A stretch of 64,000 bases of DNA from Bacteroidota bacterium. Lineage in GTDB: Bacteria; Bacteroidota; Bacteroidia; Chitinophagales; Saprospiraceae. This document shows, piece after piece, positions 1 to 64,000 of this stretch. The stretch is from NCBI GenBank assembly GCA_016124585.1, contig WGNL01000012.1:1-64000 (forward strand). Direction: 5' to 3'. The position numbers and the translations under genes were made by a program. Under the pieces are notes generated by a model, which saw only the letters and a list, made by a program, of their open reading frames with translations, was not told the origin of the DNA and searched no databases. Within the stretch, counting starts at the first letter, position 1, and the number at the start of each line of letters is the position of its first letter.

Positions 1-1
1 T

Positions 2-133
2 GGAAGGCTGTCGGGCTTTGTAAGGTCAAAAGCACAGCCATTACCGGGCGAAAAGCTGCTATGGCAAAGCATTAAGTTGTTAAATGCCATGAAGGCTGGC
101 TACCTATTGAACCAGCAGAATTATGGGACATGA
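2..133 (+). CDS. Possible transposase C-terminus (IS4-like), partial
   Basis: An open frame runs in from the window edge and stops with TGA at 131-133, giving 43 residues. It contains a Pro-Gly-Glu-Lys-x-Leu-Trp stretch followed by an amphipathic helix. That resembles the tail of IS4-type DDE transposases, where a Gly-x-Leu...Pro-Gly-x-x-x-Leu-Trp-Arg-Gly-Leu pattern closes the protein. The stop codon lies directly against the broken end of a cupin gene read from the other strand (134-310), as expected if an insertion sequence had landed in that gene. The fragment is short, so the family call comes from one motif and position only. It could be a chance frame. Confidence 0.4.
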   Translation, partial: GRLSGFVRSKAQPLPGEKLLWQSIKLLNAMKAGYLLNQQNYGT

Positions 134-310
134 TTAGGTCTCTGAACTTGAAACAAGTTTGTGTGGGAGAGATTGCTCGCCTTTGTCCAAATAGGCATGA
201 GCCAGACTAAATCTTGTTTCAACATTAGTATTGGAAGGGTTTGCCAACTCACGTAATTTGGTCTGATCTCCAGCCAAAAAACACGGCGCATCTGATAATT
301 TTATTACCAT
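134..310 (-). pseudogene. Truncated cupin-domain gene (N-terminal half)
   Basis: Reading the minus strand from an ATG at 308-310 gives a 58-residue product that ends at TAA (134-136). It starts MVIKLSDAPCFLAGD and contains SLAHAYLDKGEQSLPHKL and SSSET. This matches the first strands of small single-domain cupins (about 110-120 aa), in which the same region is followed by a Tyr-Tyr-x-Leu-x-Gly-x-Gly strand. Here translation stops exactly where that strand should begin, and no reading frame beyond 134 restores it. The second half of the barrel, with the remaining metal ligands, is therefore missing. I infer a gene broken by insertion of the element whose end occupies positions 1-133. Its 5' end faces the curli locus. 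Confidence 0.5.
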
Positions 311-333
311 AACAATATAATTAGTTCATAATT

Positions 334-349
334 TACGTGGAAACACGTA
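334..349. promoter_or_regulatory. 16-bp palindrome upstream of the curli promoter
   Basis: TACGTG-GAAA-CACGTA is a perfect inverted repeat. It is followed at 358-365 by the self-complementary TTACGTAA. Both lie just upstream of the candidate csg promoter at 374-405. Two TACGT-type sites in 32 bp look like an operator for a dimeric regulator, but no regulator gene (such as csgD) is visible nearby. Function is inferred from position only. Confidence 0.35.
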
Positions 350-373
350 GTATTAAATTACGTAAATTCCGTA

Positions 374-405
374 TTGGCTGTACCCTGGAAGCATTGTTAC
401 CTTTG
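374..405 (+). promoter_or_regulatory. Bacteroidota-type promoter for the curli operon
   Basis: A TTG at 374-376 and TACCTTTG at 398-405 match the Bacteroidota -33 (TTG) and -7 (TAnnTTTG) elements, separated by 21 bp. Transcription would start near 412 and leave a leader of about 230 nt before the csgA-like start at 645. The rest of 311-644 shows no convincing gene; a 103-codon frame at 337-648 has no signal peptide or recognisable domain. Confidence 0.5.
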
Positions 406-644
406 CGACGCTGCTGGAAACTAGGAACACAATCTACCACCCATTCTTCAAATCTCACTCAATCTACAGCAGCCAATTTTACCGCTTTACCACTAGACTT
501 TACCAAAGTAGAGTCACCGCTGGTGATACTCACACACAAATTAGGTAATACACAAATCGGAATCCATAATCCTGAAGTTTGCTTGGTCATTCAATTGGTC
601 AGCAATACTTCAATATATTTTCATCATTTCAAATTGAACTCCCT

Positions 645-1487
645 ATGAAAAAGGTTTTTCTCATCTGTTCTTCTGTTGCTTTTGCTGGCGCAATGATTGC
701 CCAAACAAACTCCAACAACCTTGAGCAAGTCGGTAATAGCAATAGCTCAAACATCACACAAGTTGGAAATCAAAACAAGACACTTATCATTCACACTGGC
801 AGTGAAAACGACTTAACATTAGGTCAGAATGGTAACGGCAACACCGCCGAAAATCAGGCAACTGGCAACACTAACACGATTTTTATTCAGCAAGTTGGTT
901 CAGCTAACCAAGCGGTCACCACTATCCAAGCGAACAAAAACATCGCCACTGTTTCTCAAGAGGGCAATGGCAACGTAGCAAATCAGGACCTACAATCCGA
1001 TGACAGCAAAGCATTGATTTCACACTTGGGTGACAACAACCAGTCCATCCAACAACAATTAGGAGTTGGTAATCAAGAGGCCCAAATTGATGTAAAAGGG
1101 AACAACAACCTGACGACTCAAGCACAGGATGGCCAAAACCAATTTGCCAAATTGAACATCATCGGTGATGCCAATATCAATATCATTACACAAAACGGCG
1201 TCTCCAACAGCCTTAACGCAACGGTAGAAGGTAGTGGCAACCAAATCAATACATTGCAGGATGGCAATAACAACTTTGCTGGCCAAGCTAACGATCCACG
1301 CCTTATTCAAATCGGAAATGACAACTCCATTTTGTTGGTTCAGCAGGGCGATTTGAACAGCAGCTCCATCCGCCAAGAAGGTGATGCAAACAAAACTATC
1401 AATGTACAAAACGGAGCGGAGCATAGCAACATCGTTCGCCAAATCGGCAACGGCAACACGGCTACCGTTACGCAGTCAAACAACTAA
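645..1487 (+). CDS. csgA: Curlin major subunit-like protein (CsgA family)
   Basis: The 280-residue protein starts MKKVFLICSSVAFAGAMIAQ, a Sec signal peptide cleaved after Ala-Gln, which selects the ATG at 645 over longer upstream reading. The mature chain is almost entirely Gln/Asn/Gly-rich curlin repeats of the form Gln-x-Gly-x-x-Asn-x-x-x-(Ile/Val)-x-Gln, for example LEQVGNSNSSNITQVGNQN. I count roughly 11-12 units, about twice the five of E. coli CsgA (151 aa). Established knowledge: such repeats stack into the cross-beta solenoid of curli fibres and are secreted through CsgG with CsgE and CsgF, all of which are encoded just downstream. First gene of the csg cluster. It ends with a full repeat, so it looks intact. 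Which of the two curlins here is the main fibre subunit is inferred from length and repeat regularity. Confidence 0.85.
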   Translation: MKKVFLICSSVAFAGAMIAQTNSNNLEQVGNSNSSNITQVGNQNKTLIIHTGSENDLTLGQNGNGNTAENQATGNTNTIFIQQVGSANQAVTTIQANKNIATVSQEGNGNVANQDLQSDDSKALISHLGDNNQSIQQQLGVGNQEAQIDVKGNNNLTTQAQDGQNQFAKLNIIGDANINIITQNGVSNSLNATVEGSGNQINTLQDGNNNFAGQANDPRLIQIGNDNSILLVQQGDLNSSSIRQEGDANKTINVQNGAEHSNIVRQIGNGNTATVTQSNN

Positions 1488-1547
1488 GAAAAAAGTAGAT
1501 TAAAGATACAGGGATTAATATCAGCTTTCTGGTTAAGACTTTTGTAG

Positions 1548-1590
1548 GTTCGAAGTGGAGAAATTTAAGTTTCTCCCTTCGAACTTGTTT
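1548..1590 (+). terminator. Hairpin between the two curlin genes (possible attenuator)
   Basis: GTTCGAAG (1548-1555) pairs with CTTCGAAC (1577-1584), continuing inward as GGAGAAA with TTTCTCC around a 6-nt loop with one bulged T. A T-rich run follows. It sits 60 nt after the csgA-like stop and 44 nt before the csgB-like start. Partial termination or 3'-end protection here would give more of the upstream curlin than of the downstream genes; that role is inference. Confidence 0.45.
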
Positions 1591-1633
1591 TAACTAAAAT
1601 TACTTCCCCTATTTTTTCAAAATTCCCTCCAAC

Positions 1634-2191
1634 GTGAAAAAACCTTGGGTGCTAAGGTGCGCTGCCATTTTGACGATAGTGTTGCTGTCGTTCAATTTTC
1701 TCTCAGCTCAATTGCTGAGTGAGGCAGATTTGCTGCTACAGCCCAATGAATTGCTGAACGCAAGCAATTCAGGTGGTGGGAACGATGCCTACATCCAGCA
1801 AATAGGTACAAACAACGATTTACAGTTGATGCAAAGCCAAGCTGGCATGGAAGGCAACCTGGCCCGGGTGTTACAATCTGGCGATTGGAATGTGGCCATC
1901 ATTTCCCAAACTGAAACGGGTAATAAACTGGCATTGATTCAGAAAGGAACCAACAACTATTACGAACTGATAGGCGATGGTTCCGGCAATGAACTGGTGA
2001 ACATTCAAAATGGCATGGACAACCGAATAGTCCAACAGTTATTGAATAGCTCACAAGTAAGCTCGGAATTGGTTCAGGTTGGAAATTCCAACGAAATAAT
2101 TCAGGTCTTAGAAAATGTCCAAGGCCAAAGTTTTACGGTAAGACAAATAGGTGATGGCATGAAAGTCATCATTCGGCAAACTGGAAATTAA
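1634..2191 (+). CDS. csgB: Curlin minor/nucleator-like subunit (CsgB-like)
   Basis: A 185-residue protein with GTG as start codon (1634), chosen because it gives an intact signal peptide (Lys-Lys, then a hydrophobic stretch ending Leu-Ser-Ala-Gln). Curlin-type units are present but more irregular than in the upstream gene: IQQIGTNND, VLQSGDWN, IQKGTNN, VNIQNGMDN, LVQVGNSN, VRQIGDG. The last unit carries Arg and Lys (VRQIGDGMKVIIRQTGN), which recalls the charged fifth repeat of E. coli CsgB that anchors the nucleator to the cell. I therefore favour a nucleator role. The non-repeat stretch after the signal peptide (about residues 26-50) lacks curlin spacing. It lies between the major curlin and csgE in the same orientation. 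Confidence 0.7.
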   Translation: MKKPWVLRCAAILTIVLLSFNFLSAQLLSEADLLLQPNELLNASNSGGGNDAYIQQIGTNNDLQLMQSQAGMEGNLARVLQSGDWNVAIISQTETGNKLALIQKGTNNYYELIGDGSGNELVNIQNGMDNRIVQQLLNSSQVSSELVQVGNSNEIIQVLENVQGQSFTVRQIGDGMKVIIRQTGN

Positions 2192-2280
2192 GCTGCTGGA
2201 ATATTCTCCCAAATACTAAAAAAGCCATTACTCCATTGTACCATTGTCCTTCACATTACCCCCCAGGTAATTTTAGGATT

Positions 2281-3042
2281 TTGAAAAGAACACTTGTAAT
2301 TCTGCTCGTACTGCCTTTTTTGACGAAGGCAGTTGGCCAACGTACCGCAAAGGTTACGGCTTGGGTGGAATTGCAACAGACGGATGGAAAGGCCGTCATC
2401 TCCTGTTGGTGCCAAAACCATTCAGCTTCACCCCTCCATCTTCGCTATCAAGCTGTTTTGATTGATAAGGACAGTCTAATTCGAGAAGGCAAAACGCTGG
2501 CCTTACCTGAGCAACCTAATCTTTTGCTCAATGCCAATTTCTTAATAGCTGATGGCCAGTTTGATAAAATCCAGTTGTTCATTTTTCAGAATGAAACCCT
2601 TGTCGCCTCCTCTCAGGCATTTGGCCCAAAGACGGAAACACTGGTAGTTGCTGCACCTGATCAAAAATTGGGTTCACTGCTTGATCAACTAGGCATGGAT
2701 GGTGGAGAAATCGGAGAACTAATCCTGGATGAAACCCGCTCTAAACTAGCACATGATTTTTACGAGCTTTTTTACAATGGTTGGTCAAGTATCGAGGAAG
2801 ATGTTAAAACCAACTATGCCATTACAATTCGGGAACAACCGTCGGGCATCGGCATTGGCACCCGAATAATGGTAGAACTTAACGGGGAAGAAGTCCTGCA
2901 ACTGAACCTCCAACCCCGTGCGGAAATCGTGGAAGAATTGGCCATACAGTTGGTGCAATCGCTCTACGACCAAATCATGAACCCCGACAAATCCTATCAA
3001 GAAATTGGAACCAGCGACCTTTCGGGTAGCGGTATTTATTGA
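2281..3042 (+). CDS. csgE: Curli assembly/transport component CsgE
   Basis: Start chosen at TTG 2281, which begins KRTLVILLVLPFLTKAVGQ, a clean signal peptide. An upstream TTG at 2236 would add 15 residues ahead of it. The C-terminal 110 residues match CsgE: KLAHDFYELFYNGWSS aligns with the E. coli GHDFYRAFSDKWES region, and ITIREQPS with TINERPS, followed by the strand-rich part ending in a helix (AIQLVQSLYDQI). CsgE caps the periplasmic mouth of the CsgG pore and selects curlin substrates. The protein is longer (253 aa) than E. coli CsgE (129 aa) because of an N-terminal beta-rich region (about residues 20-125) not found in the E. coli protein. 25 bp separate it from csgF. Confidence 0.85.
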   Translation: MKRTLVILLVLPFLTKAVGQRTAKVTAWVELQQTDGKAVISCWCQNHSASPLHLRYQAVLIDKDSLIREGKTLALPEQPNLLLNANFLIADGQFDKIQLFIFQNETLVASSQAFGPKTETLVVAAPDQKLGSLLDQLGMDGGEIGELILDETRSKLAHDFYELFYNGWSSIEEDVKTNYAITIREQPSGIGIGTRIMVELNGEEVLQLNLQPRAEIVEELAIQLVQSLYDQIMNPDKSYQEIGTSDLSGSGIY

Positions 3043-3067
3043 GAAAATGAAAAATTGAAATTGAGCC

Positions 3068-3484
3068 ATGAATACTTTTATCAAAACATTTTTTGCCTTT
3101 GCCTTGGTTTTATGTGCTTCGCAAATGAGTGCACAGGACTTGGTTTACAAGCCAAAAAACCCGGCATTTGGTGGCGATACTTTCAACTACAATTGGCTAC
3201 TGAGTTCTGCCCAAGCGCAGGATTTGACAACCGAAAACCACAATAAGGCCATCACTCAAAAAAGCACCGTGGATGCCTTTGCCAGCAACTTGAACAACCT
3301 GCTGCTCAGCCAGATTTCCCGGCAAATCATCACCAGCCAGTTCGGTGAAAATGGCTTGCAGGATGGACAGTACACCCTCGGTAATTTTCAAGTAGATGTG
3401 GCCAGCACCTTGGAAGGCTTGACTATCACCATTTTTGACCAAGTGCAAGGCGAGTCAACACAGATTGTGATTCCGTTTTATTGA
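3068..3484 (+). CDS. csgF: Curli assembly component CsgF
   Basis: 138 residues with signal peptide MNTFIKTFFAFALVLCASQMSAQ. The mature start DLVYKPKNPAFGGDTFNYNWLLSSAQAQ is the conserved CsgF N-terminus (E. coli: Thr-Met-Thr-Phe-Gln-Phe-Arg-x-Pro-x-Phe-Gly-Gly-x-Pro...), the segment known to insert into the CsgG barrel as a second constriction. The length equals E. coli CsgF (138 aa). CsgF couples secretion to surface nucleation by CsgB. The gene follows csgE closely, but 213 bp separate it from csgG, and that gap holds two inverted repeats. Confidence 0.9.
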   Translation: MNTFIKTFFAFALVLCASQMSAQDLVYKPKNPAFGGDTFNYNWLLSSAQAQDLTTENHNKAITQKSTVDAFASNLNNLLLSQISRQIITSQFGENGLQDGQYTLGNFQVDVASTLEGLTITIFDQVQGESTQIVIPFY

Positions 3485-3491
3485 AAAGACA

Positions 3492-3580
3492 TTAGACATT
3501 TGTCATTAGACATTAGCTACCCTAAATCGTTGATTGTCAATGCCCTGTATAATGTCCAATGACTAATGACCAATGTCTAA
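3492..3580. repeat. Imperfect inverted repeat in csgF-csgG gap
   Basis: Arm 3492-3516 (TTAGACATTTGTCATTAGAC...) and arm 3556-3580 (...ACTAATGACCAATGTCTAA) are reverse complements at about 22 of 25 positions, around a 39-nt spacer. Within each arm CATTAG/GACATT is itself repeated. It looks like a dispersed intergenic element rather than a terminator, as no T run follows. Confidence 0.55.
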
Positions 3581-3639
3581 ATAACCATCCCTCCCGCACA
3601 CCAGCTCAAACACACAAGGCCCCCCTACCCCTTTTTCCC

Positions 3640-3672
3640 TTTACCACAAGGTATTTCATGCCTTGTGGTAAA
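3640..3672. repeat. 12-bp inverted repeat before csgG
   Basis: TTTACCACAAGG (3640-3651) is the perfect reverse complement of CCTTGTGGTAAA (3661-3672), with a 9-nt loop. It ends 25 nt before the csgG start, so the hairpin could affect csgG translation or mark the 3' end of the csgF message. Confidence 0.5.
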
Positions 3673-3697
3673 ACCTGTTTTTTAAAGCTGATACCCT

Positions 3698-5197
3698 ATG
3701 AGCAACTTACTTAAAATTGTCTTGGCACAACGTCGGCGAGGTTTGAAACCTCGCCGACGTTTACCGCTGCAAACTTACAAACCACTGCTAATCATCGGCT
3801 TATCGCTGATGCTCACAGGCTGTGGCTCCTACCTCTACCAGCCCATCCAGCAGACAAAAGCCAGACTTGGGGAGGAAACTCAGAGCACCCTCGACCTCCG
3901 CAGCCTGCCAGAACCCAAGGAGAAAATCGTGGTGGCCGTCTATAAATTCCGGGACCAGACGGGGCAGTACAAACCTACGGAAGGAGGCACTAGTTGGAGC
4001 ACAGCAGTGACGCAGGGGGCGACAAACATCCTTCTCAAAGCGCTTGACGATTCCGGTTGGTTTGTGCCTATCGAGCGAGAAAATGTGGGCAACCTGCTCA
4101 ACGAACGCAAAATCATCCGCAGCAGCCGAGCGCAGTACAACAATGAATCGGGGGAAGGGAAGGATAATCTCCTGCCGCCGCTGCTTTACGCTGGCGTCAT
4201 CCTCGAGGGCGGCATCGTGAGCTATGATGCCAACGTGATTACGGGTGGCGCTGGGCTGCGTTATTTTGGCGTCGGGGGCAGCAGCCAGTACCGACAGGAC
4301 CGGGTGACAGTCTATCTCCGAGCGGTGTCGGCGAGCAACGGCAAGATTTTGAAGACGGTTTACACTTCGAAAACCATCCTGTCGCAGGCGCTGGACGGCG
4401 GCTTGTTTCAGTTTGTGAAATACAAGCGGTTGCTGGAGGTCGAGACGGGTTTTACCTACAACGAACCTTCGGAAATCGCCGTGACGGAGGCCATCGAAAA
4501 AGCGGTGATGAGCCTCGTCATCGAGGGAATTGACGGGGAACTTTGGGCACCGCTCGAACCTCGGAAGATGGCCGAATCGCCCGTGAAGGAGTACAAAAAG
4601 GAAAAGGAAATGCTACCGAAGACCGATATTTTCGGTAAAAAAATTGACAACCGCCGGGGCATCATCGCCCTGCAATTGGGCACAGCGAGCCTGCTATACC
4701 AAGGCGATTACCCCAATCCGATTTTGAAAACGGGCGCTGATTTTGGCTTCCAAACAAACCCTACGCCCGCCTTTGGCTTGGCCTTCAATCTCGGTTTAAA
4801 CTCCCTTGCGACGCAAAAATACTATGCCTCTAAAGTCACTTATTTGGACCTGACGGCTAGTTACCGACTGTTTCCCTACGACCAATTCACGCCGTTTTTG
4901 CAGGGTGGCGTTGGACTTTTAACCGAAAACAAAGCAACCCGTTTTGACTATTCTTCACCTGTTTACCCCAAAGTCCACTTGGGTGCTGGGGTTGAAATTT
5001 TGGTGAACGACGCCACCGGGCTCCGCTTTTCCGTTGATTATAATTACCTGTTCAACGACCGACTTGACCAAGTGGAGCAGGGCAACTACAATGATTTCTA
5101 CTGGCGGGGGAATATTGGCGTGAACTTTTACTTCGGCAGGAAAGTGGAAGGTTCACGCAAGTTTGAAACGGAGAAGAAGGTTGACCCGGGATTTTAA
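3698..5197 (+). CDS. csgG: CsgG curli secretion pore with C-terminal beta-barrel-like extension
   Basis: A 499-residue lipoprotein (E. coli CsgG is 277 aa). The lipobox Leu-Thr-Gly-Cys puts the lipidated Cys at residue 42. Residues 75-290 follow CsgG closely: VVAVYKFRDQTGQYKP, STAVTQGAT, GWFVPIERENVGNLLNERKIIR, RYFGVGGSSQY, SKTILSQ, RLLEVETGFTYNEP. CsgG forms a nine-subunit outer-membrane channel that exports curlins. From about residue 315 a second domain of about 185 aa follows, rich in alternating strands (ALQLGTASLLYQGDYPNP, FTPFLQGGVGLLTENKATRFD, NIGVNFYFG), resembling an eight-stranded OmpA/OmpX-like barrel. The loop that forms the pore constriction differs from E. coli. The long signal-peptide n-region (residues 11-22, QRRRGLKPRRRL) is encoded by a perfect DNA palindrome. 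Confidence 0.88.
   Translation: MSNLLKIVLAQRRRGLKPRRRLPLQTYKPLLIIGLSLMLTGCGSYLYQPIQQTKARLGEETQSTLDLRSLPEPKEKIVVAVYKFRDQTGQYKPTEGGTSWSTAVTQGATNILLKALDDSGWFVPIERENVGNLLNERKIIRSSRAQYNNESGEGKDNLLPPLLYAGVILEGGIVSYDANVITGGAGLRYFGVGGSSQYRQDRVTVYLRAVSASNGKILKTVYTSKTILSQALDGGLFQFVKYKRLLEVETGFTYNEPSEIAVTEAIEKAVMSLVIEGIDGELWAPLEPRKMAESPVKEYKKEKEMLPKTDIFGKKIDNRRGIIALQLGTASLLYQGDYPNPILKTGADFGFQTNPTPAFGLAFNLGLNSLATQKYYASKVTYLDLTASYRLFPYDQFTPFLQGGVGLLTENKATRFDYSSPVYPKVHLGAGVEILVNDATGLRFSVDYNYLFNDRLDQVEQGNYNDFYWRGNIGVNFYFGRKVEGSRKFETEKKVDPGF
3729..3761. repeat. Perfect palindromic element inside the csgG signal-peptide codons
   Basis: AACGTCGGCGAGGTT (3729-3743) and AACCTCGCCGACGTT (3747-3761) are perfect reverse complements around TGA, read out of frame so no stop results. 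The 33-bp unit is more GC-rich than its flanks, and 33 is a multiple of 3, so gain or loss keeps the csgG frame. It has the look of a mobile or dispersed palindromic repeat. Confidence 0.75.
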
Positions 5198-5210
5198 CCC
5201 ATTTTTCAAA

Positions 5211-5292
5211 GCCGCCTTGTCATTGCCGAAGGCAACCTCTGCGTCAAGTGTGTACGTGATTCAGAGGTTGCCTTCGGCAATGACAAGGCGGC
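5211..5292. repeat. Perfect 30-bp inverted repeat after csgG
   Basis: Arm 5211-5240 begins GCCGCCTTGTCATTGCCGAA and arm 5263-5292 is its exact reverse complement; the loop is 22 nt. The RNA would form a very stable hairpin in the 120-bp gap between csgG and the next gene. There is only a short A/T tract after it, so it could be a terminator, an RNA-stability element, or a dispersed repeat of the same kind as the one inside csgG. Confidence 0.75.
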
Positions 5293-5317
5293 AAAAACAC
5301 GCAGGAAAATTTAAAGC

Positions 5318-6832
5318 ATGAACATGAAGCAGTTTTATTTTTCAATAAAAAACCTCCAATGGCTTGCAATGCTGCTAGTGCTTTGCAATGCCTGCAAGGA
5401 AGACACCATCACCCCCGATGTGTTCGGCTCGCTGAGCGGTCAAGTATTGGTGGACGGAACGAACACGCCCATCGCCAATGCCATCATTTCCACCAGCCCG
5501 GCCACTAGCCAAGTGCAGACGGATGCGCAGGGGAAATTTAAATTTGACAGCATCAAAACCGGGACTTACACGGTGCGGGCGGAGACATCGGATTATGTTT
5601 CCGGGGTGGAGACCGTGACTATTTCCGAGGGGCTGGAAAGCTCGGTCATCATTTTGATGAAGGAAAAAACAACGGCCAATACACCGCCAACTGCCCCCGA
5701 AAACATCAGCCCATCCAACGGCGCAACGGATTTGGACATTAGCTTCACGCTCAGTTGGACTTCCGCCGACGCCGAAGCCGATCCGATTACCTACGATGTT
5801 TACACCTTCCATTCGCTGCAAGGGCCGGGGATGCTGATGGCGTCGGGGATTATGGATACTTTTTTGGTGCTGAACAACCTGAAATACGGCTCGACCTGCT
5901 TCTGGCAAGTGGTAGCCAATGATGGTGAGGCCGACCCAGTTTACAGCGAGGTCTGGAGTTTCACGACGAAGGATTTCCCGCCGCACCCCTTTGTTTTTGC
6001 GAAGGTAAACAATGGAAAATACGATGTCTTTGCGGCGCAAAATGGCAATGCAGCCCTTCCACTCTATCAGCTTTCCGACCTACCAAGCAGCAATTACCGA
6101 CCCCGCATCAGCCCAGTCGGCAACAAGATTGCTTTCCTCAACAACAATTTCATCAACACCCAAATCTACGTGATGAACCGGGACGGCAGCGACCCGACCC
6201 TCGTGCCTGCGCCCGTGCCCGTGCTGGGGAAAGATATGTTTCAGATTGATTTCTGCTGGTCGCCGGATGGCACTAAGCTGCTCTACATGAACCAGAACAA
6301 ACTTTTCAAAATCAACGTGGATGGCAGCGGGTTCGAGCAGTTTGCCGAATTGCCCGTCGGGGAGGAATATGTGGAAGTGGACTGGGCGCCTGTCACCAAT
6401 AAAATTGCGGCGAGGACGGTCGGCAGCCAGCCCTATATCGGCAGGATTCTGCTGTACAACAGCGCTGGCTCCTTGGAGCAGGTGCTCGTCCCCGATTTAT
6501 CGGGAAATATCGGCGGCCCGGCCTTTTCCATTGATGGTAGTTCCATTCTTTTTACCCATGATATTGATGGCCTCGAAACCCCCGATGGCCGTCAGCTCAA
6601 TTCCCATATTTTTCAGAAAAACATCGCCACGGGCGCTGAAACCGACCTTTCCATCAACAAGCCGATGGGCTACAACGACCTCGACCCCAAGTTTTCGGCA
6701 AACGGCGCTTTTGTCATTTTTGTGGAAACGAGCAATCCGCCCAATTCTCCCAAAAACATCAATATTATGAATGCTGCTGGCGTGGGCAGGGTGCTAATGT
6801 TTGGGAATGCGGAGATGCCGGATTGGCAGTAG
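5318..6832 (+). CDS. Lipoprotein with carboxypeptidase-like, FN3-like and beta-propeller domains
   Basis: 504 residues. The start is ATG 5318 (a second ATG lies two codons on). The signal peptide ends in Leu-Cys-Asn-Ala-Cys, with probable lipid attachment at Cys26. Three modules follow. About residues 36-112 form a carboxypeptidase-regulatory-like beta sandwich (SGQVLVDGTNTPIANAII, GKFKFDSIKTGTYTVRAE). About 118-215 are fibronectin-III-like (TAPENISPSNGATDLDI, LSWTSADAEADPITYDVY). Residues 230-500 are WD40/TolB-like propeller blades (ISPVGNKIAFLNN, SPDGTKLLYMN, FSIDGSSILFTHD). It is probably an outer-membrane-anchored binding or scaffold protein; no catalytic motif is visible. It follows csgG in the same direction across a strong hairpin, so joint transcription with curli is uncertain. 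Confidence 0.7.
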   Translation: MNMKQFYFSIKNLQWLAMLLVLCNACKEDTITPDVFGSLSGQVLVDGTNTPIANAIISTSPATSQVQTDAQGKFKFDSIKTGTYTVRAETSDYVSGVETVTISEGLESSVIILMKEKTTANTPPTAPENISPSNGATDLDISFTLSWTSADAEADPITYDVYTFHSLQGPGMLMASGIMDTFLVLNNLKYGSTCFWQVVANDGEADPVYSEVWSFTTKDFPPHPFVFAKVNNGKYDVFAAQNGNAALPLYQLSDLPSSNYRPRISPVGNKIAFLNNNFINTQIYVMNRDGSDPTLVPAPVPVLGKDMFQIDFCWSPDGTKLLYMNQNKLFKINVDGSGFEQFAELPVGEEYVEVDWAPVTNKIAARTVGSQPYIGRILLYNSAGSLEQVLVPDLSGNIGGPAFSIDGSSILFTHDIDGLETPDGRQLNSHIFQKNIATGAETDLSINKPMGYNDLDPKFSANGAFVIFVETSNPPNSPKNINIMNAAGVGRVLMFGNAEMPDWQ

Positions 6833-6902
6833 GGGGATTTAATAACTGGTTTTCAAAACTGAATGATAAATGGTTTGTTACCATCCCTAAAATCCATTCA
6901 TC

Positions 6903-8213
6903 ATGTCAGCGAAAATAGGAATCGTCTGGTTTCGGCAGGATCTCCGCCTGCACGACAACGAAGCACTCACGGAAGCCATCCAGCACTGCGACAAAATCAT
7001 CCCGGTCTATGTATTCGATGAGCGGGTGTTTCTGGGCAAGACCCGGCAGTTCGGCTTTGAGAAGACCGGGAAGTTCCGGGCAAAATTCATTCTGGAAAGC
7101 GTGGAAGACTTGCGCCAGTCCCTTCGGAAACTGGGCAGCGACCTCGTCGTCCGTATCGGAAAACCCGAAGCTATCATCTTCGAACTGGCCCAGCAATACA
7201 AAACCAGTTGGGTCTTCTGCAACCGGGAGCGCACGCAGGAGGAACTGGAAGTGCAGGATGCCCTGGAGGAAAACCTGTGGACGATCGGCCAGGAGATGCA
7301 CTATTCCCGTGGCAAGCTGCTCTACTACACCTCCGACCTGCCTTTTCCGATTACGCAGACGCCAGAGGTGTTCACCCAATTCCGCAAGGAAGTGGAACGG
7401 GCGGTGCAAATCCGGGAGCCATTTCCCACGCCCACTACCCTACCCGTTTTTGATTTTGATTTGGATATTGGCACCATGCCTAGTTTGGAGGAACTTGGTC
7501 ACGAGCCTTTCGAGCAGGATGCCCGTGCGGCTATCCAGTTCAAAGGCGGTGAGACAGCTGGTTTGCAGCGCCTGAAGGATTATTTCTGGGGCACGGAAGC
7601 CGCCAAAACCTATTTCGATACCCGAAACGAAATGCTGGGGTCGGATTATTCCACCAAATTCTCGGCTTGGTTGGCTCAAGGCTGCCTTTCCCCTAAGCAG
7701 GTTTACCATGAACTCAAGGTTTTCGAGCAGGAAAAGGGCGAGACAAAGGGCACATATTGGATTTTTTTCGAGCTGCTTTGGCGGGATTTCTTCCGGCTCA
7801 TGGCCAAAAAGCACGGTAACAAGCTCTTCCTGAAAGGCGGCTTGCGGGATTTGCCGAACCGCCGATTAGTGGATGATTTTCAATTGTTCGAGACCTGGAA
7901 GGAAGGCCGCACGGATGTCCCTTTCGTGGACGCCAATATGTTAGAGCTAAAGCAAACGGGGTTCATGTCGAACCGAGGCAGGCAAAATGTGGCCAGCTAC
8001 CTCGTGAACGACCTGAAAGTGAACTGGCAATTGGGTGCCGAATATTTTGAAAGCATTTTAATTGACTACGACACCGCCAGCAATTGGGGCAACTGGAACT
8101 ACATCGCTGGCGTCGGCAACGACCCACGGGAAGACCGTTATTTCAATATCGAAAACCAAGCCCGGCAGTACGACCCCCAGGGGGAATATGTGCGGCATTG
8201 GATGGAAGTGTGA
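6903..8213 (+). CDS. DASH-type cryptochrome / photolyase
   Basis: 436 residues starting MSAKIGIVWFRQDLRLHDNEAL, the classic photolyase alpha/beta N-terminus. The helical FAD-binding half contains SAWLAQGCLSPKQVYHEL, ELLWRDFFR and TGFMSNRGRQNVASYL, and the closing ASNWGNWNYIAGVGNDPREDRYFN is characteristic of the Cry-DASH subfamily. Cry-DASH enzymes bind FAD (and usually a folate antenna) and repair cyclobutane dimers mainly in single-stranded DNA under blue light. Length is normal for bacterial members. It stands alone: 70 bp after the propeller lipoprotein and closed by its own terminator. Whether it repairs DNA or signals cannot be told from sequence. Confidence 0.9.
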   Translation: MSAKIGIVWFRQDLRLHDNEALTEAIQHCDKIIPVYVFDERVFLGKTRQFGFEKTGKFRAKFILESVEDLRQSLRKLGSDLVVRIGKPEAIIFELAQQYKTSWVFCNRERTQEELEVQDALEENLWTIGQEMHYSRGKLLYYTSDLPFPITQTPEVFTQFRKEVERAVQIREPFPTPTTLPVFDFDLDIGTMPSLEELGHEPFEQDARAAIQFKGGETAGLQRLKDYFWGTEAAKTYFDTRNEMLGSDYSTKFSAWLAQGCLSPKQVYHELKVFEQEKGETKGTYWIFFELLWRDFFRLMAKKHGNKLFLKGGLRDLPNRRLVDDFQLFETWKEGRTDVPFVDANMLELKQTGFMSNRGRQNVASYLVNDLKVNWQLGAEYFESILIDYDTASNWGNWNYIAGVGNDPREDRYFNIENQARQYDPQGEYVRHWMEV

Positions 8214-8284
8214 AGCGGGGGAAGTGGGGAATTGGTTGAAATAGTTGAAGTGGTTGAATTAGGGGAATTAGTTTAACCGCTCAA

Positions 8285-8325
8285 CAAAAAAGCGGCTGTG
8301 CTACTTTGCACATGCCGCTTTTTGA
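8285..8325 (+). terminator. Terminator after the cryptochrome gene
   Basis: AAAAAGCGGC...GCCGCTTTTT forms a 10-bp stem (arms about 8286-8295 and 8314-8323) with a further inner TGTGC/GCACA pairing, and ends in T5. The rest of the gap to 8817 (about 490 bp) shows nothing I recognise. The segment 8214-8270 is a G-rich low-complexity run of GTTGAA-like units. Confidence 0.7.
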
Positions 8326-8817
8326 TTTTGCTGTTGTTTTTCCACGTAGCCCTTTTGAACATTTACCGGGGCCGTTTGCTTAACAAAAAAGTGATTTGAA
8401 ATAGGTCAGAATCGGTAATGGTCGGCAAATTAGGAGGGTGCGCCGCAATATCTCTTGCATTTTACGGAACGGTCGCTTTTTCGTTGGGAACGGTCGGTTT
8501 GAGTTAGAATATGGGAAAAGATAATAAGTTGCTATCAATGTCAAAAAATGAAAATCACCCGCTTTATTTGCATGGTATCAATAGTCGAAAACCAACTTAT
8601 GCATACGAATCTTCTAACAATTCACGTTTCAAAAGCAACTAGAACAACATGCAGGGATGCCTCTGTTAAAAATTTTATAATTTCACCCCGCCAATTCTTG
8701 TTCCCAGACTGATTTTCAGAAAAGATTCGTTTGTTTGCAAATGATTGATTTCCAACTAATTACGAACTAGCATTTGGAAACAAAAAGCATAAATCAAGCA
8801 AGAAAAACCTTCAGATA

Positions 8818-11800
8818 ATGAATAAATCCAGTGCAATCTTTGTAGTGGCGGCGTGTTTTGTCGTGCTACAACTTAGTGCCCAGAAAACAACGGTTTTCAC
8901 AGAGTCACAACTTGCCTACAAACGTGGCGAGGAGCTGTTCCAAAAAGGTGTCTACGGCTATGCCATGACCGAGTACAAATCGGCCATTGAGCAGCTGATA
9001 CCTGCCAACGAGCCAGAATGGGAACAGCTTCGGATGCGGTCTGAATTGGGCTATGCCAAGTCAGCCGTTCGCTTGGACCAACCGGACGGCGAAAAGCTTA
9101 TCTTGGAATTTATCCGTAAATACAAGCCGGACCCGCTTGCCAGTCAAGCCTTGTTGGAGGTAGCCAACTATTTCTACAATGCCCAGAAATACGATAAAGC
9201 AGTTGAGTTTTACCAGCAGATCAACCCCCGTGAACTCAATGCCACACAACGCCAGGAGCTATATTTTAAGATTGGTTATTCCTATTTTGTACAGAAAAAA
9301 TTCAAGGAAGCAGAGGATAATTTCAAGGAAATCAAAGACGTGCAAGGCGACTATTTTTATCCTGCCAATTACTATTACGGGCTTTGTAAGTTCTTCAATA
9401 ACCAGTACGCTGAGGCTATTAAAAGTTTCCGGTTGGTGGAGCGCTCCAAGGAGTACAAACCACACGTACCGTATTATATCTCCCAAATCTATTTTGCGCA
9501 GCATGACTACGACGAGCTGATAAAATATGCTGAGCCAAAGCTCAACGACCGCACTTTGCGCAACTTGAAGGAGATGAACCAACTGGTTGGTCAGGCATAT
9601 TTTGAAAAAGGAGATTACAAAAAAGCACTGCCCTACCTTGAAAAATTTGCGGAAAGCTCAGGAAGGATGCGGGAAGAGGAATTTTATCAATTGGGCTATA
9701 CCCAATACCAGGTCGGCGAATACAGCAAGGCGGCCCGCAACTTTCAGGAATTGGTGGATGTGAACAGCCTCATCGGCCAAACGGCACTTTATTATCTAGG
9801 GGATTGCAAACTCCGTTACAATGATAAAAATGGCGCCCGCATTGCTTTTGGAGCTGCCAGCAAAATGGATTTTGATAAAGACATACAGGAAAGTGCATTG
9901 ATCAACTTTGCAAAGCTTTCTTATGAATTGCATTACGACAAGGATGCGCTCACGGCGTTGCAGGGCATTAAACAAGGTTCGAAATACTACAGTGACGCCC
10001 AGACCTTGATGAGCGAAATCTTCGTCAATACCCGTAATTACGACCAAGCCATCGCCACGCTCGAAGGCATGCCCAACAAAACACCCAAGCTCAAGGAAGC
10101 CTACCAACAGGTGCTGTATTTGCGAGCCTTGCAACATATCAAAGACGGAAGAAATTCATTGGCACAAACACTGCTCGAAAAATCAATTGCCAACTCGGTG
10201 AACACGGAAACCAAAGCAACAGCCCTTTACTGGCTGGGCGATTTGGCCAATCAAGACAAGAATTACAGCAAAAGCATTGACTACATCAACCAGTTCATTG
10301 CGCTAGCAAAAAACATAAAGACTTTGCCAGATGAGTCGTCCATTTACATGGCCAACTACTTGCAGGGCTATAATTATGTGAAGAAGGAAAACTATATCAC
10401 CGCACAGGGCTATTTCATGGATGCGGTTGCAGGCATCAAGCGAAACCGCAGTTTTATCAATAATAAGACGGTGAGAGACGGTGTGCTGGGCGATGCCACG
10501 CTGCGGGCTGGTGATTGTTTGTTTAAGAAAAACAATTACAAAGAAGCCATCAAGTTTTATGATGAAGCCGTCACGGCCAAGTACCCTGGCTTTGAATATG
10601 CCCTTTTCCAAAAAGCAATCATCGAGGGGCTGCGAGGCAACACGACAGATAAAATCATTGCCTTGGAAGACCTCGTAAACAAATACAAAACCTCCGAATT
10701 TGCTGATGATGCCTTGTTCCAACTTGGGCTGACCTACCAAGACATCAAGCAGGCAACCAAGGCCACCGACGCCTTTAAACGCTTGGTCGGTGACTACCCC
10801 AACTCCGATTTGGTGAACAACTCGCTGTTGCGCTTGGGCTTGGTAGCCTACAATACCGGTAACCTCCCAACTGCCATTAACTACTACAAGCAGGTCTTTT
10901 CACACCAGCCCAAAAAAGAAGAGGCTGATGCGGCTTTGGCTGCCCTTCGGGAAATTTACATCAAGGACATGGGCGACCCAGACGGATACAATGCCTTCCT
11001 TGAAACAATTCCTGGATACAAGCTGGACAACCAACAAAAAGACGAAAATGCTTTTGCCGCAGCGGAAGCTGCCTATGAAAAAAGCAATTACGAGCGGGCA
11101 GTTACCGATTACACAGATTACATTAAGAAATACCCAAATGGTGTAAACATCCTCGTGGCCTACTACCACCGTGGCGAGAGCTACGCTGTGCTTACGCAAT
11201 ACGACAAGGCGCTCAGCGACTACGAATACGTTATCTCCAAAGGAGCGGGAAATCGGTATTATGTGGATGCAATTGGCAAGGCTGCCGACATCGCCTACAA
11301 AGGCGACAAGGACTACAAAAAAGCGTACGACTATTTTGTGAAATGGGAAACGGTAGCCACCAGTGCCGACGACAAACTTGAAGCTCAATTGGGAGCCATG
11401 CGCTCGGCATACAAACTGGGGGATACAAACGGTGTACAAACGGCCGCTAAAAAAGTATCCAGCAATGCGACTGCTGCTGATGCTGATAAGGCACAGGCGA
11501 ATTTCTATTTGGGCAAGATTGCCTTTGACCGCAACGAACTGGATGCAGCCCTATCAGCTTTCACAAAAGTGATGCAGACCAGCGACAATGAGCAGACGGC
11601 GGAGGCTCGATACTTGGTTGCTGAAGTTTACTATAAAAAAAGGAACCTCGAAAAAGCAAAGCAGCGCTGTCTTGACAACAACAACGACAACTCGAACTAT
11701 CCGTATTGGGTAGGAAAAAGTCTGTTGTTGCTATCTGACATTTTTGCGGAGCAGGACGATATTTTCAGTGCTAAAACGGTGCTGGAAGCGCTCATCGAAA

Positions 11801-11925
11801 ATTACGAAGTCAAAACTGACGACATCATTCCAACTGCTAGGAAAAAACTGGATGCACTCAACAAAGCTTCGTCCGGCTCCAGCAGGCTCGACAAATCAAA
11901 CAATTTCATGGATGATGGGAATTGA
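8818..11925 (+). CDS. Large periplasmic tetratricopeptide-repeat protein
   Basis: 1035 residues. The signal peptide (MNKSSAIFVVAACFVVLQLSAQ) has no lipobox Cys, so the protein is periplasmic or secreted. The rest is almost wholly TPR/Sel1-like helical hairpins (for example YKRGEELFQKGVYGYAMTEYKSAI, YDKAVEFYQQI, QFGEYSKAA-type units), more than 15 by eye, ending with a Ser-rich polar tail. The repeats resemble the BamD/YbgF TPR class that scaffolds envelope complexes. The gene is followed 87 bp later, same strand, by an outer-membrane barrel gene. Similar pairs of a roughly 1000-aa TPR protein and a roughly 550-aa barrel are, as I recall, common in Bacteroidota, which suggests an envelope assembly. 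The exact role is unknown. Confidence 0.7.
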   Translation: MNKSSAIFVVAACFVVLQLSAQKTTVFTESQLAYKRGEELFQKGVYGYAMTEYKSAIEQLIPANEPEWEQLRMRSELGYAKSAVRLDQPDGEKLILEFIRKYKPDPLASQALLEVANYFYNAQKYDKAVEFYQQINPRELNATQRQELYFKIGYSYFVQKKFKEAEDNFKEIKDVQGDYFYPANYYYGLCKFFNNQYAEAIKSFRLVERSKEYKPHVPYYISQIYFAQHDYDELIKYAEPKLNDRTLRNLKEMNQLVGQAYFEKGDYKKALPYLEKFAESSGRMREEEFYQLGYTQYQVGEYSKAARNFQELVDVNSLIGQTALYYLGDCKLRYNDKNGARIAFGAASKMDFDKDIQESALINFAKLSYELHYDKDALTALQGIKQGSKYYSDAQTLMSEIFVNTRNYDQAIATLEGMPNKTPKLKEAYQQVLYLRALQHIKDGRNSLAQTLLEKSIANSVNTETKATALYWLGDLANQDKNYSKSIDYINQFIALAKNIKTLPDESSIYMANYLQGYNYVKKENYITAQGYFMDAVAGIKRNRSFINNKTVRDGVLGDATLRAGDCLFKKNNYKEAIKFYDEAVTAKYPGFEYALFQKAIIEGLRGNTTDKIIALEDLVNKYKTSEFADDALFQLGLTYQDIKQATKATDAFKRLVGDYPNSDLVNNSLLRLGLVAYNTGNLPTAINYYKQVFSHQPKKEEADAALAALREIYIKDMGDPDGYNAFLETIPGYKLDNQQKDENAFAAAEAAYEKSNYERAVTDYTDYIKKYPNGVNILVAYYHRGESYAVLTQYDKALSDYEYVISKGAGNRYYVDAIGKAADIAYKGDKDYKKAYDYFVKWETVATSADDKLEAQLGAMRSAYKLGDTNGVQTAAKKVSSNATAADADKAQANFYLGKIAFDRNELDAALSAFTKVMQTSDNEQTAEARYLVAEVYYKKRNLEKAKQRCLDNNNDNSNYPYWVGKSLLLLSDIFAEQDDIFSAKTVLEALIENYEVKTDDIIPTARKKLDALNKASSGSSRLDKSNNFMDDGN

Positions 11926-12012
11926 TGAAAACTGCTCGATGGTTGGTTTTTTGATTAAATTTCAACTATCCAGCAAGGCGAAACCATCCAACTATAACAA
12001 CAATCCGCAACA

Positions 12013-13695
12013 ATGAAATACGCAAGAATCATTTTCTTTTTTCTGCTTTCAGCAGTGGCAACTTCCGCTTTTGCACAGCCCGGTTTGCCAGGTCAAGAGG
12101 TTGAAGTGGTCAAGATTTTCGAGGCACAACTAGCTGAGAGTGCCAAAGTGGCCGTGCTACCAGAGCTTCCACCTGTTGATACTTCTGTTTCAAAACAGAC
12201 TTACGAGGTCACACCCAAAAATATTGAAGTGGATTATCCTGCACCACGAATCCGACCAGTAACCTACAAATCGGATGAGGAAATCGCTGATGTTTACAAT
12301 GGCTACATCAAATTGGGTGCTGGTTTGCCAAAGTCAATATATGGCGATGCCTCCTATAATAAGTTGGTTGAGTTGGCAGATAAATCCAAACTGGATATTG
12401 GCATCAATGCCTTCCACCATCAAGCTGACTATTCGAGCGGAGATATTGAAAATCAACGATTTGGCCTGACCAAAGTCGCTGGAAAAGGCACTTACTACAA
12501 TAATAAAGGCTATGCCGTAGCGGGCAATTTAGGCTACACTTCCAATCGTGTGAGCTATTACGGCTATACTTTTGACCGTTTTGACAACCATGAAAATATT
12601 GACAAGGAGGCAGTAAAACAGGTTTTCGGCATTTTTGACATGGGCGCTAAAATTTTCAATGGTGTTCAAACGGCAGGCGACATCAACTACTCGGCAGGCT
12701 TTGATTTTTACCACATGGGTGATGATTTCGCCGCCAATGAAAATGGCTTTGACCTCAAACTGAATGCCACCAAATGGATACGTGGCAAACATAGTTTTGA
12801 TATTGGTCTTCGTACCGATTTCACAAATTTCAAAGTCAACGGCCAAGAACAGAAGCTGAACAATTTTTGGTTGACGCCTTCTTTCACCTTTCACGGTAGT
12901 GCCATAAAAATCAAAGCTGGTGCAAATTTGATTTCAAACAATGATGAATATTTGCCATTTCCCGATGTGGAGGTAGTGGTAAATTTGACAGGTAACGAAC
13001 TCGCTTTTTATACTGGACTTGAGGGTGGCTTTGAGAAAAATACCTTTCGCTCCATTGCAACCTACAATCCATACATTAATACCCAATTTCCAGATGGCAC
13101 TCTCCGCAACACGAAATACTTCAATTTCTATGCAGGTTTGAAAGGCAATTTCAAGATGTTTGAATACATGATTCAAGGTGGCTACAAGCCAACGAACGAC
13201 TTGGCGGTTTATCTGTTTCGTCATGAATTCAATGGTACGGAACCTGATTTAATTCATGATTTCGAGGTTCATTACGCAGATGCCAATATCATCAACGTAC
13301 GGGCTTCTTTGAAGGCCAACATACTCAAGAACCTGGCGTTCACAGGTGTTTTGAGTCAAAACTTCTATGATGTCAGCATCGAACGCAAACCTTGGCACCT
13401 GCCAGCTTTAGATGCCAATTTTATGGCCATTTATACCACTTCCGACAATAAACTTAGAGCCAAGGCACAACTCAATCTTTCTGACGGCGTGACTGCCAAC
13501 ACCCTTGGTGGTGTGAATCGTTGGACGACCTTGAATGGGCTCTATGATGTAAGTCTTGGTGCTGAATATTGGTTTGTGAAAAAATTTGGCGCCTTCCTAG
13601 AAGTGAATAACCTTCTGAATAACAAACGTGAACGTTGGATCTACTATCCGACTTACGGCATCAATGTACTGGCTGGCATCACGGCTAGGTTCTGA
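12013..13695 (+). CDS. Outer-membrane beta-barrel protein (TonB-receptor-like barrel, no plug)
   Basis: 560 residues with signal peptide MKYARIIFFFLLSAVATSAFAQ. A proline-rich linker (about residues 45-95) follows, then alternating amphipathic strands to the end (YIKLGAGLPKSIYGDASY, KGYAVAGNLGYTSNRVSYYGY, FYAGLKGNFKMFEYMIQGGYK). The last residues, GINVLAGITARF, end in the C-terminal Phe expected of a BAM substrate. There is no TonB box or plug domain, so although barrels of this kind are often labelled TonB-dependent receptors, it is probably a plain porin or scaffold barrel. It lies directly behind the TPR gene and is closed by a strong terminator, so the two genes likely form an operon. Confidence 0.65.
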   Translation: MKYARIIFFFLLSAVATSAFAQPGLPGQEVEVVKIFEAQLAESAKVAVLPELPPVDTSVSKQTYEVTPKNIEVDYPAPRIRPVTYKSDEEIADVYNGYIKLGAGLPKSIYGDASYNKLVELADKSKLDIGINAFHHQADYSSGDIENQRFGLTKVAGKGTYYNNKGYAVAGNLGYTSNRVSYYGYTFDRFDNHENIDKEAVKQVFGIFDMGAKIFNGVQTAGDINYSAGFDFYHMGDDFAANENGFDLKLNATKWIRGKHSFDIGLRTDFTNFKVNGQEQKLNNFWLTPSFTFHGSAIKIKAGANLISNNDEYLPFPDVEVVVNLTGNELAFYTGLEGGFEKNTFRSIATYNPYINTQFPDGTLRNTKYFNFYAGLKGNFKMFEYMIQGGYKPTNDLAVYLFRHEFNGTEPDLIHDFEVHYADANIINVRASLKANILKNLAFTGVLSQNFYDVSIERKPWHLPALDANFMAIYTTSDNKLRAKAQLNLSDGVTANTLGGVNRWTTLNGLYDVSLGAEYWFVKKFGAFLEVNNLLNNKRERWIYYPTYGINVLAGITARF

Positions 13696-13717
13696 TTTTA
13701 ACAGAAAGAATTCAATG

Positions 13718-13751
13718 AAAAAGGGACGGCATATTTCGCCGTCCCTTTTTT
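13718..13751 (+). terminator. Terminator after the barrel gene
   Basis: AAAAAGGGACGGC (13718-13730) pairs with GCCGTCCCTTTTT (13738-13750) around a 7-nt loop, ending in T6. It is a classic intrinsic terminator for the TPR/barrel pair. Confidence 0.85.
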
Positions 13752-13855
13752 GTTTTGAGTAATCTTTGAAGAAAATTAGTGGGTACAGATGCTAGCTGTT
13801 TTGCCAACAACTATATCAGCGTTAGGTTCTCCGGATGGAAAATTTTACAAAAAAC

Positions 13856-13888
13856 AAGGGCTGCAAGCGTTTCCGCTTTGCAGCCCTT
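13856..13888 (-). terminator. Terminator of the giant T9SS protein gene
   Basis: AAGGGCTGCAA (13856-13866) and TTGCAGCCCTT (13878-13888) form an 11-bp stem. Read on the minus strand it is followed by TGTTTTTTGT, a good T run, 45 bp beyond the stop of the gene ending at 13933. Confidence 0.75.
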
Positions 13889-13932
13889 TTGGTTAGTGTG
13901 TAGTAATTTTGTTTGATGGTTATGTAGCCGTC

Positions 13933-16900
13933 CTATCTTCTTACTTCAACAAAGCCTTTATATTCCTTTTCGACACCATTTACCTCCACATTTAGGAAGT
14001 AGAAATATGAGCCATCTGGCAATCGCTGTCCACGGTAATCTGCCCTCCAGTTATTGTGATAGCCTTTTGTAGCAAATACCTGTTTGCCCCAACGATTGTA
14101 GATTTTGATGTCATTGTTTGGATATTTGTCAATGTTCCGGATTCGGAAAAAGTCGTTGACACCATCCCCATTCGGACTGAATCCAGTGTAAACCTCGATA
14201 TCGTTGCCACCTTTCACTACATTGATAAGTATGTATGTGGTATCGCATACTCCAAGGTCATCGCAAATAACGATGGCAGCCTCATCCGTGCCTTCATCCG
14301 TGCCTATCACTTCAACACATGTAGTTGAAGTAGAGTTAATTTGGGCATTATTGGTGAAGGAAAGCGCAATGTTGGTCAAAAATTCAGGAACGCCGTAGAG
14401 TTCATCCACAGGAATACAAACCGTTTCAATTTCACCCTCTGCTACCTCAATAAAGATAGTATCGGAGGCTGGAGGCCCTGGCTGAATCAAATTGATGAAC
14501 AGCGTATCCAAGCAACCGTTCGGTGATTCTGAAATCAGCACATGTACCTGGCTGTGATTGTCAACGAAAATGCTTGGGTGAGGGATGGACAACTTGCTTG
14601 GCGACAAATCAAGTGAGAAACCGCTAGCAATATGTTTAACTATCATATTGCCATACACTTTTGTTGGATTGCCGCCGAAAATAGTGCTGCCGTCCAAAAC
14701 CCAGTTTCCACTAGCATCTATGATTCGCATTTTTGCCACTAAATCCTCTAGAGTGGTAAATGTGAAATTTGGTGCTTTTTCGTTGCCATAATCCCAACGC
14801 TCCAAGGTGTATGGGCCAGGGGAAGGCAATACATCAAAGCCATCGTAGAAATTTGTTTCATCTGCACAATCGCCCAATGGTCTATCATAAAGCAAATTAT
14901 CCAGAGTAAGTTTGTAATCGTCTAGATTAGACTCATTTGTAGGCAAACAGATTTCAGTTTCGGGAGCCATGATATTTTGGCTGTACAAGTCGAGGTAGAA
15001 CACATCTTCATTGGCACATGGAGATACGGCGCAAGAGTCCGCTACTTCGAAGTCCGCAATAAACTGACAATTATTATCATCAGAGATAGAAGCAGTGTAT
15101 GTTCCCGCAGATAAATTGGAAATAGTCGTTGTTGTTTCACCATTGCTCCAATCCACAGAGTATGGCCCTGTCCCTCCTGCAATGTTCAAGGAAATTGACC
15201 CAAGTGTGGTACAGCCTTCATGTACAATGGTTGGTATTACAGACCAAGCATCGGGGCCACCTACATACACGCTGTCAAGTGTTCCAGTGCAGTCACCGAT
15301 TGTCAGCTCCAAATTGTAATATCCTGGGGCAGCAGCCATCCAAGGGGTATGCCCCATGAAAGTACCGTTTGTATCGAAAATATCGTATTCAGCAGTAGAA
15401 TTTGAAACAATCGAACCGTTGTCATCTGGGCAGGTTGCAGGCGTCACCTGCACACTGTCGATCGTGATAGTTGGTTCATTGTACAAGTTGCCCATGTCTT
15501 CGGTAAATACCTTTTGGCAACCTCCTGCACCAGTAACTGTAACCGTGACTATGCCTTCGTAAAGTCCTGTTACACAAAATTCGTTTGGAGAATTTCCAGG
15601 CACAATGGTTCCTTCTGAGGCGACTACCGTATATGGCAGCTGACCACCAGCTATTTCCATGCAAATTTTACCATTGTGGTTGCCACAACTTGTAGCAAAT
15701 GAAACGGTAGAGTTGATTTGGAAAACATCGCTGCCAGAAACAGTGACCACTTGGTAAACCTTACAGTTTGCTTGGAGCAAATCCGTAATCTCAAGTACAT
15801 AGCTCCCTTTGGGAACGTCCGTGATTGTTGTTGGGATGTCAGGTGTTCCAAAACCACCGGGAACAGTTGGAGCACCCAATAACTTGTAGCTGTATTGGCC
15901 GCCTCCAGTTACAGTAAATGTTATCGAACCGTTGGCAAGGCCACAGGTAGCTCCTACCGTTCCACCGAGTGTCACCACTTGGCCTCCAGTAGTGTTTACT
16001 ACAAAATTTGAATCAGACATACAGCCATTTGACTCTGTGATTGTAGCTGAGTAAACGCCCGCTTGCAAATCCGTAAGCGGGTTGGTATTTCCACCTATGC
16101 TCCACGCCAAGGTTGCACCAGCTGGGATTCCATTCAACTGAATTGCACCATTGCTGGATCCGCAGCTCGCAGGTGTAATGAGTGCAGTGGCTGGGAAGGT
16201 GCCTGCCATTCGCTCAACCGTACCTGCACCTGCTGCGATACAGCCATTGACATCTTCAAAAATTATCAGGTAGGTATTGGGAGCCAAGCCATTTAAACTA
16301 ACCGTTGAACCAGTGACTGGCTGGTCAGAGACATCAAGTTGATTGTTCACCAAAAGACTATAAGTGTAGGTTCCTGAACCACCTGCTACTGTTGCCGAAA
16401 CGCTACCGTTATTACTTGTACAACCAGCATCCACTACGTTCATGGTTACATTCAACTGGCTTGAAACGCTATTTACGACTACCGTTTTCACAGCCGTGCA
16501 ACCTACAGCATCTGACACATTAAGGATATAGGTACCCGCTGCAATATTGTTGAATGTCACCGTTGGAAGTGGGCTATTTACTGGCGTAACACCTGTGATA
16601 GAATAGGTGAATGGTGCTGTACCTCCACTGATAACAGCTGTCAAGCTGCCATCACCATTAGCCCCTGTACATTGGGTAGGTGGAACCACCGAAGTTCCAC
16701 TGATAGTCAGGGCAGGTGTACCTGTCAATGTAGTTGAAGCAGTGGCCATACATTGTGAAGTTGGATCCGTGATGGTCACTTTGTAAGGTCCAGCAGCCAA
16801 GTTGGAAATGTCCTCAGTTGTTTTACCATTGCTCCAAGCAAAAGTGTAACCTGAATTATTTACTGTCAGGTCGATAGCACCGTTTGAAAGACCACAACTT

Positions 16901-19900
16901 GGCGATGTATTATCAAAAGTTGCGTCTGGATTGAATGCAGCTACAGTGATAGACTGTGAAGTAGTTGCTATGCAACCACCATTGTTTACTGATAAGGTAA
17001 TGGTCTTTGTGCCAACACTGCCCCATTTCACAACCATCGTTGCGCTATCAGGGGAAGTACTATTTTGAGTGCTGGCACTAACGACTTGCGCACCAGCAAG
17101 GCTCCAAGTCAAGACGTTTGTTGGGTTGGTTGAACTATTGTGTAGCACAACTTCACCATTTTTGCAGATTATCGGAGAAATTGTGAAATCTGCTGTAGGT
17201 ACCGCATTGGCTGTTAAGTTGAAAGATGTTGTTGCAGAACAACCATTCGCCCTGGTCAAAGTAACATTGTATGTAGTTGTACCAACTGCATTGGCAGTAG
17301 CCACAAATTTCAGTTTGTTACCCACTATTGTATCACCTGAGTATTGACCAGTACCAGTAATTGAGTAGCTGACAAATGAAGCACTCAATTGTGCCGTAAT
17401 GTTGATACTTGAACCGACACAAATGCTTTGATCCGCAATCGGAGTAATAGTTGGCGGAACTGGCTGCGTGAATACGACTGGGTTAGCCGTAACTCCACAT
17501 GAACCATTGGAATTTTGCACTATGATGTTGTAAGTGCCAGCACCCAAGCCTGTAAAGCTACCCGATGCTTGAAACGCCCCACCAATGCTATACTGCAATG
17601 GCGGTTGACCACCAGTAGCAGTAATGGTGATAGTTCCATCGTTATCACAGCCATTCGGTGGTGTGGAAGCCACGTTGGTGATTGCCGGTGCAGTTGGTGC
17701 AGCAATCACGATTTGGTTGCCATTGTAAGCTGCTTCGCAGGAGCCATCCGCATTTCTCACATAAACCGAGTAAGTTCCAGCTTGAAGGTTAGCGAAAGTG
17801 CTACCTGCCTGCCAAGTAATGCCGCTTCCTGTATCAATTCCGTATTCAATTCCGCCAGCAGCAGTTGCAGTGATTTGAATGCTGGCATCTGATTTATTAC
17901 AGTCAGAAATCGGAGTAACGTTTACGCTACTGATAACTGGCTTGGTTAACACATTTACCGTTACTTGGCTGGTGTTTACACAACCATAGCTGTTTGTAGC
18001 TGTCAAAGTGTAAACAGTGGTAGCCGTTGGGCTAGCAATTGGATTTAGCGGGTCAGTAATATCGAGACCCGTAGTCGGACTCCAAACAGCAGAAGTAATA
18101 TTTGCCGGAGTCTCTAGCGTCACCGAGAGTCCATTACAGATGTCATAACTGCTCACAGGTGCATCACCAGGAGAAGGAAAAACGGTGACGAAATCCATGT
18201 AAGTTGCAGAGCAACCACCTTGGGTCGTCACCGTCAATGAAACCTCAAAATTCCCGGAGGAAGAATATGTGTGAGAAGGAGATTGGCTGGCTGAGACAGC
18301 ACTGTTGTCTCCAAAATCCCAGCTCCAGGAAGTCACGGCGTCATTAGTTGATATTGTTGAGTCTTGAAAAACAAAAGAAGTACCTTCACATGCCTCCAAT
18401 GGGCCAAAGTTTGGCTGGAGACCTGCACATGGATCATTTGAACAATCGTCAGCAGGTAGGTTGGAGAGGCAAATGGTCACCGTCTCACCTTGTGAGCCAG
18501 CTGGAGAGATATATTGACCAACATTCGAGTTTAAGCTGTTAGGTGGCATGAATGGGTCATCATCTGCCATCAATACCACTTGGCCATTCTGACAGGTTCC
18601 TTCATTTTTGAAAGTAAAAACTGGAACTTTCACACCAGCTTGGAAAACATCCAAATTGGTTGGATTGGCCAGATAAAAGGTCAAATAGTCACTGGTTGGC
18701 TCCTCACTGGGCGCTTGGTCTGGAGGGCCAACTGCCCATGAGCCTTGAAGGCTAGTAAGGCTTCCCACTACAAATCCACCAGTAGGTACTTTTAAAGTGA
18801 CTTGGGCGCTGCTCGTAAAATTGTTCAAAGGCCCTGTCCAAGTTGTGTCTGAAATGATTGAAACCTGGAAAACATCACCTGCAAGTTTTTCAACTTCATA
18901 GGTTACTAAACAAGTTGGAGCAACTGGTGGAACAGCATCACATATTTCAGCATTTTTTGCAAGGCAAATAGGTGCATCTGCTGAGCCATATCCTAAAACA
19001 GAAATGTATTGGCCTGCTGTACTGTTTTGGCTATTAGGCTGTGTGAACGGGTCATCTTCCAACATGAATCGGATACTATCCCCTACACATGAACCTGTAT
19101 TTTCAAAGGTGAAAAGATGAACCGTTCCTCCGTCAACGTACGGAATGCCTGTGGTTGCACTTTGCAAACTGAAAGTGATATAATCATAGTCAGGATCTTC
19201 AATTGGTGCCGTTATTATCTCACTGATTTCAAAATCAACACCAGGTGTTTCGTCCTCCACGTTTGAAGGAATAAACCCTCCGGTTGGCACCTTTATCGTC
19301 ACTTGGAGATTGGATGTTGCATTCAAAGGAGCATTCCAAGTGGTGTCAGTTAGCATTGTGACCTCGTATTTGCCATTACCGAGGTCATTCATATCATATG
19401 TCAAAATACAACTTGGTGGAACACAACCTACCAAATCATATGTGCCAACTGGATTGTAACAGTTGTTCGTTATATCCCGAACATAAAAAGTATAGGTGCC
19501 CTCCGCTAGTCCGCTAAATGTGTTTGAGGCCTGCCAAGGACCACTTGCCGACATCGCATATTGCAATGTGCCACCATTGGCACTTATCGCATGGATTACT
19601 ATGCTACCATTCGTTCCACCACAGTCTGGATTGTTCAAATCCACATTCTGAATAATGGCTGCTAGTGGGCCATCCAATTCAAATGCACCAAGATTTACGA
19701 AGCAGTTGCCAATTACGTCCCGTACGGCAATGTAAAAAGTATTGCCTGCTGCAAGATTTGAAAATGTATTGCCGCTTTGCCAAATCACGGGTGTGTTACC
19801 ATATGTTATGGTGTACTGAAGCGGAATTCCACTTTGATGTACTGCATCAATCGTAATTTTTCCATCTGCAACACCACAAGCGCTGGGCGAAACCAGCGCC

Positions 19901-20472
19901 ACATCATATACTTCGATGCCGCAATTGCTGATTGGTGTACAATCAGCAGGGAAAGTGGTATAATTTCCAATATAAGCATCAACACCTTGACCCGCACCAA
20001 GAACAGTGAGGTAGTTTTTTATGCCCAAGTTCTGGGAATTGGGCTCTAAGAATGGGTCAGTGATATTGCTAATTATTTCAACAGGGCCAGTACAAGTTCC
20101 AACATTTTTATAGCTAAAAACTGGAATTTCAACACCATTGGTGTATGTAATTTGGCTACCTGCTATAGGTGTGTCTAGACCATAAATATAATAGACAAAT
20201 CCAGGTGCTTCAGTCGGAGATACAACTGTATTAATTAGTTTCCAAACACCCTTGATATTGGTGATAGTACCAGGCGAAAAGCCACCCACAGGCACTCGCA
20301 TGGTCACTTGACCTCCAGTTGTTGTGCTGAGGGGGTTTGCCCAGTCCGTTTCGGGCCTTAAAATGACCTGATAGGTTTGATTGTCGGAAAGAAGTTTGAC
20401 CTTAAACCTTACCTGTGCGGTAAGAGTGCCCAAAAAGAGGAATAAAGCTACTAGTGTAAGCTGAGGTTTCAT
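13933..20472 (-). CDS. Giant T9SS-secreted repeat protein with type B sorting domain
   Basis: 2179 residues from ATG 20472, chosen because it gives the signal peptide MKPQLTLVALFLFLGTLTAQ; a longer reading to 20553 adds 27 non-signal residues. Order: three copies of a roughly 150-165-residue module (about 21-183, 355-520 and 521-685) marked by PTGGF, APxExPxxDYxTF, FxNxGxC and DPFxxPNSxN; SprB-like repeats between copies 1 and 2; a PKD domain (about 686-770, SWSWDFGDNS); then a long run of SprB/Ig-like repeats (NGAIDLTVNNSGYTFAWSNGKTTEDISNL type). The final 90 residues form the gliding-associated type B sorting domain (GFSPNGDGVNDFFRIRNID, YNRWGKQVF, LPDGSYFYFLNV). Likely a surface adhesin exported by the T9SS. 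Its neighbour at 20767 shares its N-terminal module. Confidence 0.85.
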   Translation of the reverse strand: MKPQLTLVALFLFLGTLTAQVRFKVKLLSDNQTYQVILRPETDWANPLSTTTGGQVTMRVPVGGFSPGTITNIKGVWKLINTVVSPTEAPGFVYYIYGLDTPIAGSQITYTNGVEIPVFSYKNVGTCTGPVEIISNITDPFLEPNSQNLGIKNYLTVLGAGQGVDAYIGNYTTFPADCTPISNCGIEVYDVALVSPSACGVADGKITIDAVHQSGIPLQYTITYGNTPVIWQSGNTFSNLAAGNTFYIAVRDVIGNCFVNLGAFELDGPLAAIIQNVDLNNPDCGGTNGSIVIHAISANGGTLQYAMSASGPWQASNTFSGLAEGTYTFYVRDITNNCYNPVGTYDLVGCVPPSCILTYDMNDLGNGKYEVTMLTDTTWNAPLNATSNLQVTIKVPTGGFIPSNVEDETPGVDFEISEIITAPIEDPDYDYITFSLQSATTGIPYVDGGTVHLFTFENTGSCVGDSIRFMLEDDPFTQPNSQNSTAGQYISVLGYGSADAPICLAKNAEICDAVPPVAPTCLVTYEVEKLAGDVFQVSIISDTTWTGPLNNFTSSAQVTLKVPTGGFVVGSLTSLQGSWAVGPPDQAPSEEPTSDYLTFYLANPTNLDVFQAGVKVPVFTFKNEGTCQNGQVVLMADDDPFMPPNSLNSNVGQYISPAGSQGETVTICLSNLPADDCSNDPCAGLQPNFGPLEACEGTSFVFQDSTISTNDAVTSWSWDFGDNSAVSASQSPSHTYSSSGNFEVSLTVTTQGGCSATYMDFVTVFPSPGDAPVSSYDICNGLSVTLETPANITSAVWSPTTGLDITDPLNPIASPTATTVYTLTATNSYGCVNTSQVTVNVLTKPVISSVNVTPISDCNKSDASIQITATAAGGIEYGIDTGSGITWQAGSTFANLQAGTYSVYVRNADGSCEAAYNGNQIVIAAPTAPAITNVASTPPNGCDNDGTITITATGGQPPLQYSIGGAFQASGSFTGLGAGTYNIIVQNSNGSCGVTANPVVFTQPVPPTITPIADQSICVGSSINITAQLSASFVSYSITGTGQYSGDTIVGNKLKFVATANAVGTTTYNVTLTRANGCSATTSFNLTANAVPTADFTISPIICKNGEVVLHNSSTNPTNVLTWSLAGAQVVSASTQNSTSPDSATMVVKWGSVGTKTITLSVNNGGCIATTSQSITVAAFNPDATFDNTSPSCGLSNGAIDLTVNNSGYTFAWSNGKTTEDISNLAAGPYKVTITDPTSQCMATASTTLTGTPALTISGTSVVPPTQCTGANGDGSLTAVISGGTAPFTYSITGVTPVNSPLPTVTFNNIAAGTYILNVSDAVGCTAVKTVVVNSVSSQLNVTMNVVDAGCTSNNGSVSATVAGGSGTYTYSLLVNNQLDVSDQPVTGSTVSLNGLAPNTYLIIFEDVNGCIAAGAGTVERMAGTFPATALITPASCGSSNGAIQLNGIPAGATLAWSIGGNTNPLTDLQAGVYSATITESNGCMSDSNFVVNTTGGQVVTLGGTVGATCGLANGSITFTVTGGGQYSYKLLGAPTVPGGFGTPDIPTTITDVPKGSYVLEITDLLQANCKVYQVVTVSGSDVFQINSTVSFATSCGNHNGKICMEIAGGQLPYTVVASEGTIVPGNSPNEFCVTGLYEGIVTVTVTGAGGCQKVFTEDMGNLYNEPTITIDSVQVTPATCPDDNGSIVSNSTAEYDIFDTNGTFMGHTPWMAAAPGYYNLELTIGDCTGTLDSVYVGGPDAWSVIPTIVHEGCTTLGSISLNIAGGTGPYSVDWSNGETTTTISNLSAGTYTASISDDNNCQFIADFEVADSCAVSPCANEDVFYLDLYSQNIMAPETEICLPTNESNLDDYKLTLDNLLYDRPLGDCADETNFYDGFDVLPSPGPYTLERWDYGNEKAPNFTFTTLEDLVAKMRIIDASGNWVLDGSTIFGGNPTKVYGNMIVKHIASGFSLDLSPSKLSIPHPSIFVDNHSQVHVLISESPNGCLDTLFINLIQPGPPASDTIFIEVAEGEIETVCIPVDELYGVPEFLTNIALSFTNNAQINSTSTTCVEVIGTDEGTDEAAIVICDDLGVCDTTYILINVVKGGNDIEVYTGFSPNGDGVNDFFRIRNIDKYPNNDIKIYNRWGKQVFATKGYHNNWRADYRGQRLPDGSYFYFLNVEVNGVEKEYKGFVEVRR

Positions 20473-20694
20473 GATAAATGAGTGATTAGCTTCACGAAAA
20501 TCAGTTTGCACTGAATAATGAAAAGGAGAATGCCAAGTAAGCAAACCGGACAAAACGAACCATTATCCAGCGAAACCACGACCAGTTATAGGGGGGGAGA
20601 ATTAACCGGGGGAATTTTTTGATAAAACGTTGATTGTTAGTGGTTTTTCAAAAACAAGGCCAAACTTGCCAGTCTTTGAAATCAAGTTATTTTA

Positions 20695-20732
20695 ACGCCA
20701 TGAAGTTTTCAACATAGTCAACTTCATGGCGT
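20695..20732 (-). terminator. Inverted repeat after the 689-aa T9SS protein gene
   Basis: ACGCCATGAAGTT (20695-20707) and AACTTCATGGCGT (20720-20732) form a perfect 13-bp stem with a 12-nt loop, 35 bp beyond the stop at 20767. On the minus strand the stem is followed by TAAAATAACTT, a poor T run, so termination efficiency is doubtful. Confidence 0.5.
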
Positions 20733-20766
20733 CAATACTTATTTAAAAATTGCCAATTTGGTAATA

Positions 20767-22836
20767 CTATTTCATGAGGTTTACCTCTCCAGAGAAAAGG
20801 ATTATTTCACCGTCAATGAATTCAACGTTCATAGTGTACAGGTAGGTACCCGGGTCTGCGGGCTTGTTTTTTGATAGGCCGTCCCACCCTGCATCTGGGT
20901 CGTTTGGCGAGAAAGTTTCTTTTGCTTCGAACATTTTGCCCCCCCAACGGTCAAAGACCTGCATGGAGTGGATTGCAACGATTTCAAATCCTCCATAAGG
21001 ATAAAAGGTATCGTTGATGCCGTCTTGGTTAGGGCTGAAGGAATTTGGTATAAAAATATCCCGAGACTTATGGACAGCCACGTTTACAAAATCATCAATA
21101 GTGCAACCGGCCGTGTCCGTCATAACGAGATGGTAGGTATTAGTTTCTGTCGGCATCAAAATTGGGTCAGGGCAATCAGAACAACTTAAATCTACTGCTG
21201 GAGACCATTCAAAACTAACGTTATCGAATGGATAGTAGACAGGGTCAAAATGGATTTCTTCGCCATATTTAATGTCATAGCTTTTACCCAAATCAAGCTT
21301 CATCTCCTGCCTAGCTGCCACAATAAAATCTTCAGAAGCAGTACAACCTTTGGAGTCTTCCACTACAAGTCGCATTGGCATACCAGGTTCTAAAAGAAAT
21401 TTGTCACCATCTTCCACATTTTCTCCTCCTATGATACTTGCATCCCATGCACCCTGTGCATTTGAAATTCCCATTATCTCAAGCAAGCCTTGTTCGCCGT
21501 AACATTTAGGCTCTGTCAACCGATAATCTACTTCAATGGCAGGAGGTTCAGTGATATTGTAGGTAACTGAACCGGAGCAACCAAAACTCACATCAGAAAC
21601 GGTGACGGAATACGTGCCAGGTCCAAGGTTGTAGGCTGATGAGTAATTTCCAGTGTTTGCGTTACTTGACCAGTCAAAACTAAAATCCTGACCACCAGAT
21701 GGGCTTACTGGATAGAGGTCAATCAGGCCATTTTCAGCGCCATTGCAAAACACGTTTTTGACAATAGTTTGAGAGAAAATCATAAAACCAGCAGCAGAAA
21801 CCGTTGCAGAGCCAGTAGCAGAGCATCCATTGTCATCTGTAACCGTAACATTGTAAGTACCATTGGTTACTGAAGACAAAATTGAGTCAGTCTCCGTTGG
21901 AAACCCATCCCAATTGTAATGGTAACTACCAGAGACTGTGCCTCCAGTTGCTTTTTTAACCTGCACTTCACCGTCCATATTTCCTTCGCAAGGAACATCC
22001 AAGCCAAGCATGTCTATCTGCAGTTTGGCTGGCTGCATGATTTGTAGGTTAGAAACTGCCATGCTATCTAAAGCATCAACCACGGTAAAAACATAATTAC
22101 CCGCCAACATGGGGGAGAAACTATAGCTGCCTTCGAAACCAGAAATCTGGCCAGTACCAGTCTGATTGTTGCTTTGATTCAACCACGTTACTTCGTAAGG
22201 TTCTTTTCCTCCTGAAACGGCAACCGAAACTATAGTTGAGTTCCCATTGCATGGCAATGGATTAATGGCAGGTGTTGCGGCAAACGCAAGTGGTGGGCAG
22301 ATCACATTATCATCGGCAGAATTCCCAGAGTAGGCATTTACACCATTACCAGCACCAACTACACTAAAATAGTTATCCACACCAATATTGATAGAGTTGT
22401 TTTGAACATTGAGTGGATCAGTCTGGTTGTCTATGATTTCAATATAGCTACAGCCAAGGCTGTTTTTGAAGGTGAAAAGTTGAGATTTCACACCACTGTT
22501 ATAGGTAGCACCTGGATTGGGCTGGAGTAGGCCAAAAGTAAAATAGTCAAAGTCAGGAGCTTCACTTGGAGATGTGAAAACACCTGTAGAGGCCCACTGT
22601 CCAGTAATCGACTGAAAATCCGTCACTTGAAGTTTGCCAGTTGGCGCCCTCAGCGTAATGCCAGCACCGCTCGTAATGCTCGAAGGCGGCACCCAAGTAA
22701 CAGATGGAATGACAGATACAGTATAGGAACTGTTAATAGGGTTTTGCTCGATTGTTCCGCTTAGTTGCGCAAATGCTGGAAAAATAAACAGAAACATGGG
22801 GGGCACGAACAAGAGAATTCGTAAGAGGTTCGACAT
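20767..22836 (-). CDS. T9SS-secreted protein with type B sorting domain
   Basis: 689 residues. The signal peptide MSNLLRILLFVPPMFLFIFPAFAQ starts at ATG 22836. Residues 24-190 are one copy of the module found three times in the adjacent 2179-aa protein (PTGKLQV, APDFDYFTFGLL, FTFKNSLGC, DPLNVQNNSINIGVDNYFSVVG). SprB-like repeats (about 195-440) follow, including GNMDGEVQVKKATGGTVSGSYHYNWDG and ENGLIDLYPVSPSGGQDFSFDWS. Next come an Ig-like segment with the Leu-Ser-Cys-Ser-Asp-Cys motif and the C-terminal type B domain (IFIPNSFSPNQDGINDTFYP, VFDRWGGKMFEAKE, DPGTYLYTMNVEF). Likely displayed on or released from the cell surface by the T9SS. It probably has its own promoter, as about 290 bp separate it from the larger gene downstream. 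Confidence 0.85.
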   Translation of the reverse strand: MSNLLRILLFVPPMFLFIFPAFAQLSGTIEQNPINSSYTVSVIPSVTWVPPSSITSGAGITLRAPTGKLQVTDFQSITGQWASTGVFTSPSEAPDFDYFTFGLLQPNPGATYNSGVKSQLFTFKNSLGCSYIEIIDNQTDPLNVQNNSINIGVDNYFSVVGAGNGVNAYSGNSADDNVICPPLAFAATPAINPLPCNGNSTIVSVAVSGGKEPYEVTWLNQSNNQTGTGQISGFEGSYSFSPMLAGNYVFTVVDALDSMAVSNLQIMQPAKLQIDMLGLDVPCEGNMDGEVQVKKATGGTVSGSYHYNWDGFPTETDSILSSVTNGTYNVTVTDDNGCSATGSATVSAAGFMIFSQTIVKNVFCNGAENGLIDLYPVSPSGGQDFSFDWSSNANTGNYSSAYNLGPGTYSVTVSDVSFGCSGSVTYNITEPPAIEVDYRLTEPKCYGEQGLLEIMGISNAQGAWDASIIGGENVEDGDKFLLEPGMPMRLVVEDSKGCTASEDFIVAARQEMKLDLGKSYDIKYGEEIHFDPVYYPFDNVSFEWSPAVDLSCSDCPDPILMPTETNTYHLVMTDTAGCTIDDFVNVAVHKSRDIFIPNSFSPNQDGINDTFYPYGGFEIVAIHSMQVFDRWGGKMFEAKETFSPNDPDAGWDGLSKNKPADPGTYLYTMNVEFIDGEIILFSGEVNLMK

Positions 22837-22997
22837 AGCTCGTGCAATTTTAATTTCTTCACGTAGGCAAGAACTATGCTAAAATATTCAGGTAACAATT
22901 TTTTATCGTTAGAGATAAATTAGAACATACTCGTTTATGCATTAATTAATTATGTGTAAATCGCAATTAAACAACAAATTACCATCATTTTCAAAAA

Positions 22998-23031
22998 AAA
23001 AGGTTGCCAATTTATTATTTGGCAACCTTTT
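22998..23031 (-). terminator. Terminator after the small lipoprotein gene
   Basis: AAAAGGTTGCCAA (22998-23010) pairs with TTGGCAACCTTTT (23019-23031) around an 8-nt loop. On the minus strand it ends in a run of eight T, just beyond the stop at 23050. Confidence 0.85.
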
Positions 23032-23049
23032 TATGCTAACCTAAAATTA

Positions 23050-23502
23050 TTATTTCACACGCTCCAAAACTAATGTTGCGTTAGTGATTGCGGCCATAGT
23101 AGTGTCTGCCGGTGAACGCTTTTGCACCTTTAAGCTACTACCGTTACAACTCACAACTTTCATTGTCTCTGTGTACGCAAGGCCATTAGTAGCACTAATA
23201 GCATTCCATGACAAGGTGTTGCTAGCTGCATCCAAAGTATAGGCACCTTTGAACGTACCTCCACTACCATTGGAATTAACTGAAACACTGTCAGCTGTGA
23301 AAGAATAAGTTGTACCCTTCATTTTTTCTTTGGTCAGTTCCAAAATGGTCTTGTCTAACTTATCAGACGAAACTTCAGCCTCTTTGACTTTCCATTCACC
23401 TTCCATTGAACAAGAATCACCAACGCCATTTCCGTCACTTGCACATGCCACAAAACAAATGGCAACAAACGCTGCAAAAAAATAGGAACTCAGCTTTTTC
23501 AT
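23050..23502 (-). CDS. Small lipocalin-like lipoprotein
   Basis: 150 residues. The signal peptide MKKLSSYFFAAFVAICFVACAS ends in a lipobox (Phe-Val-Ala-Cys, Cys20). The mature chain starts with a Ser/Gly/Asp linker and then reads MEGEWKVKEAEVSSDKLDK...YSFTADSVSVNSNGSGGTFKGAYTLDAASNTLSWNAIS...VLERVK. This is the Gly-x-Trp start and beta-strand run of the small lipocalin-like (DUF4488/DUF5004-type) lipoproteins common in Bacteroidota. Ligand and role are unknown. The gene lies 53 bp downstream of the pyruvate carboxylase gene on the same strand, so read-through is possible, and it is closed by a strong terminator. Confidence 0.6.
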   Translation of the reverse strand: MKKLSSYFFAAFVAICFVACASDGNGVGDSCSMEGEWKVKEAEVSSDKLDKTILELTKEKMKGTTYSFTADSVSVNSNGSGGTFKGAYTLDAASNTLSWNAISATNGLAYTETMKVVSCNGSSLKVQKRSPADTTMAAITNATLVLERVK

Positions 23503-23555
23503 TGAATTAAGATTTTTGATTTGAGTTTATGAATAATTAAAATGAGTAAAAAATA

Positions 23556-26500
23556 TCATGCCAGCTCTATCACGGCATCCCCCTGATGTACCAAAGTTTT
23601 TTCTTTTAGGTAGATTTTTTTAACAAGACCAGCTTTTGGTGAAGCCACAGTACTCTCCATTTTCATGGCTTCAATGGTGAAAAGTGGTTGATTTTGTTTT
23701 ACCTCGTCTCCTTCTTTCACTAAAATACTGCCCAAACTACCTTGCAAGGGTGCCCCCACTTCATTTTCACCCTCTGCTTTTTTGTTCAGCACCACAGCGG
23801 ATTTGACGTTTTTGTCACGCACCTTCAAGGAACGCATCGTACCATTGTACCTAAAAAAGATAAGCCGGTTACCTTCCACATCTGGTTCAGTAATGTTCAT
23901 GAATGTTATCAGAAGGGTTTTACCCGTCGCAATTTCAATTAGTACCTCTTCATTCGGACGAAGTCCAAAGAAAAACACCTGGGAAGGCAGTCGGCTTACA
24001 TCGCCAAATTCTTCCACATGGCTGTGGTATTTTTCATAAACTTTCGGGTAAAGTTTGAAGGATAGAAAATCTTTAAGGCCTAGTTCTTCGCCAAATTTCT
24101 CCTGAAAAGCTGCCATTTCTATTTCAAAATCAACTGCTGGCAAATGACTGTTGGCCTCACCCTCCATCGGTTTTTCACCTTTGAGCACTACCTCTACGAT
24201 TCTGGGGGGGAAGCCACCTTCTACTTTGCCAAGTTCACCCCTGACCAGTGACTTCACACTATCTGGAAACGCCAAAGAATCACCTCGCTCAAGCACATCC
24301 GTTGGAGAAATGTCGTTGGCTGTCATGAACATGGCAAGGTCTCCTACCACCTTCGAACTGGGAGTCACCTTTACAATGTCCCCAAGCAGCAAGTTAGCAG
24401 CCCTGTAGTTTTCCTTGATTTGCTCAAATTTGTGTTCTAACCCAAGTGACCTTGCTTGCGGACGCAAGTTGGTGTATTGCCCACCTGGAATCTCATGGTC
24501 GTACACTTCTGCCGTACCTGCTTTCAGTTCGCCTTCAAATGGGTAGTACATTTCCCGAACGGCTTCCCAATAATTTGAAAAGGAGTTAAGACTGTGCAAA
24601 TCCAACTTGTTTTCCCTGCGATGGCCGGCCAACGAGGCAACTAGTGAATTGAAATTAGGTTGAGAAGTGAGCCCAGACATGCTAGCCAAGGCGACATCCA
24701 CTACGTCAACGCCAGCCTCAACAGCAGCTAGGTATGTAGCAGCCTGAATTCCTGCCGTGTCGTGGGTATGCAGGTGAATGGGAATTTGTACTTGTTTTTT
24801 TAGCTCCACAATGAGGGTGCGGGCTGCTTGTGGCTTCAGCAAGCCCGCCATATCCTTGATGGCCAGAATATGCGCCCCCGCATCTTCCAATCGCCGGGCC
24901 AAGTCCAAATAATATGGCAAGTGGTACTTTGGCCTCGTTTCGTCAAAAATATCAGAAGTGTAGCAAATACAAGCCTCTGCAATCGAATTGGTTTGATCTC
25001 GCACCGTTTTGATGCTGGTCAGCATGGATGGCACATAGTTCAAACTGTCAAAAATCCGGAAAATATCAATACCTGACTTTGCCGCCTGTTCGATAAATTT
25101 TTCAATTAAATTATCAGGATAGGCAGTGTAGCCAACAGCGTTTGTGCCCCGTAAAAGCATTTGCAACAAGGTGTTCGGGATTGCCTCACGCAACAGTTCG
25201 AGCCGTCTCCATGGGCATTCCCGAAGGAACCGAAGCGCCACGTCAAAGGTGGCACCGCCCCAAACTTCCATGCTGAACAAATTGTGCCCATGTGCCTGCG
25301 CAAATTTTTCCGCCACAAGCATCATGTCATGCGTTCGCATCCTCGTAGCCAACAAACTCTGGTGGGCATCCCGAAAGGTTGTGTCTGTGAAATGGATAGG
25401 GCGCTGGTTTTTCAACCATTTTGCAAATCCTTCTGGACCAAGTTTATCCAATTTTTGCTTCGTGCCCGGCAGCCAACCAGTGCTAGTCTGTTGCTGCGCA
25501 ACAATCGGGACTTCAGGTTTTCGCAATTTTTTCCTAGGGTCAATGAACGGCACATCAGGGTTCCCATTTACAATTGTTTCACCCAGATACCGAAGGATTT
25601 TGGTACCTCGGTCCTTGCTCACTGGCATTTCAAACAATTCGGGATGCTCATTGATGAAATTGACGGTTGCTTTACCTGACTTGAAATCTTTGTTTCGAAT
25701 CAAGTTTTCCAAAAAGCCAATATTCGTCTCCACACCCCGAACCCGAAACTCCAACAAAGCCCGGAAAAGGCGCTCGCATGCCCCTTCGAAGGTGCGCCCC
25801 CAAGCCGTCACTTTCACCAGCATTGAATCAAAATAAGGTGAAATCTGTGACCCTGCATAGGCATTGCCTCCGTCCAATCGGATTCCAAATCCTGACGGAC
25901 TTCGGTAGGCAATGATTGTACCGTAATCAGGTTGAAAATTCTCCGCAGGTCGCTCCGTGGTAATCCGGCATTGAACTGCAAAACCATGACATTCCACATC
26001 TTTTTGATGTCCAATCCTAAGTTTAGGGTCATTCAATCCATGCCCTTCTGCTATCAAAATCTGGGAGCGGACAATATCAATCCCTGTTACTTCTTCCGTT
26101 ACCGTGTGTTCTACTTGCACCCGTGGGTTCACTTCGATGAAATACACATTTTCATCAGAATCCACCAAAAACTCAACTGTTCCGGCATTGTTGTAGCGTA
26201 CCGATCGACCAATTTTTAGGGCGTAGTCGTATAGTTTTTGACGGGTTTCCTTTTGCAAGTCCAATGACGGGGCTATCTCAACCACTTTCTGAAATCGGCG
26301 TTGAACAGAACAGTCCCGCTCAAAAAGGTGAACGATTTTACCATAATTATCACCCAGTAACTGAACCTCGATATGCTTTGGGTTTTCAATAAACTTTTCT
26401 AAAAAAACCGTGTCATCTCCAAATGCATTTCCAGCCTCCTTGCGTGCCTCTGGGTAGTTCTTCAGCAATTCGGTTTCTGTTCGGCAAACCCTCATTCCAC

Positions 26501-27017
26501 GACCACCACCGCCAGCTGCCGCTTTCAAAATAACTGGATAGCCAATTTTTGTTGCCCAATCCGCCACCTGTTCCACCGATTCAAAATCAGCACTGCCAGG
26601 TATCATTGGAACATCCGATTTTTCCGCCACTTGCTTTGCCCGTACTTTGTCGCCAAGTGCCTCCATGACTTGCGGCCTAGGGCCAATGAAAGTGACCCCA
26701 GCCTTTGCACAGCGCCTAACAAAATCCACGTTCTCAGATAAGAAGCCATAGCCTGGATGGATAGCGTCTGCACCGCATTTTTTGGCAACCCGTAAAATTT
26801 CGTCAATATTTAGGTAGGGTTTGAGTGGGTCATTGTCTGCACCAATTTGGTAAGCCTCATCAGCTTTGAGCCGATGGAGTGAAAAACGGTCTTCGTAGGT
26901 ATAAACTGCCACGGTCCGGATGCCAAGCTCAGTAGCGGCCCTGAAGACACGGATGGCGATTTCACCACGGTTTGCGACGAGAATTTTCTTGAATTTTGTA
27001 ATGTTGCCTTCTTTCAT
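23556..27017 (-). CDS. pyc: Pyruvate carboxylase
   Basis: 1153 residues, full length for the single-chain enzyme. The N-terminal biotin carboxylase (KKILVANRGEIAIRVFRAA, ATP-grasp AAAGGGGRGMRV, FIEVNPRVQVEHTVTEEVTG) runs to about residue 470. The carboxyltransferase domain (about 545-830) has the metal-site start FTDTTFRDAHQSLLATRMR, LLRGTNAVGYTAYPDN, the carbamylated-Lys region AIKDMAGLLKP and HLHTHDTAG. A PYC_OADA linker domain follows, and the C-terminal biotinyl domain carries Ala-Met-Lys-Met with the biotin Lys at 1119. It converts pyruvate, bicarbonate and ATP to oxaloacetate, refilling the TCA cycle and feeding gluconeogenesis. All key motifs are present. It is transcribed away from mpl-side genes with its own 103-bp upstream gap. 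Confidence 0.96.
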   Translation of the reverse strand: MKEGNITKFKKILVANRGEIAIRVFRAATELGIRTVAVYTYEDRFSLHRLKADEAYQIGADNDPLKPYLNIDEILRVAKKCGADAIHPGYGFLSENVDFVRRCAKAGVTFIGPRPQVMEALGDKVRAKQVAEKSDVPMIPGSADFESVEQVADWATKIGYPVILKAAAGGGGRGMRVCRTETELLKNYPEARKEAGNAFGDDTVFLEKFIENPKHIEVQLLGDNYGKIVHLFERDCSVQRRFQKVVEIAPSLDLQKETRQKLYDYALKIGRSVRYNNAGTVEFLVDSDENVYFIEVNPRVQVEHTVTEEVTGIDIVRSQILIAEGHGLNDPKLRIGHQKDVECHGFAVQCRITTERPAENFQPDYGTIIAYRSPSGFGIRLDGGNAYAGSQISPYFDSMLVKVTAWGRTFEGACERLFRALLEFRVRGVETNIGFLENLIRNKDFKSGKATVNFINEHPELFEMPVSKDRGTKILRYLGETIVNGNPDVPFIDPRKKLRKPEVPIVAQQQTSTGWLPGTKQKLDKLGPEGFAKWLKNQRPIHFTDTTFRDAHQSLLATRMRTHDMMLVAEKFAQAHGHNLFSMEVWGGATFDVALRFLRECPWRRLELLREAIPNTLLQMLLRGTNAVGYTAYPDNLIEKFIEQAAKSGIDIFRIFDSLNYVPSMLTSIKTVRDQTNSIAEACICYTSDIFDETRPKYHLPYYLDLARRLEDAGAHILAIKDMAGLLKPQAARTLIVELKKQVQIPIHLHTHDTAGIQAATYLAAVEAGVDVVDVALASMSGLTSQPNFNSLVASLAGHRRENKLDLHSLNSFSNYWEAVREMYYPFEGELKAGTAEVYDHEIPGGQYTNLRPQARSLGLEHKFEQIKENYRAANLLLGDIVKVTPSSKVVGDLAMFMTANDISPTDVLERGDSLAFPDSVKSLVRGELGKVEGGFPPRIVEVVLKGEKPMEGEANSHLPAVDFEIEMAAFQEKFGEELGLKDFLSFKLYPKVYEKYHSHVEEFGDVSRLPSQVFFFGLRPNEEVLIEIATGKTLLITFMNITEPDVEGNRLIFFRYNGTMRSLKVRDKNVKSAVVLNKKAEGENEVGAPLQGSLGSILVKEGDEVKQNQPLFTIEAMKMESTVASPKAGLVKKIYLKEKTLVHQGDAVIELA

Positions 27018-27042
27018 TTTTTGAATTCAGTTTTGGTGAATA

Positions 27043-27067
27043 TTGCCATTCTCTCACAAAATGGCAA
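27043..27067. promoter_or_regulatory. Small inverted repeat upstream of pyc
   Basis: TTGCCATT (27043-27050) and AATGGCAA (27060-27067) are reverse complements around 9 nt, 26-50 bp before the pyc start. The position fits an operator or leader hairpin. There is no further support. Confidence 0.3.
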
Positions 27068-27120
27068 CAAATATTACCAACTTTCTAATGACAGTGCCAG
27101 TTCTCAAAAATAATTCAATC

Positions 27121-28482
27121 CTATTTGTGGGCTAATTCTTTGACAAAGGTAGGTATGTCCATTCCACCAAAATTACCAGAACTCATCAATAAGAGATTAG
27201 CGTTTTCTAAGTCTTGTTCACTTAAAAAACACTCCAAATCAGTTCTTTCAGTAAAAACTTGCAGCGAAGGTAAACCAAAAGCAAGCTTTATTTCACTTGG
27301 GTCGATTGCTGGCATTCCTTTCATTTCCAAAGTATGTGGGCTAAAAAAAACACAAGCTATTTCAGCGGTGTCAAGCGTGCCTGCATATAAGGGCAGAAAT
27401 GCTTTATTTAAACTACTAAAAGTATGAAGCTCTAGGCAAGCTATCAATTTCCGTTCTGGATTCAATTGCTTAACTGCCAAAACAGTCGCCTTTGCTTTTG
27501 AGGGGGCATGGGCAAAGTCGAGCCAAGCAGAAAAATCTATGCCGGACACCAGTTTTTGCAACCTTTTCGAAGCTCCCGAAAAGGTCTTTGCAGCTTCCCA
27601 AAATTGGTCTTCAGACACTCCTAATTCCAGACATATTTTTTGTGCAGCAGCCAAATTTGCAAGGTTGTGATTTCCGAATATTTGGAGTTCATGCCATGTT
27701 GAACCGCCCGTATTAACCAATATTTGACCTGCTTTATTAATTGCTTCAAACTCCTTATATGGAACAGCGTTAATATTTGACTTACAATGCCTTACGATAT
27801 CTGCTAAATCCTTGTCATGTTGATAATAGTAAACCAAAGCACCTGTCGCTAAATTCTCCAACAACAACGCAAATTGGTTACAATATTCTTGGTATGTTGG
27901 GAAAACATTGATATGGTCCCAGGCAACGCCTGTGACGACAAGGAGATGAGGTCTGTAATGTAGAAATTTTGGCCTACGGTCAACAGGCGAAGACAGGTAT
28001 TCATCCCCTTCGATAACCATTAATGGGGCATCACTCAACTGCACCATTGTTTCAAAACCTTCAAGTTGTGCACCTACGAGGTAATCGAATTGCAGGCCAA
28101 CATGACGCAACACGTGCATAATCATGGATGTAGTGGTGGTCTTACCATGACTCCCAGCTACTACAATACGTTTTTTTTCCTTGGAATGTTGGTAAATAAA
28201 TTCGGGGAATGAATAGACTTGCACACCTAGTTCAATGGCTTTCTGGAGCTCAGGATTATCGGATTTTGCATGCATTCCAAGAATCACGAAATCTAAATCT
28301 TTGGTTATTTTTGAGGGAAACCATCCAAATTTATCAGGAATTAGCCCTGCTTTTTCCAACCTATCTTTGGCAGGGTTATAAATTTCGTCATCGGAACCCG
28401 TCACTAAATGGCCGTTTTTTTGCAGGGCAAGTGCCAAATTGTGCATCACTGCCCCGCCCATTGCTATCAGATGAATTCGCAT
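27121..28482 (-). CDS. mpl: Murein peptide ligase (UDP-MurNAc : L-Ala-gamma-D-Glu-meso-Dap ligase)
   Basis: 453 residues, Mur ligase fold. The N-terminal Rossmann-type domain begins MRIHLIAMGGAVMHNLALAL, as in Mpl and MurC. The P-loop is GSHGKTTTTSM (about residue 109). GDEY and VAWDHINVFPTYQEY mark the Mg/carbamylated-Lys region, and FGNHNLANLAAA the start of the C-terminal domain, with DFAHAPSKAKATV in the place where Mpl differs from MurC. Mpl reattaches the recycled tripeptide to UDP-MurNAc in the cytoplasm, saving cell-wall material. Length matches E. coli Mpl (457 aa). It fits with the peptidoglycan-turnover genes mltA and the GH3/serine-hydrolase fusion elsewhere in the window. Confidence 0.88.
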   Translation of the reverse strand: MRIHLIAMGGAVMHNLALALQKNGHLVTGSDDEIYNPAKDRLEKAGLIPDKFGWFPSKITKDLDFVILGMHAKSDNPELQKAIELGVQVYSFPEFIYQHSKEKKRIVVAGSHGKTTTTSMIMHVLRHVGLQFDYLVGAQLEGFETMVQLSDAPLMVIEGDEYLSSPVDRRPKFLHYRPHLLVVTGVAWDHINVFPTYQEYCNQFALLLENLATGALVYYYQHDKDLADIVRHCKSNINAVPYKEFEAINKAGQILVNTGGSTWHELQIFGNHNLANLAAAQKICLELGVSEDQFWEAAKTFSGASKRLQKLVSGIDFSAWLDFAHAPSKAKATVLAVKQLNPERKLIACLELHTFSSLNKAFLPLYAGTLDTAEIACVFFSPHTLEMKGMPAIDPSEIKLAFGLPSLQVFTERTDLECFLSEQDLENANLLLMSSGNFGGMDIPTFVKELAHK

Positions 28483-28575
28483 GTAAGTTTATATGATAGG
28501 CTCAAGTGGGCATTATCGCATGAATGAAAAGTTAATTTTAGGTCAAAACCTTAAACTTTCAACATTCATCGAACC

Positions 28576-28601
28576 TTGCACCTGAATTTCCGTTATTTTT
28601 G
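28576..28601 (+). promoter_or_regulatory. Possible promoter for the 46-aa lipoprotein
   Basis: TTG (28576-28578) and TATTTTTG (28594-28601) fit the Bacteroidota -33/-7 pattern, though the 15-bp spacer is short. They lie about 105 nt upstream of the small gene at 28707. Confidence 0.35.
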
Positions 28602-28706
28602 CAGCAAAATTAACCGGGATGTCCGAAATAACTGCCTTGTTAATCTCGTTAGGCAGTAAAGTTTTCGGAAACCCAATTTTAATAACATATCCAAAATCAA
28701 TTTACG

Positions 28707-28847
28707 ATGAAAAAAAGCACCCTAAAGCAATTCCTTGTCCTCGCAGCTTTTGCCCTTTTGGCTTCTTCTTTTGCTTCCTGCAACAAAGGTTACGGTTGCC
28801 CCAATAATTTCAAAGCTATTAAGACGGTTGTTCAACTTGTCAAATAA
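28707..28847 (+). CDS. 46-residue Cys-containing small lipoprotein
   Basis: ATG at 28707 gives MKKSTLKQFLVLAAFALLAS followed by SFASCNKGYGCPNNFKAIKT and VVQLVK, then TAA. Residues 2-8 are basic, residues 9-24 hydrophobic, and Ala-Ser-Cys at 25 makes a lipobox, leaving a mature peptide of only 22 residues with a second Cys at 31 (Lys-Gly-Tyr-Gly-Cys-Pro-Asn-Asn-Phe). The Gly-Tyr-Gly-Cys-Pro motif recalls very short lipoproteins seen in other Bacteroidota, but I know no function. The gene starts 62 bp before the ytxJ gene in the same direction, and a TATTTTTG box lies about 105 bp upstream. It is easy to miss because of its size. Confidence 0.65.
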   Translation: MKKSTLKQFLVLAAFALLASSFASCNKGYGCPNNFKAIKTVVQLVK

Positions 28848-28908
28848 TTTTTTGTTTGTTGATGGCTACAAGTAAAAAACAGGTAGCCATTGACTTACAA
28901 ATTTCAAT

Positions 28909-29241
28909 ATGACCTGGAATCCGCTGACTTTAGTGGCTGATATTGACGCTGTTATTGAGCGCTCTCATCAAGTTCCCTGCCTTATCTTCAAGCATAGCAC
29001 CCGATGCAGCATTAGTTTCATGGCGAAGCATCGCTTAGAAGCTACTTGGGATTTTCCGACCACTCAACTTGAGGCATTTTACCTTGACTTAATAGCCTAT
29101 CGTTCACTTTCGAACGAAGTGGCGACTCGGTTTGCAGTTTTCCATGAATCTCCTCAGATTTTAGTGATTAAAAAAGGTGAATGTGTGCTTGACGCTTCCC
29201 ATTTGGATATTTCTACAGAAGAAATAAAAGAGGTATTGTAA
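28909..29241 (+). CDS. ytxJ: Bacillithiol-system monothiol redox protein YtxJ (BrxC-like)
   Basis: 110 residues, thioredoxin-like. The active-site region reads CLIFKHSTRCSISFMAKHRLE, where Thr-Arg-Cys-Ser-Ile-Ser is the YtxJ signature with a single redox Cys (the Cys eight residues before is in the strand). The C-terminal half has the expected ESPQILVIKKGECVLDASH strand pair. Members of this family remove bacillithiol from S-bacillithiolated proteins in Firmicutes and are widespread in Bacteroidota, which also make bacillithiol. It is cytoplasmic, with no signal peptide. It is convergent with the BioD-like gene ending at 29254, only 12 bp away. Confidence 0.85.
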   Translation: MTWNPLTLVADIDAVIERSHQVPCLIFKHSTRCSISFMAKHRLEATWDFPTTQLEAFYLDLIAYRSLSNEVATRFAVFHESPQILVIKKGECVLDASHLDISTEEIKEVL

Positions 29242-29253
29242 ATAACCTATTAC

Positions 29254-30354
29254 TCACCATTTTATCTTCGATAGGTCCAAATTATTGCGTACCAATTCAC
29301 TAGCCCTACCTGCTTTTCCAAGCGTGTCCACATTAATCTTTACTTCAAGGTGGCTGATTTTCACCGCAGTACCATAAGTATCCAATGGCGTAGAAATAAC
29401 AGGGATTTGATGATCAATTACGTATTGCTCATGTGCAAAATCGTCAATATGGTGCAGTTGTTTACCATCACCAGTGATGATGATACCTGCGAGCGGTGAT
29501 TTTTCCAAGCCTTTTTGCTTACTTAACCTTTGGATGCCAAGCAGCGACTCGTTCAGCCTGTTTTTACTTACAACCAACAACACTCCTTGGTCTTCCTCAA
29601 AATTGTGGCTTCCCATCAAAGAAGCAGCGACCACGTTTTCCACCAAAAGATTGAGACTTTGCGGATTGTATAACACCCTGCCATGAATGGCAATGCTGAT
29701 GGTAGAAAGTAAAGGGTAAAGCAATTTTTTTTCGTAAGGTAAAACACCAAGCAAGGGAATACCCCATTCATCAAGTTTTAACCCAACGTAATGCCGAACT
29801 TTTTCAATTTTGTCAGGCAAGACTTTGTTAATGATGACACCTGCAATTTGCACTTTTTTCTCCCTGAACAGTGACAGGCAAAGGTTCAATCTATCAATGG
29901 TGTACCCTACCCCACCTTCTACCACCAAAATAGCTGGAGCATCTAGTAGCGCTGCAACATCGGCATTGCTGAGGCCAACAACGCTACCTACACCAGGGTG
30001 ACCAGTGCCTTCGTAAATTACCAGTTCGTATTCTTCTTCCAGAATTTTTGACGCAGTTTTGATGTCGCTTTCAAATGGAAATCCAGAAGGATTGTCAAGA
30101 AAAGCCTGAGTAGCACCTTTACCTAGAATGACCGGACTGTGAATTTTTGCAATCAAATCAAAGTGCATCATCGTCGAAAAAAGCAGTGCATCTTTGTCCA
30201 CTTGTAGGTTCTCAACATCAATGGCTTCCTGCCCGACTGGCTTGCAGTATCCAACCCGCAAGCCTGACTGTTTAAAGGCTTCGACAAGACCAAGTGTACA
30301 AGTCGTTTTTCCAACATGCTGATTCGTAGCAGCTACATAAAGTCGTTTTGCCAT
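29254..30354 (-). CDS. BioD-like ATPase with DRTGG domain (phosphotransacetylase N-terminal type)
   Basis: 366 residues. The N-terminal P-loop domain starts MAKRLYVAATNQHVGKTTCTLGLVEAF (Walker A-like AATNQHVGKTT), with DKDALLFS, YEGTGHPGVGSVVGLSNADVA and VVEGGVGYTIDRLNLCL, as in dethiobiotin synthetase-like domains. The C-terminal part from about residue 215 (LSTISIAIHGRVLYN... and LAGIIITGDGKQ...VISTPLDTYGTAVKI) is a DRTGG domain. This pair is known as the N-terminal half of large Pta enzymes, where it lacks transacetylase activity and has a regulatory role; here it is free-standing with no Pta catalytic domain. Function unknown. A sensory or regulatory ATPase is my inference. It is not next to biotin genes, which argues against a BioD role. 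Confidence 0.7.
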   Translation of the reverse strand: MAKRLYVAATNQHVGKTTCTLGLVEAFKQSGLRVGYCKPVGQEAIDVENLQVDKDALLFSTMMHFDLIAKIHSPVILGKGATQAFLDNPSGFPFESDIKTASKILEEEYELVIYEGTGHPGVGSVVGLSNADVAALLDAPAILVVEGGVGYTIDRLNLCLSLFREKKVQIAGVIINKVLPDKIEKVRHYVGLKLDEWGIPLLGVLPYEKKLLYPLLSTISIAIHGRVLYNPQSLNLLVENVVAASLMGSHNFEEDQGVLLVVSKNRLNESLLGIQRLSKQKGLEKSPLAGIIITGDGKQLHHIDDFAHEQYVIDHQIPVISTPLDTYGTAVKISHLEVKINVDTLGKAGRASELVRNNLDLSKIKW

Positions 30355-30666
30355 CCCAATTTAAAGTTGATTCGGCCAAAAGTAATTCTTTTCAAATATT
30401 ACCAACCACGGAACTTTTCATTTCCACATTTGTTTTTAGGGCTGATGAAAAACTTAAAACCAAGCTCGCCCTTGCTCAAGCCTGCCTTTTTAAATTATCA
30501 TTTTATTTTTCAACAGGTAAAGCGATTCAGGTAAAAAAATGCCAAATTTGCTCCAACCAAACAGCGTTCGTTTTTTTTACAAAATGCTGATTTTCAGATT
30601 TTTAAACTTACCCTCGCTTTTTGCTCACCATTTCGTTTTTACCCAAAACCAATTTTATTCTAAAAC

Positions 30667-32820
30667 ATGACCAAGCAAAAATTTAAAAAACCGGAACGTA
30701 AACTCACGGCTGCCAATCTCCAGCGTGAAGTCTTGAAACTGTTCGCCGAAAACCCGAAAAAACAGTTCAATCCAAAACAAATTGCTAATAAACTTAAGCT
30801 CGCAAACAGCAAAGACGCCATAACGCACGCCATCGGCAAATTAACCGAAGCGGGGCATTTAAGGGCGCTTGGCGAATATCGATTCATTCTGAAAGCTGCA
30901 CCTGCACGGTTTTTACCGAAGAAAAATCTTGTTGGCTACGTGGACATGACACGCACTGGGACAGCATATATCGAATGTGAGGGACACGAGGATGATGTGT
31001 ACGTTGCTGCCAAAAACTTGGGCTCAGCCATGCATGGCGACCTCGTTGAGATTGCCGTCTGGACGCCCCGTGGCCGCCGAAAACCTGAAGGTGAAGTGCT
31101 GAAAGTAGTAGAGCGTGCAACAGAAGTTTTTGTAGGCACTATTTACATTCGAAGCAAACAGGCAGTGGTTGCTCCCACCAATTTTCAAGTGCCGATGGAT
31201 ATTTTGGTTGACCCGAAAGATACCAAAGATGCTGAAGATGGCGACCGAGTAATTGTGAAAATAAAAGAATGGCATAAAAAAGCAGGGCAACGGCCTAAAG
31301 GAGTGGTAACAACTGTGCTTGGTGCAGAAGGTAGTGACCTGGAAATGAAGGTTATTCTTATCAACAAAGGCTTCTCGCTTGATTTCGAGCCGGAAGTGAT
31401 AGCTGAATCAGAAGCCATTTCAGACAAAATAACTGAAGAGGAAATCCAGCAACGGAGGGACTTCAGAGGCATCACAACCTTTACAATTGACCCAGAAGAT
31501 GCCAAGGATTTTGATGACGCCCTGAGCTATCGTATCCTTGAAAATGGAAATACGGAAGTGGGGGTACACATTGCCGATGTCACGCACTACTTGAAGCCCG
31601 GAACGCAACTCGATAAGGAGGCCTACAAGCGTTCTACCTCGGTTTATCTGGTGGATAGAGTTTTGCCAATGTTGCCGGAGCGGCTTTCCAACAATTTGTG
31701 CTCTTTGCGGCCTCAAGAAGAAAAGCTGACTTTTTCTGCCGTTTTTGAATTTGATAAAAATGACAAAGTTGTTAGCCGCTGGTTTGGCAAAACTATAATT
31801 TTCTCAGATCACCGATTCAGCTATGAAGCGGCGCAGGAATGCTTGGAAACAGGCGAGGGAGAATTTGCCGAGCAACTTAAAAGCCTCAACAGAATCGCTT
31901 ACAAACTTCGGGAAGAGCGTTTCAAAAAAGGTTCTATCAACTTCGAAACTGAGGAAGTTCGCTTTAAATTGGACACAAACGGGGTACCATTGGAAGTGTA
32001 TGTGAAAGAGCGTAAGGACGCCCACATGCTCATCGAGGATTTCATGCTACTTGCGAACAAAGAAGTGGCGACTTTCATCAACAAAAAAATGGAAAATCAA
32101 GCAGAAATCCCATTTGTTTACCGCATCCACGATTATCCCAACGCTGAAAAAGTGAAGGAGTTGGGCTTGTTTGCGAAGGAACTGGGCTTCCAGATGAAGT
32201 ACAACACGCCACAAGAAATTGCTGAAACTTTCAATCGATTGGCAAAGGAGTCTGAGAAAAATGAAGTGCTAAAAATGTTGATGCCATTGGCTATCCGCAC
32301 AATGGCGAAGGCAGAATACTCCACTGAAAACATTGGCCATTACGGTCTGGGGTTTGATTTTTACTCTCATTTCACTTCACCAATCCGTCGCTATTCTGAT
32401 GTGCTGGCGCACCGGATTTTGTTCCACAATCTTGGGGAGAAAACTACCCGCTACGACAAGGGAAAACTGTCGGAACAATGCAAACACATTTCGCTTCAAG
32501 AACGAAAGGCAATGGAAGCAGAAAGGGAAAGCATCAAATACAAACAAGTGGAATTCATGCAGAAACACGTTGGCGAGGTGTTCGATGGCTTCATTTCGGG
32601 AATTATTGAACGAGGTATTTTCATCGAATTAGCAGACAACAAATGCGAAGGAATGGTCGGGTTTGATACTTTAAACGAGCCATTTGATGTAGCGGAAAGC
32701 CGCTTGAGGGCCAAAGGAATGCGCTCTGGGAGGATTTTAAAAATGGGTGATCCCGTGAAAGTGCTGATTTTGGAAACGAATCTTGCGAAACGGCAAATTG
32801 AAATGGAATTAGTAGATTAG
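30667..32820 (+). CDS. rnr: Ribonuclease R
   Basis: 717 residues, RNB-family 3'-5' exoribonuclease. A basic N-terminus leads into a winged-helix (FNPKQIANKLKLANSKDAITHAIGKL). Cold-shock domains follow (GYVDMTRTGTAYIECEG and TNFQVPMDILVD region), then the catalytic RNB domain with FTIDPEDAKDFDDALSY (the metal-binding Asp cluster), HIADVTHYLKPGTQLD, SLRPQEEKLTFSAVF and HFTSPIRRYSDVLAHR. A C-terminal S1 domain (HVGEVFDGFISGIIERGIFIEL) closes it. RNase R degrades structured RNA and takes part in rRNA/tRNA quality control. All catalytic residues are present. The 312-bp gap before it (30355-30666) holds no gene I can support. Confidence 0.95.
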   Translation: MTKQKFKKPERKLTAANLQREVLKLFAENPKKQFNPKQIANKLKLANSKDAITHAIGKLTEAGHLRALGEYRFILKAAPARFLPKKNLVGYVDMTRTGTAYIECEGHEDDVYVAAKNLGSAMHGDLVEIAVWTPRGRRKPEGEVLKVVERATEVFVGTIYIRSKQAVVAPTNFQVPMDILVDPKDTKDAEDGDRVIVKIKEWHKKAGQRPKGVVTTVLGAEGSDLEMKVILINKGFSLDFEPEVIAESEAISDKITEEEIQQRRDFRGITTFTIDPEDAKDFDDALSYRILENGNTEVGVHIADVTHYLKPGTQLDKEAYKRSTSVYLVDRVLPMLPERLSNNLCSLRPQEEKLTFSAVFEFDKNDKVVSRWFGKTIIFSDHRFSYEAAQECLETGEGEFAEQLKSLNRIAYKLREERFKKGSINFETEEVRFKLDTNGVPLEVYVKERKDAHMLIEDFMLLANKEVATFINKKMENQAEIPFVYRIHDYPNAEKVKELGLFAKELGFQMKYNTPQEIAETFNRLAKESEKNEVLKMLMPLAIRTMAKAEYSTENIGHYGLGFDFYSHFTSPIRRYSDVLAHRILFHNLGEKTTRYDKGKLSEQCKHISLQERKAMEAERESIKYKQVEFMQKHVGEVFDGFISGIIERGIFIELADNKCEGMVGFDTLNEPFDVAESRLRAKGMRSGRILKMGDPVKVLILETNLAKRQIEMELVD

Positions 32821-32866
32821 CCTTATCCACCTCCAATTAACTCATAATCAATAATTTAAGCCGTTA

Positions 32867-33442
32867 TTACCATAACGAAAATAAAATCACAGCCACAACA
32901 ATCACGAGGATAATGATTAGCAAATACTGGAACATGCCCCATTGACTTCGATACTCATTGTAAAGCAATTCCACGCAATCCCGCCATTTCAGCCCTCGGA
33001 CTGCACCTTCATAGCCCATGAAAAAATAGCGTTTTCCCCGGTGCTGGTTGCCGTGTTTACGGAGTATGAAAAAATATTGGTTCAAAAACGCCAATTCAAA
33101 TAGCTCACTGCGGCCTGGGCCTTTGTCTCCCCCAGATTCAATAATCATTTTATTGGTGCCATCAAGCAGTCGCCATCTGCCCTTACTCACATTGCCATCC
33201 ACTGACTGGAGATATTCGCCTCCTTCATTGAAAAAATGGAGGACCGTCTCCTGAAAACCGGGGTCGTCACGAATTTCAAGCCAAGGCTTTCCACCAGGCA
33301 TCACATAAAATTTCTGCTCACGCAAGTCTTCCCCAAGATGCCCGATTTGTGGTAAAATGGCGTCCACAAAATCATCGAGGGAATCCTTGTCTGGCAGGTC
33401 CACCTCAAAGGTTTCTTCGATTTTATCCAGCGGGTTGTCCAT
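32867..33442 (-). CDS. Tail-anchored protein of unknown function
   Basis: 191 residues from ATG 33442; upstream in-frame starts (33508) would add 22 residues. The soluble part is acidic at the N-terminus (KIEETFEVDLPDKDSLDDFVDAIL). It then has strand-like stretches (KFYVMPGGKPWLEIRDD, GRWRLLDGTNKMIIES, QYFFILRKHGNQHRGKRYFFMG). A single C-terminal membrane helix (FQYLLIIILVIVVAVILFSLW) ends the protein with no residues after it, which is tail-anchor topology. There is no signal peptide and no family I recognise. It diverges from the TPR gene at 33567, with the two starts about 125 bp apart, and converges on rnr. Confidence 0.5.
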   Translation of the reverse strand: MDNPLDKIEETFEVDLPDKDSLDDFVDAILPQIGHLGEDLREQKFYVMPGGKPWLEIRDDPGFQETVLHFFNEGGEYLQSVDGNVSKGRWRLLDGTNKMIIESGGDKGPGRSELFELAFLNQYFFILRKHGNQHRGKRYFFMGYEGAVRGLKWRDCVELLYNEYRSQWGMFQYLLIIILVIVVAVILFSLW

Positions 33443-33566
33443 GTTGCAAAAACGATTTTGATGTTTAAGTGGCTCAAAGTTAGGCTTTTGCATTTTTTTG
33501 GTCCGCAATTATTTTACCTGTTGCCTAGCGATGAGGCTAAGTATGCCCTAATTTTGTTGCAAATTC

Positions 33567-35072
33567 TTGCTCAAAAAATTCAATACCTTGCTAAAGCATT
33601 TATCACCCCTTTTTTTCCTGTTGCTGCTGCTTCCTGCCCAAGCCAAAAAGCACTTCGAATGGACCCCTGCGCTTCGGGAAGCCTACAAAAAAACACTCAG
33701 CCTTCGTTTCGTGGAAGCAGAGGCTGACCTCGCCAAAATCCGTTTGAACGACCCCGACAATTTAATGGTGCTACATGTTGAGAATTACCTTGATTTTTTT
33801 CATGTCTATATTAATGAAGAGGAGTCTGAGTTTAAAAAATTAGAAAAAAACAAGGACAAAAGGCTTGAAATTATTGAAGACGAAGGGGATAAAACCTCCC
33901 CATACTACCTGTTTTTACTGGCAGACATACGGCTTCATTGGGCACTAGCCAGGCTTAAATTTGAAGAATATTCGACTGCTTTTTTCGAAACAAACAAAGC
34001 TTTCAAACTTCTTACTAACAATGCGGAGAAATTCCCGAAATTCATGCCTAATAAAAAGGATTTGGGCATTTTACATGCCATTGTTGGCACTATTCCAGAC
34101 AATTACAAATGGACCGTAAACTGGCTCAGCAGCATGGAGGGCTCGATGGAGCAGGGCAAAGAAGAATTGGAGGCTGTGCTCAATTTTGCCCAAAAAGAGG
34201 ATTTTATTTATGAAGATGAAATCTATGTTTATTACGCTTACCTGATGCTACACCTTGAAAATGACAACGAGGAAGCATGGAAAATAATCAATAATGCAAA
34301 GTTGAATCCGGCAGAAAACCCTCTAGCTTGTTTCGTTATGGCTAATGTAGCTATGCGTACGGACCGGGGGGATGAGGCTATTAAAATCCTGTTGAAAAAA
34401 CCGACTGGCAAGCAATACCAACCATTTTACTATCTTGACTATATGCTGGGATTGGCCAAATTGCAGCGGTTAGATGATGACGCTGCTGTTTATCTACAAC
34501 GCTATGTGAACAATTATAAAGGCCGGAATTTCATCAAAGACGCATATCAAAAACTGGCTTGGCATTACCTGCTACAAGGTGACATGGATAGCTACAAAAA
34601 AAACATGAACCTTTGTAAATCAAGAGGATACACAATTGTAGGAAGCGACAAAAGTGCCAATGCAGAAGCTAAGTCGGGTGATATACCAGCCGTTGAATTG
34701 TTGAAGGCTCGGGTGCTTTTTGACGGAGGTCACTTTCAGCGGGCATTTGATATTTTGAAAGAAAAAAAACCGAGTGATTATTTAGCCGAGAAAAACCGCC
34801 TAGAATACCAATACCGAATGGGGCGCATCACCCACAAACTTGGAAGATACAACGAGGCCTTGGCATATTATCAAAATACAATTGACCAAGGTCGTGACAG
34901 CCCCTACTATTTCGCATGCCGTTCAGCACTGGAAAAAGGCCATATTTTAGAGGCTTTAGGCAGAACTAAACAGGCCAAAGCAGCTTTCAATCTTTGTCTC
35001 GATATATCGCCAGAGGACCATAAAACAGGTCTACACCAACAGGCTAAAGCCGGGTTGAGAAGGCTGAAATAA
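33567..35072 (+). CDS. TPR-repeat exported protein
   Basis: 501 residues with TTG start. The choice is supported by the complete signal peptide that begins there (MLKKFNTLLKHLSPLFFLLLLLPAQA); no ATG precedes the hydrophobic stretch. The mature protein is helical, with several TPR-like pairs (ARLKFEEYSTAFFETNKAFKLL, DNEEAWKIINNAKLNPAENPLACFVMANVAMR, GRYNEALAYYQNTIDQG, GRTKQAKAAFNLCLDISPEDH). Its N-terminal part (about residues 40-230) is conserved-looking but not a family I can name. Similar exported TPR proteins occur widely in Bacteroidota. Probably a periplasmic scaffold. It is followed by the tRNA gene. Confidence 0.6.
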   Translation: MLKKFNTLLKHLSPLFFLLLLLPAQAKKHFEWTPALREAYKKTLSLRFVEAEADLAKIRLNDPDNLMVLHVENYLDFFHVYINEEESEFKKLEKNKDKRLEIIEDEGDKTSPYYLFLLADIRLHWALARLKFEEYSTAFFETNKAFKLLTNNAEKFPKFMPNKKDLGILHAIVGTIPDNYKWTVNWLSSMEGSMEQGKEELEAVLNFAQKEDFIYEDEIYVYYAYLMLHLENDNEEAWKIINNAKLNPAENPLACFVMANVAMRTDRGDEAIKILLKKPTGKQYQPFYYLDYMLGLAKLQRLDDDAAVYLQRYVNNYKGRNFIKDAYQKLAWHYLLQGDMDSYKKNMNLCKSRGYTIVGSDKSANAEAKSGDIPAVELLKARVLFDGGHFQRAFDILKEKKPSDYLAEKNRLEYQYRMGRITHKLGRYNEALAYYQNTIDQGRDSPYYFACRSALEKGHILEALGRTKQAKAAFNLCLDISPEDHKTGLHQQAKAGLRRLK

Positions 35073-35145
35073 AGCCCTGGATTAGGCTTGAGCTCAATTT
35101 TGAAAAACTTTTTTTCCGAAGCAACTAAAAAAAAACAAAATCAGC

Positions 35146-35153
35146 TATATTTG
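35146..35153 (+). promoter_or_regulatory. Candidate -7 box of the tRNA gene
   Basis: TATATTTG matches the TAnnTTTG consensus 18 bp upstream of the tRNA 5' end. No clear TTG is seen at the -33 position. Confidence 0.35.
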
Positions 35154-35171
35154 CGCCCGCTTCCGTAAAAT

Positions 35172-35245
35172 GGCGAGGTAGCTCAGCTGGTTAGAGCGTG
35201 CGATTCATAATCGCAAGGTCGGGAGTTCAAGTCTCCCTCTCGCTA
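35172..35245 (+). tRNA. tRNA with CAU anticodon (Met, elongator type)
   Basis: A 74-nt cloverleaf. Acceptor GGCGAGG pairs with TCTCGCT (two G-U pairs); the D arm is GCTC-AGCTGGTTA-GAGC. Anticodon stem TGCGA/TCGCA encloses TTCATAA, so the anticodon is CAT. The T arm is GGGAG-TTCAAGT-CTCCC, and the discriminator is A. CCA is not encoded. The first pair is G-U rather than the mismatched 1-72 pair of initiator tRNA, and the three G-C pairs typical of initiator anticodon stems are absent, so it is elongator Met. A lysidine-modified Ile tRNA, which also has CAU, cannot be excluded. Confidence 0.93.
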
Positions 35246-35246
35246 C

Positions 35247-35284
35247 AAAAAAAGCCCGCACACCTAACGGTGGCGGGCTTTTTC
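35247..35284 (+). terminator. Terminator after the tRNA
   Basis: GCCCGC (35254-35259) plus CACC pair with GGTG plus GCGGGC (35273-35278) around TAAC with one bulged A, followed by T5. It starts directly after the tRNA 3' end. Confidence 0.85.
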
Positions 35285-35361
35285 AGTTTTTTGCCTGTAA
35301 TTTTGGTAGGAGCTGACTTCAGAATTCACGCTAAAATCAAGACCTGAATTTCATAATTTGC

Positions 35362-36909
35362 TTAAAGCGCCTCTTCGGGCAATTTCCCTCGCTGTTTGTA
35401 GGCTTCGTTAATCATTTCAAACAAAGCCTTTAGGCTGTTTGTGCTTGGGTCCTTAGTTTCTAGGATAAAATCGGCACCCTTTCCGTTCACCTTAAGATTC
35501 ATTTCCTTATAGATATTGGTATCAAATCCTCCAACAGCATCTTGCAAAGCTGCAAAATCAAACCATCCCGCAAGTGTCTGATTATCAAAGGATTTGAGAG
35601 CAACCGTTCCTTCTCCGCCAGTCTCACCAGCCTTCACTTTGTTGAAAAGTGCCTCATCAGAACAGAAGGTCAACATGCCATTTTTCAAAATTAACTTGCC
35701 CAAACCTTTATTAACAGTAATATTGAAATCCTCGTTTCCAACAGACCTCACTGTGAACACGCCTTTTTCGACTTCTTTTAGCTTGCCGCCTTTGACAGCA
35801 TTTTGAAGTAGGTCACGGGCCTTTGCCTCATTCTTCAAACTCAAGGAAACCAAAATTTTTGCATCTTTCAAATTTTTTGCTCCAAAGCCTGCTATCATGA
35901 CATCCCCACCTAGGGCATCAACGAGGTCGCTGCGTTTGATGCCAATATCGTTGAGCGCAAAATCTGCGTATTTTTTGCTGCTTGGGCGCTCACTCAGAAA
36001 TCTGTCGATTCCCACTAGGTCAAGTGCCAACACGGTAGCGAAAGTCATTTTCTCGTTTGGCAGCACTTTGCTGAAATCTGCAGTGGCTTCTTTTTTGAAA
36101 AAACGACCGATAAAATCCTCTCCCAATTTACTGTTGATTTCAAAATCGGAGTGCCCGATCATTTTCCCATTTTCAAAATCAGCGTAACTGCTGATGAAAT
36201 TGTCCTTCAGTGCCTCTGGCTTCACGTCTATCATGCTGAGTGCGAAGCCAGCACCGCTATTCTGAGCTAATGGATTGGTGGAAAGATAGCTGGTAATATC
36301 GTGGTTGGCAGAAAGTGCCCTTTGGAGCTTGGCATCTTTGGCGACCTTGTTGTCTTTATCCAATTTAAAGGCAGAAATGAAATGTTGTTCAAACTCTTCA
36401 GAGGCATCATTTGAAAAGGCAAAAACGGCCAAAGACTTGTTCCAACCCATAATTGAATTGCCGCCTTCGTCAATTATTTTAATGCCTTCCTTTTCCGTAA
36501 TCCCAGTTTTGCTGGATTTCATCAAGGTTTCAAAAGCAGCAGCATCTTTCAGTGGAACGTAAAAATAGGTTGTCATCACCTCTGGGTTCTGCTCGTCGAA
36601 AGCTGTAGCGGCATAAATTTTACCGTTCAAATCCACACCAGATGCCTTCGGGTCAAGAAGTACATGAGCTATGTCCGGGTTTTGCTTTTCCGATTCAGAA
36701 ACCATGTTTTTATAAAAATCCATTTCCTTAACCGACTCGAAATCAGCCTTTTGCATCAATTTATTCAAATCGATGGCCGTGATACTGGTTGAATTTGAAG
36801 GAACGTAGGCAAGTGCGTCACTTGGAGTAGATGCTTCTTTTTTACAGGCAATTACCATGCAAATGATACTGACCAAAACGAAGCTTGAAAATGCTTTCAT
36901 GAAATTCAT
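35362..36909 (-). CDS. DUF4836 family lipoprotein
   Basis: 515 residues from ATG 36909. A second ATG three codons on (36900) is equally possible, and a longer reading to 36957 adds residues ahead of the signal peptide. The signal peptide MNFMKAFSSFVLVSIICMVIAC has a lipobox Cys22 followed by Lys-Lys-Glu. The mature N-terminus ALAYVPSNSTSITAIDLNKLMQKAD is the DUF4836 start. The body has a repeated pattern of beta-sheet domains (DFILETKDPSTNSLKALFEMINEAY at the end). The family is found almost only in Bacteroidota and has no established function. It diverges from purL, with 211 bp between the starts. Confidence 0.75.
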   Translation of the reverse strand: MNFMKAFSSFVLVSIICMVIACKKEASTPSDALAYVPSNSTSITAIDLNKLMQKADFESVKEMDFYKNMVSESEKQNPDIAHVLLDPKASGVDLNGKIYAATAFDEQNPEVMTTYFYVPLKDAAAFETLMKSSKTGITEKEGIKIIDEGGNSIMGWNKSLAVFAFSNDASEEFEQHFISAFKLDKDNKVAKDAKLQRALSANHDITSYLSTNPLAQNSGAGFALSMIDVKPEALKDNFISSYADFENGKMIGHSDFEINSKLGEDFIGRFFKKEATADFSKVLPNEKMTFATVLALDLVGIDRFLSERPSSKKYADFALNDIGIKRSDLVDALGGDVMIAGFGAKNLKDAKILVSLSLKNEAKARDLLQNAVKGGKLKEVEKGVFTVRSVGNEDFNITVNKGLGKLILKNGMLTFCSDEALFNKVKAGETGGEGTVALKSFDNQTLAGWFDFAALQDAVGGFDTNIYKEMNLKVNGKGADFILETKDPSTNSLKALFEMINEAYKQRGKLPEEAL

Positions 36910-37065
36910 TTGATATGATTTTGTGAAAAATGGAAGTTCAATTTTAGCTGTAAGCACTCATGATATGTGCTTTACTTGGATAAAACGCAGTTTTATTTCG
37001 ACGGCACAACAATTTTGAAACAAAAACGAAATTTTTTACGAAATGATTATTCCTGGAAACAAGCA

Positions 37066-37093
37066 TTGGCAAGGCCCCACCTTGCTATCTTTG
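37066..37093 (+). promoter_or_regulatory. Promoter of purL
   Basis: TTG (37066-37068) and TATCTTTG (37086-37093) with a 17-bp spacer match the Bacteroidota consensus. The -7 box is 28 bp before the ATG at 37121, leaving a leader of about 20 nt, too short for a purine riboswitch. Confidence 0.6.
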
Positions 37094-37120
37094 CCGCTCG
37101 TTTCAAACATTTAACGTTTC

Positions 37121-39355
37121 ATGCAAACCACTGAATTGGAAATATCAGCGACTACAGCCTCCCAACTAGGCCTTAGCGCTGAGGAATTTGAGAAGATAAA
37201 AGAGGTATTGGGGCGCATGCCCAATTTTGTGGAACTAAGTATTTATTCCGTCATGTGGTCGGAACACTGCTCCTATAAAAACTCTATCAAATGGTTGAAA
37301 ACCCTGCCACGGGAAGGAAAACGACTGCTAACTGGTGCTGGTGAGGAAAACGCTGGCCTTGTTGACATAGGCGATGGTGTTGCATGTGCTTTTAAAATTG
37401 AATCACACAACCATCCTAGTGCCATCGAACCATACCAAGGCGCTGCGACTGGTGTCGGCGGCATCCACCGGGATATTTTCACGATGGGTGCAAGGCCAAT
37501 TGCATGCTTGAACTCGCTTCGATTCGGGAACCCAGATCTACAACACATGAAAGGTTTGGTAAAAGGTGTTGTGAAAGGAATTGGGGACTATGGAAACAGC
37601 TTTGGTGTGGCTACCGTCGGAGGTGAAGTGTTTTTTGATGAATGTTTCAATCAAAACATTCTTGTTAACGCCATGTCAGTTGGAATCGCAAAGGTTGGCG
37701 AAACTGTTTCGGCTTCTGCTGATGGCCCTGGAAACCCAGTTTTTATCGTTGGGTCTCGGACAGGAAAGGATGGAATACATGGGGCAACTTTTGCAAGCGC
37801 AGACTTACATGAAGAAAGTCACGAAGACCTCCCAGCTGTCCAAGTTGGTGATCCTCTCCAAGAAAAACTGTTGCTTGAGGCCAGCCTTGAGGCTATTAAA
37901 ACTGGTGCAGTTGTAGGTATGCAAGACATGGGCGCCGCCGGAATAACTTGCTCTACGTCTGAAATGAGTGCAAAAGCTGGCACAGGTATGAAGATTGATT
38001 TAACCAAAGTACCTACTCGTCAGGACAAAATGCAAGCATGGGAAATACTCCTATCCGAGAGTCAGGAACGGATGTTAATCGTTGGAAAAGCAGGTGAGGA
38101 ACAGCCACTTTTTGATGTGTTCGAAAAATGGGATTTGGAGTGCGTCCAAATTGGAGAGGTGACCGACACAGGCACATTGGAGTATTATTACCAAGGCGAA
38201 AAAGTGGCTGAAGTACCCGCCAACTCTCTTGTTTTAGGAGGTGGCGCCCCCGTTTATGAACGAGATTACACGAAGCCAACCTACATGTCAGAAGTCAGTA
38301 AGTTTCGGCTGAACAAGTTAGAAATACCCAAGAATTACAAAGATGCTGCACGAAAACTGTTCTCACTGCCAAACCTGGTGTCAAAACGGTGGGTCTATGA
38401 GCAGTACGACAGTATGGTGCGTACCAATAATTTAAGTTTCAACGCACCCTCTGATGCAGCTTTAATCCGCGTCAAGGGCTCTAAAAAATCTTTGGCGGTT
38501 ACCGTAGATTGCAATTCTGCCTATGTCTATGCTGACCCTTACACCGGAGCTATGATTGCAGTTGCTGAAGCTGCAAGAAATATTATTTGCACTGGTGCAG
38601 TACCCATTGCAATTACAAATTGTTTAAACTTTGGAAATCCCTACAACCCTGAAGTTTTTTATCAATTTGTTCAAGCTGTCAAAGGCATTGGTGATGCTTG
38701 CCGCAAGTTTAATACACCAGTTACAGGCGGCAATGTCAGCTTCTACAACCAAAGCCAACTGGGTGATAAAACAGAACCTGTCTACCCTACACCAACCATT
38801 GGAATGCTGGGCATTTTGGAGGACATTTCACATCAGACAACACTCAACTTCAAGGCAGAAGGTGATGTTATTTACATGCTAGGAAATATCATGAACGACC
38901 TCGGAAGTTCTGAATATTTAAGAAATGTTATAGGTGTAAAGCACTCACCAGCACCTCATTTCGACTTGCACGAAGAATTTGAAATTCAGCAGTTGATTCG
39001 TCAGCTTATCCGAAAAAAATGGTTGAACTCTGCCCACGACGTATCTGATGGTGGCTTGTTCGCCAACCTGATGGAAAGTGCCATTGCTAGCGGTCTCGGT
39101 TTCAATGTTGAAACAGTGGATACGTTCAGAAAAGACTGTTTCTTATTTGGAGAAAGTCAAAGCCGTGTGGTTGTCAGTCTTCCACCAGACAAAGAAGATG
39201 AGTTCCAAAGTTTACTGATAAACAACAATGTTTCTTTTACAAAACTGGGCGAAGTTTTTGGCACTGAGGTTGTAATAGATTATGAAAAATACGGAAGTGT
39301 AGCAGAATGGAAGGCAATATTTGACAATACATTGGGTGAAAAATTTGATAATTAA
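37121..39355 (+). CDS. purL: Phosphoribosylformylglycinamidine synthase subunit PurL
   Basis: 744 residues, the small (PurLQS-type) form. Conserved stretches include YSVMWSEHCSYKNSIKWLKTLP, FKIESHNHPSAIEPYQGAATGVGGIHRDIFTMGARPIA, DMGAAGITCSTSEM, DGVACAF, GGNVSFYNQ and NSAHDVSDGGLFANLMESAI, covering both pairs of AIRS-like domains. It converts FGAR, glutamine-derived ammonia and ATP to FGAM, the fourth step of purine synthesis. It needs PurQ and PurS, which are not in this window. Length and motifs are normal. It has its own promoter and stands apart from other purine genes. Confidence 0.95.
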   Translation: MQTTELEISATTASQLGLSAEEFEKIKEVLGRMPNFVELSIYSVMWSEHCSYKNSIKWLKTLPREGKRLLTGAGEENAGLVDIGDGVACAFKIESHNHPSAIEPYQGAATGVGGIHRDIFTMGARPIACLNSLRFGNPDLQHMKGLVKGVVKGIGDYGNSFGVATVGGEVFFDECFNQNILVNAMSVGIAKVGETVSASADGPGNPVFIVGSRTGKDGIHGATFASADLHEESHEDLPAVQVGDPLQEKLLLEASLEAIKTGAVVGMQDMGAAGITCSTSEMSAKAGTGMKIDLTKVPTRQDKMQAWEILLSESQERMLIVGKAGEEQPLFDVFEKWDLECVQIGEVTDTGTLEYYYQGEKVAEVPANSLVLGGGAPVYERDYTKPTYMSEVSKFRLNKLEIPKNYKDAARKLFSLPNLVSKRWVYEQYDSMVRTNNLSFNAPSDAALIRVKGSKKSLAVTVDCNSAYVYADPYTGAMIAVAEAARNIICTGAVPIAITNCLNFGNPYNPEVFYQFVQAVKGIGDACRKFNTPVTGGNVSFYNQSQLGDKTEPVYPTPTIGMLGILEDISHQTTLNFKAEGDVIYMLGNIMNDLGSSEYLRNVIGVKHSPAPHFDLHEEFEIQQLIRQLIRKKWLNSAHDVSDGGLFANLMESAIASGLGFNVETVDTFRKDCFLFGESQSRVVVSLPPDKEDEFQSLLINNNVSFTKLGEVFGTEVVIDYEKYGSVAEWKAIFDNTLGEKFDN

Positions 39356-39434
39356 CAGCTTTTTTCACTGTATTTTCACTTCGCTTTCCAAAATTAGATT
39401 ACTTAAAATCAAACAATCATAAATTATTTTGAGC

Positions 39435-40571
39435 ATGAAAAATCTTGTGGTTATACTTTTTGCCTTTGTAGCATTTGCTTTTAGTTGCAAAGAAGGAATG
39501 GGTGGGGGAAGTGGCCTCAATATTTCGGGAGCCATTTCAAATGCTGGCAACATGCAGGTTTATTTTGACAAGGTGGGCTTAAACCCTGAAAGTCCCAACT
39601 TAGTAATTACGAAGTCTGACGCAGATGGATCAGGTAAGTTTTCTCTGAACCTCCCTGAACGCCCTGCGGCAGGAATTTACAGGCTTCGGGTTGGTGAGCA
39701 ACAAATTTTTTTGGTGCTTGATGGAAGCGAGAAAGACATTGAAGTAAAAGGCGACCTGGCCAATTTGAACCAGTTTCAGTATGAAGTGAATGGTTGTGAA
39801 AGCTGCCCTGGCTACCGTGACATGATGCAAAAATTGGTAGCAAAACAAGCACAACCTGCTGATGTTCAGGCATATATTGAAAACGCCCCAAATGCTATGG
39901 CAAGCGTTTTAGTTGCCTTGCAGGCTTTTGGCAGCAATCCTGCTTTCGTTGAGATTCATAAAAAAGCAAAAGCAAAATTGGAAGCAGCGTACCCAGGTTC
40001 AGACTATGTCAAAGATTACGACAATTTTTTGACCAATATGTCCAAAGTACAGCAGCCGAATAATAATGGATTGACATTTTACGAAGAATCGCAACGACAA
40101 CCTGCCCCGGATATCAAACTTCCTAGCCCAAGCGGAAAGGAATACGCACTTTCAGATTTGAAAGGCAAAGTTGTGCTGCTTGACTTTTGGGCTAGTTGGT
40201 GCAGGCCTTGTCGCATGGAAAATCCAAATGTGTTGAAAGCTTACAATACTTATAAAGACCAAGGTTTCACAGTTTTCAGTGTTTCCCTTGATGGCATAGA
40301 TTCTCGAATGGAGCAGATGATTGGTAATGACCCTGCAAAATTGAAGGAAGCCAAGGAAAATGAAATCAAAAAGTGGAAAGGCGCCATCGAACAGGACGGG
40401 CTTATTTGGCCGACCCATGTCAGTGACCTGAAAAAATGGGAATGTGCCCCTGCACGTGCCTACGGCGTTAGCAGCATTCCTCGTGCTTTTTTGATTGATA
40501 AAGAAGGACGGATTGCTGCAACTGGTATGCGTGGAGAGCAATTGGAAGAAACCCTGAAAAAACTGCTTTAA
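39435..40571 (+). CDS. TlpA-like thiol:disulfide oxidoreductase lipoprotein
   Basis: 378 residues from ATG 39435; a TTG two codons earlier is less likely. The lipobox Ala-Phe-Ser-Cys gives Cys18. The N-terminal region (about 25-110: LNISGAISNAGNMQVYFDKVGLN...GIYRLRVGEQQIFLVLDGSEKDIEV) looks like the DUF4369 beta domain that often precedes TlpA modules in Bacteroidota. The C-terminal thioredoxin fold (about 225-378) contains LLDFWASWCRPCRMENPNV with the redox pair Cys-Arg-Pro-Cys, and the cis-Pro in GVSSIPRAFLID. Likely a periplasmic disulfide reductase anchored to a membrane. Its redox partner is not identifiable here. It ends in a terminator shared with the convergent GH3-fusion gene. Confidence 0.82.
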   Translation: MKNLVVILFAFVAFAFSCKEGMGGGSGLNISGAISNAGNMQVYFDKVGLNPESPNLVITKSDADGSGKFSLNLPERPAAGIYRLRVGEQQIFLVLDGSEKDIEVKGDLANLNQFQYEVNGCESCPGYRDMMQKLVAKQAQPADVQAYIENAPNAMASVLVALQAFGSNPAFVEIHKKAKAKLEAAYPGSDYVKDYDNFLTNMSKVQQPNNNGLTFYEESQRQPAPDIKLPSPSGKEYALSDLKGKVVLLDFWASWCRPCRMENPNVLKAYNTYKDQGFTVFSVSLDGIDSRMEQMIGNDPAKLKEAKENEIKKWKGAIEQDGLIWPTHVSDLKKWECAPARAYGVSSIPRAFLIDKEGRIAATGMRGEQLEETLKKLL

Positions 40572-40589
40572 AAATAGGAACTGTTTCAA

Positions 40590-40627
40590 CAAAAAGGGAT
40601 GCCGTTTCACCACTGCATCCCTTTTTT
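40590..40627. terminator. Bidirectional terminator
   Basis: CAAAAAGGGATGC (40590-40602) and GCATCCCTTTTTTG (40614-40627) form a stem of 12-13 bp flanked by A and T runs, between two convergent genes ending at 40571 and 40650. It should serve both. Confidence 0.85.
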
Positions 40628-40649
40628 GTTTGTAAAATCATATAAAAAA

Positions 40650-43600
40650 TTACCCTCCAGCCCCTTCCTCCATTTCGATTTCTTCTTCCAATTCCAGCTC
40701 TGGTAAACTATTATCGAATGTTCCAAAAGCGCTGTAAACGACTTCATGAATTCGGCTTCTCACATTTTCTGTGAAAATCTTTCCGTTACGTGAACTTGGA
40801 TTTACCCGGTTCGAAAGAAAAACATAGACCAAACGCTGTTCTGGATCTACCCAAACACATGTTCCTGTAAAGCCAGTATGCCCATAAGTTTTCGGAGAAG
40901 CATGGCTAGAGTAAGTTGGGTATTTTCGTTTTACTGGCTTATCAAAACCCAAGCCACGGTGATTGGTGTACTTATTGGTCACAAAATCTTCAATGGTGGT
41001 TTTATCATAAAATTGGAGGCCGCCATAGCTTCCATCATTCAACAACATTTGAAACAGTACCGCCAAATCTTCGGCATCGCTGAAAATACCCGCACTGCCT
41101 CCAACCCCGCCCAATAATGCTACACATGGGTCATGTACTGTGCCTTGCACCAGTGTTTTTCGCCAATAATTGTCCTGTTCAGTAGGTATGATTCGCTTTT
41201 TAGGGAATTTTTCCAGTGGATTGAAAGTGATGGTTCGTAGACCAAGTGGACGATATATATTTTCAAAAACATACTCGTTCAAAGGCTTAGCAGTTATGGC
41301 CTCTACGACATCTTTGAGCAAGTAAAAGTTTACATCGCTGTATCTGAATTGAGGTTTCGATGAAACTGGAAGATTAAATACCCGCTTGCGTATTGTATCT
41401 TGAAAATCTTTCCGGAAGTAAAGGCCATCGGCAACCTTTACGCTGTAATTTCCCTTCCGTTTGCGACAGAAATAATCGTTGCAGCCCTTGGCAGGCACAT
41501 TTTTACCAGAAAAAAAACGGGAGAGCGGCATTTGTGCTTGGAGTCCTGACTGGTGAAGAAGAAGCTGTTTAATTTTGATTTTCCCAACGGCAGAACCGTT
41601 AGGCACGCTAATGTAGTCCTCCACTTTTCCATCCAAATCAAGTTGCTTGGACTGCACCAATTTCATCGCAACCATTGTGGTTGCTGATACTTTGGTCATT
41701 GAAGCAATATCATACAAATCATTGTTTTTTACCTCTTCCGCTTTTTTGCTGTAAGTGAAATGGCCAAAGCTTTTCGAAAAAATGACCTGCCCATCTTTCG
41801 CAATGGCAACTTGGCATCCTGGAAAAACACCGTTGTCGATAGCTGACTCAGCAATAGCATTGATACCAACCAAGCGTTCTTCAGAAATACCTACATCTTC
41901 AGCCTCGCCAAAAGCGAGTCGAACGGGTTTGCGGTTTATTGAACTGCCAAAAGCAAGGCTTTCGTTTATCGTGAGCGGGAGTTTTCCTGCTGCATTTACA
42001 CCTCCAAATAATAGTTGGGCTGCGTAGGACTCTGTGAATTTGTTCTTTTCAAAGATTTGCAGGCAACTAACGCTATTTGAAAAATAACGCAAGTTTTTAG
42101 GGTTGCCAAAATTTAATACGATGACTTTCGACTGCTCAGCCATTAGGTTCAAGCTTTCAATAAAAGACTTGTGAAACCCAGGTTGCAAGTCAATTTTATC
42201 CAGTACAACAACTGCCATAGGTTGTTTATCTGACTGCTCTATTTTGATTGGCAAAAGTTCGCCAGAAGCTGAAACTGGATTATCTATTTCACGAAAGTCA
42301 GCATACTTGGAAAACAGTTTTTCAAAATCCCTAAAGCTCTCTTGTGAATATTTAAATATTTGGAAATCAGTGTCGTAGATTTGTTTAAGGGGTAAATTTT
42401 CTTTTTTGTCCCGGGCGAGCACTACGGAGTTTTCGAATAATTTACCGATGAAAAAATCCCATCGAGGGTCTTCAAAATAACAGACGGCCCTATCCACATT
42501 CGCATCAAAATTTGCAGCTCTGAGTTGGACTTTGTGGACAATTTGCGGTGCCCTTTTCTCTGAAATAGAAACAAACTTTACGGGTTTATGTGTCAAGCTG
42601 TCGTGTGGGATTATCGAAAGTTTAACCGGGAGTTCCCCTCCATTTACCCATGATTTAGCGAGTAAAACTCTCCGAACCCTTTTGTCAAGGTCCAGTTCGC
42701 TGATTTTATCAGAGTCAATGAGTTGTTGAAACGCTTCAAAGACCCGTGTTGGATTCGTTGTGACCACCAGTTCTGCCCCAGCCAAAAGTTTCTTTTCTGG
42801 GGCCTCATCATTTCCTAATTGCATGGCCATCAAGCCTTTGAACCCTAAATACCTATTTAAATAGCTTCGAACGTATGAAGGTGGCAAGCTGCTTAAAGTA
42901 TCTTGATTGAAAATTTTATCACTGACCATCAAGCCTCCTAAACCCTTTTTTATTTGAGTCAAAAACCTATTCAAAGCCACTCTTCGAAGCGAGTCATTTT
43001 CATTGAATTCAAGCTTGGAAAAATTATCGCCAATTGCGAGTATCCGGTTGCTTTGGAGATTTCCATATAATCTATTAAATCGCTTCTCCAAGGCTATTTC
43101 ATCTCCCTCAAATGTCTGATAGTCAAATGTTTGTGAGGTAGAATCATCCATTTTGAGGGTTGGGCCAAATGTCAGGTTTATCCCCAACGCCTTTGATTCA
43201 TTAATCCATTTCTGTTCAAGGAAAATTGTCAAAGCTTCTGAATCAATAGCAGAAACTGAAGCGGGAAGAGGGAAGTTTTTAAGCCCAGAGAATTGGTTAC
43301 TCAACGAGACTTTTTGGTCAGTTGCAATGAACAATGGTAAGTTGCTGCTCCTCTGCAAGCTGTCAGTAGCGTACATGAATTCTGAAACACTGGCTTGGTG
43401 AATCAAAACACCACCTACCAGACCAACTGCTGTTTTTTCAAAAACCATTTGCTGTTGGAGCGAATCCTGAAGTGTAGCATCAAACAGAATAAGTTGTCCA
43501 ATCTTTTCATCCAAACTCAAGCCCGCCAACACGACGTCAACTTGAGCTGTATCTGCACCGCTGAAGGGTGGGATACCGGTCCCTGCCCTTCTCTTGCTGT

Positions 43601-43667
43601 GTTGGCAAGACATAGTTGCCAGCGTTAGCAGAAGCACAAATATTTGAATGAAAATTTTCAAGTTCAT
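40650..43667 (-). CDS. GH3-like domain fused to a serine beta-lactamase-type hydrolase, lipoprotein
   Basis: 1005 residues. The lipobox Ala-Thr-Met-Ser-Cys gives Cys21. Residues 40-345 follow NagZ-type GH3 beta-N-acetylglucosaminidases (LSLDEKIGQLILF, GLVGGVLIH, PLFIATDQ, GLGGLMVSD with Asp250 at the nucleophile place). However, the loop that carries the general-acid His (Lys-His-Phe-Pro-Gly-His-Gly) is replaced by ILAIGDNFSKLEF (209-221). A GH3 C-terminal-like domain spans about 370-575. Residues 595-1000 are a class C beta-lactamase/DD-peptidase fold with Ser656-x-x-Lys659, Tyr776-Ser-Asp and His930-Thr-Gly, so that half looks active. Fusions of these two domains are common in Bacteroidota and are thought to act on peptidoglycan. 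Here the glycosidase half is probably inactive or altered. Confidence 0.8.
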   Translation of the reverse strand: MNLKIFIQIFVLLLTLATMSCQHSKRRAGTGIPPFSGADTAQVDVVLAGLSLDEKIGQLILFDATLQDSLQQQMVFEKTAVGLVGGVLIHQASVSEFMYATDSLQRSSNLPLFIATDQKVSLSNQFSGLKNFPLPASVSAIDSEALTIFLEQKWINESKALGINLTFGPTLKMDDSTSQTFDYQTFEGDEIALEKRFNRLYGNLQSNRILAIGDNFSKLEFNENDSLRRVALNRFLTQIKKGLGGLMVSDKIFNQDTLSSLPPSYVRSYLNRYLGFKGLMAMQLGNDEAPEKKLLAGAELVVTTNPTRVFEAFQQLIDSDKISELDLDKRVRRVLLAKSWVNGGELPVKLSIIPHDSLTHKPVKFVSISEKRAPQIVHKVQLRAANFDANVDRAVCYFEDPRWDFFIGKLFENSVVLARDKKENLPLKQIYDTDFQIFKYSQESFRDFEKLFSKYADFREIDNPVSASGELLPIKIEQSDKQPMAVVVLDKIDLQPGFHKSFIESLNLMAEQSKVIVLNFGNPKNLRYFSNSVSCLQIFEKNKFTESYAAQLLFGGVNAAGKLPLTINESLAFGSSINRKPVRLAFGEAEDVGISEERLVGINAIAESAIDNGVFPGCQVAIAKDGQVIFSKSFGHFTYSKKAEEVKNNDLYDIASMTKVSATTMVAMKLVQSKQLDLDGKVEDYISVPNGSAVGKIKIKQLLLHQSGLQAQMPLSRFFSGKNVPAKGCNDYFCRKRKGNYSVKVADGLYFRKDFQDTIRKRVFNLPVSSKPQFRYSDVNFYLLKDVVEAITAKPLNEYVFENIYRPLGLRTITFNPLEKFPKKRIIPTEQDNYWRKTLVQGTVHDPCVALLGGVGGSAGIFSDAEDLAVLFQMLLNDGSYGGLQFYDKTTIEDFVTNKYTNHRGLGFDKPVKRKYPTYSSHASPKTYGHTGFTGTCVWVDPEQRLVYVFLSNRVNPSSRNGKIFTENVRSRIHEVVYSAFGTFDNSLPELELEEEIEMEEGAGG

Positions 43668-44014
43668 GCTTAGATAGACACGATTTGGAGATAATTATTG
43701 TAAAAAATGCCGAAAAACTGCGTGGGAGGCAAACAGAAGTCCGAACTGAGGCAAAAATAGTTAAAACCAAGAATATGAATGAATCATGTTTGGAGTGTCA
43801 CTATTTTCATATACTAGACCCAAGATTATGCCCAATTATCTTGCAAGGAACAGCCCAACCCATTAATTATTTTTGAGTGTCTTTTATATCAAAGAACAAA
43901 AGTTAATAAAAAATCAGATGTACGCTTTCAAAATAGATTGACGTTATCGAAGGTGTTTTAGTTGGCATTGCTATCATTTGTGGTACCAAATCAAAACTTG
44001 ATGAATCCTATTGT

Positions 44015-44686
44015 ATGAAGCATTATTTACTGCTTTGCATTATTTTTTCCATGATAACGAAGGCCAGTGCCCAACTTGGCATTTCAGCCTCAACTACCTT
44101 GAATCGCTCTGTAGAATGGCAAGTGGTAACTGAGAATTTTGTGGTTCACAGAAAGGCTGATTTCATGCATTATGGAACTTCTGGCGTCATTGATTATGCT
44201 TTCTCCTTTCAAAATGAAAAAATCAGATTGCGACCAGCGATTCAGGGTATGTTTGTAAATTCAGTATATCAAAAACACTATTTTCAGGCAAGTTCAATTG
44301 GGTTTCAGGGTAATTTGGAATTTGCCCTATCCTCCAAAACTGACAAAGAAGGTAAAAAGAAACTCATTCGACCATATTTTCAAGTATCACCAGGAATATC
44401 ACTAGTTAGTTTACGGTACGAATACCCAAAGGATGATTTGAACAATGTCATTCTGGTCAACAAGAGCCGAAATGTTGCCCTCAATATTGGTACAGGTTTG
44501 TTTTTTGAAATGAAACTTACGCCACTGCTCAGTCTTGCCCCAACAGTAGGTTTTCGATTTTACCCAAAATTGCGATGGAATAATTTTACAAAAATTGTAA
44601 CGAAAGGTATGTTGACCGAAACATACGACAGTGTGAACTGGAAACAACTCAACTTCGGATTAAGGTTTGGCCTTAATTTCAAATGA
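44015..44686 (+). CDS. Small outer-membrane beta-barrel protein
   Basis: 223 residues with signal peptide MKHYLLLCIIFSMITKASAQ. The mature protein is a run of amphipathic strands (VIDYAFSFQNEKIRLRPAIQGMFVN, RPYFQVSPGISLVSLRYEY, NVALNIGTGLFFEMKLTPLLSLAPTVGFRF, WKQLNFGLRFGLNF) consistent with an eight-stranded barrel. There is no family I recognise. The 347-bp gap before it (43668-44014) has no supportable gene. It converges on mltA, with 12 bp between stops. Confidence 0.6.
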   Translation: MKHYLLLCIIFSMITKASAQLGISASTTLNRSVEWQVVTENFVVHRKADFMHYGTSGVIDYAFSFQNEKIRLRPAIQGMFVNSVYQKHYFQASSIGFQGNLEFALSSKTDKEGKKKLIRPYFQVSPGISLVSLRYEYPKDDLNNVILVNKSRNVALNIGTGLFFEMKLTPLLSLAPTVGFRFYPKLRWNNFTKIVTKGMLTETYDSVNWKQLNFGLRFGLNFK

Positions 44687-44698
44687 CTTTGGGAATAC

Positions 44699-45886
44699 TT
44701 ACTCCAAGGAAGCTACCTGCTCATTTTTCTTGGGTAATAGCACCCATAGCCGTCCATAGTGGTGTAAAATTGAGGCCTTAGCTTGCCCCAAAGCTCCATT
44801 TCCACAATAAACATCGATATGACCAGCTCCTTTAATTGCACCGCCTACATCTTGGGGAAGCAAAAGTTTGTATTCATGGTGCGTTATCCTACCATTTTCA
44901 TAAACAGGCATCGCAGCAAGTACTACGCTACCTAAAGGAAAATACCTATCATCTGCTGCAATTGAAATCTCCTCCATCAATGGCACATTCGCAGCGCCTT
45001 TAGCTAGCCCAACTTTAGGTTCAAAGAAAGTGTAGGAAGGGTCGTAATGAAGTACACTATCCATTTTTTCAGGGTGTTTCATCAAAAACCGTTTAATCCC
45101 TTCGGGTGACAAATTGCTTAGTGAAAGGTCTTTACGATTTCTGAAAAAACGTTGGATGTTACGGTAGCGGTGGCCATTTTCACCTGCATACCTAAATAAA
45201 GAACGTTCTTGGGTATCCAAGAACTCAACCGTGCCTGAGCCTTGCAATTGCATAAAATAAACATCTAGCGGATTGTCAGCATAGGCCAATACAAGGTCTA
45301 AGCTATCTAGTGCTCCGCCATGTTCTATCTGCTGGCGACTAGGCAATTTGCCTTTCCATTTCTTAGGGTAGGCATAAATTGGGTATTTGAAACGGTTATC
45401 CTTTACTTTTTTAACCTTCAAAATTGGCGTGAAATAGCCTGTAAAATGAACATTGCCCATTCTGTCTTCGCCCCAAGTTTGCATTGGATTTAGGTATTGG
45501 GAAAGGTCGCTGGGTTGGGTTCCAGCCCTTTGGATGAGCAATTCCAATACCTCTTTAAGTTCACCAAAACTAACTTTCAGATTACCTATTCTGCGAGAGT
45601 CATTCAAGTTGCTATTCTCCAAGACATGAAGTTGGTGCTGCAAAGCCAGTTTTATTTCATCTGTAATAACAGGGAACCCAAGTTCACTCCAATTATATTG
45701 GGTAAAAATACTATCCATTTTTTCATTGCTGCTGAGTTTACCGTTGCGTTCAATGGAAGAATAAACAGAGGTGGGAAGTTCCAAGCATGTTGATACTTGA
45801 CGTTCAGGTTTGCTTGAAAAGTTGAATAAAAAAATACAAGCCCCGATGGATGCTGTAGCCAGAATGGCTTTTTTTATAGTGTTCAT
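44699..45886 (-). CDS. mltA: Membrane-bound lytic murein transglycosylase A (MltA)
   Basis: 395 residues from ATG 45886, chosen because MNTIKKAILATASIGACIFLF is a normal export signal or anchor; in-frame starts at 46012 and 46096 would place 42-70 polar residues before it. The MltA domain reads FTGYFTPILKVKKV...FKYPIYAYPKKW, VYFMQLQGSGTVEF, YAGENGHRYRNI and PSYTFFEP. The closing 3D domain LLPQDVGGAIKGAGHIDVYCGNG carries the catalytic Asp (Ile-Asp-Val-Tyr), followed by GRLWVLLPKK. It cleaves the MurNAc-GlcNAc bond, leaving 1,6-anhydro-MurNAc. E. coli MltA is a lipoprotein of 365 aa; here the Cys at 17 lies inside the hydrophobic stretch and may or may not be lipidated. Confidence 0.9.
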   Translation of the reverse strand: MNTIKKAILATASIGACIFLFNFSSKPERQVSTCLELPTSVYSSIERNGKLSSNEKMDSIFTQYNWSELGFPVITDEIKLALQHQLHVLENSNLNDSRRIGNLKVSFGELKEVLELLIQRAGTQPSDLSQYLNPMQTWGEDRMGNVHFTGYFTPILKVKKVKDNRFKYPIYAYPKKWKGKLPSRQQIEHGGALDSLDLVLAYADNPLDVYFMQLQGSGTVEFLDTQERSLFRYAGENGHRYRNIQRFFRNRKDLSLSNLSPEGIKRFLMKHPEKMDSVLHYDPSYTFFEPKVGLAKGAANVPLMEEISIAADDRYFPLGSVVLAAMPVYENGRITHHEYKLLLPQDVGGAIKGAGHIDVYCGNGALGQAKASILHHYGRLWVLLPKKNEQVASLE

Positions 45887-46332
45887 GGATAAATAACTAG
45901 GGAAAAAATAATTGACACTTTCCTTTTCTGCTACTTTTTCTCTCTGTTTTGATGGAATCGTGTCTTTGTTTGATAAATCCCCTTTACTAAAAAGTTGTGT
46001 AGTGATGTTCATAGTAAAATAGTGGTAAAAGGTGTCGCTAAGTTTTCTAATCTCTCTTAACGGTTGCAATATTATATTTGTTGACTGTACAATCAATTTT
46101 TTTTATCCGCAACTATTTAATAATCAATCATTTAAGAAATTTACACCTAAATTAAATAAGGAATGGCAATGCCTATTTCAAATAATTAACACCAAAAACA
46201 AGCATAACAACCAAATTATATTTCACCAACGCACAAATAGCACTAAGCTTGAAATTCAGATTTCTGACAAACTTTTTTTTAAAAAAACCATACTAGGGTG
46301 AGCCAGCGACCAATCAAAGTCTTGGAAACAAG

Positions 46333-46340
46333 TAGATTTG
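46333..46340 (+). promoter_or_regulatory. Candidate -7 box for the biotin carboxylase gene
   Basis: TAGATTTG matches TAnnTTTG, 52 bp before the ATG at 46393. No TTG at proper spacing is obvious. The rest of 45887-46332 is AT-rich and shows no gene. Confidence 0.3.
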
Positions 46341-46392
46341 CGGGCCATTAATGCTGGCTTTCGAAAGCCTCTGAATCAAATTGAACCTGTAA

Positions 46393-47859
46393 ATGAAGAA
46401 AATACTCGTCGCAAATCGAGGTGAAATTGCACTTCGTGTCATGCGAACTGCCCAAAGAATGGGAATAAAAACCGTTGCAATCTACTCAGAAGCAGACCGC
46501 CTTTCACCACATGTTCGCTTTGCCGACGAAGCTATTTGTGTCGGCCCACCTCCCAGCAACCAATCTTACTTGCTTGGTGATAAAATCATCGAAATAGCCA
46601 AGTCTTTGAAGGTGGACGGAATCCATCCTGGTTATGGTTTTTTGAGTGAGAACGCTGATTTTGCAAAGGCTGTGACTGATGCAGGCATCACTTTCATTGG
46701 GCCTTCTCCACACAGCATTGAAGTCATGGGCAGTAAGTTAGCTGCCAAAGAAGCCGTTCGACATTTTAATATTCCAATGGTACCTGGTACAGAGGGTGCT
46801 ATCAGCGATGTGGAGGAAGCAATACAAGTGGGGAGAGAAGTTGGTTATCCTCTTTTGGTAAAGGCATCGGCTGGTGGCGGCGGAAAAGGAATGCGTATTG
46901 TTGAAAATGAGGATGAGCTTGCTAGTCAAATGGAGCGTGCAATCAGCGAAGCAAAAAGTGCTTTTGGCGATGGTTCTGTTTTCATAGAAAAATATGTTGG
47001 CTCACCTCGTCACATTGAAATTCAGGTGCTTGCAGACTCCTTTGGAAATACTGTCCATCTTTTCGAGCGGGAGTGCAGCGTACAACGTCGCCATCAAAAA
47101 GTGGTGGAAGAAGCGCCAAGTTCAATCCTGAGTCCAAGTATTCGTGCTGCAATGGGCGCCGATGCTGTGAAGGTAGCACTGGCCTGCCAGTACAAGGGCG
47201 CAGGTACAGTTGAGTTTCTCGTTGATGAAAACCTTAACTACTATTTTCTGGAGATGAATACCCGCCTACAAGTGGAGCACCCTGTGACGGAAATGGTAAC
47301 CGGGATTGATCTCGTAGAGCAACAAATCCGGGTAGCAAGAGGCGAAAAATTGGCCTTTTCGCAAGAAGATCTGAGCTTAAAGGGCCATGCCATTGAGTTG
47401 CGGGTTTACGCCGAAGACCCCATGAATGAGTTCCTCCCAAGTATTGGGAAACTGACTACCTATCGCAAACCCACAGGTAATGGCATCCGAGTGGACGACG
47501 GTTTTGTAGAGGGGATGGATATCCCAATCTACTATGACCCAATGTTGGCCAAACTTGTCGCCTTCGGTAATGACAGACCTGAAGCAATTCGTCGCTTGTT
47601 GTCCGCCATCGCTGATTATGAAATTGAAGGCGTTGCCACTACCCTACCCTTTGGACGTTTTGTGCTAGAGCATGAGGCGTTTACATCTGGAAATTTCGAT
47701 ACCCATTTCGTGAAGAATTTTTTCACCAAAGAAGCACTTACGTCGGGTGAAATGGATGAAAAAGAAGTAGCTGCGGCAGTGGCACTACGGCTGTTCTTGG
47801 AAGAAACAAGAAAGCTGGAGGTGCCTGAAACAAGTGATTCAGCTTGGAGAAGGCGGTAA
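46393..47859 (+). CDS. accC: Acyl-CoA carboxylase biotin carboxylase subunit
   Basis: 488 residues. It starts MKKILVANRGEIALRVMRTAQ. The ATP-grasp core has KASAGGGGKGMRIVENE, FERECSVQRRHQKVVEEAPS, GTVEFLVDENLNYYFLEMNTRLQVEHPVTEMVTG and YAEDP, all as in active biotin carboxylases. It uses ATP and bicarbonate to carboxylate biotin on a carrier protein. No biotinyl domain is attached, and no accB or carboxyltransferase gene is adjacent. The C-terminal tail after residue 445 (EKEVAAAVALRLFLEETRKL) is longer than in E. coli AccC (449 aa) and is seen in subunits of propionyl- or acetyl-CoA carboxylases of Bacteroidota, so the substrate complex is uncertain. Confidence 0.88.
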   Translation: MKKILVANRGEIALRVMRTAQRMGIKTVAIYSEADRLSPHVRFADEAICVGPPPSNQSYLLGDKIIEIAKSLKVDGIHPGYGFLSENADFAKAVTDAGITFIGPSPHSIEVMGSKLAAKEAVRHFNIPMVPGTEGAISDVEEAIQVGREVGYPLLVKASAGGGGKGMRIVENEDELASQMERAISEAKSAFGDGSVFIEKYVGSPRHIEIQVLADSFGNTVHLFERECSVQRRHQKVVEEAPSSILSPSIRAAMGADAVKVALACQYKGAGTVEFLVDENLNYYFLEMNTRLQVEHPVTEMVTGIDLVEQQIRVARGEKLAFSQEDLSLKGHAIELRVYAEDPMNEFLPSIGKLTTYRKPTGNGIRVDDGFVEGMDIPIYYDPMLAKLVAFGNDRPEAIRRLLSAIADYEIEGVATTLPFGRFVLEHEAFTSGNFDTHFVKNFFTKEALTSGEMDEKEVAAAVALRLFLEETRKLEVPETSDSAWRRR

Positions 47860-47874
47860 ACTGTTCTTGAAAAA

Positions 47875-48306
47875 TTATTGTACTGACATATGCATCATTT
47901 CCTTTGGGCTCAAAGATTTCATACTTGAAATATTATGTGGCGCATATATTGGCGGATAGGGTGACAAATAAATTTGGATGCATTCCAACCCAGTACCTGC
48001 TGTTAGGCCAACATCATGCCAATATACTTCATTAGTAGTAATCCTAACTCTATGATATTCGGCATGGTTAAATCCTATAGATTCAAAATGGACACGATAA
48101 TCACCTGCGTCAATATCATTAAAGCTATAAAACCCTTCAATATCAGATTCTGTGCATAAAATTATATTATTTCCTTTTAATAGCTGTACTTCACAAAACA
48201 CTATTGGTTCACCTGAATCAATATCCTTTACAATACCTTGCAAATAGGTTTGACCATTAGCATTTATCACAAAAAATACTATCACTAATAAGATTAACTG
48301 CCTCAT
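47875..48306 (-). CDS. Stand-alone carboxypeptidase-like regulatory domain protein (receptor N-terminus-like), copy 1
   Basis: 143 residues with signal peptide MRQLILLVIVFFVINANGQ, then one CarboxypepD_reg-like domain: TYLQGIVKDIDSGEPIVFCEVQLLKGNN, DIEGFYSFNDIDAGDYRVHFESIGF. Such domains usually form the N-terminus of SusC-type TonB-dependent receptors. The last residues SMKSLSPKEMMHMSVQ resemble the point where the plug domain begins, but the reading stops there and no barrel follows. It is 18 bp behind a same-length relative (48325-48756), so they look like a tandem duplication. It may be a small secreted or periplasmic protein in its own right or a receptor remnant. Confidence 0.6.
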   Translation of the reverse strand: MRQLILLVIVFFVINANGQTYLQGIVKDIDSGEPIVFCEVQLLKGNNIILCTESDIEGFYSFNDIDAGDYRVHFESIGFNHAEYHRVRITTNEVYWHDVGLTAGTGLECIQIYLSPYPPIYAPHNISSMKSLSPKEMMHMSVQ

Positions 48307-48324
48307 AATTTACATTTATAAACC

Positions 48325-48756
48325 TCAATTTCTGCTTGGAGAGTGCCTTATTTCATCCCTATTGAAGACATGGCCTTGGGTTGTATCATCTTGATAAATT
48401 AAGGGGTAGCAATATACGAAAGTATATGGCTCAAAACATCTCATACCTTGTTCTAGATTAACACTTAAATTAGTAATTACCCCCTCTTTAATCTGACAAT
48501 TCACAATTTTCGAAGCTTCATATCCAGTTGAAATTATCTCAATATCATAAATCCCAGAATCAATTGAAGTTATTCTAAAATATCCTTCAATGTCAGTTTC
48601 AGCGCCTGTTTTAAGTATCCCATTTTGATACAAAGCAATCGTTGCAAAAGTTACTGGCTCACTATCATTGGAATCTTTCACAGAACCCTGAATCGTTGTT
48701 TGTCCATAACTAAAAGATGTAAAACCAAGCATTAACAAACTAAACAGTAATTTCAT
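48325..48756 (-). CDS. Stand-alone carboxypeptidase-like regulatory domain protein, copy 2
   Basis: 143 residues, signal peptide MKLLFSLLMLGFTSFSYGQ, then TTIQGSVKDSNDSEPVTFATIALYQNG and DIEGYFRITSIDSGIYDIEIISTGYEAS, the same domain as the downstream neighbour and exactly the same length. After the domain comes a Cys/Tyr-rich stretch (MRCFEPYTFVYCYPLIYQDD), and the end, HVFNRDEIRHSPSRN, matches the Glu-Ile-x-x-x-Pro-x-Arg motif that opens the plug of SusC-like receptors. Translation then stops. Both copies keep intact frames and signal peptides, which argues against simple decay. Confidence 0.6.
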   Translation of the reverse strand: MKLLFSLLMLGFTSFSYGQTTIQGSVKDSNDSEPVTFATIALYQNGILKTGAETDIEGYFRITSIDSGIYDIEIISTGYEASKIVNCQIKEGVITNLSVNLEQGMRCFEPYTFVYCYPLIYQDDTTQGHVFNRDEIRHSPSRN

Positions 48757-48944
48757 GACAGAATATTTTTTGATTTAGTTGCAAACCTATGGTATTGTTA
48801 ATTCTAGTGAAAACCAATTAATTGAAAAAGTCAGGTTTTAGAAAATGAATTTTCAATCGGGTTAAGTGAGGTCTGAACAATCTCCAACATGACAACATTC
48901 CATGATTGAACACCTTCCCCTTTTTCATTTAAAATCAATTACCC

Positions 48945-49448
48945 ATGAATATTAAAATCAGTTTTCTAATTGTACTTGCTATCGGATTATTTGCTTGTAA
49001 AAAAGACAAAGTCAATGAAAAAGCACAAGTTGAAATCCGCCTAACAGACGACCCTTGCGATTGCCAGCAAGTAAATATTGACCTCCAAAGCATTCAGGTT
49101 AAAACAGATGCTGATACCTCACATTGGTTTACACTTACTACCAATACTGGAATATACGACCTCTTACAATTTCAAAATATTGATACTACAGTGGCTACTG
49201 GGTTTCTCCCATTTGATAACCTGATGGAAGTTCGACTTATTTTAGGGCCTCAAAATACCGTTATGGTAGACAGTATTATATATGACCTCCAAACTCCAAG
49301 TGCACAGTCATCAGGCTTGAAAGTTAAAATCAACAAACAACTAGGGATTTCCCTCAACACTTTTGTGCTTGATTTTGACGCAGGTGAATCTGTAAAATCA
49401 GTAGGCAATGGAAAATATATGCTTGACCCAGTTATCAAGCTAAAGTAA
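48945..49448 (+). CDS. DUF4382 lipoprotein
   Basis: 167 residues. MNIKISFLIVLAIGLFACKKD has a lipobox (Leu-Phe-Ala-Cys, Cys18) followed by Lys-Lys-Asp. The mature domain AQVEIRLTDDPCDCQQVNIDLQSIQV, GIYDLLQFQNID and LMEVRLILGPQNTVMVD is a DUF4382 beta sandwich; the Leu-Thr-Asp-x-Pro start is its signature. The family is common in Bacteroidota lipoproteins, function unknown. It is divergent from the copy-2 regulatory-domain gene and closed by a strong terminator. Confidence 0.8.
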   Translation: MNIKISFLIVLAIGLFACKKDKVNEKAQVEIRLTDDPCDCQQVNIDLQSIQVKTDADTSHWFTLTTNTGIYDLLQFQNIDTTVATGFLPFDNLMEVRLILGPQNTVMVDSIIYDLQTPSAQSSGLKVKINKQLGISLNTFVLDFDAGESVKSVGNGKYMLDPVIKLK

Positions 49449-49500
49449 CAGACACACTTGAGCTAAACTACAAATTAAAGTACTTATCCTCGAAAAGCAT

Positions 49501-49538
49501 AATCCAGTTTTGCATTACTGCAAAACTGGATTTTTTTT
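49501..49538 (+). terminator. Terminator after the DUF4382 gene
   Basis: AATCCAGTTTTGCA (49501-49514) and TGCAAAACTGGATT (49519-49532) form a 14-bp stem with a TTAC loop, ending in eight T. The following 300 bp to the MscS start hold one short repeat (49696-49720) and no gene. Confidence 0.9.
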
Positions 49539-49695
49539 ATCGGCTTATACTAGACCTTGTCTCAACAAAAGCCCTAGATAATATTCCATATCCCATTCAT
49601 TTTTTCAAAAACCGTTACTTAATCCAGTTTAGGTGGTCTCAAAAGTAAATTGGAGGGTAACACTCATTTAGGATGAGCGCATCCATCCAATTATT

Positions 49696-49720
49696 TGCAA
49701 CCCTTCATATGGGTTCATCC
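49696..49720. repeat. Dispersed AACCC..GGGTT repeat, intergenic copy
   Basis: TGCAACCCTTCATATGGGTT followed by CATCC and a T run. The same core, TGCAACCCTTC-GAT-GGGTT followed by GCACC and a T run, occurs at 59902-59926 inside a coding sequence. AACCC/GGGTT makes a short hairpin. Two copies with matching flanks suggest a genome-wide short palindromic element. Confidence 0.45.
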
Positions 49721-49839
49721 TTTTTCTTCACACAGACAATTATGCTATTTCCAGCAATCGAGGTGAGTTCCCTTCCCGATTAGGTATGCATTTCATTGTC
49801 TGGAATAGGTATGAATTGTCCTAAAATCAATTTTGGAAT

Positions 49840-50646
49840 ATGGAAAAGTACCTTGAAGATTTTACACAAGCTGCACTGCACTTTGCTCCAAAAATTTTAT
49901 TAGCCCTCATTACACTTGTTGTTGGATTTTGGATTGCCAACAAAGTAGCAAATTTTGTTTCCAAAAGCCTGATGAAAAGAGGTGCTGATGCCACAGTTGT
50001 ACCATTTACATCTTCGATAATCACTGTATTGCTAAAAGTGATGGTGCTAATAAGCGTGGCAGGGATGTTTGGTGTGCAAACTACTTCTTTTATCGCCCTT
50101 TTAGGTGGTGCAGGACTAGCTGTTGGATTAGCATTGCAAGGTAGTTTGGGGCACTTTGCAAGCGGAGTAATGATTCTTGTCTTCAAGCCCTACAAGGTGG
50201 GTGACCTAGTTAAAATAGGTGATTTCACGGGAGTGGTTGAGTCTATTACAGTCTTTAACACAATTCTTAAAACTGTTGACAATAAACACATCATTATTCC
50301 AAACGGGACGGTAACTTCAGGTGCCATCACCAATATTTCCGGGCAAGGTACAATTCGGGTTGATATGCAGTTTGCAACCTCAGCGGCAGAGGACATTGAC
50401 AAGGTTCGACGTGTAGTGCAATCCGTCGCAGATGCTAACCCTAAAATTCTTAAATCTCCTCCGATTGATATTTTAGTAAATGGCCATGAAATTGGAATCA
50501 CCAAATTCGACATTAGACCTTGGTGCAAAAGCGAGCACTTCTGGGATGTTTACTATTACATGCAGGAAAACGTGAAAAAACAGTTTGTCGCAAATGGAAT
50601 TCTAGCGCCTAAACCTGCGATGGACGTCAAGGTCAGCAATAACTAA
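49840..50646 (+). CDS. mscS: Small-conductance mechanosensitive channel (MscS family)
   Basis: 268 residues. Membrane helices lie at about 15-35, 62-82 and 88-120. The pore helix is GGAGLAVGLALQGSLGHFASGVMILVF, with the Gly/Ala packing typical of MscS TM3. The beta domain follows (YKVGDLVKIGDFTGVVESI, DNKHIIIPNGTVTSGAITNIS). The cytoplasmic alpha/beta domain ends at about residue 262. MscS opens under membrane tension to release solutes after osmotic downshock. Length is close to E. coli MscS (286 aa). It is monocistronic, converging on the T9SS gene at 50695. Confidence 0.93.
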   Translation: MEKYLEDFTQAALHFAPKILLALITLVVGFWIANKVANFVSKSLMKRGADATVVPFTSSIITVLLKVMVLISVAGMFGVQTTSFIALLGGAGLAVGLALQGSLGHFASGVMILVFKPYKVGDLVKIGDFTGVVESITVFNTILKTVDNKHIIIPNGTVTSGAITNISGQGTIRVDMQFATSAAEDIDKVRRVVQSVADANPKILKSPPIDILVNGHEIGITKFDIRPWCKSEHFWDVYYYMQENVKKQFVANGILAPKPAMDVKVSNN

Positions 50647-50666
50647 CTAGTCAAATCAATGTGTGC

Positions 50667-50695
50667 AAACCTGATGGCACTTTGTCATCAGGTTT
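50667..50695. terminator. Hairpin between mscS and the convergent T9SS gene
   Basis: AAACCTGATG (50667-50676) and CATCAGGTTT (50686-50695) form a 10-bp stem. Its 3' side overlaps the stop region of the minus-strand gene. The T run is weak, with TTTCATTTCATC following. Confidence 0.55.
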
Positions 50696-53600
50696 CATTT
50701 CATCAAAACCACATCCCCTTTTAACAATCGGGTCCTGCCGTCGATGTATTCGATTTCAGCCAACCAAACGAAAACCCCAGTTTGTGCGGGCAAATCCCTA
50801 AAATCGCCCTGCCAATGAGTTGAAGGATGAAATGGCGGTGCATTCCAAATACCAAATACCTGTTCACCCCAGCGGTCAAATACCAAAAACTGGTTGATTT
50901 TTGATACACTCTTACCAGGGTAAAGTGTGAAAAAATCGTTGATGCCATCCCCATTTGGAGAAAAAGAATTGGGAACATAAATATCATCCTCCTTATTTAC
51001 CACAATTTGGACGCTACTTTGTGCCAGACACCCTTTTTCACTAACAGCTTCAATTAAGTATTCAGTTGTGTAAAATGGCATGGCAACCGGATTTTGACAA
51101 TCATTGCAACTAAGCCCTAGCGGCGGCGACCACATCAATTTTGAAATTGGTAGATTAGCTTGTGCATCCAGCGTCACCGATTCCCCTAAACTAACTGTTT
51201 GGCTTTCACTTGCCGCCACTTCAAAAACTGGGGGGTCGGGTAAATAAACTTCGTGCCTGAGGGTACACTCAATACTGTCTTTTGCAATGATTTCATACAT
51301 TCCCCCAACCAATTCCAGCTTTGATTTTTGCTCCGAAAAATCACCGCCATCGTAGGAAATTCTGAACGGTTGAATTCCTCCATGCAAATCAAGGTGAAGC
51401 TCACCATTCCGCTCGCCATGGCAGCGGGGCTCCACTATTTCAACATCCATTTTAGGTTCCGAAACAATCAAAAAATGGCTGGAACTCGCCGTACAGCCCT
51501 CAGAATTACTGACGGTAACTTGGTATTCACCGCTGGTTTTGACGACTATTGACGAAGCACTTTCACCGTTAGACCAGTGATATTCATGGAAATTTCCTGC
51601 ACTTAACTCCGTTGATTCACCAGCACAAATCATAGTTTTGCCTGAAATGGAAACGTCCATTTTATGAGCTACTTTGATACTACAGACCGTAAAGCTATCG
51701 CAGCCATGTGTTGTTTGGCCTTGCAATACCATCGTTGTATCACTGAAGACTTGATGCCCCGCAAAGGTTTCTCCCCAGCACTGTGAAATATCAATTGGCA
51801 CCGTAACAATTGGCCAAACCGTTAAATGTGTATGAACGATGCTGTCGCAGCCCGTCACGACACTGGACAGCGTATCTAAAAGTATGGTACTTGCTTCGTA
51901 AAAATGACCCTTGAACGCAACACCCTCACATGTTTCTGCTAAAACATCAGTGGATAAAATCGGCCATACTTGTAATTGCAATGTGACCAAGCTGTCGCAT
52001 CCTTCCCAAGTCTGGTAGGTCTGAGAATACTGGCCAGGAGTGTTGAGCATTAAATTGCCGAATGAAAAAATTTCGCCTTCACATATCTGTGCATTCAGAT
52101 TTGTGACTGTAATTGGCAAAACTGACAAAGTAAGCGTGACCAGACTATCACAACCATTTTCAGCGATTAAGTTTTGCTGGTAAGTGCCAGGTGTATCAAG
52201 CTGCATACTTCCGAAGGGAAAAGAATTTCCTTCACAAATTTCAGCATTTAGGTTGGTGAATAATTTAGGCAATATTGATAGATTTAGCGTAACCAAACTA
52301 TCACAACCCGCTGGTGTTTGGAAAAGCTGTTCGTATTGACCCGGAGACGTAAGTTGTTGATTGCCAAATATATAAAAACCTCCTTCGCATATATTTTCTG
52401 AAATTTGCGTAGCAACTACTGGCAATACTGTCAGCACTAAAACCACTGCGCTATCACAACCCCAAAATCCAGTCAAGTCTTGTTGGTAAGTGCCTGATGA
52501 AGTCAGACTGTCATTCCCGAAAACGAATGAGCCTCCTTCACAAATCTCAGCAGAAAGGTTTGTAGTGGTTTGTGTAGCAATGCTCAAAGACAAGCTTACC
52601 AAACTGTCACAGCCACCAGCTGTTTGAAACATATGCTCATAATTCCCTGCCGTGGAGAGCATTTGCCCGCCAAAATCATAGTAGCTTCCTTCGCAAATTG
52701 TCGCCTCCAATTGTACAGCAATCATTGGTTCAACGACAAGGTCCAAAGTGACCAAACTATCACATCCAGCTTCAGTCTGCAAAAGCGCCTGATAAAAACC
52801 TGTTGATTTAAGTGCTTGATTGTCAAACCAATAACTACCACCTTCACAAATCCCAACTGATAAATTTGTAACAAGTTGGGGCAAAACCTCTAAGTGAAGC
52901 ACGGTGGTGCTATCGCAACCATTTACAGTGGTACCAGTAGCCACATAATCACCGCTAACAGACCGATGCTGTCCGTCAAAATAATAACTGCTGCCTTCGC
53001 AAATTTGCTCATTTAGGGACACAGTTACCTTTGGATGCACGGTTAGCTGCAGCGTCACGATGCTATCGCAACCGACGCTGTTCGTCAAATGCAGTTGGTA
53101 ATCGCCCCCCGAACTGATAGACTGGTTTACGAAGGAAAAACTTTCACCTTCGCAAATTTCAGCTTGAAGGCTAGTGTAGCTGGCTGAATGAACCGTCAAA
53201 TCCAAAGTCAGCAAACTATCACAACCATCAGGTGTGGCGAGCGGAATTTGGTAAATTCCCGAGCTTGAATACCAATTCCCTGCAAAAGGGAAACTCTCTC
53301 CTTGGCATATATTGACTTCCATAAATCCTTGATAAACAGGGATTTCAATCGTGGCTATACTTGAAACAGCCCGACAAAACGGTTCGTCCAAATTGACCAT
53401 TTCACCTGCCATCAACAAGCGGAATTTTTGGCCAGACTGCGCATTTTGAACCAAAATTGTTGGGCTGTTTGCACCTGAAACATTGCTCCAGCTCTGTCCT
53501 CCATCAAGGCTGGTTTGCCACTGATAAAAAGCATTTTGCCAAGGGTTTCCCTCAAAGTTTGGCTGCAAAACGAGGTTGTTGCCACAGCCCGAGACTACGG

Positions 53601-54273
53601 CTGGGAGTGTAATTTTGGGCCCACAAAAACGCAACGAAATATTATCCAATGCAAGGTCATTGCCAAATCCCCCTGGGGCATTGTTGCGAAGCGCAAATGT
53701 AAACTGAGGGGCACCTGCCGGGGCAGTGAAAGCGAATTCGTAGGTATGCCATTGCATATTCATCGGAATATCGCCAGTTGAGTACACCACATTGCCGTTT
53801 ATCAAGAAATCCACGTTTGGGAGAATTGCATCGGGGAATTGTGGCAAGAACAAATTGATGATGTCGGCTGAAAAAATATAGGGGGTATTTTCGCAAACAC
53901 TGACCGTGCGTTCATAGAAAATCCCAGGCGTGTAGTCAGCATTAACAACCATCATGTAGCCATTGCTGTCGGGGCTGTTGTCGCCGATGTCAAGCCAGAA
54001 AAGTTCCGCAAACCATGTCCAGCCATCCGTGCTGTTTGCGACACAGTATGCTCCGTCAACTGGAGGTGGTGTAGGCGTGTACCAGTAGCCAGGGGATATG
54101 CCAGGGTCATAGGGCAGAATATTCTCTGTTCCCGACCCAAGTGTGCCATCAGGAAAAACATTGGGGCCCAGTGCCCCTGGACAACTATAATTCTGCGAAA
54201 AAGAAGAATGCTGGAGCCCAAACAGACTGCAGCAAACAAGCGCCAATCGTAGTGTTTTCAGGTCGTAACTCAT
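50695..54273 (-). CDS. T9SS-secreted protein with 11 CEG/GCDS repeats and type B sorting domain
   Basis: 1192 residues, signal peptide in MSYDLKTLRLALVCCSLFGLQHSSFSQ. Residues 30-220 form a jelly-roll-like, carbohydrate-binding-type domain (YMMVVNADYTPGIFYERTVSVCENTPYIFSADIINL, NDLALDNISLRFCGP). An Ig-like segment (about 221-312) follows. Then come 11 tandem units of about 46-50 residues (about 317-868), each with Ile-Cys-Glu-Gly at the start, a Phe-x-Phe-Gly strand, and Gly-Cys-Asp-Ser-Leu-Val-Thr-Leu at the end, so two Cys per unit. A SprB-like repeat (NGELHLDLHGGIQPFRISYDGG) and the type B sorting domain (IYVPNSFSPNGDGINDFFTLYPG, VFDRWGEQVF) close it. Probably a long surface stalk or adhesin. 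Confidence 0.85.
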   Translation of the reverse strand: MSYDLKTLRLALVCCSLFGLQHSSFSQNYSCPGALGPNVFPDGTLGSGTENILPYDPGISPGYWYTPTPPPVDGAYCVANSTDGWTWFAELFWLDIGDNSPDSNGYMMVVNADYTPGIFYERTVSVCENTPYIFSADIINLFLPQFPDAILPNVDFLINGNVVYSTGDIPMNMQWHTYEFAFTAPAGAPQFTFALRNNAPGGFGNDLALDNISLRFCGPKITLPAVVSGCGNNLVLQPNFEGNPWQNAFYQWQTSLDGGQSWSNVSGANSPTILVQNAQSGQKFRLLMAGEMVNLDEPFCRAVSSIATIEIPVYQGFMEVNICQGESFPFAGNWYSSSGIYQIPLATPDGCDSLLTLDLTVHSASYTSLQAEICEGESFSFVNQSISSGGDYQLHLTNSVGCDSIVTLQLTVHPKVTVSLNEQICEGSSYYFDGQHRSVSGDYVATGTTVNGCDSTTVLHLEVLPQLVTNLSVGICEGGSYWFDNQALKSTGFYQALLQTEAGCDSLVTLDLVVEPMIAVQLEATICEGSYYDFGGQMLSTAGNYEHMFQTAGGCDSLVSLSLSIATQTTTNLSAEICEGGSFVFGNDSLTSSGTYQQDLTGFWGCDSAVVLVLTVLPVVATQISENICEGGFYIFGNQQLTSPGQYEQLFQTPAGCDSLVTLNLSILPKLFTNLNAEICEGNSFPFGSMQLDTPGTYQQNLIAENGCDSLVTLTLSVLPITVTNLNAQICEGEIFSFGNLMLNTPGQYSQTYQTWEGCDSLVTLQLQVWPILSTDVLAETCEGVAFKGHFYEASTILLDTLSSVVTGCDSIVHTHLTVWPIVTVPIDISQCWGETFAGHQVFSDTTMVLQGQTTHGCDSFTVCSIKVAHKMDVSISGKTMICAGESTELSAGNFHEYHWSNGESASSIVVKTSGEYQVTVSNSEGCTASSSHFLIVSEPKMDVEIVEPRCHGERNGELHLDLHGGIQPFRISYDGGDFSEQKSKLELVGGMYEIIAKDSIECTLRHEVYLPDPPVFEVAASESQTVSLGESVTLDAQANLPISKLMWSPPLGLSCNDCQNPVAMPFYTTEYLIEAVSEKGCLAQSSVQIVVNKEDDIYVPNSFSPNGDGINDFFTLYPGKSVSKINQFLVFDRWGEQVFGIWNAPPFHPSTHWQGDFRDLPAQTGVFVWLAEIEYIDGRTRLLKGDVVLMK
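51670..53325 (-). repeat. Eleven tandem protein-coding repeats (CEG...GCDS units)
   Basis: Within the 1192-aa protein gene, 11 units of about 140-150 bp recur, each encoding Cys-Glu-Gly and Gly-Cys-Asp-Ser landmarks. On the plus strand the recurring words are CTATCACAACC (coding Gly-Cys-Asp-Ser) and CCTTCACA (coding Cys-Glu-Gly). Units differ clearly at DNA level, so they are old; units 10 and 11 (CEGVAFKG, CWGETFAG) have diverged most. Confidence 0.75.
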
Positions 54274-54506
54274 CTCATCTTAAGTTTAAGCGTTCCGACA
54301 TTTGTTGGTTGGTGCAAGTCTGGCAAGTCAAGTTCTAACAAGACAAAAAACAGACCAAACTACACCAAATAGGGTAGATGAGTAATAAGACCAGTATTGA
54401 TATGTGGGGCATAATCGAAGTTATGCCTGAATTGAAGGGAGGTAAAGGGTAGCTGTCAAAATGTTGCGAAAGTTAGCAATTCTATTGGATTTTCGCTTTT
54501 GCTATT

Positions 54507-57500
54507 TTAATTTTTTATCAATTTGGTAAAAAACCGCTGCTTACCTGCTGCCGTAATTTCTAGCCAGTAAACACCAGGACTGATATTTAAATCCTGCAAA
54601 CTTAGTAGATGGTGCCCAGCACCTAGTTTAGCTGTTGAAACAATCAGCTGTACCCGACGACCCAATGCATCAAAAAGTTCAATATCAAGTTCCGATGGCT
54701 CGCTCAATTCCAATTCTAAAGTAATATTTCGGCTAAATGGGTTTGGGAAAGCTTTGATAATCAACGGATTAACAACTAAATTCTTCGTGCTAGTCAGCAA
54801 GCTGAGATGTAAAGTCACGAGGCTATCACAGCCGTGTACAGTTTGAAGCGGCACTTCAAAAACGCCATTTTGAGTAAATATCAAACCACCAACCTCTACA
54901 AATTCTCCTGGCGCAATTGTATCAAAAAGTACCACTGACGCTTTTGGGAATACTGTCAAAATGGAAGTAGAAACAGAGTCACATCCAACGGGAAGCGGGA
55001 AAGTTTCCACAAAAATAGTATCCCCCAATACTTGGACACCATGAAAGAAATCGCCTTCGCAAAGCTGGTAATTGAAAACGGTTTCAACATGGTCAGTTAC
55101 AGTGATATTAGCTATGATTGTACTGTCACAGTTGAGTGTCCAAGTCGGCAAGACTGTGGTAACAACGGTATCATTGAACACTTGAATACCATCATAAGAA
55201 CCTCCCGCACAAACGTTTACGTCAATTTCAGTCGTAGAATTACCTTCAATGTAAACCTGACGAACCAAAGTATCCACGCCAATGCTATTTCCCACGATGA
55301 AAGTCACTTCATAATAACCTGCCTCCGGGAAGCTGACCGTTGGGTAACGTAAGTCAGATTCAGATGGAGAAGCCCCTGGAAAAAACCAATACCAGGACTC
55401 AGGATTGGAGTAACTGTTGTCGAGAAACTGAGCAATCGGGGCATTGCAATCACCATTGTGATTAAACCCAAAGACCGCAGTTGGTGCAGCATCAATGATG
55501 ACAGTTTGTTCATAAGTTGCTGTACCACAGTCGTTTGTAGCAGTTAATGTGACAGTGTAAGTTCCATTTTGGTAATAAACATAGCTGGGGTTGGCAGCCA
55601 TTTGACAAACGCCATCCCCGTAACACCACTCGAATTGTGTGCCTCCTAAGCCCATCGGATCTGCACTCAAGTTTACAAATTGAACAGTTGCGCCGTTAAT
55701 CACGGTCATAAAATTGGCGGTAGCAGATGGTTGAACGGTGATATAGTCGGAATATGTAGCTTCGTGTTCACCAGCTTGGTTGCTCACTTTTAATTTCACT
55801 TCATAGACTCCAGGTGTGAAATAACTGATAGCTGGTGGCGATTGTCCAAAATGGGAAGCAGGTGACCCTTCTTCGAAAGTCCATTCCCAATTATCTGGAT
55901 TACCAGTGGCGAGACTACTGTACTGCACCATTTCATTCACACAAATATTGGTTAAATCAGCTTCGAAAAATGCTACAGGTGGCATGAGCGTATTGTCTTC
56001 CCGAAGGAAAATAGGCGCTCCGGTCAGGGAAATATTATTGGGTGAAATGGACATCACTTGGCCTGTTTGCGAGTAATTCCAAGCCCTTCGTTGGAGTTGC
56101 CCAACATTCAAACTTGTAGGAAATGAATAATTTGCGTTTGCATTTTCCGTTTGGTCAGTCTCCGTTTTTGCCCAAAGTACATACACATATTTCCCCTCTG
56201 CATCGCTGAAAGCGGCCCCACCCACATTGACGGGGAGGTTCATCGCCTCCATACGTTGCTGGTTGTAATCAGTTCCAAAAAGAAGGTCAGAACAAGTCTT
56301 CAGCGCAATTCCTTCGTCGTTCACGGTTTGGTTGTAAGGCGTTACGCCTTCCATTTTTTGGTACAAACCCATGACTTCAAAGGCATCATTAGCCAACCAG
56401 ATATACTGGCTTTCTGCCAAGCGGAAAATATTCAGTTGCCGAATCTTATCCTTAACGCTCTCTACCCAAGCCTTGATAATCCAATTACGCTGTGCTTCCG
56501 CCGAGCCTAAGAAGCCATAAAAGGATTGGCGTGGAACATTGGCCTCACTGATAATCCATTCTTTTTCAGGCATTTGTGTGCCATCATAACCATAGTTGGC
56601 AAGCACCTCCTGAAACATTTGTTTCACTCTCGGTATGCCGCTCACGGCAGCATCGCTGTGTCGCTCATAGGCAAACTGCCCTGCATTCACATCAAAATAT
56701 TGGGTACTGCCATCGAAGTGGGGATAACTTTTGAAGCCAACAGCATCGAAATAAGCACCGCCTTTTTGCGGATAGGGGGAAGCAATTGAGCCATCAAAGG
56801 GGTTATCGGTATTTCGACAAACAGCATCAAGGAAGGACGGATAGGCAATCCCACTGATAGTGACATAGGCATCAGGGTCAAGGTAGCGCACGATTTCGTA
56901 AGCGATGCGGAGGCTTCGAATGTAGTAGAAAATCGGGGCTTTCAATTCATAATCGCAGGGGTCAGGATTGTTTTGCCACCAATTACCAGGTTCTCCAGGG
57001 GGCAGCCAGGCCTTGTCTCCAGTCAAGTCAAAGTCGGGAGAGTTATAGATTTCCCAAAACCGCACGTAGTCCTTGTAGTTGTTTACCGTGTTCCAAACGT
57101 ACAAGGCAAATGGGTTGGCCTCGTTGACTGGCGTGCCATTTTGGCCATTGTCCCAGATGTCGAGGTACAAATCTTTGAAAAGTGCACTTTGCAAATCAGG
57201 ACAGTAGTGGTAAGGGTCTCGGTTTTGCGAAGCAGGAAAAGCCAACAAAAAGCTATTGTCCCGCAGGTCCAGATTATTGAAATGCTGAAACTCAGCTTGA
57301 CGAGTATCATAGCCCAAATCGAGAAAAGCACTCTCTCCCGTGTAGGTGCGGACTGCCTTCACCCCTACCCCAGTTACCTCCCCGCCGCCGCCCAAAGGGA
57401 TAGGGGTGCCTGCGGCAATTTCAGCTTGTTGCTCACTTGTCCAATTTGGAACATAATCCCATGAAGTGCTAGGTCGGAACTTGCCCTTGAATACCGGGAT

Positions 57501-59612
57501 ACTATCGTTGGCTGTGAAGTCAAGCTGAGTGGTGTTTGGAGAAACGACACTTACTGAATGAGAAACACTGACAATTCCGCACTCATTGGTGGCCGTCAGC
57601 GTAACGTTGTAATTTCCGCTTTGAATATAAACATGCGTTGGAACAGCAGTATTGCTGGTCGTTCCATCACCAAAATCCCAAGTGAAACTGGTCAGACCGT
57701 AATTGGTTTGATTATGAAAATAAACGATAGGGCCAGTAATATCTGTTGTAAAAATTGGTGCAGGTTGCGCCGTTACGAAAAGGGTCTGGTTTTGCTCAGC
57801 AATGATTTGTCCAGCAGCGTTTTTTGCCTGTAGCGTCACCGTGTAAGTACCGGGATTGTTCAGCGTCATATTGGAATTTGCAGTAGAAAACGTGACAGGT
57901 ACGCCATTGGGCGTTTGTATTGTCCAAGCCCATTGCGAAGCACCTGTAACCTGTGAAGCGAGCTGCAACATGAAAGGCGCACAGGCGCTGTACTCGTTCA
58001 TGGTAAAAATGCGTTGCGTGTAAAATACAGGAGTTGCAGTCAGGGCGATATTTACCGAAGGAGAAAATACTGCATCGTGCGAAGTACTGGCGTCCCACTC
58101 ACATTTCAGCAAATTCTGAATATTCAAACTAGCTGGAAATGAGTAGGTTGCACTAGCTACTTCGCTCAAATCGGTACTTGTTTTTGCCCAAAGTACATAA
58201 GTGAAATTGCCATACTCATCCTTGAAAGCACCGCCTCCAACTGTAGCTGGCAACTGCAATTCCGACGTACGAACAGGGTCGAATATTTTACCGAAGAGAA
58301 TATCTGAACCTGTTTTGTGAGCGATGCCTTCATCATTCAGCGGCTGAAAATAACCTTGGTTGTAATCGAACCTTTTGTAGAGTCCCATCAAGTCGAACTC
58401 GGAGTATGCATTGTCAAATTCCGTGTCTTCAGCAAGTTTGTAGACTTGCATTTGCAGGATGTCGTTGGCCATGCAAGTAGCCATCGCTTTTATCATAAAG
58501 TTTCGTTGTGCTTCAGCTGAGCCAATATAATTTTCGTTAGTACCGGGCTCAGGAAAGGGCTTTCGGGGCAGATTTATTTCAGTGATAATCCATAGTTTTT
58601 CAGGATAAGTTTGACCGTTATAGCCGTAACTATCCAGTACGGCTTGGTAGGCATTTTTGGTTTTTAAAAGTGCATCGGCAGCAGCATCAGAATGTCGGGA
58701 ATAGACCCAGTTTTGGATGCTATCGCTGTATTCCCGCAAGCCACCGTCAAAGTGGGGGTAGCTATGGTAGCCCATCACATCAAAATAAGCCCCACCTTTC
58801 AGAGGGTAGGCAGCAGATATGGAGCCGTCCGCTGGATTATCGGTATTGCGAAGAATGGCATCGAGGAAAGATGGGTAACCTGTACCGGAAACAACCACGT
58901 AGGCATCAGGGTCAAGTGTTTTGATGATTTCCCAACTGATTCGAAGCAGTCGGACGTAGTTGAAAATAGGTGCACGGAGTTTGTAATCGCAGGGGTTGGG
59001 GTTGTTGTCCCACCAAGAACCGGGAGCGCCGGGAGGCAGGTAGCCAAGTCCACCAGTGTAGTCGAATCCAGGTTCGTTCCAGATTTCCCAAAACCGAACG
59101 TAATCCTTGTACATGCTTACCGTTTTGTAGAGGTAGGCGGCGTAATAGTTGGAATCGTTATAAGGGGTTCCATTAGCCCCACCATCCCAAATCGGGCTGT
59201 ACATATTTTTAAACAATGTGGACTGAATGCCTTGACAATACTGGGTTTCGTCACGGTGTGCATCACTGGGAAACCCAACAATGACGGTATGTTCACCCAT
59301 CCCGAGTTCAGCGTATTTTTGGAAAATTGGCAGGTTGGCATCGTAACCCGCCTGTTCAACATAGCTCTCGAAAATGCCAGGGCGCAGGGATTTTACACCA
59401 GCACCCAGCACGTTGCCACCTGTGGTTGCAGCTCCTCCAGCAGCAAGCAGCGCTAGTTGTTCTTCGGAAAAAGAGGTGTATTGGCCAATATTAGCAGCTG
59501 GATGAAAACCAAAAGGATAAGGTGTTACTTGGTTATTGGCCGTAAAATTCACTTGTGCTTGCAGCGTCGAAGCGAATAGGCAAGACAAAGCCAAAGCGTA
59601 AATTTTGGACAT
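54507..59612 (-). CDS. T9SS-secreted tandem glycosidase-like protein with PKD domains and type A sorting tail
   Basis: 1701 residues, signal peptide MSKIYALALSCLFASTLQAQ. Two homologous units of about 510 residues (about 21-530 and 695-1200) look like clan GH-A TIM barrels. Unit 1 has YVRFWEIWNEPGFD (acid/base Glu180), GYHSYPHFDGG (His283) and WIITEINLPR (nucleophile Glu345). Unit 2 aligns closely but reads YVRFWEIYNSPDFD (Ser858), GFKSYPHFDGS (Lys961) and WIISEANVPR (Glu1023), so it lacks the acid/base Glu. PKD domains sit between the units (about 615-692, FTWDFGDGTT) and after unit 2 (three copies). Three Cys-x-Gly...Cys-Asp-Ser repeats and a type A T9SS tail (KAFPNPFSRNITLELELSEP, SPGVYWLEITAAGKQRFFTKLIK) finish it. 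Likely an extracellular polysaccharide-acting protein; exact family not recognised. Confidence 0.82.
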   Translation of the reverse strand: MSKIYALALSCLFASTLQAQVNFTANNQVTPYPFGFHPAANIGQYTSFSEEQLALLAAGGAATTGGNVLGAGVKSLRPGIFESYVEQAGYDANLPIFQKYAELGMGEHTVIVGFPSDAHRDETQYCQGIQSTLFKNMYSPIWDGGANGTPYNDSNYYAAYLYKTVSMYKDYVRFWEIWNEPGFDYTGGLGYLPPGAPGSWWDNNPNPCDYKLRAPIFNYVRLLRISWEIIKTLDPDAYVVVSGTGYPSFLDAILRNTDNPADGSISAAYPLKGGAYFDVMGYHSYPHFDGGLREYSDSIQNWVYSRHSDAAADALLKTKNAYQAVLDSYGYNGQTYPEKLWIITEINLPRKPFPEPGTNENYIGSAEAQRNFMIKAMATCMANDILQMQVYKLAEDTEFDNAYSEFDLMGLYKRFDYNQGYFQPLNDEGIAHKTGSDILFGKIFDPVRTSELQLPATVGGGAFKDEYGNFTYVLWAKTSTDLSEVASATYSFPASLNIQNLLKCEWDASTSHDAVFSPSVNIALTATPVFYTQRIFTMNEYSACAPFMLQLASQVTGASQWAWTIQTPNGVPVTFSTANSNMTLNNPGTYTVTLQAKNAAGQIIAEQNQTLFVTAQPAPIFTTDITGPIVYFHNQTNYGLTSFTWDFGDGTTSNTAVPTHVYIQSGNYNVTLTATNECGIVSVSHSVSVVSPNTTQLDFTANDSIPVFKGKFRPSTSWDYVPNWTSEQQAEIAAGTPIPLGGGGEVTGVGVKAVRTYTGESAFLDLGYDTRQAEFQHFNNLDLRDNSFLLAFPASQNRDPYHYCPDLQSALFKDLYLDIWDNGQNGTPVNEANPFALYVWNTVNNYKDYVRFWEIYNSPDFDLTGDKAWLPPGEPGNWWQNNPDPCDYELKAPIFYYIRSLRIAYEIVRYLDPDAYVTISGIAYPSFLDAVCRNTDNPFDGSIASPYPQKGGAYFDAVGFKSYPHFDGSTQYFDVNAGQFAYERHSDAAVSGIPRVKQMFQEVLANYGYDGTQMPEKEWIISEANVPRQSFYGFLGSAEAQRNWIIKAWVESVKDKIRQLNIFRLAESQYIWLANDAFEVMGLYQKMEGVTPYNQTVNDEGIALKTCSDLLFGTDYNQQRMEAMNLPVNVGGAAFSDAEGKYVYVLWAKTETDQTENANANYSFPTSLNVGQLQRRAWNYSQTGQVMSISPNNISLTGAPIFLREDNTLMPPVAFFEADLTNICVNEMVQYSSLATGNPDNWEWTFEEGSPASHFGQSPPAISYFTPGVYEVKLKVSNQAGEHEATYSDYITVQPSATANFMTVINGATVQFVNLSADPMGLGGTQFEWCYGDGVCQMAANPSYVYYQNGTYTVTLTATNDCGTATYEQTVIIDAAPTAVFGFNHNGDCNAPIAQFLDNSYSNPESWYWFFPGASPSESDLRYPTVSFPEAGYYEVTFIVGNSIGVDTLVRQVYIEGNSTTEIDVNVCAGGSYDGIQVFNDTVVTTVLPTWTLNCDSTIIANITVTDHVETVFNYQLCEGDFFHGVQVLGDTIFVETFPLPVGCDSVSTSILTVFPKASVVLFDTIAPGEFVEVGGLIFTQNGVFEVPLQTVHGCDSLVTLHLSLLTSTKNLVVNPLIIKAFPNPFSRNITLELELSEPSELDIELFDALGRRVQLIVSTAKLGAGHHLLSLQDLNISPGVYWLEITAAGKQRFFTKLIKN

Positions 59613-59695
59613 AGCGTTGTTTCAGTTTTTCAGTTACCGTAAATGGGGGAGTTGTAAAATAAATTCAGACGTGAGCCACAGGCGAGAGGAAAGGT

Positions 59696-59703
59696 CAAAG
59701 ATA
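59696..59703 (-). promoter_or_regulatory. Candidate -7 box for the tandem glycosidase gene
   Basis: On the minus strand TATCTTTG (complement of CAAAGATA) matches TAnnTTTG 84 bp upstream of the ATG at 59612. No TTG at the usual distance is evident. Confidence 0.35.
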
Positions 59704-59783
59704 TAGCAAAAGAATTGTAGTAAAAAATGGAAAATATTTTGTGAGGCTTGATTAATTGGTTACTGATAAAAATTAGCACATGA

Positions 59784-59817
59784 TTTGTCTGCATATCTAT
59801 TCAATCCATTATTTTTG
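59784..59817 (+). promoter_or_regulatory. Promoter of the TPR-transglutaminase gene
   Basis: TTTG (59784-59787) and TATTTTTG (59810-59817), 22-bp spacer, match the Bacteroidota -33/-7 consensus. The ATG at 59876 lies 58 bp downstream of the -7 box. Confidence 0.5.
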
Positions 59818-59875
59818 ATTCAACCAAGTAACTTGGTTAACAAACAACCACATTTTCAACCTTAAAACACATTTC

Positions 59876-62800
59876 ATGGTGTCAATTTACGCTCATGCAT
59901 CTGCAACCCTTCGATGGGTTTGCACCTTTTTATGCCTCATTTTGCTAGGGGTTTCCACTTTCGCCAATGATTACGACGATGCCTGGAAAGCCCTCAACCG
60001 TAACGACAGGGCTGCCGCAAAACGTTTATTTGAAAAAGCCTTGGAAGACCCAAATACCTCCGCCGATGCAGCAATCATGCTGCTAAAGATGAACCACAAC
60101 GACAGAAATTCTGCTGAAATGTCGGCACTTTGGGAACGGGCTAGCAAGCAGTTGCAAGACCCCTACCCTTATTTGTATGCACTTTGGTTTGACCAAGGGA
60201 CGCTAGGCGGCTACGGAAGGAAATCGAAGCAGCAGCTCAAGCTCTGCCAAAAACTGCTTGAAGACCCCAATTGCCCTGGGTTCATGAAAAGCTCCATCCA
60301 CTACCAAATGGGTCATCATTACCTTTCAGACAACAACATTTCGAAACTAAAAGAGGAATGGCTCAAAGTGGGACAACTGAACAACTGGCAGTTTGTCGGC
60401 CCATTCGACAACCTCGGTGGTAGTGGTTTCGACAAAAATTACCCACCAATATCAAAGCCGGAAAGCTCTGAAAAATTCAAGTCGGAGCGCAATTCGGACA
60501 TCTGGTGGTTCGTGCCAGCTACACAAATAAACGATGGTTGGGTTGTACCTTCTTACCATATTTCCTCCTACACGGCAATTGTGTTCGCACAAACTTACGT
60601 GACGGCGGACAGCGATAAAGACGTATTGTTGAGCCTAGGTTTTAGCGGCAACATTAAGGTTTGGGTGAACGACCGTCTGCTCATCAGTGAGCAGGAAGAG
60701 CGCCGGACAGAGCTGGACACCTACCGGGTTCCTTGCAAACTTCGACAGGGGGTAAACCGGGTGCTGGTTCAACTTGGCACCGAGGAAAATTCTTTTGGCA
60801 ATTTCGCCGTGCGGTTTACGGATGAAAAAGGAAATGAGGTAGCAGGACTCACCAGCCAGGCTCAGTTTGCACCTTACAAAAAGGATTTGGATACATCGAT
60901 GCCCGATTTGCTGCCTTTTTATGGCGAAGCTTTTTTCGAACAAAAAATAAAGCAACAACCTGACAATTTGCTCAATTATATTCTGTTGAACGATGTGTAT
61001 TCCCGTTCCAGAAAATCGCAGGAAGCACTTGCCGTGATTGAGGAAGCCATGAAAAAAGCCCCTGACAACAGCCTACTCCGATTGGAGCTGCTGTCCTGTT
61101 TGTCAGTGCTGGAAAACCGCACTGAATTGACCAAAGAACTTCAATACATCAAGGAAAAAGACCCCACAAACTACCTCTCTGCCGACCAATTGTTTGATGA
61201 ACACATGGACAATGAAAAATATGAGGACGCATGGAAAGTGGTTCATCTGATGGTTGCAGAGTATGGCGAAATTGAAGACACCTATAAAATGAAGGTGCAA
61301 TTGCATGGAAAACAGAACGATTTGGAAGAGCTTGTCAGTATCATTGATGAGGCATACCGTGCATATCCTGAAAGCTCCTCTTTTGCCGAGCTGAAGCACA
61401 ATGTGGCGTTGATGCTCCGCAAGGATGTACTCGGCTCAATGAATATTTACAGCAATTTTCTCAAAGACAATTATGATTTGGGCATTGCAAAGCAACTGGC
61501 AAAGGAATACCTAGAAGCAGGTCAAAATGGAAAAGCATTGAAGATTTATGAAAACATTGCTGAAATCTTTCCTTATGACCCAGATGAATTTTCCCGTTTG
61601 TTCAACTACTATTACAGTGTTCGGGATTTCAAGAAAGCCCAGCAGACATTGGATATTATGAAAGGGTTGGCGCCATTTTCAAGCACCAATTTTTCGAATC
61701 AAGCTGAGCTTTTCAAACAAACAAAAAAGGAAGAAGATGCACTAGCCAATTTCCAAAAAGCACTTCATTACAGCCCTAATGATTTTGATTCCCGTCGGAA
61801 AATAAGGGAGATTGAAAAGAAGCCTAACCTTGATACCTATTTCCCCCAATATGATATTTACGAATTGATAAAAAAGAGCAAAGACTCTAAAGAAACAGAA
61901 GATTTTGGCTATTCCTACATCATCGATGAGCGCTGCACCATCCTGTATCCCGAGCGTTGCACAGAAACCATTTACACGGAAGCCTATCGGATTTTGACCC
62001 AAAAAGGAATTGAAAACTGGAGTGAAACTTCTTTGGGTTACAATAGTTGGCGTCAACGGCTCAATATTGAGAAAGCTGAAGTCGTGAAAGCGAATGGTAG
62101 CAAAATCGCTGCCGAGCAGAGCGGCACCAATCTGGTGTTTCCTAATTTGGAAATTGGCGATGCCGTTTACATCAAATACCGTATCGTGAGCTATGCCTAT
62201 GGCAGAATGGCCAGGGAGTTTTGGGATGAAAATTATTTCAACTCCTTTGTGCATTCAGATATCAGCCGCTATTGTTTGTTGGCACCAAAAGACATGAAAC
62301 TGGAATTCAAAACGCCAAATCATGAAATAAACCCGACAGTCACGGAAGTCGAAAACTTTAAATTGTACCGCTGGGAAAAGGCAGATGTGCCAGCAGTGAA
62401 AAGCGAGCCAATTATGCCCAACCTGCAAGATGTGGGCAACATGCTCTACATTTCAACTATACCGGAATGGCAGGAAATCGCCAATTGGTACTCAGACCTT
62501 TCTGCCACACAAGCAAAGGTTGATTACGAAGTGAAAAAAGTGCTAGCCAGCCTGTTTCCCGAAGGTCAAACTTTTACAGAGGAGCAAAAGGCTCGAAAAA
62601 TCTATGATTATGTGGTGAAAAATATCCAGTACAGTTCAGTTCCTTTTCGGCAGAGTGCGTATGTTCCGCAAAGAGCTTCAAAGGTGATACAAACCAAATT
62701 GGGTGACTGTAAAGATGTTTCAACATTATACGCCACGCTAGCCAGGGAAGCAGGCCTGAAAGCCAACCTCGTACTGCTGAATACTCGTGACAATGGTGAA

Positions 62801-63655
62801 AAAACGATGCCTTTGCCAGCTGTTGAATTTAACCATTGCATCGCAAAAGTTACAATCAACAATCAACCGTGGTACCTTGAGCTGACCGACCGCAATATGC
62901 CTTTCGGCAGCCTTCCTTCTACCGACATTGGTGCCCAAGCATTGGAAATCCCATACAATGAGCCTGGGCTGAAGAGCAATCTCTTCCGCTTGGAACCTAA
63001 TAATCGCATCCTTGATTTTCGACATCAAAAATCTGAGGTCAATATAAAAAACAGGGATTTGGAGGTAGCAGTCAAGACCGTGAATAGTGGAAACGGTGCG
63101 GCATCATTACGTGCCAATTACAGTACTTTGGTGAAAGACAAGCAGTTAGAAGAATTGCAGCGCAGCATTGGCCGCAAATTCACAAATCCAGTTTCAGTGA
63201 AGGAAGTAAGTTTTGGAAATTTCGAATCATCAGCTGACACGCTCAATTACAATACGACTTACGCTGTGAAAAATGAAGTGATTGAAATCGGAGACTTGAA
63301 AACCTTTAAAGTACCCTATTTCTATACCTTCTTAGAAGCTAATGATTTTGCATTGGAACAACGGAACTTCCCAATCAATTACTGGAATTATGAAAACAAG
63401 GACGAGTACTTGGAGGATTTGACTATCAACCTGCCAGAGGGATTGGAATTTACAGAAGTCCCTAAAGATATTGCATTGAATTTCAAAGGAACTACTTACA
63501 ATATCAAGTTCGAAAAAATGAATCCGAGGAAAATCAGAGTAGTACGGAACATCAAAATCAAGCGTGATGTCATCCCTGCTGCGGATTATCCTGCATTCAA
63601 GCAATTTTTGGAAGATGCATTAGCAGCGGAATCAAAATACTTGGCTTTCAAATAG
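59876..63655 (+). CDS. TPR - DUF3857 - transglutaminase-like exported protein
   Basis: 1259 residues. The signal peptide spans about residues 1-30 (LRWVCTFLCLILLGVSTFA); its n-region is long and partly encoded by a short palindromic repeat. Residues 30-640 are helical repeats of TPR type (AAAKRLFEKALEDPNTSADAA, SQEALAVIEEAMKKAPDNSLLRLEL, GKALKIYENIAEIFPYDPDE), interrupted by a beta domain at about 180-330 (WQFVGPFDNLGGSGFDKNYPP...IKVWVNDRLLISEQEERRTELD). DUF3857 follows at about 680-870. The transglutaminase-like core has Cys945 (LGDCKDVSTLYATLAREAGL), His987 (EFNHCIA) and Asp1005 (LELTDRN), a complete triad. DUF3857/transglutaminase proteins are exported and of unknown substrate in Bacteroidota; peptidase or crosslinking activity is possible. 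Monocistronic, with a good promoter and terminator. Confidence 0.85.
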   Translation: MVSIYAHASATLRWVCTFLCLILLGVSTFANDYDDAWKALNRNDRAAAKRLFEKALEDPNTSADAAIMLLKMNHNDRNSAEMSALWERASKQLQDPYPYLYALWFDQGTLGGYGRKSKQQLKLCQKLLEDPNCPGFMKSSIHYQMGHHYLSDNNISKLKEEWLKVGQLNNWQFVGPFDNLGGSGFDKNYPPISKPESSEKFKSERNSDIWWFVPATQINDGWVVPSYHISSYTAIVFAQTYVTADSDKDVLLSLGFSGNIKVWVNDRLLISEQEERRTELDTYRVPCKLRQGVNRVLVQLGTEENSFGNFAVRFTDEKGNEVAGLTSQAQFAPYKKDLDTSMPDLLPFYGEAFFEQKIKQQPDNLLNYILLNDVYSRSRKSQEALAVIEEAMKKAPDNSLLRLELLSCLSVLENRTELTKELQYIKEKDPTNYLSADQLFDEHMDNEKYEDAWKVVHLMVAEYGEIEDTYKMKVQLHGKQNDLEELVSIIDEAYRAYPESSSFAELKHNVALMLRKDVLGSMNIYSNFLKDNYDLGIAKQLAKEYLEAGQNGKALKIYENIAEIFPYDPDEFSRLFNYYYSVRDFKKAQQTLDIMKGLAPFSSTNFSNQAELFKQTKKEEDALANFQKALHYSPNDFDSRRKIREIEKKPNLDTYFPQYDIYELIKKSKDSKETEDFGYSYIIDERCTILYPERCTETIYTEAYRILTQKGIENWSETSLGYNSWRQRLNIEKAEVVKANGSKIAAEQSGTNLVFPNLEIGDAVYIKYRIVSYAYGRMAREFWDENYFNSFVHSDISRYCLLAPKDMKLEFKTPNHEINPTVTEVENFKLYRWEKADVPAVKSEPIMPNLQDVGNMLYISTIPEWQEIANWYSDLSATQAKVDYEVKKVLASLFPEGQTFTEEQKARKIYDYVVKNIQYSSVPFRQSAYVPQRASKVIQTKLGDCKDVSTLYATLAREAGLKANLVLLNTRDNGEKTMPLPAVEFNHCIAKVTINNQPWYLELTDRNMPFGSLPSTDIGAQALEIPYNEPGLKSNLFRLEPNNRILDFRHQKSEVNIKNRDLEVAVKTVNSGNGAASLRANYSTLVKDKQLEELQRSIGRKFTNPVSVKEVSFGNFESSADTLNYNTTYAVKNEVIEIGDLKTFKVPYFYTFLEANDFALEQRNFPINYWNYENKDEYLEDLTINLPEGLEFTEVPKDIALNFKGTTYNIKFEKMNPRKIRVVRNIKIKRDVIPAADYPAFKQFLEDALAAESKYLAFK
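59902..59926. repeat. Dispersed AACCC..GGGTT repeat inside a coding sequence
   Basis: TGCAACCCTTCGATGGGTTT followed by GCACC. It is read in frame as part of the signal-peptide n-region of the TPR-transglutaminase protein and contributes its Arg-Trp. It matches the intergenic copy at 49696-49720, apart from a few bases in the loop and tail. Confidence 0.45.
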
Positions 63656-63661
63656 CATCAA

Positions 63662-63693
63662 AAAAAGGGAGTCAAATTTTCGGCTCCCTTTTT
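63662..63693. terminator. Bidirectional terminator
   Basis: AAAAAGGGAG (63662-63671) pairs with CTCCCTTTTT (63684-63693) around a 12-nt loop, between two convergent genes (stops at 63655 and 63701). Confidence 0.8.
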
Positions 63694-63700
63694 CAATCCA

Positions 63701-64000
63701 TCAGCTTTCCACTAGCACCATCACTGCCAGAATCCGCTCGTACAATTCAGTAGGTTTAAAAGGTTTGGAAAGATAATCGTTCATGCCGATTTCAAGGCAT
63801 TTTTCCTGCTCCTGCTTCGTGGAGTTGGCCGTGAGTGCGATGATGGGCACTTGGCTGAATTCCCTGATTTTTTTGGCGGCGTCAATGCCGTTCATTACAG
63901 GCATTTGGATATCCATCAGCACAAGGTCATATTCCTTGTCACGAACAGCTTCGTAGCCTAATTGGCCATTTTCTGCAATATCCACTGAGACAAAGTTTGA
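63701..64000 (-). CDS. Response-regulator receiver domain, C-terminal part of a cut gene
   Basis: The frame is open to the window end, so only the last 99 residues are seen; an internal GTG at 63985 is not the start, because homology continues upstream of it (SNFVSVDIAENGQ). The receiver motif YDLVLMDIQMPVMNGIDAAKKIR holds the phospho-acceptor Asp (Leu-Met-Asp-Ile-Gln-Met-Pro). IIALTAN gives the conserved Thr and YLSKPF the conserved Lys-Pro. The protein ends about 20 residues after the Lys-Pro, so the receiver is at the C-terminus. The Met-Asp-Ile-Gln-Met-Pro-Val-Met-Asn-Gly form is typical of the receiver of hybrid sensor histidine kinases, so the missing part is probably a kinase; a stand-alone receiver is the alternative. 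Confidence 0.85.
   Translation of the reverse strand, partial: SNFVSVDIAENGQLGYEAVRDKEYDLVLMDIQMPVMNGIDAAKKIREFSQVPIIALTANSTKQEQEKCLEIGMNDYLSKPFKPTELYERILAVMVLVES

Follow-up and report, generated by a model that had tools for sequence, protein, structure and literature searches.

On balance, we favor a reading in which a Saprospiraceae gene encodes a T9SS-exported GH-A hydrolase that pairs an active first barrel with a second barrel that has become a pseudoenzyme and is predicted to serve as its glycan-binding partner. The gene lies in a 64,000-nucleotide stretch of contig WGNL01000012.1, which we refer to as the window. Its two barrel units are related in sequence and arranged in tandem; the first retains a complete catalytic set, while the second has lost its acid/base Glu and a conserved His. 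Relatives in which both barrels are catalytically intact, together with others that share the loss, allow the history of the second barrel to be traced.

Domain layout and catalytic residues

The protein begins with a probable signal peptide and continues with barrel 1, two PKD domains, barrel 2, an array of PKD domains, Cys-rich repeats and a T9SS tail (Table 1). The GCDS-type repeats between residues 1217 and 1616 were recognized by eye. At the C-terminus, TIGR04183 scored 44.1 bits against a cut-off of 23 and PF18962 scored 38.1 bits against a cut-off of 27. A C-terminal sorting domain that exceeds its curated cut-off marks type A cargo of the T9SS, and an earlier sequence-only reading of the protein as T9SS-secreted is upheld by both models.

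Table 1. Coordinates of the tandem-barrel gene and its parts within the window
Feature	Positions	Strand	Remarks
Whole gene	54507..59612	minus	1701 aa
Probable signal peptide, N-terminal hydrophobic segment, aa 1-20	59553..59612	minus	read from sequence
Barrel unit 1, aa 21-540	57993..59552	minus	catalytic set complete (E180, H283, E345)
E180 codon, putative acid/base	59073..59075	minus	PslG alignment
H283 codon	58764..58766	minus	His in 116/116 active barrels
E345 codon, putative nucleophile	58578..58580	minus	PslG alignment
Inter-barrel spacer, aa 541-694, PKD domains	57531..57992	minus	PF18911 + PF00801
Barrel unit 2, aa 697-1216	55965..57524	minus	without acid/base Glu and His
S858 codon	57039..57041	minus	acid/base Glu replaced
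K961 codon	56730..56732	minus	His replaced
E1023 codon, nucleophile position	56544..56546	minus	kept here; altered in 6/22 clade members
aa 1217-1616, PKD domains then GCDS-type repeats	54765..55964	minus	PF18911 + PF00801, three stretches
T9SS type A sorting tail, aa 1617-1701	54510..54764	minus	TIGR04183, PF18962

That the protein contains homologous barrels in tandem is confirmed by the 47% identity of the two units over 512 aligned positions (BLASTP E 2e-166), a likeness that, judged by this alignment, is far above chance. The motifs WEIWNEP, GYHSYP and WIITE of unit 1 carry E180, H283 and E345, and their counterparts in unit 2, WEIYNSP, GFKSYP and WIISE, carry S858, K961 and E1023. These residues had been picked out from the sequence, along with an identical spacing of 165 residues between the acid/base and nucleophile positions of each unit (345-180 and 1023-858), and we reproduced all of them exactly: unit 1 has the full catalytic set, and unit 2 is without the acid/base Glu and the His. 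Every entry in that residue list was right, but the list was short, as W178 is also replaced (by Tyr856) and so is T344 (by Ser1022). The positions of G245 and Y285 are likewise changed in the clade to which unit 2 belongs.

The linker between the barrels is far more regular than the region that follows them. Corrected to the model, the inter-barrel distance is 153-157 residues in 32/32 tandems, and this constancy holds at spacer identities down to 29-30%, whereas the region beyond unit 2 varies in length between 255 and at least 1373 residues. PKD domains were found in 31/31 spacers scanned and the PF18962 T9SS tail in 28/28 complete tandem proteins scanned. One spacer Cys, within an N-x-C-G motif, is invariant, and another near the spacer start is mostly kept. 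PKD domains vary little in length anyway, so the constancy of the spacer does not by itself imply that the geometry is fixed.

A Pfam search of nine neighboring open reading frames in the window found none of the usual genes of a polysaccharide utilization locus. Among 22 related loci, compared over short flanks, genes resembling the window's neighbors were found only next to five close relatives (L039-L043), and linkage over a longer distance may still exist. The next gene (window 50695-54273) encodes 1192 residues, in which ICEG...GCDS repeats are numerous and a CHU_C T9SS signal is present; the tandem protein has similar repeats just before its own tail, and a counterpart of this gene adjoins the tandem in L039, L040 and L042. 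Farther away, window 40650-43667 encodes a GH3 N-terminal domain (PF00933) fused to a beta-lactamase-type serine hydrolase domain (PF00144). Long open frames also lie antisense to the barrels, on the plus strand at window 58692-59456 and 56973-57464, and have counterparts in relatives; they are most simply explained as shadows of the conserved coding strand.

Family membership and distribution of the barrel

Direct searches did not assign the barrel to a described family. Up to E 1, neither unit had a match in Pfam, in keeping with the original remark that the barrel could not be placed in a known glycosidase family, and no NCBIfam glycosidase model matched the whole protein. In the PDB, phmmer with unit 1 as query gave no match up to E 1, and a profile of 30 relatives (A1) returned only four chance-level PDB rows, among them 5JVK at 0.72. 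Searched against Pfam, the 30 relatives yielded weak matches in one sequence each to GATase1_like (0.00058), GH44 (0.0046), GDH2_N (0.049), GH39 (0.1), LysM (0.17) and LRRNT_2 (0.34), which we took as chance or clan-level signals. A match of one distant relative (L124) to the GH5 Cellulase model at 0.00029 fell under the model's cut-off and was set aside.

More distant relatives from the barrel homologue search provided a bridge. Their alignment, A5, matched the barrel profile with an hhalign probability of 99.9 (E 5e-32), with the NEP Glu and later Glu of A5 coinciding with those of unit 1, and it was also matched by the unit 2 profile (E 3.9e-25). Against the PDB, A5 found PslG (5.1e-22) and the GH39 protein 5JVK (1.5e-19), then GH39 xylosidases and GH10 xylanases. 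A mixed profile (A6) reached PslG at just 0.0046, with a best stretch of 0.41; this weak alignment places PslG chain residues 139 and 250 opposite the NEP Glu and the WIITE Glu. By our own arithmetic, an offset of 26 turns these into E165 and E276, which PMC9075953 gives as key residues of PslG, and the proposed catalytic assignment is supported to that extent. Profile comparisons thus place both units among GH-A type barrels near GH39, with a kinship to GH39 that is distant; their putative (beta/alpha)8 fold derives from this profile homology to GH39 barrels. Membership of GH39 itself is not established because the Pfam GH39 model, PF01229, matched neither unit; this model had no match in the window's genome and matched in 2/14 control genomes. 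The barrel family would be a candidate new glycosidase family for environmental Saprospiraceae.

We found the barrel in 18/100 related genomes, and a strong match in 81/398 sampled Saprospiraceae genomes. A search across the order gave 27 genomes with a match, 10 of them outside Saprospiraceae, the matches listed having one barrel per open frame. Across the class, 6/395 genomes had a match, and among the matches listed only the window's own was a tandem. We counted at least 32 complete tandems, 19 active/pseudo and 13 active/active; these numbers are lower bounds because no more than three candidates per genome were scored in the searches of family, order and class, and 30 regions were selected for retrieval from the family-search matches listed.

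Several loci are of interest in their own right. The window's genome also encodes a single-barrel paralogue (G000:C27:90879-92435; L002, L070) with E/H/E and its own T9SS tail, adjoining a glycosyltransferase-like open reading frame. Outside the family, two adjoining single-barrel genes of 634 and 636 codons (G554:C1:285368-289018) resemble a tandem before fusion. In genome G101 (contig C290, L169:4-12692), two tandem genes share a strand and are separated by about 155 bases; one is active/active, with E/H/E in both units, and the other is active/pseudo, with S/N/A in unit 2. Relatives that are more remote but still full-length were found in records of Herpetosiphon, Polyangium, Parapedobacter, Pinibacter and Tannerella. 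Those in Herpetosiphon aurantiacus and Polyangium (L115, L119 and L122; 39%, 33% and 31% identity) come from predatory groups, and a link to predation, through degradation of polymers from prey or biofilms, is no more than speculation.

Loss of catalytic residues and conservation of the second barrel

From 155 aligned barrels we removed 5 fragments and 12 duplicates, leaving 138 distinct full barrels. The E/H/E set is present in 116/138, and both the acid/base Glu and the His are gone in the other 22; no barrel among the 138 has lost just one of the two. The pair of glutamates expected of a GH-A barrel, an acid/base in N-E-P and a later nucleophile, is thus present in unit 1 and in 116/116 active distinct barrels; unit 2 lacks the pair, having S858 at the acid/base position. 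The dead barrels come one per genome from 22 Saprospiraceae genomes with eight genus codes (g1, g12, g16, g17, g27, g47, g82 and g106). They are second units, with two that are cut by contig ends (L052 and L163) placed among them by the tree. First units are uniform: E, H and E are kept in 34/34 first-unit rows of our residue table, a table that as a whole still included two duplicates (L187 and L190).

The replacements vary. The acid/base has become Ser in 17 of the 22 dead barrels, Gly in 3, Ala in 1 and Thr in 1, so that the E-to-S change, which the sequence-only reading had suggested looking for in relatives, is the commonest form of a loss common to the whole clade. Replacement of the His is equally complete (14 Lys, 6 Asn and 2 Ser). 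At the nucleophile position, Glu is kept in 16/22 and Asp is found in 1/22, with Ala, Ser or Gln in the remaining five. The resulting triplets are SKE (12), SNE (2), GSA (2), SKD, GNS, SNQ, SNA, AKE and TNE. The pairing of an active barrel with a pseudo-barrel, first described as an unusual feature of one protein, is therefore real but common to 22 sampled genomes.

In a tree of 93 barrels built with the catalytic columns excluded, the 22 dead units form one clade (100/100), nested in a second-unit clade of 31 rows (99/99) whose remaining 9 rows are E/H/E. The matching first-unit clade has 29 rows (100/97), and five other active/active tandems (L177, L179-L182) fall elsewhere in the tree. Smaller trees agree, and in one of them the active second unit of L084 is sister to the dead units (100/94). 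Because the dead clade is nested among E/H/E second units, an active/active tandem lost the acid/base and His of unit 2 once. Parsimony requires one change at the acid/base, one at the His and four at the nucleophile. The tree therefore points to an active tandem, then a single loss of acid/base and His, and afterwards loss of the nucleophile on several occasions, which argues that selection for catalysis had ceased. Relatives with active second units had been named as a possible sign of a sequencing error in the window. Such relatives do exist, making up 13/32 complete tandems, but they mark the ancestral state. An error of sequencing or assembly as the source of the missing Glu can be dismissed with near certainty, as 22 genomes share the loss with several different replacement residues.

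The second barrel had also been described as otherwise well conserved, and this holds across the clade. The 116 active barrels share 54 columns with an invariance of 97% or more. The dead clade keeps 45 of these at 90% or more, and of the other 9, 6 are no more than two residues away from E180, H283 or E345 (Fisher 2e-5). Conserved aromatic columns remain at or above 80% in 20/23 cases, and other conserved columns in 69/83; the two proportions are similar, so the aromatics do not point to sugar binding in particular. Second units of the 22 genomes have no stop and no large deletion. Within the genus (21 pairs, seven genomes), dN of unit 2 relative to unit 1 is 0.76-1.18; with dS between 0.99 and infinite, close to saturation or past it, dN/dS values are rough. 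Over longer distances, the patristic ratio of unit 2 to unit 1 has a median of 1.20 (153 pairs, 18/19 complete active/pseudo tandems), against 1.00 in active/active tandems (28 pairs, 8 tandems). Mean identity is 55% among second units and 61% among first units, for genome sets that are not exactly the same. These comparisons indicate that the dead barrel is constrained nearly as strongly as the live one, with modest relaxation. The catalytic residues have been lost while selection keeps the barrel, as expected of a pseudo-glycosidase.

Possible roles of the second barrel

Under the reading that we favor, barrel 1 would hydrolyze a glycan by the usual two-Glu mechanism. Barrel 2 would go back to a formerly active copy in which the acid/base Glu and strand-6 His disappeared along a single ancestral branch; presumably inactive now, barrel 2 may be kept for a glycan groove that still binds the same or a similar chain. 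The substrate would be held near barrel 1 across a two-PKD spacer of nearly fixed length, and kinship with PslG suggests that it could be an exopolysaccharide. The dead barrel probably grips the sugar chain for its working twin, since the barrel is kept, its catalytic center is lost and a precedent exists in GH5.

Tandem GH-A barrels, some without a full catalytic pair, are known from the animal GH1 proteins lactase-phlorizin hydrolase and Klotho, which differ from the present case in both glycosidase family and host. For lactase-phlorizin hydrolase, PMC7658089 describes four domains, with activities in III and IV. The closer precedent is Rsi24C-GH5 of Clostridium thermocellum, which has lost its acid/base and binds crystalline cellulose, according to PMC3526467. 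Here too a GH-A barrel has been retained after loss of the acid/base, but Rsi24C-GH5 is an anti-sigma factor sensor and has no active copy of itself as a tandem partner. The same paper places two non-catalytic GH5 subgroups on long, fast branches, whereas the dead barrel described here evolves near the rate of its active partner. Unit 1 itself resembles the endo-acting GH39 proteins PslG of Pseudomonas aeruginosa and GH39wh2 (PDB 5JVK), with an aligning NEP Glu and later Glu; PMC6933502 describes these two as endoglycosidases with a large groove. PslG, however, is a single barrel, and unit 1 has no direct sequence match to it. Judging by titles and abstracts in the open-licence PMC literature, the tandem studied here has not been described. 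We tentatively propose, at less than even confidence, that the tandems represent an undescribed GH-A family near GH39 in which a barrel of an active/active tandem became a cis-pseudoenzyme in one step, with two PKD domains setting a fixed distance to its partner.

The main rival to glycan binding is a structural or allosteric role, in which unit 2 binds no glycan, shapes or steadies unit 1 or the display of the protein at the cell surface, and has its former active site filled by a Lys-Glu pair. The nearly constant spacer length is consistent with such a partner. So is the nucleophile position, which holds an acidic residue in 14/14 rows with Lys in place of the His and in 3/8 rows without it (Fisher 0.002), an association expected of a buried Lys-Glu pair. 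This association, however, comes down to one or two independent contrasts and is not significant once relatedness is counted, and a pairing of Lys961 with the leftover Glu is only a suggestion from the sequence. Conserved columns outside the catalytic spots also persist beyond what a plain spacer needs. We regard a structural or allosteric role as unlikely, although it deserves the most weight among the alternatives.

Unit 2 might instead remain catalytic by a different mechanism, in which Glu1023 would work with an external acid or a relocated one such as Asp860, or it might act on activated or thio-linked substrates. The acidic residue kept at the nucleophile position in 17/22 dead rows looks as if some chemistry had been retained, and position 860 is Asp in 19/22 dead rows versus 0/47 first units and active second units. 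A missing Glu is also not proof of inactivity: PMC6933502 reports activity for the GH39 protein CmGH1, in which Gln and Tyr occupy the two Glu positions. Asp860, however, is no special substitute, because many barrels combine Asp at position 182/860 with the Glu (39/71 single-barrel rows, two duplicates included). Further, the nucleophile is Ala, Ser or Gln in five rows, or six altered rows with the Asp, through at least 3-4 changes, which makes continued catalysis less likely; we give it a low probability.

The slightly faster evolution of unit 2 and its further nucleophile changes are also what might be seen in a decaying relic, kept just so that the reading frame reaches the T9SS tail, but this is quite improbable for a barrel that has retained 45 of the 54 invariant columns and a mean identity of 55% across 22 genomes, with no stop or large deletion and a dN within the genus equal to that of unit 1.

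Dead glycosidase modules are already known; here, homologous tandems allow active ancestor, live twin and dead copy to be compared, so that one can ask directly what an enzyme is kept for once cutting stops. The changes are few and located at the catalytic center, which makes the switch amenable to tests on single modules. Barrel 2, should it bind glycan, would be an enzyme turned into a binding module of full size. On the proposal of an undescribed family, living active/active and active/pseudo genes, side by side in one genome, would form a before-and-after series for the passage from an enzyme to a binding or control module.
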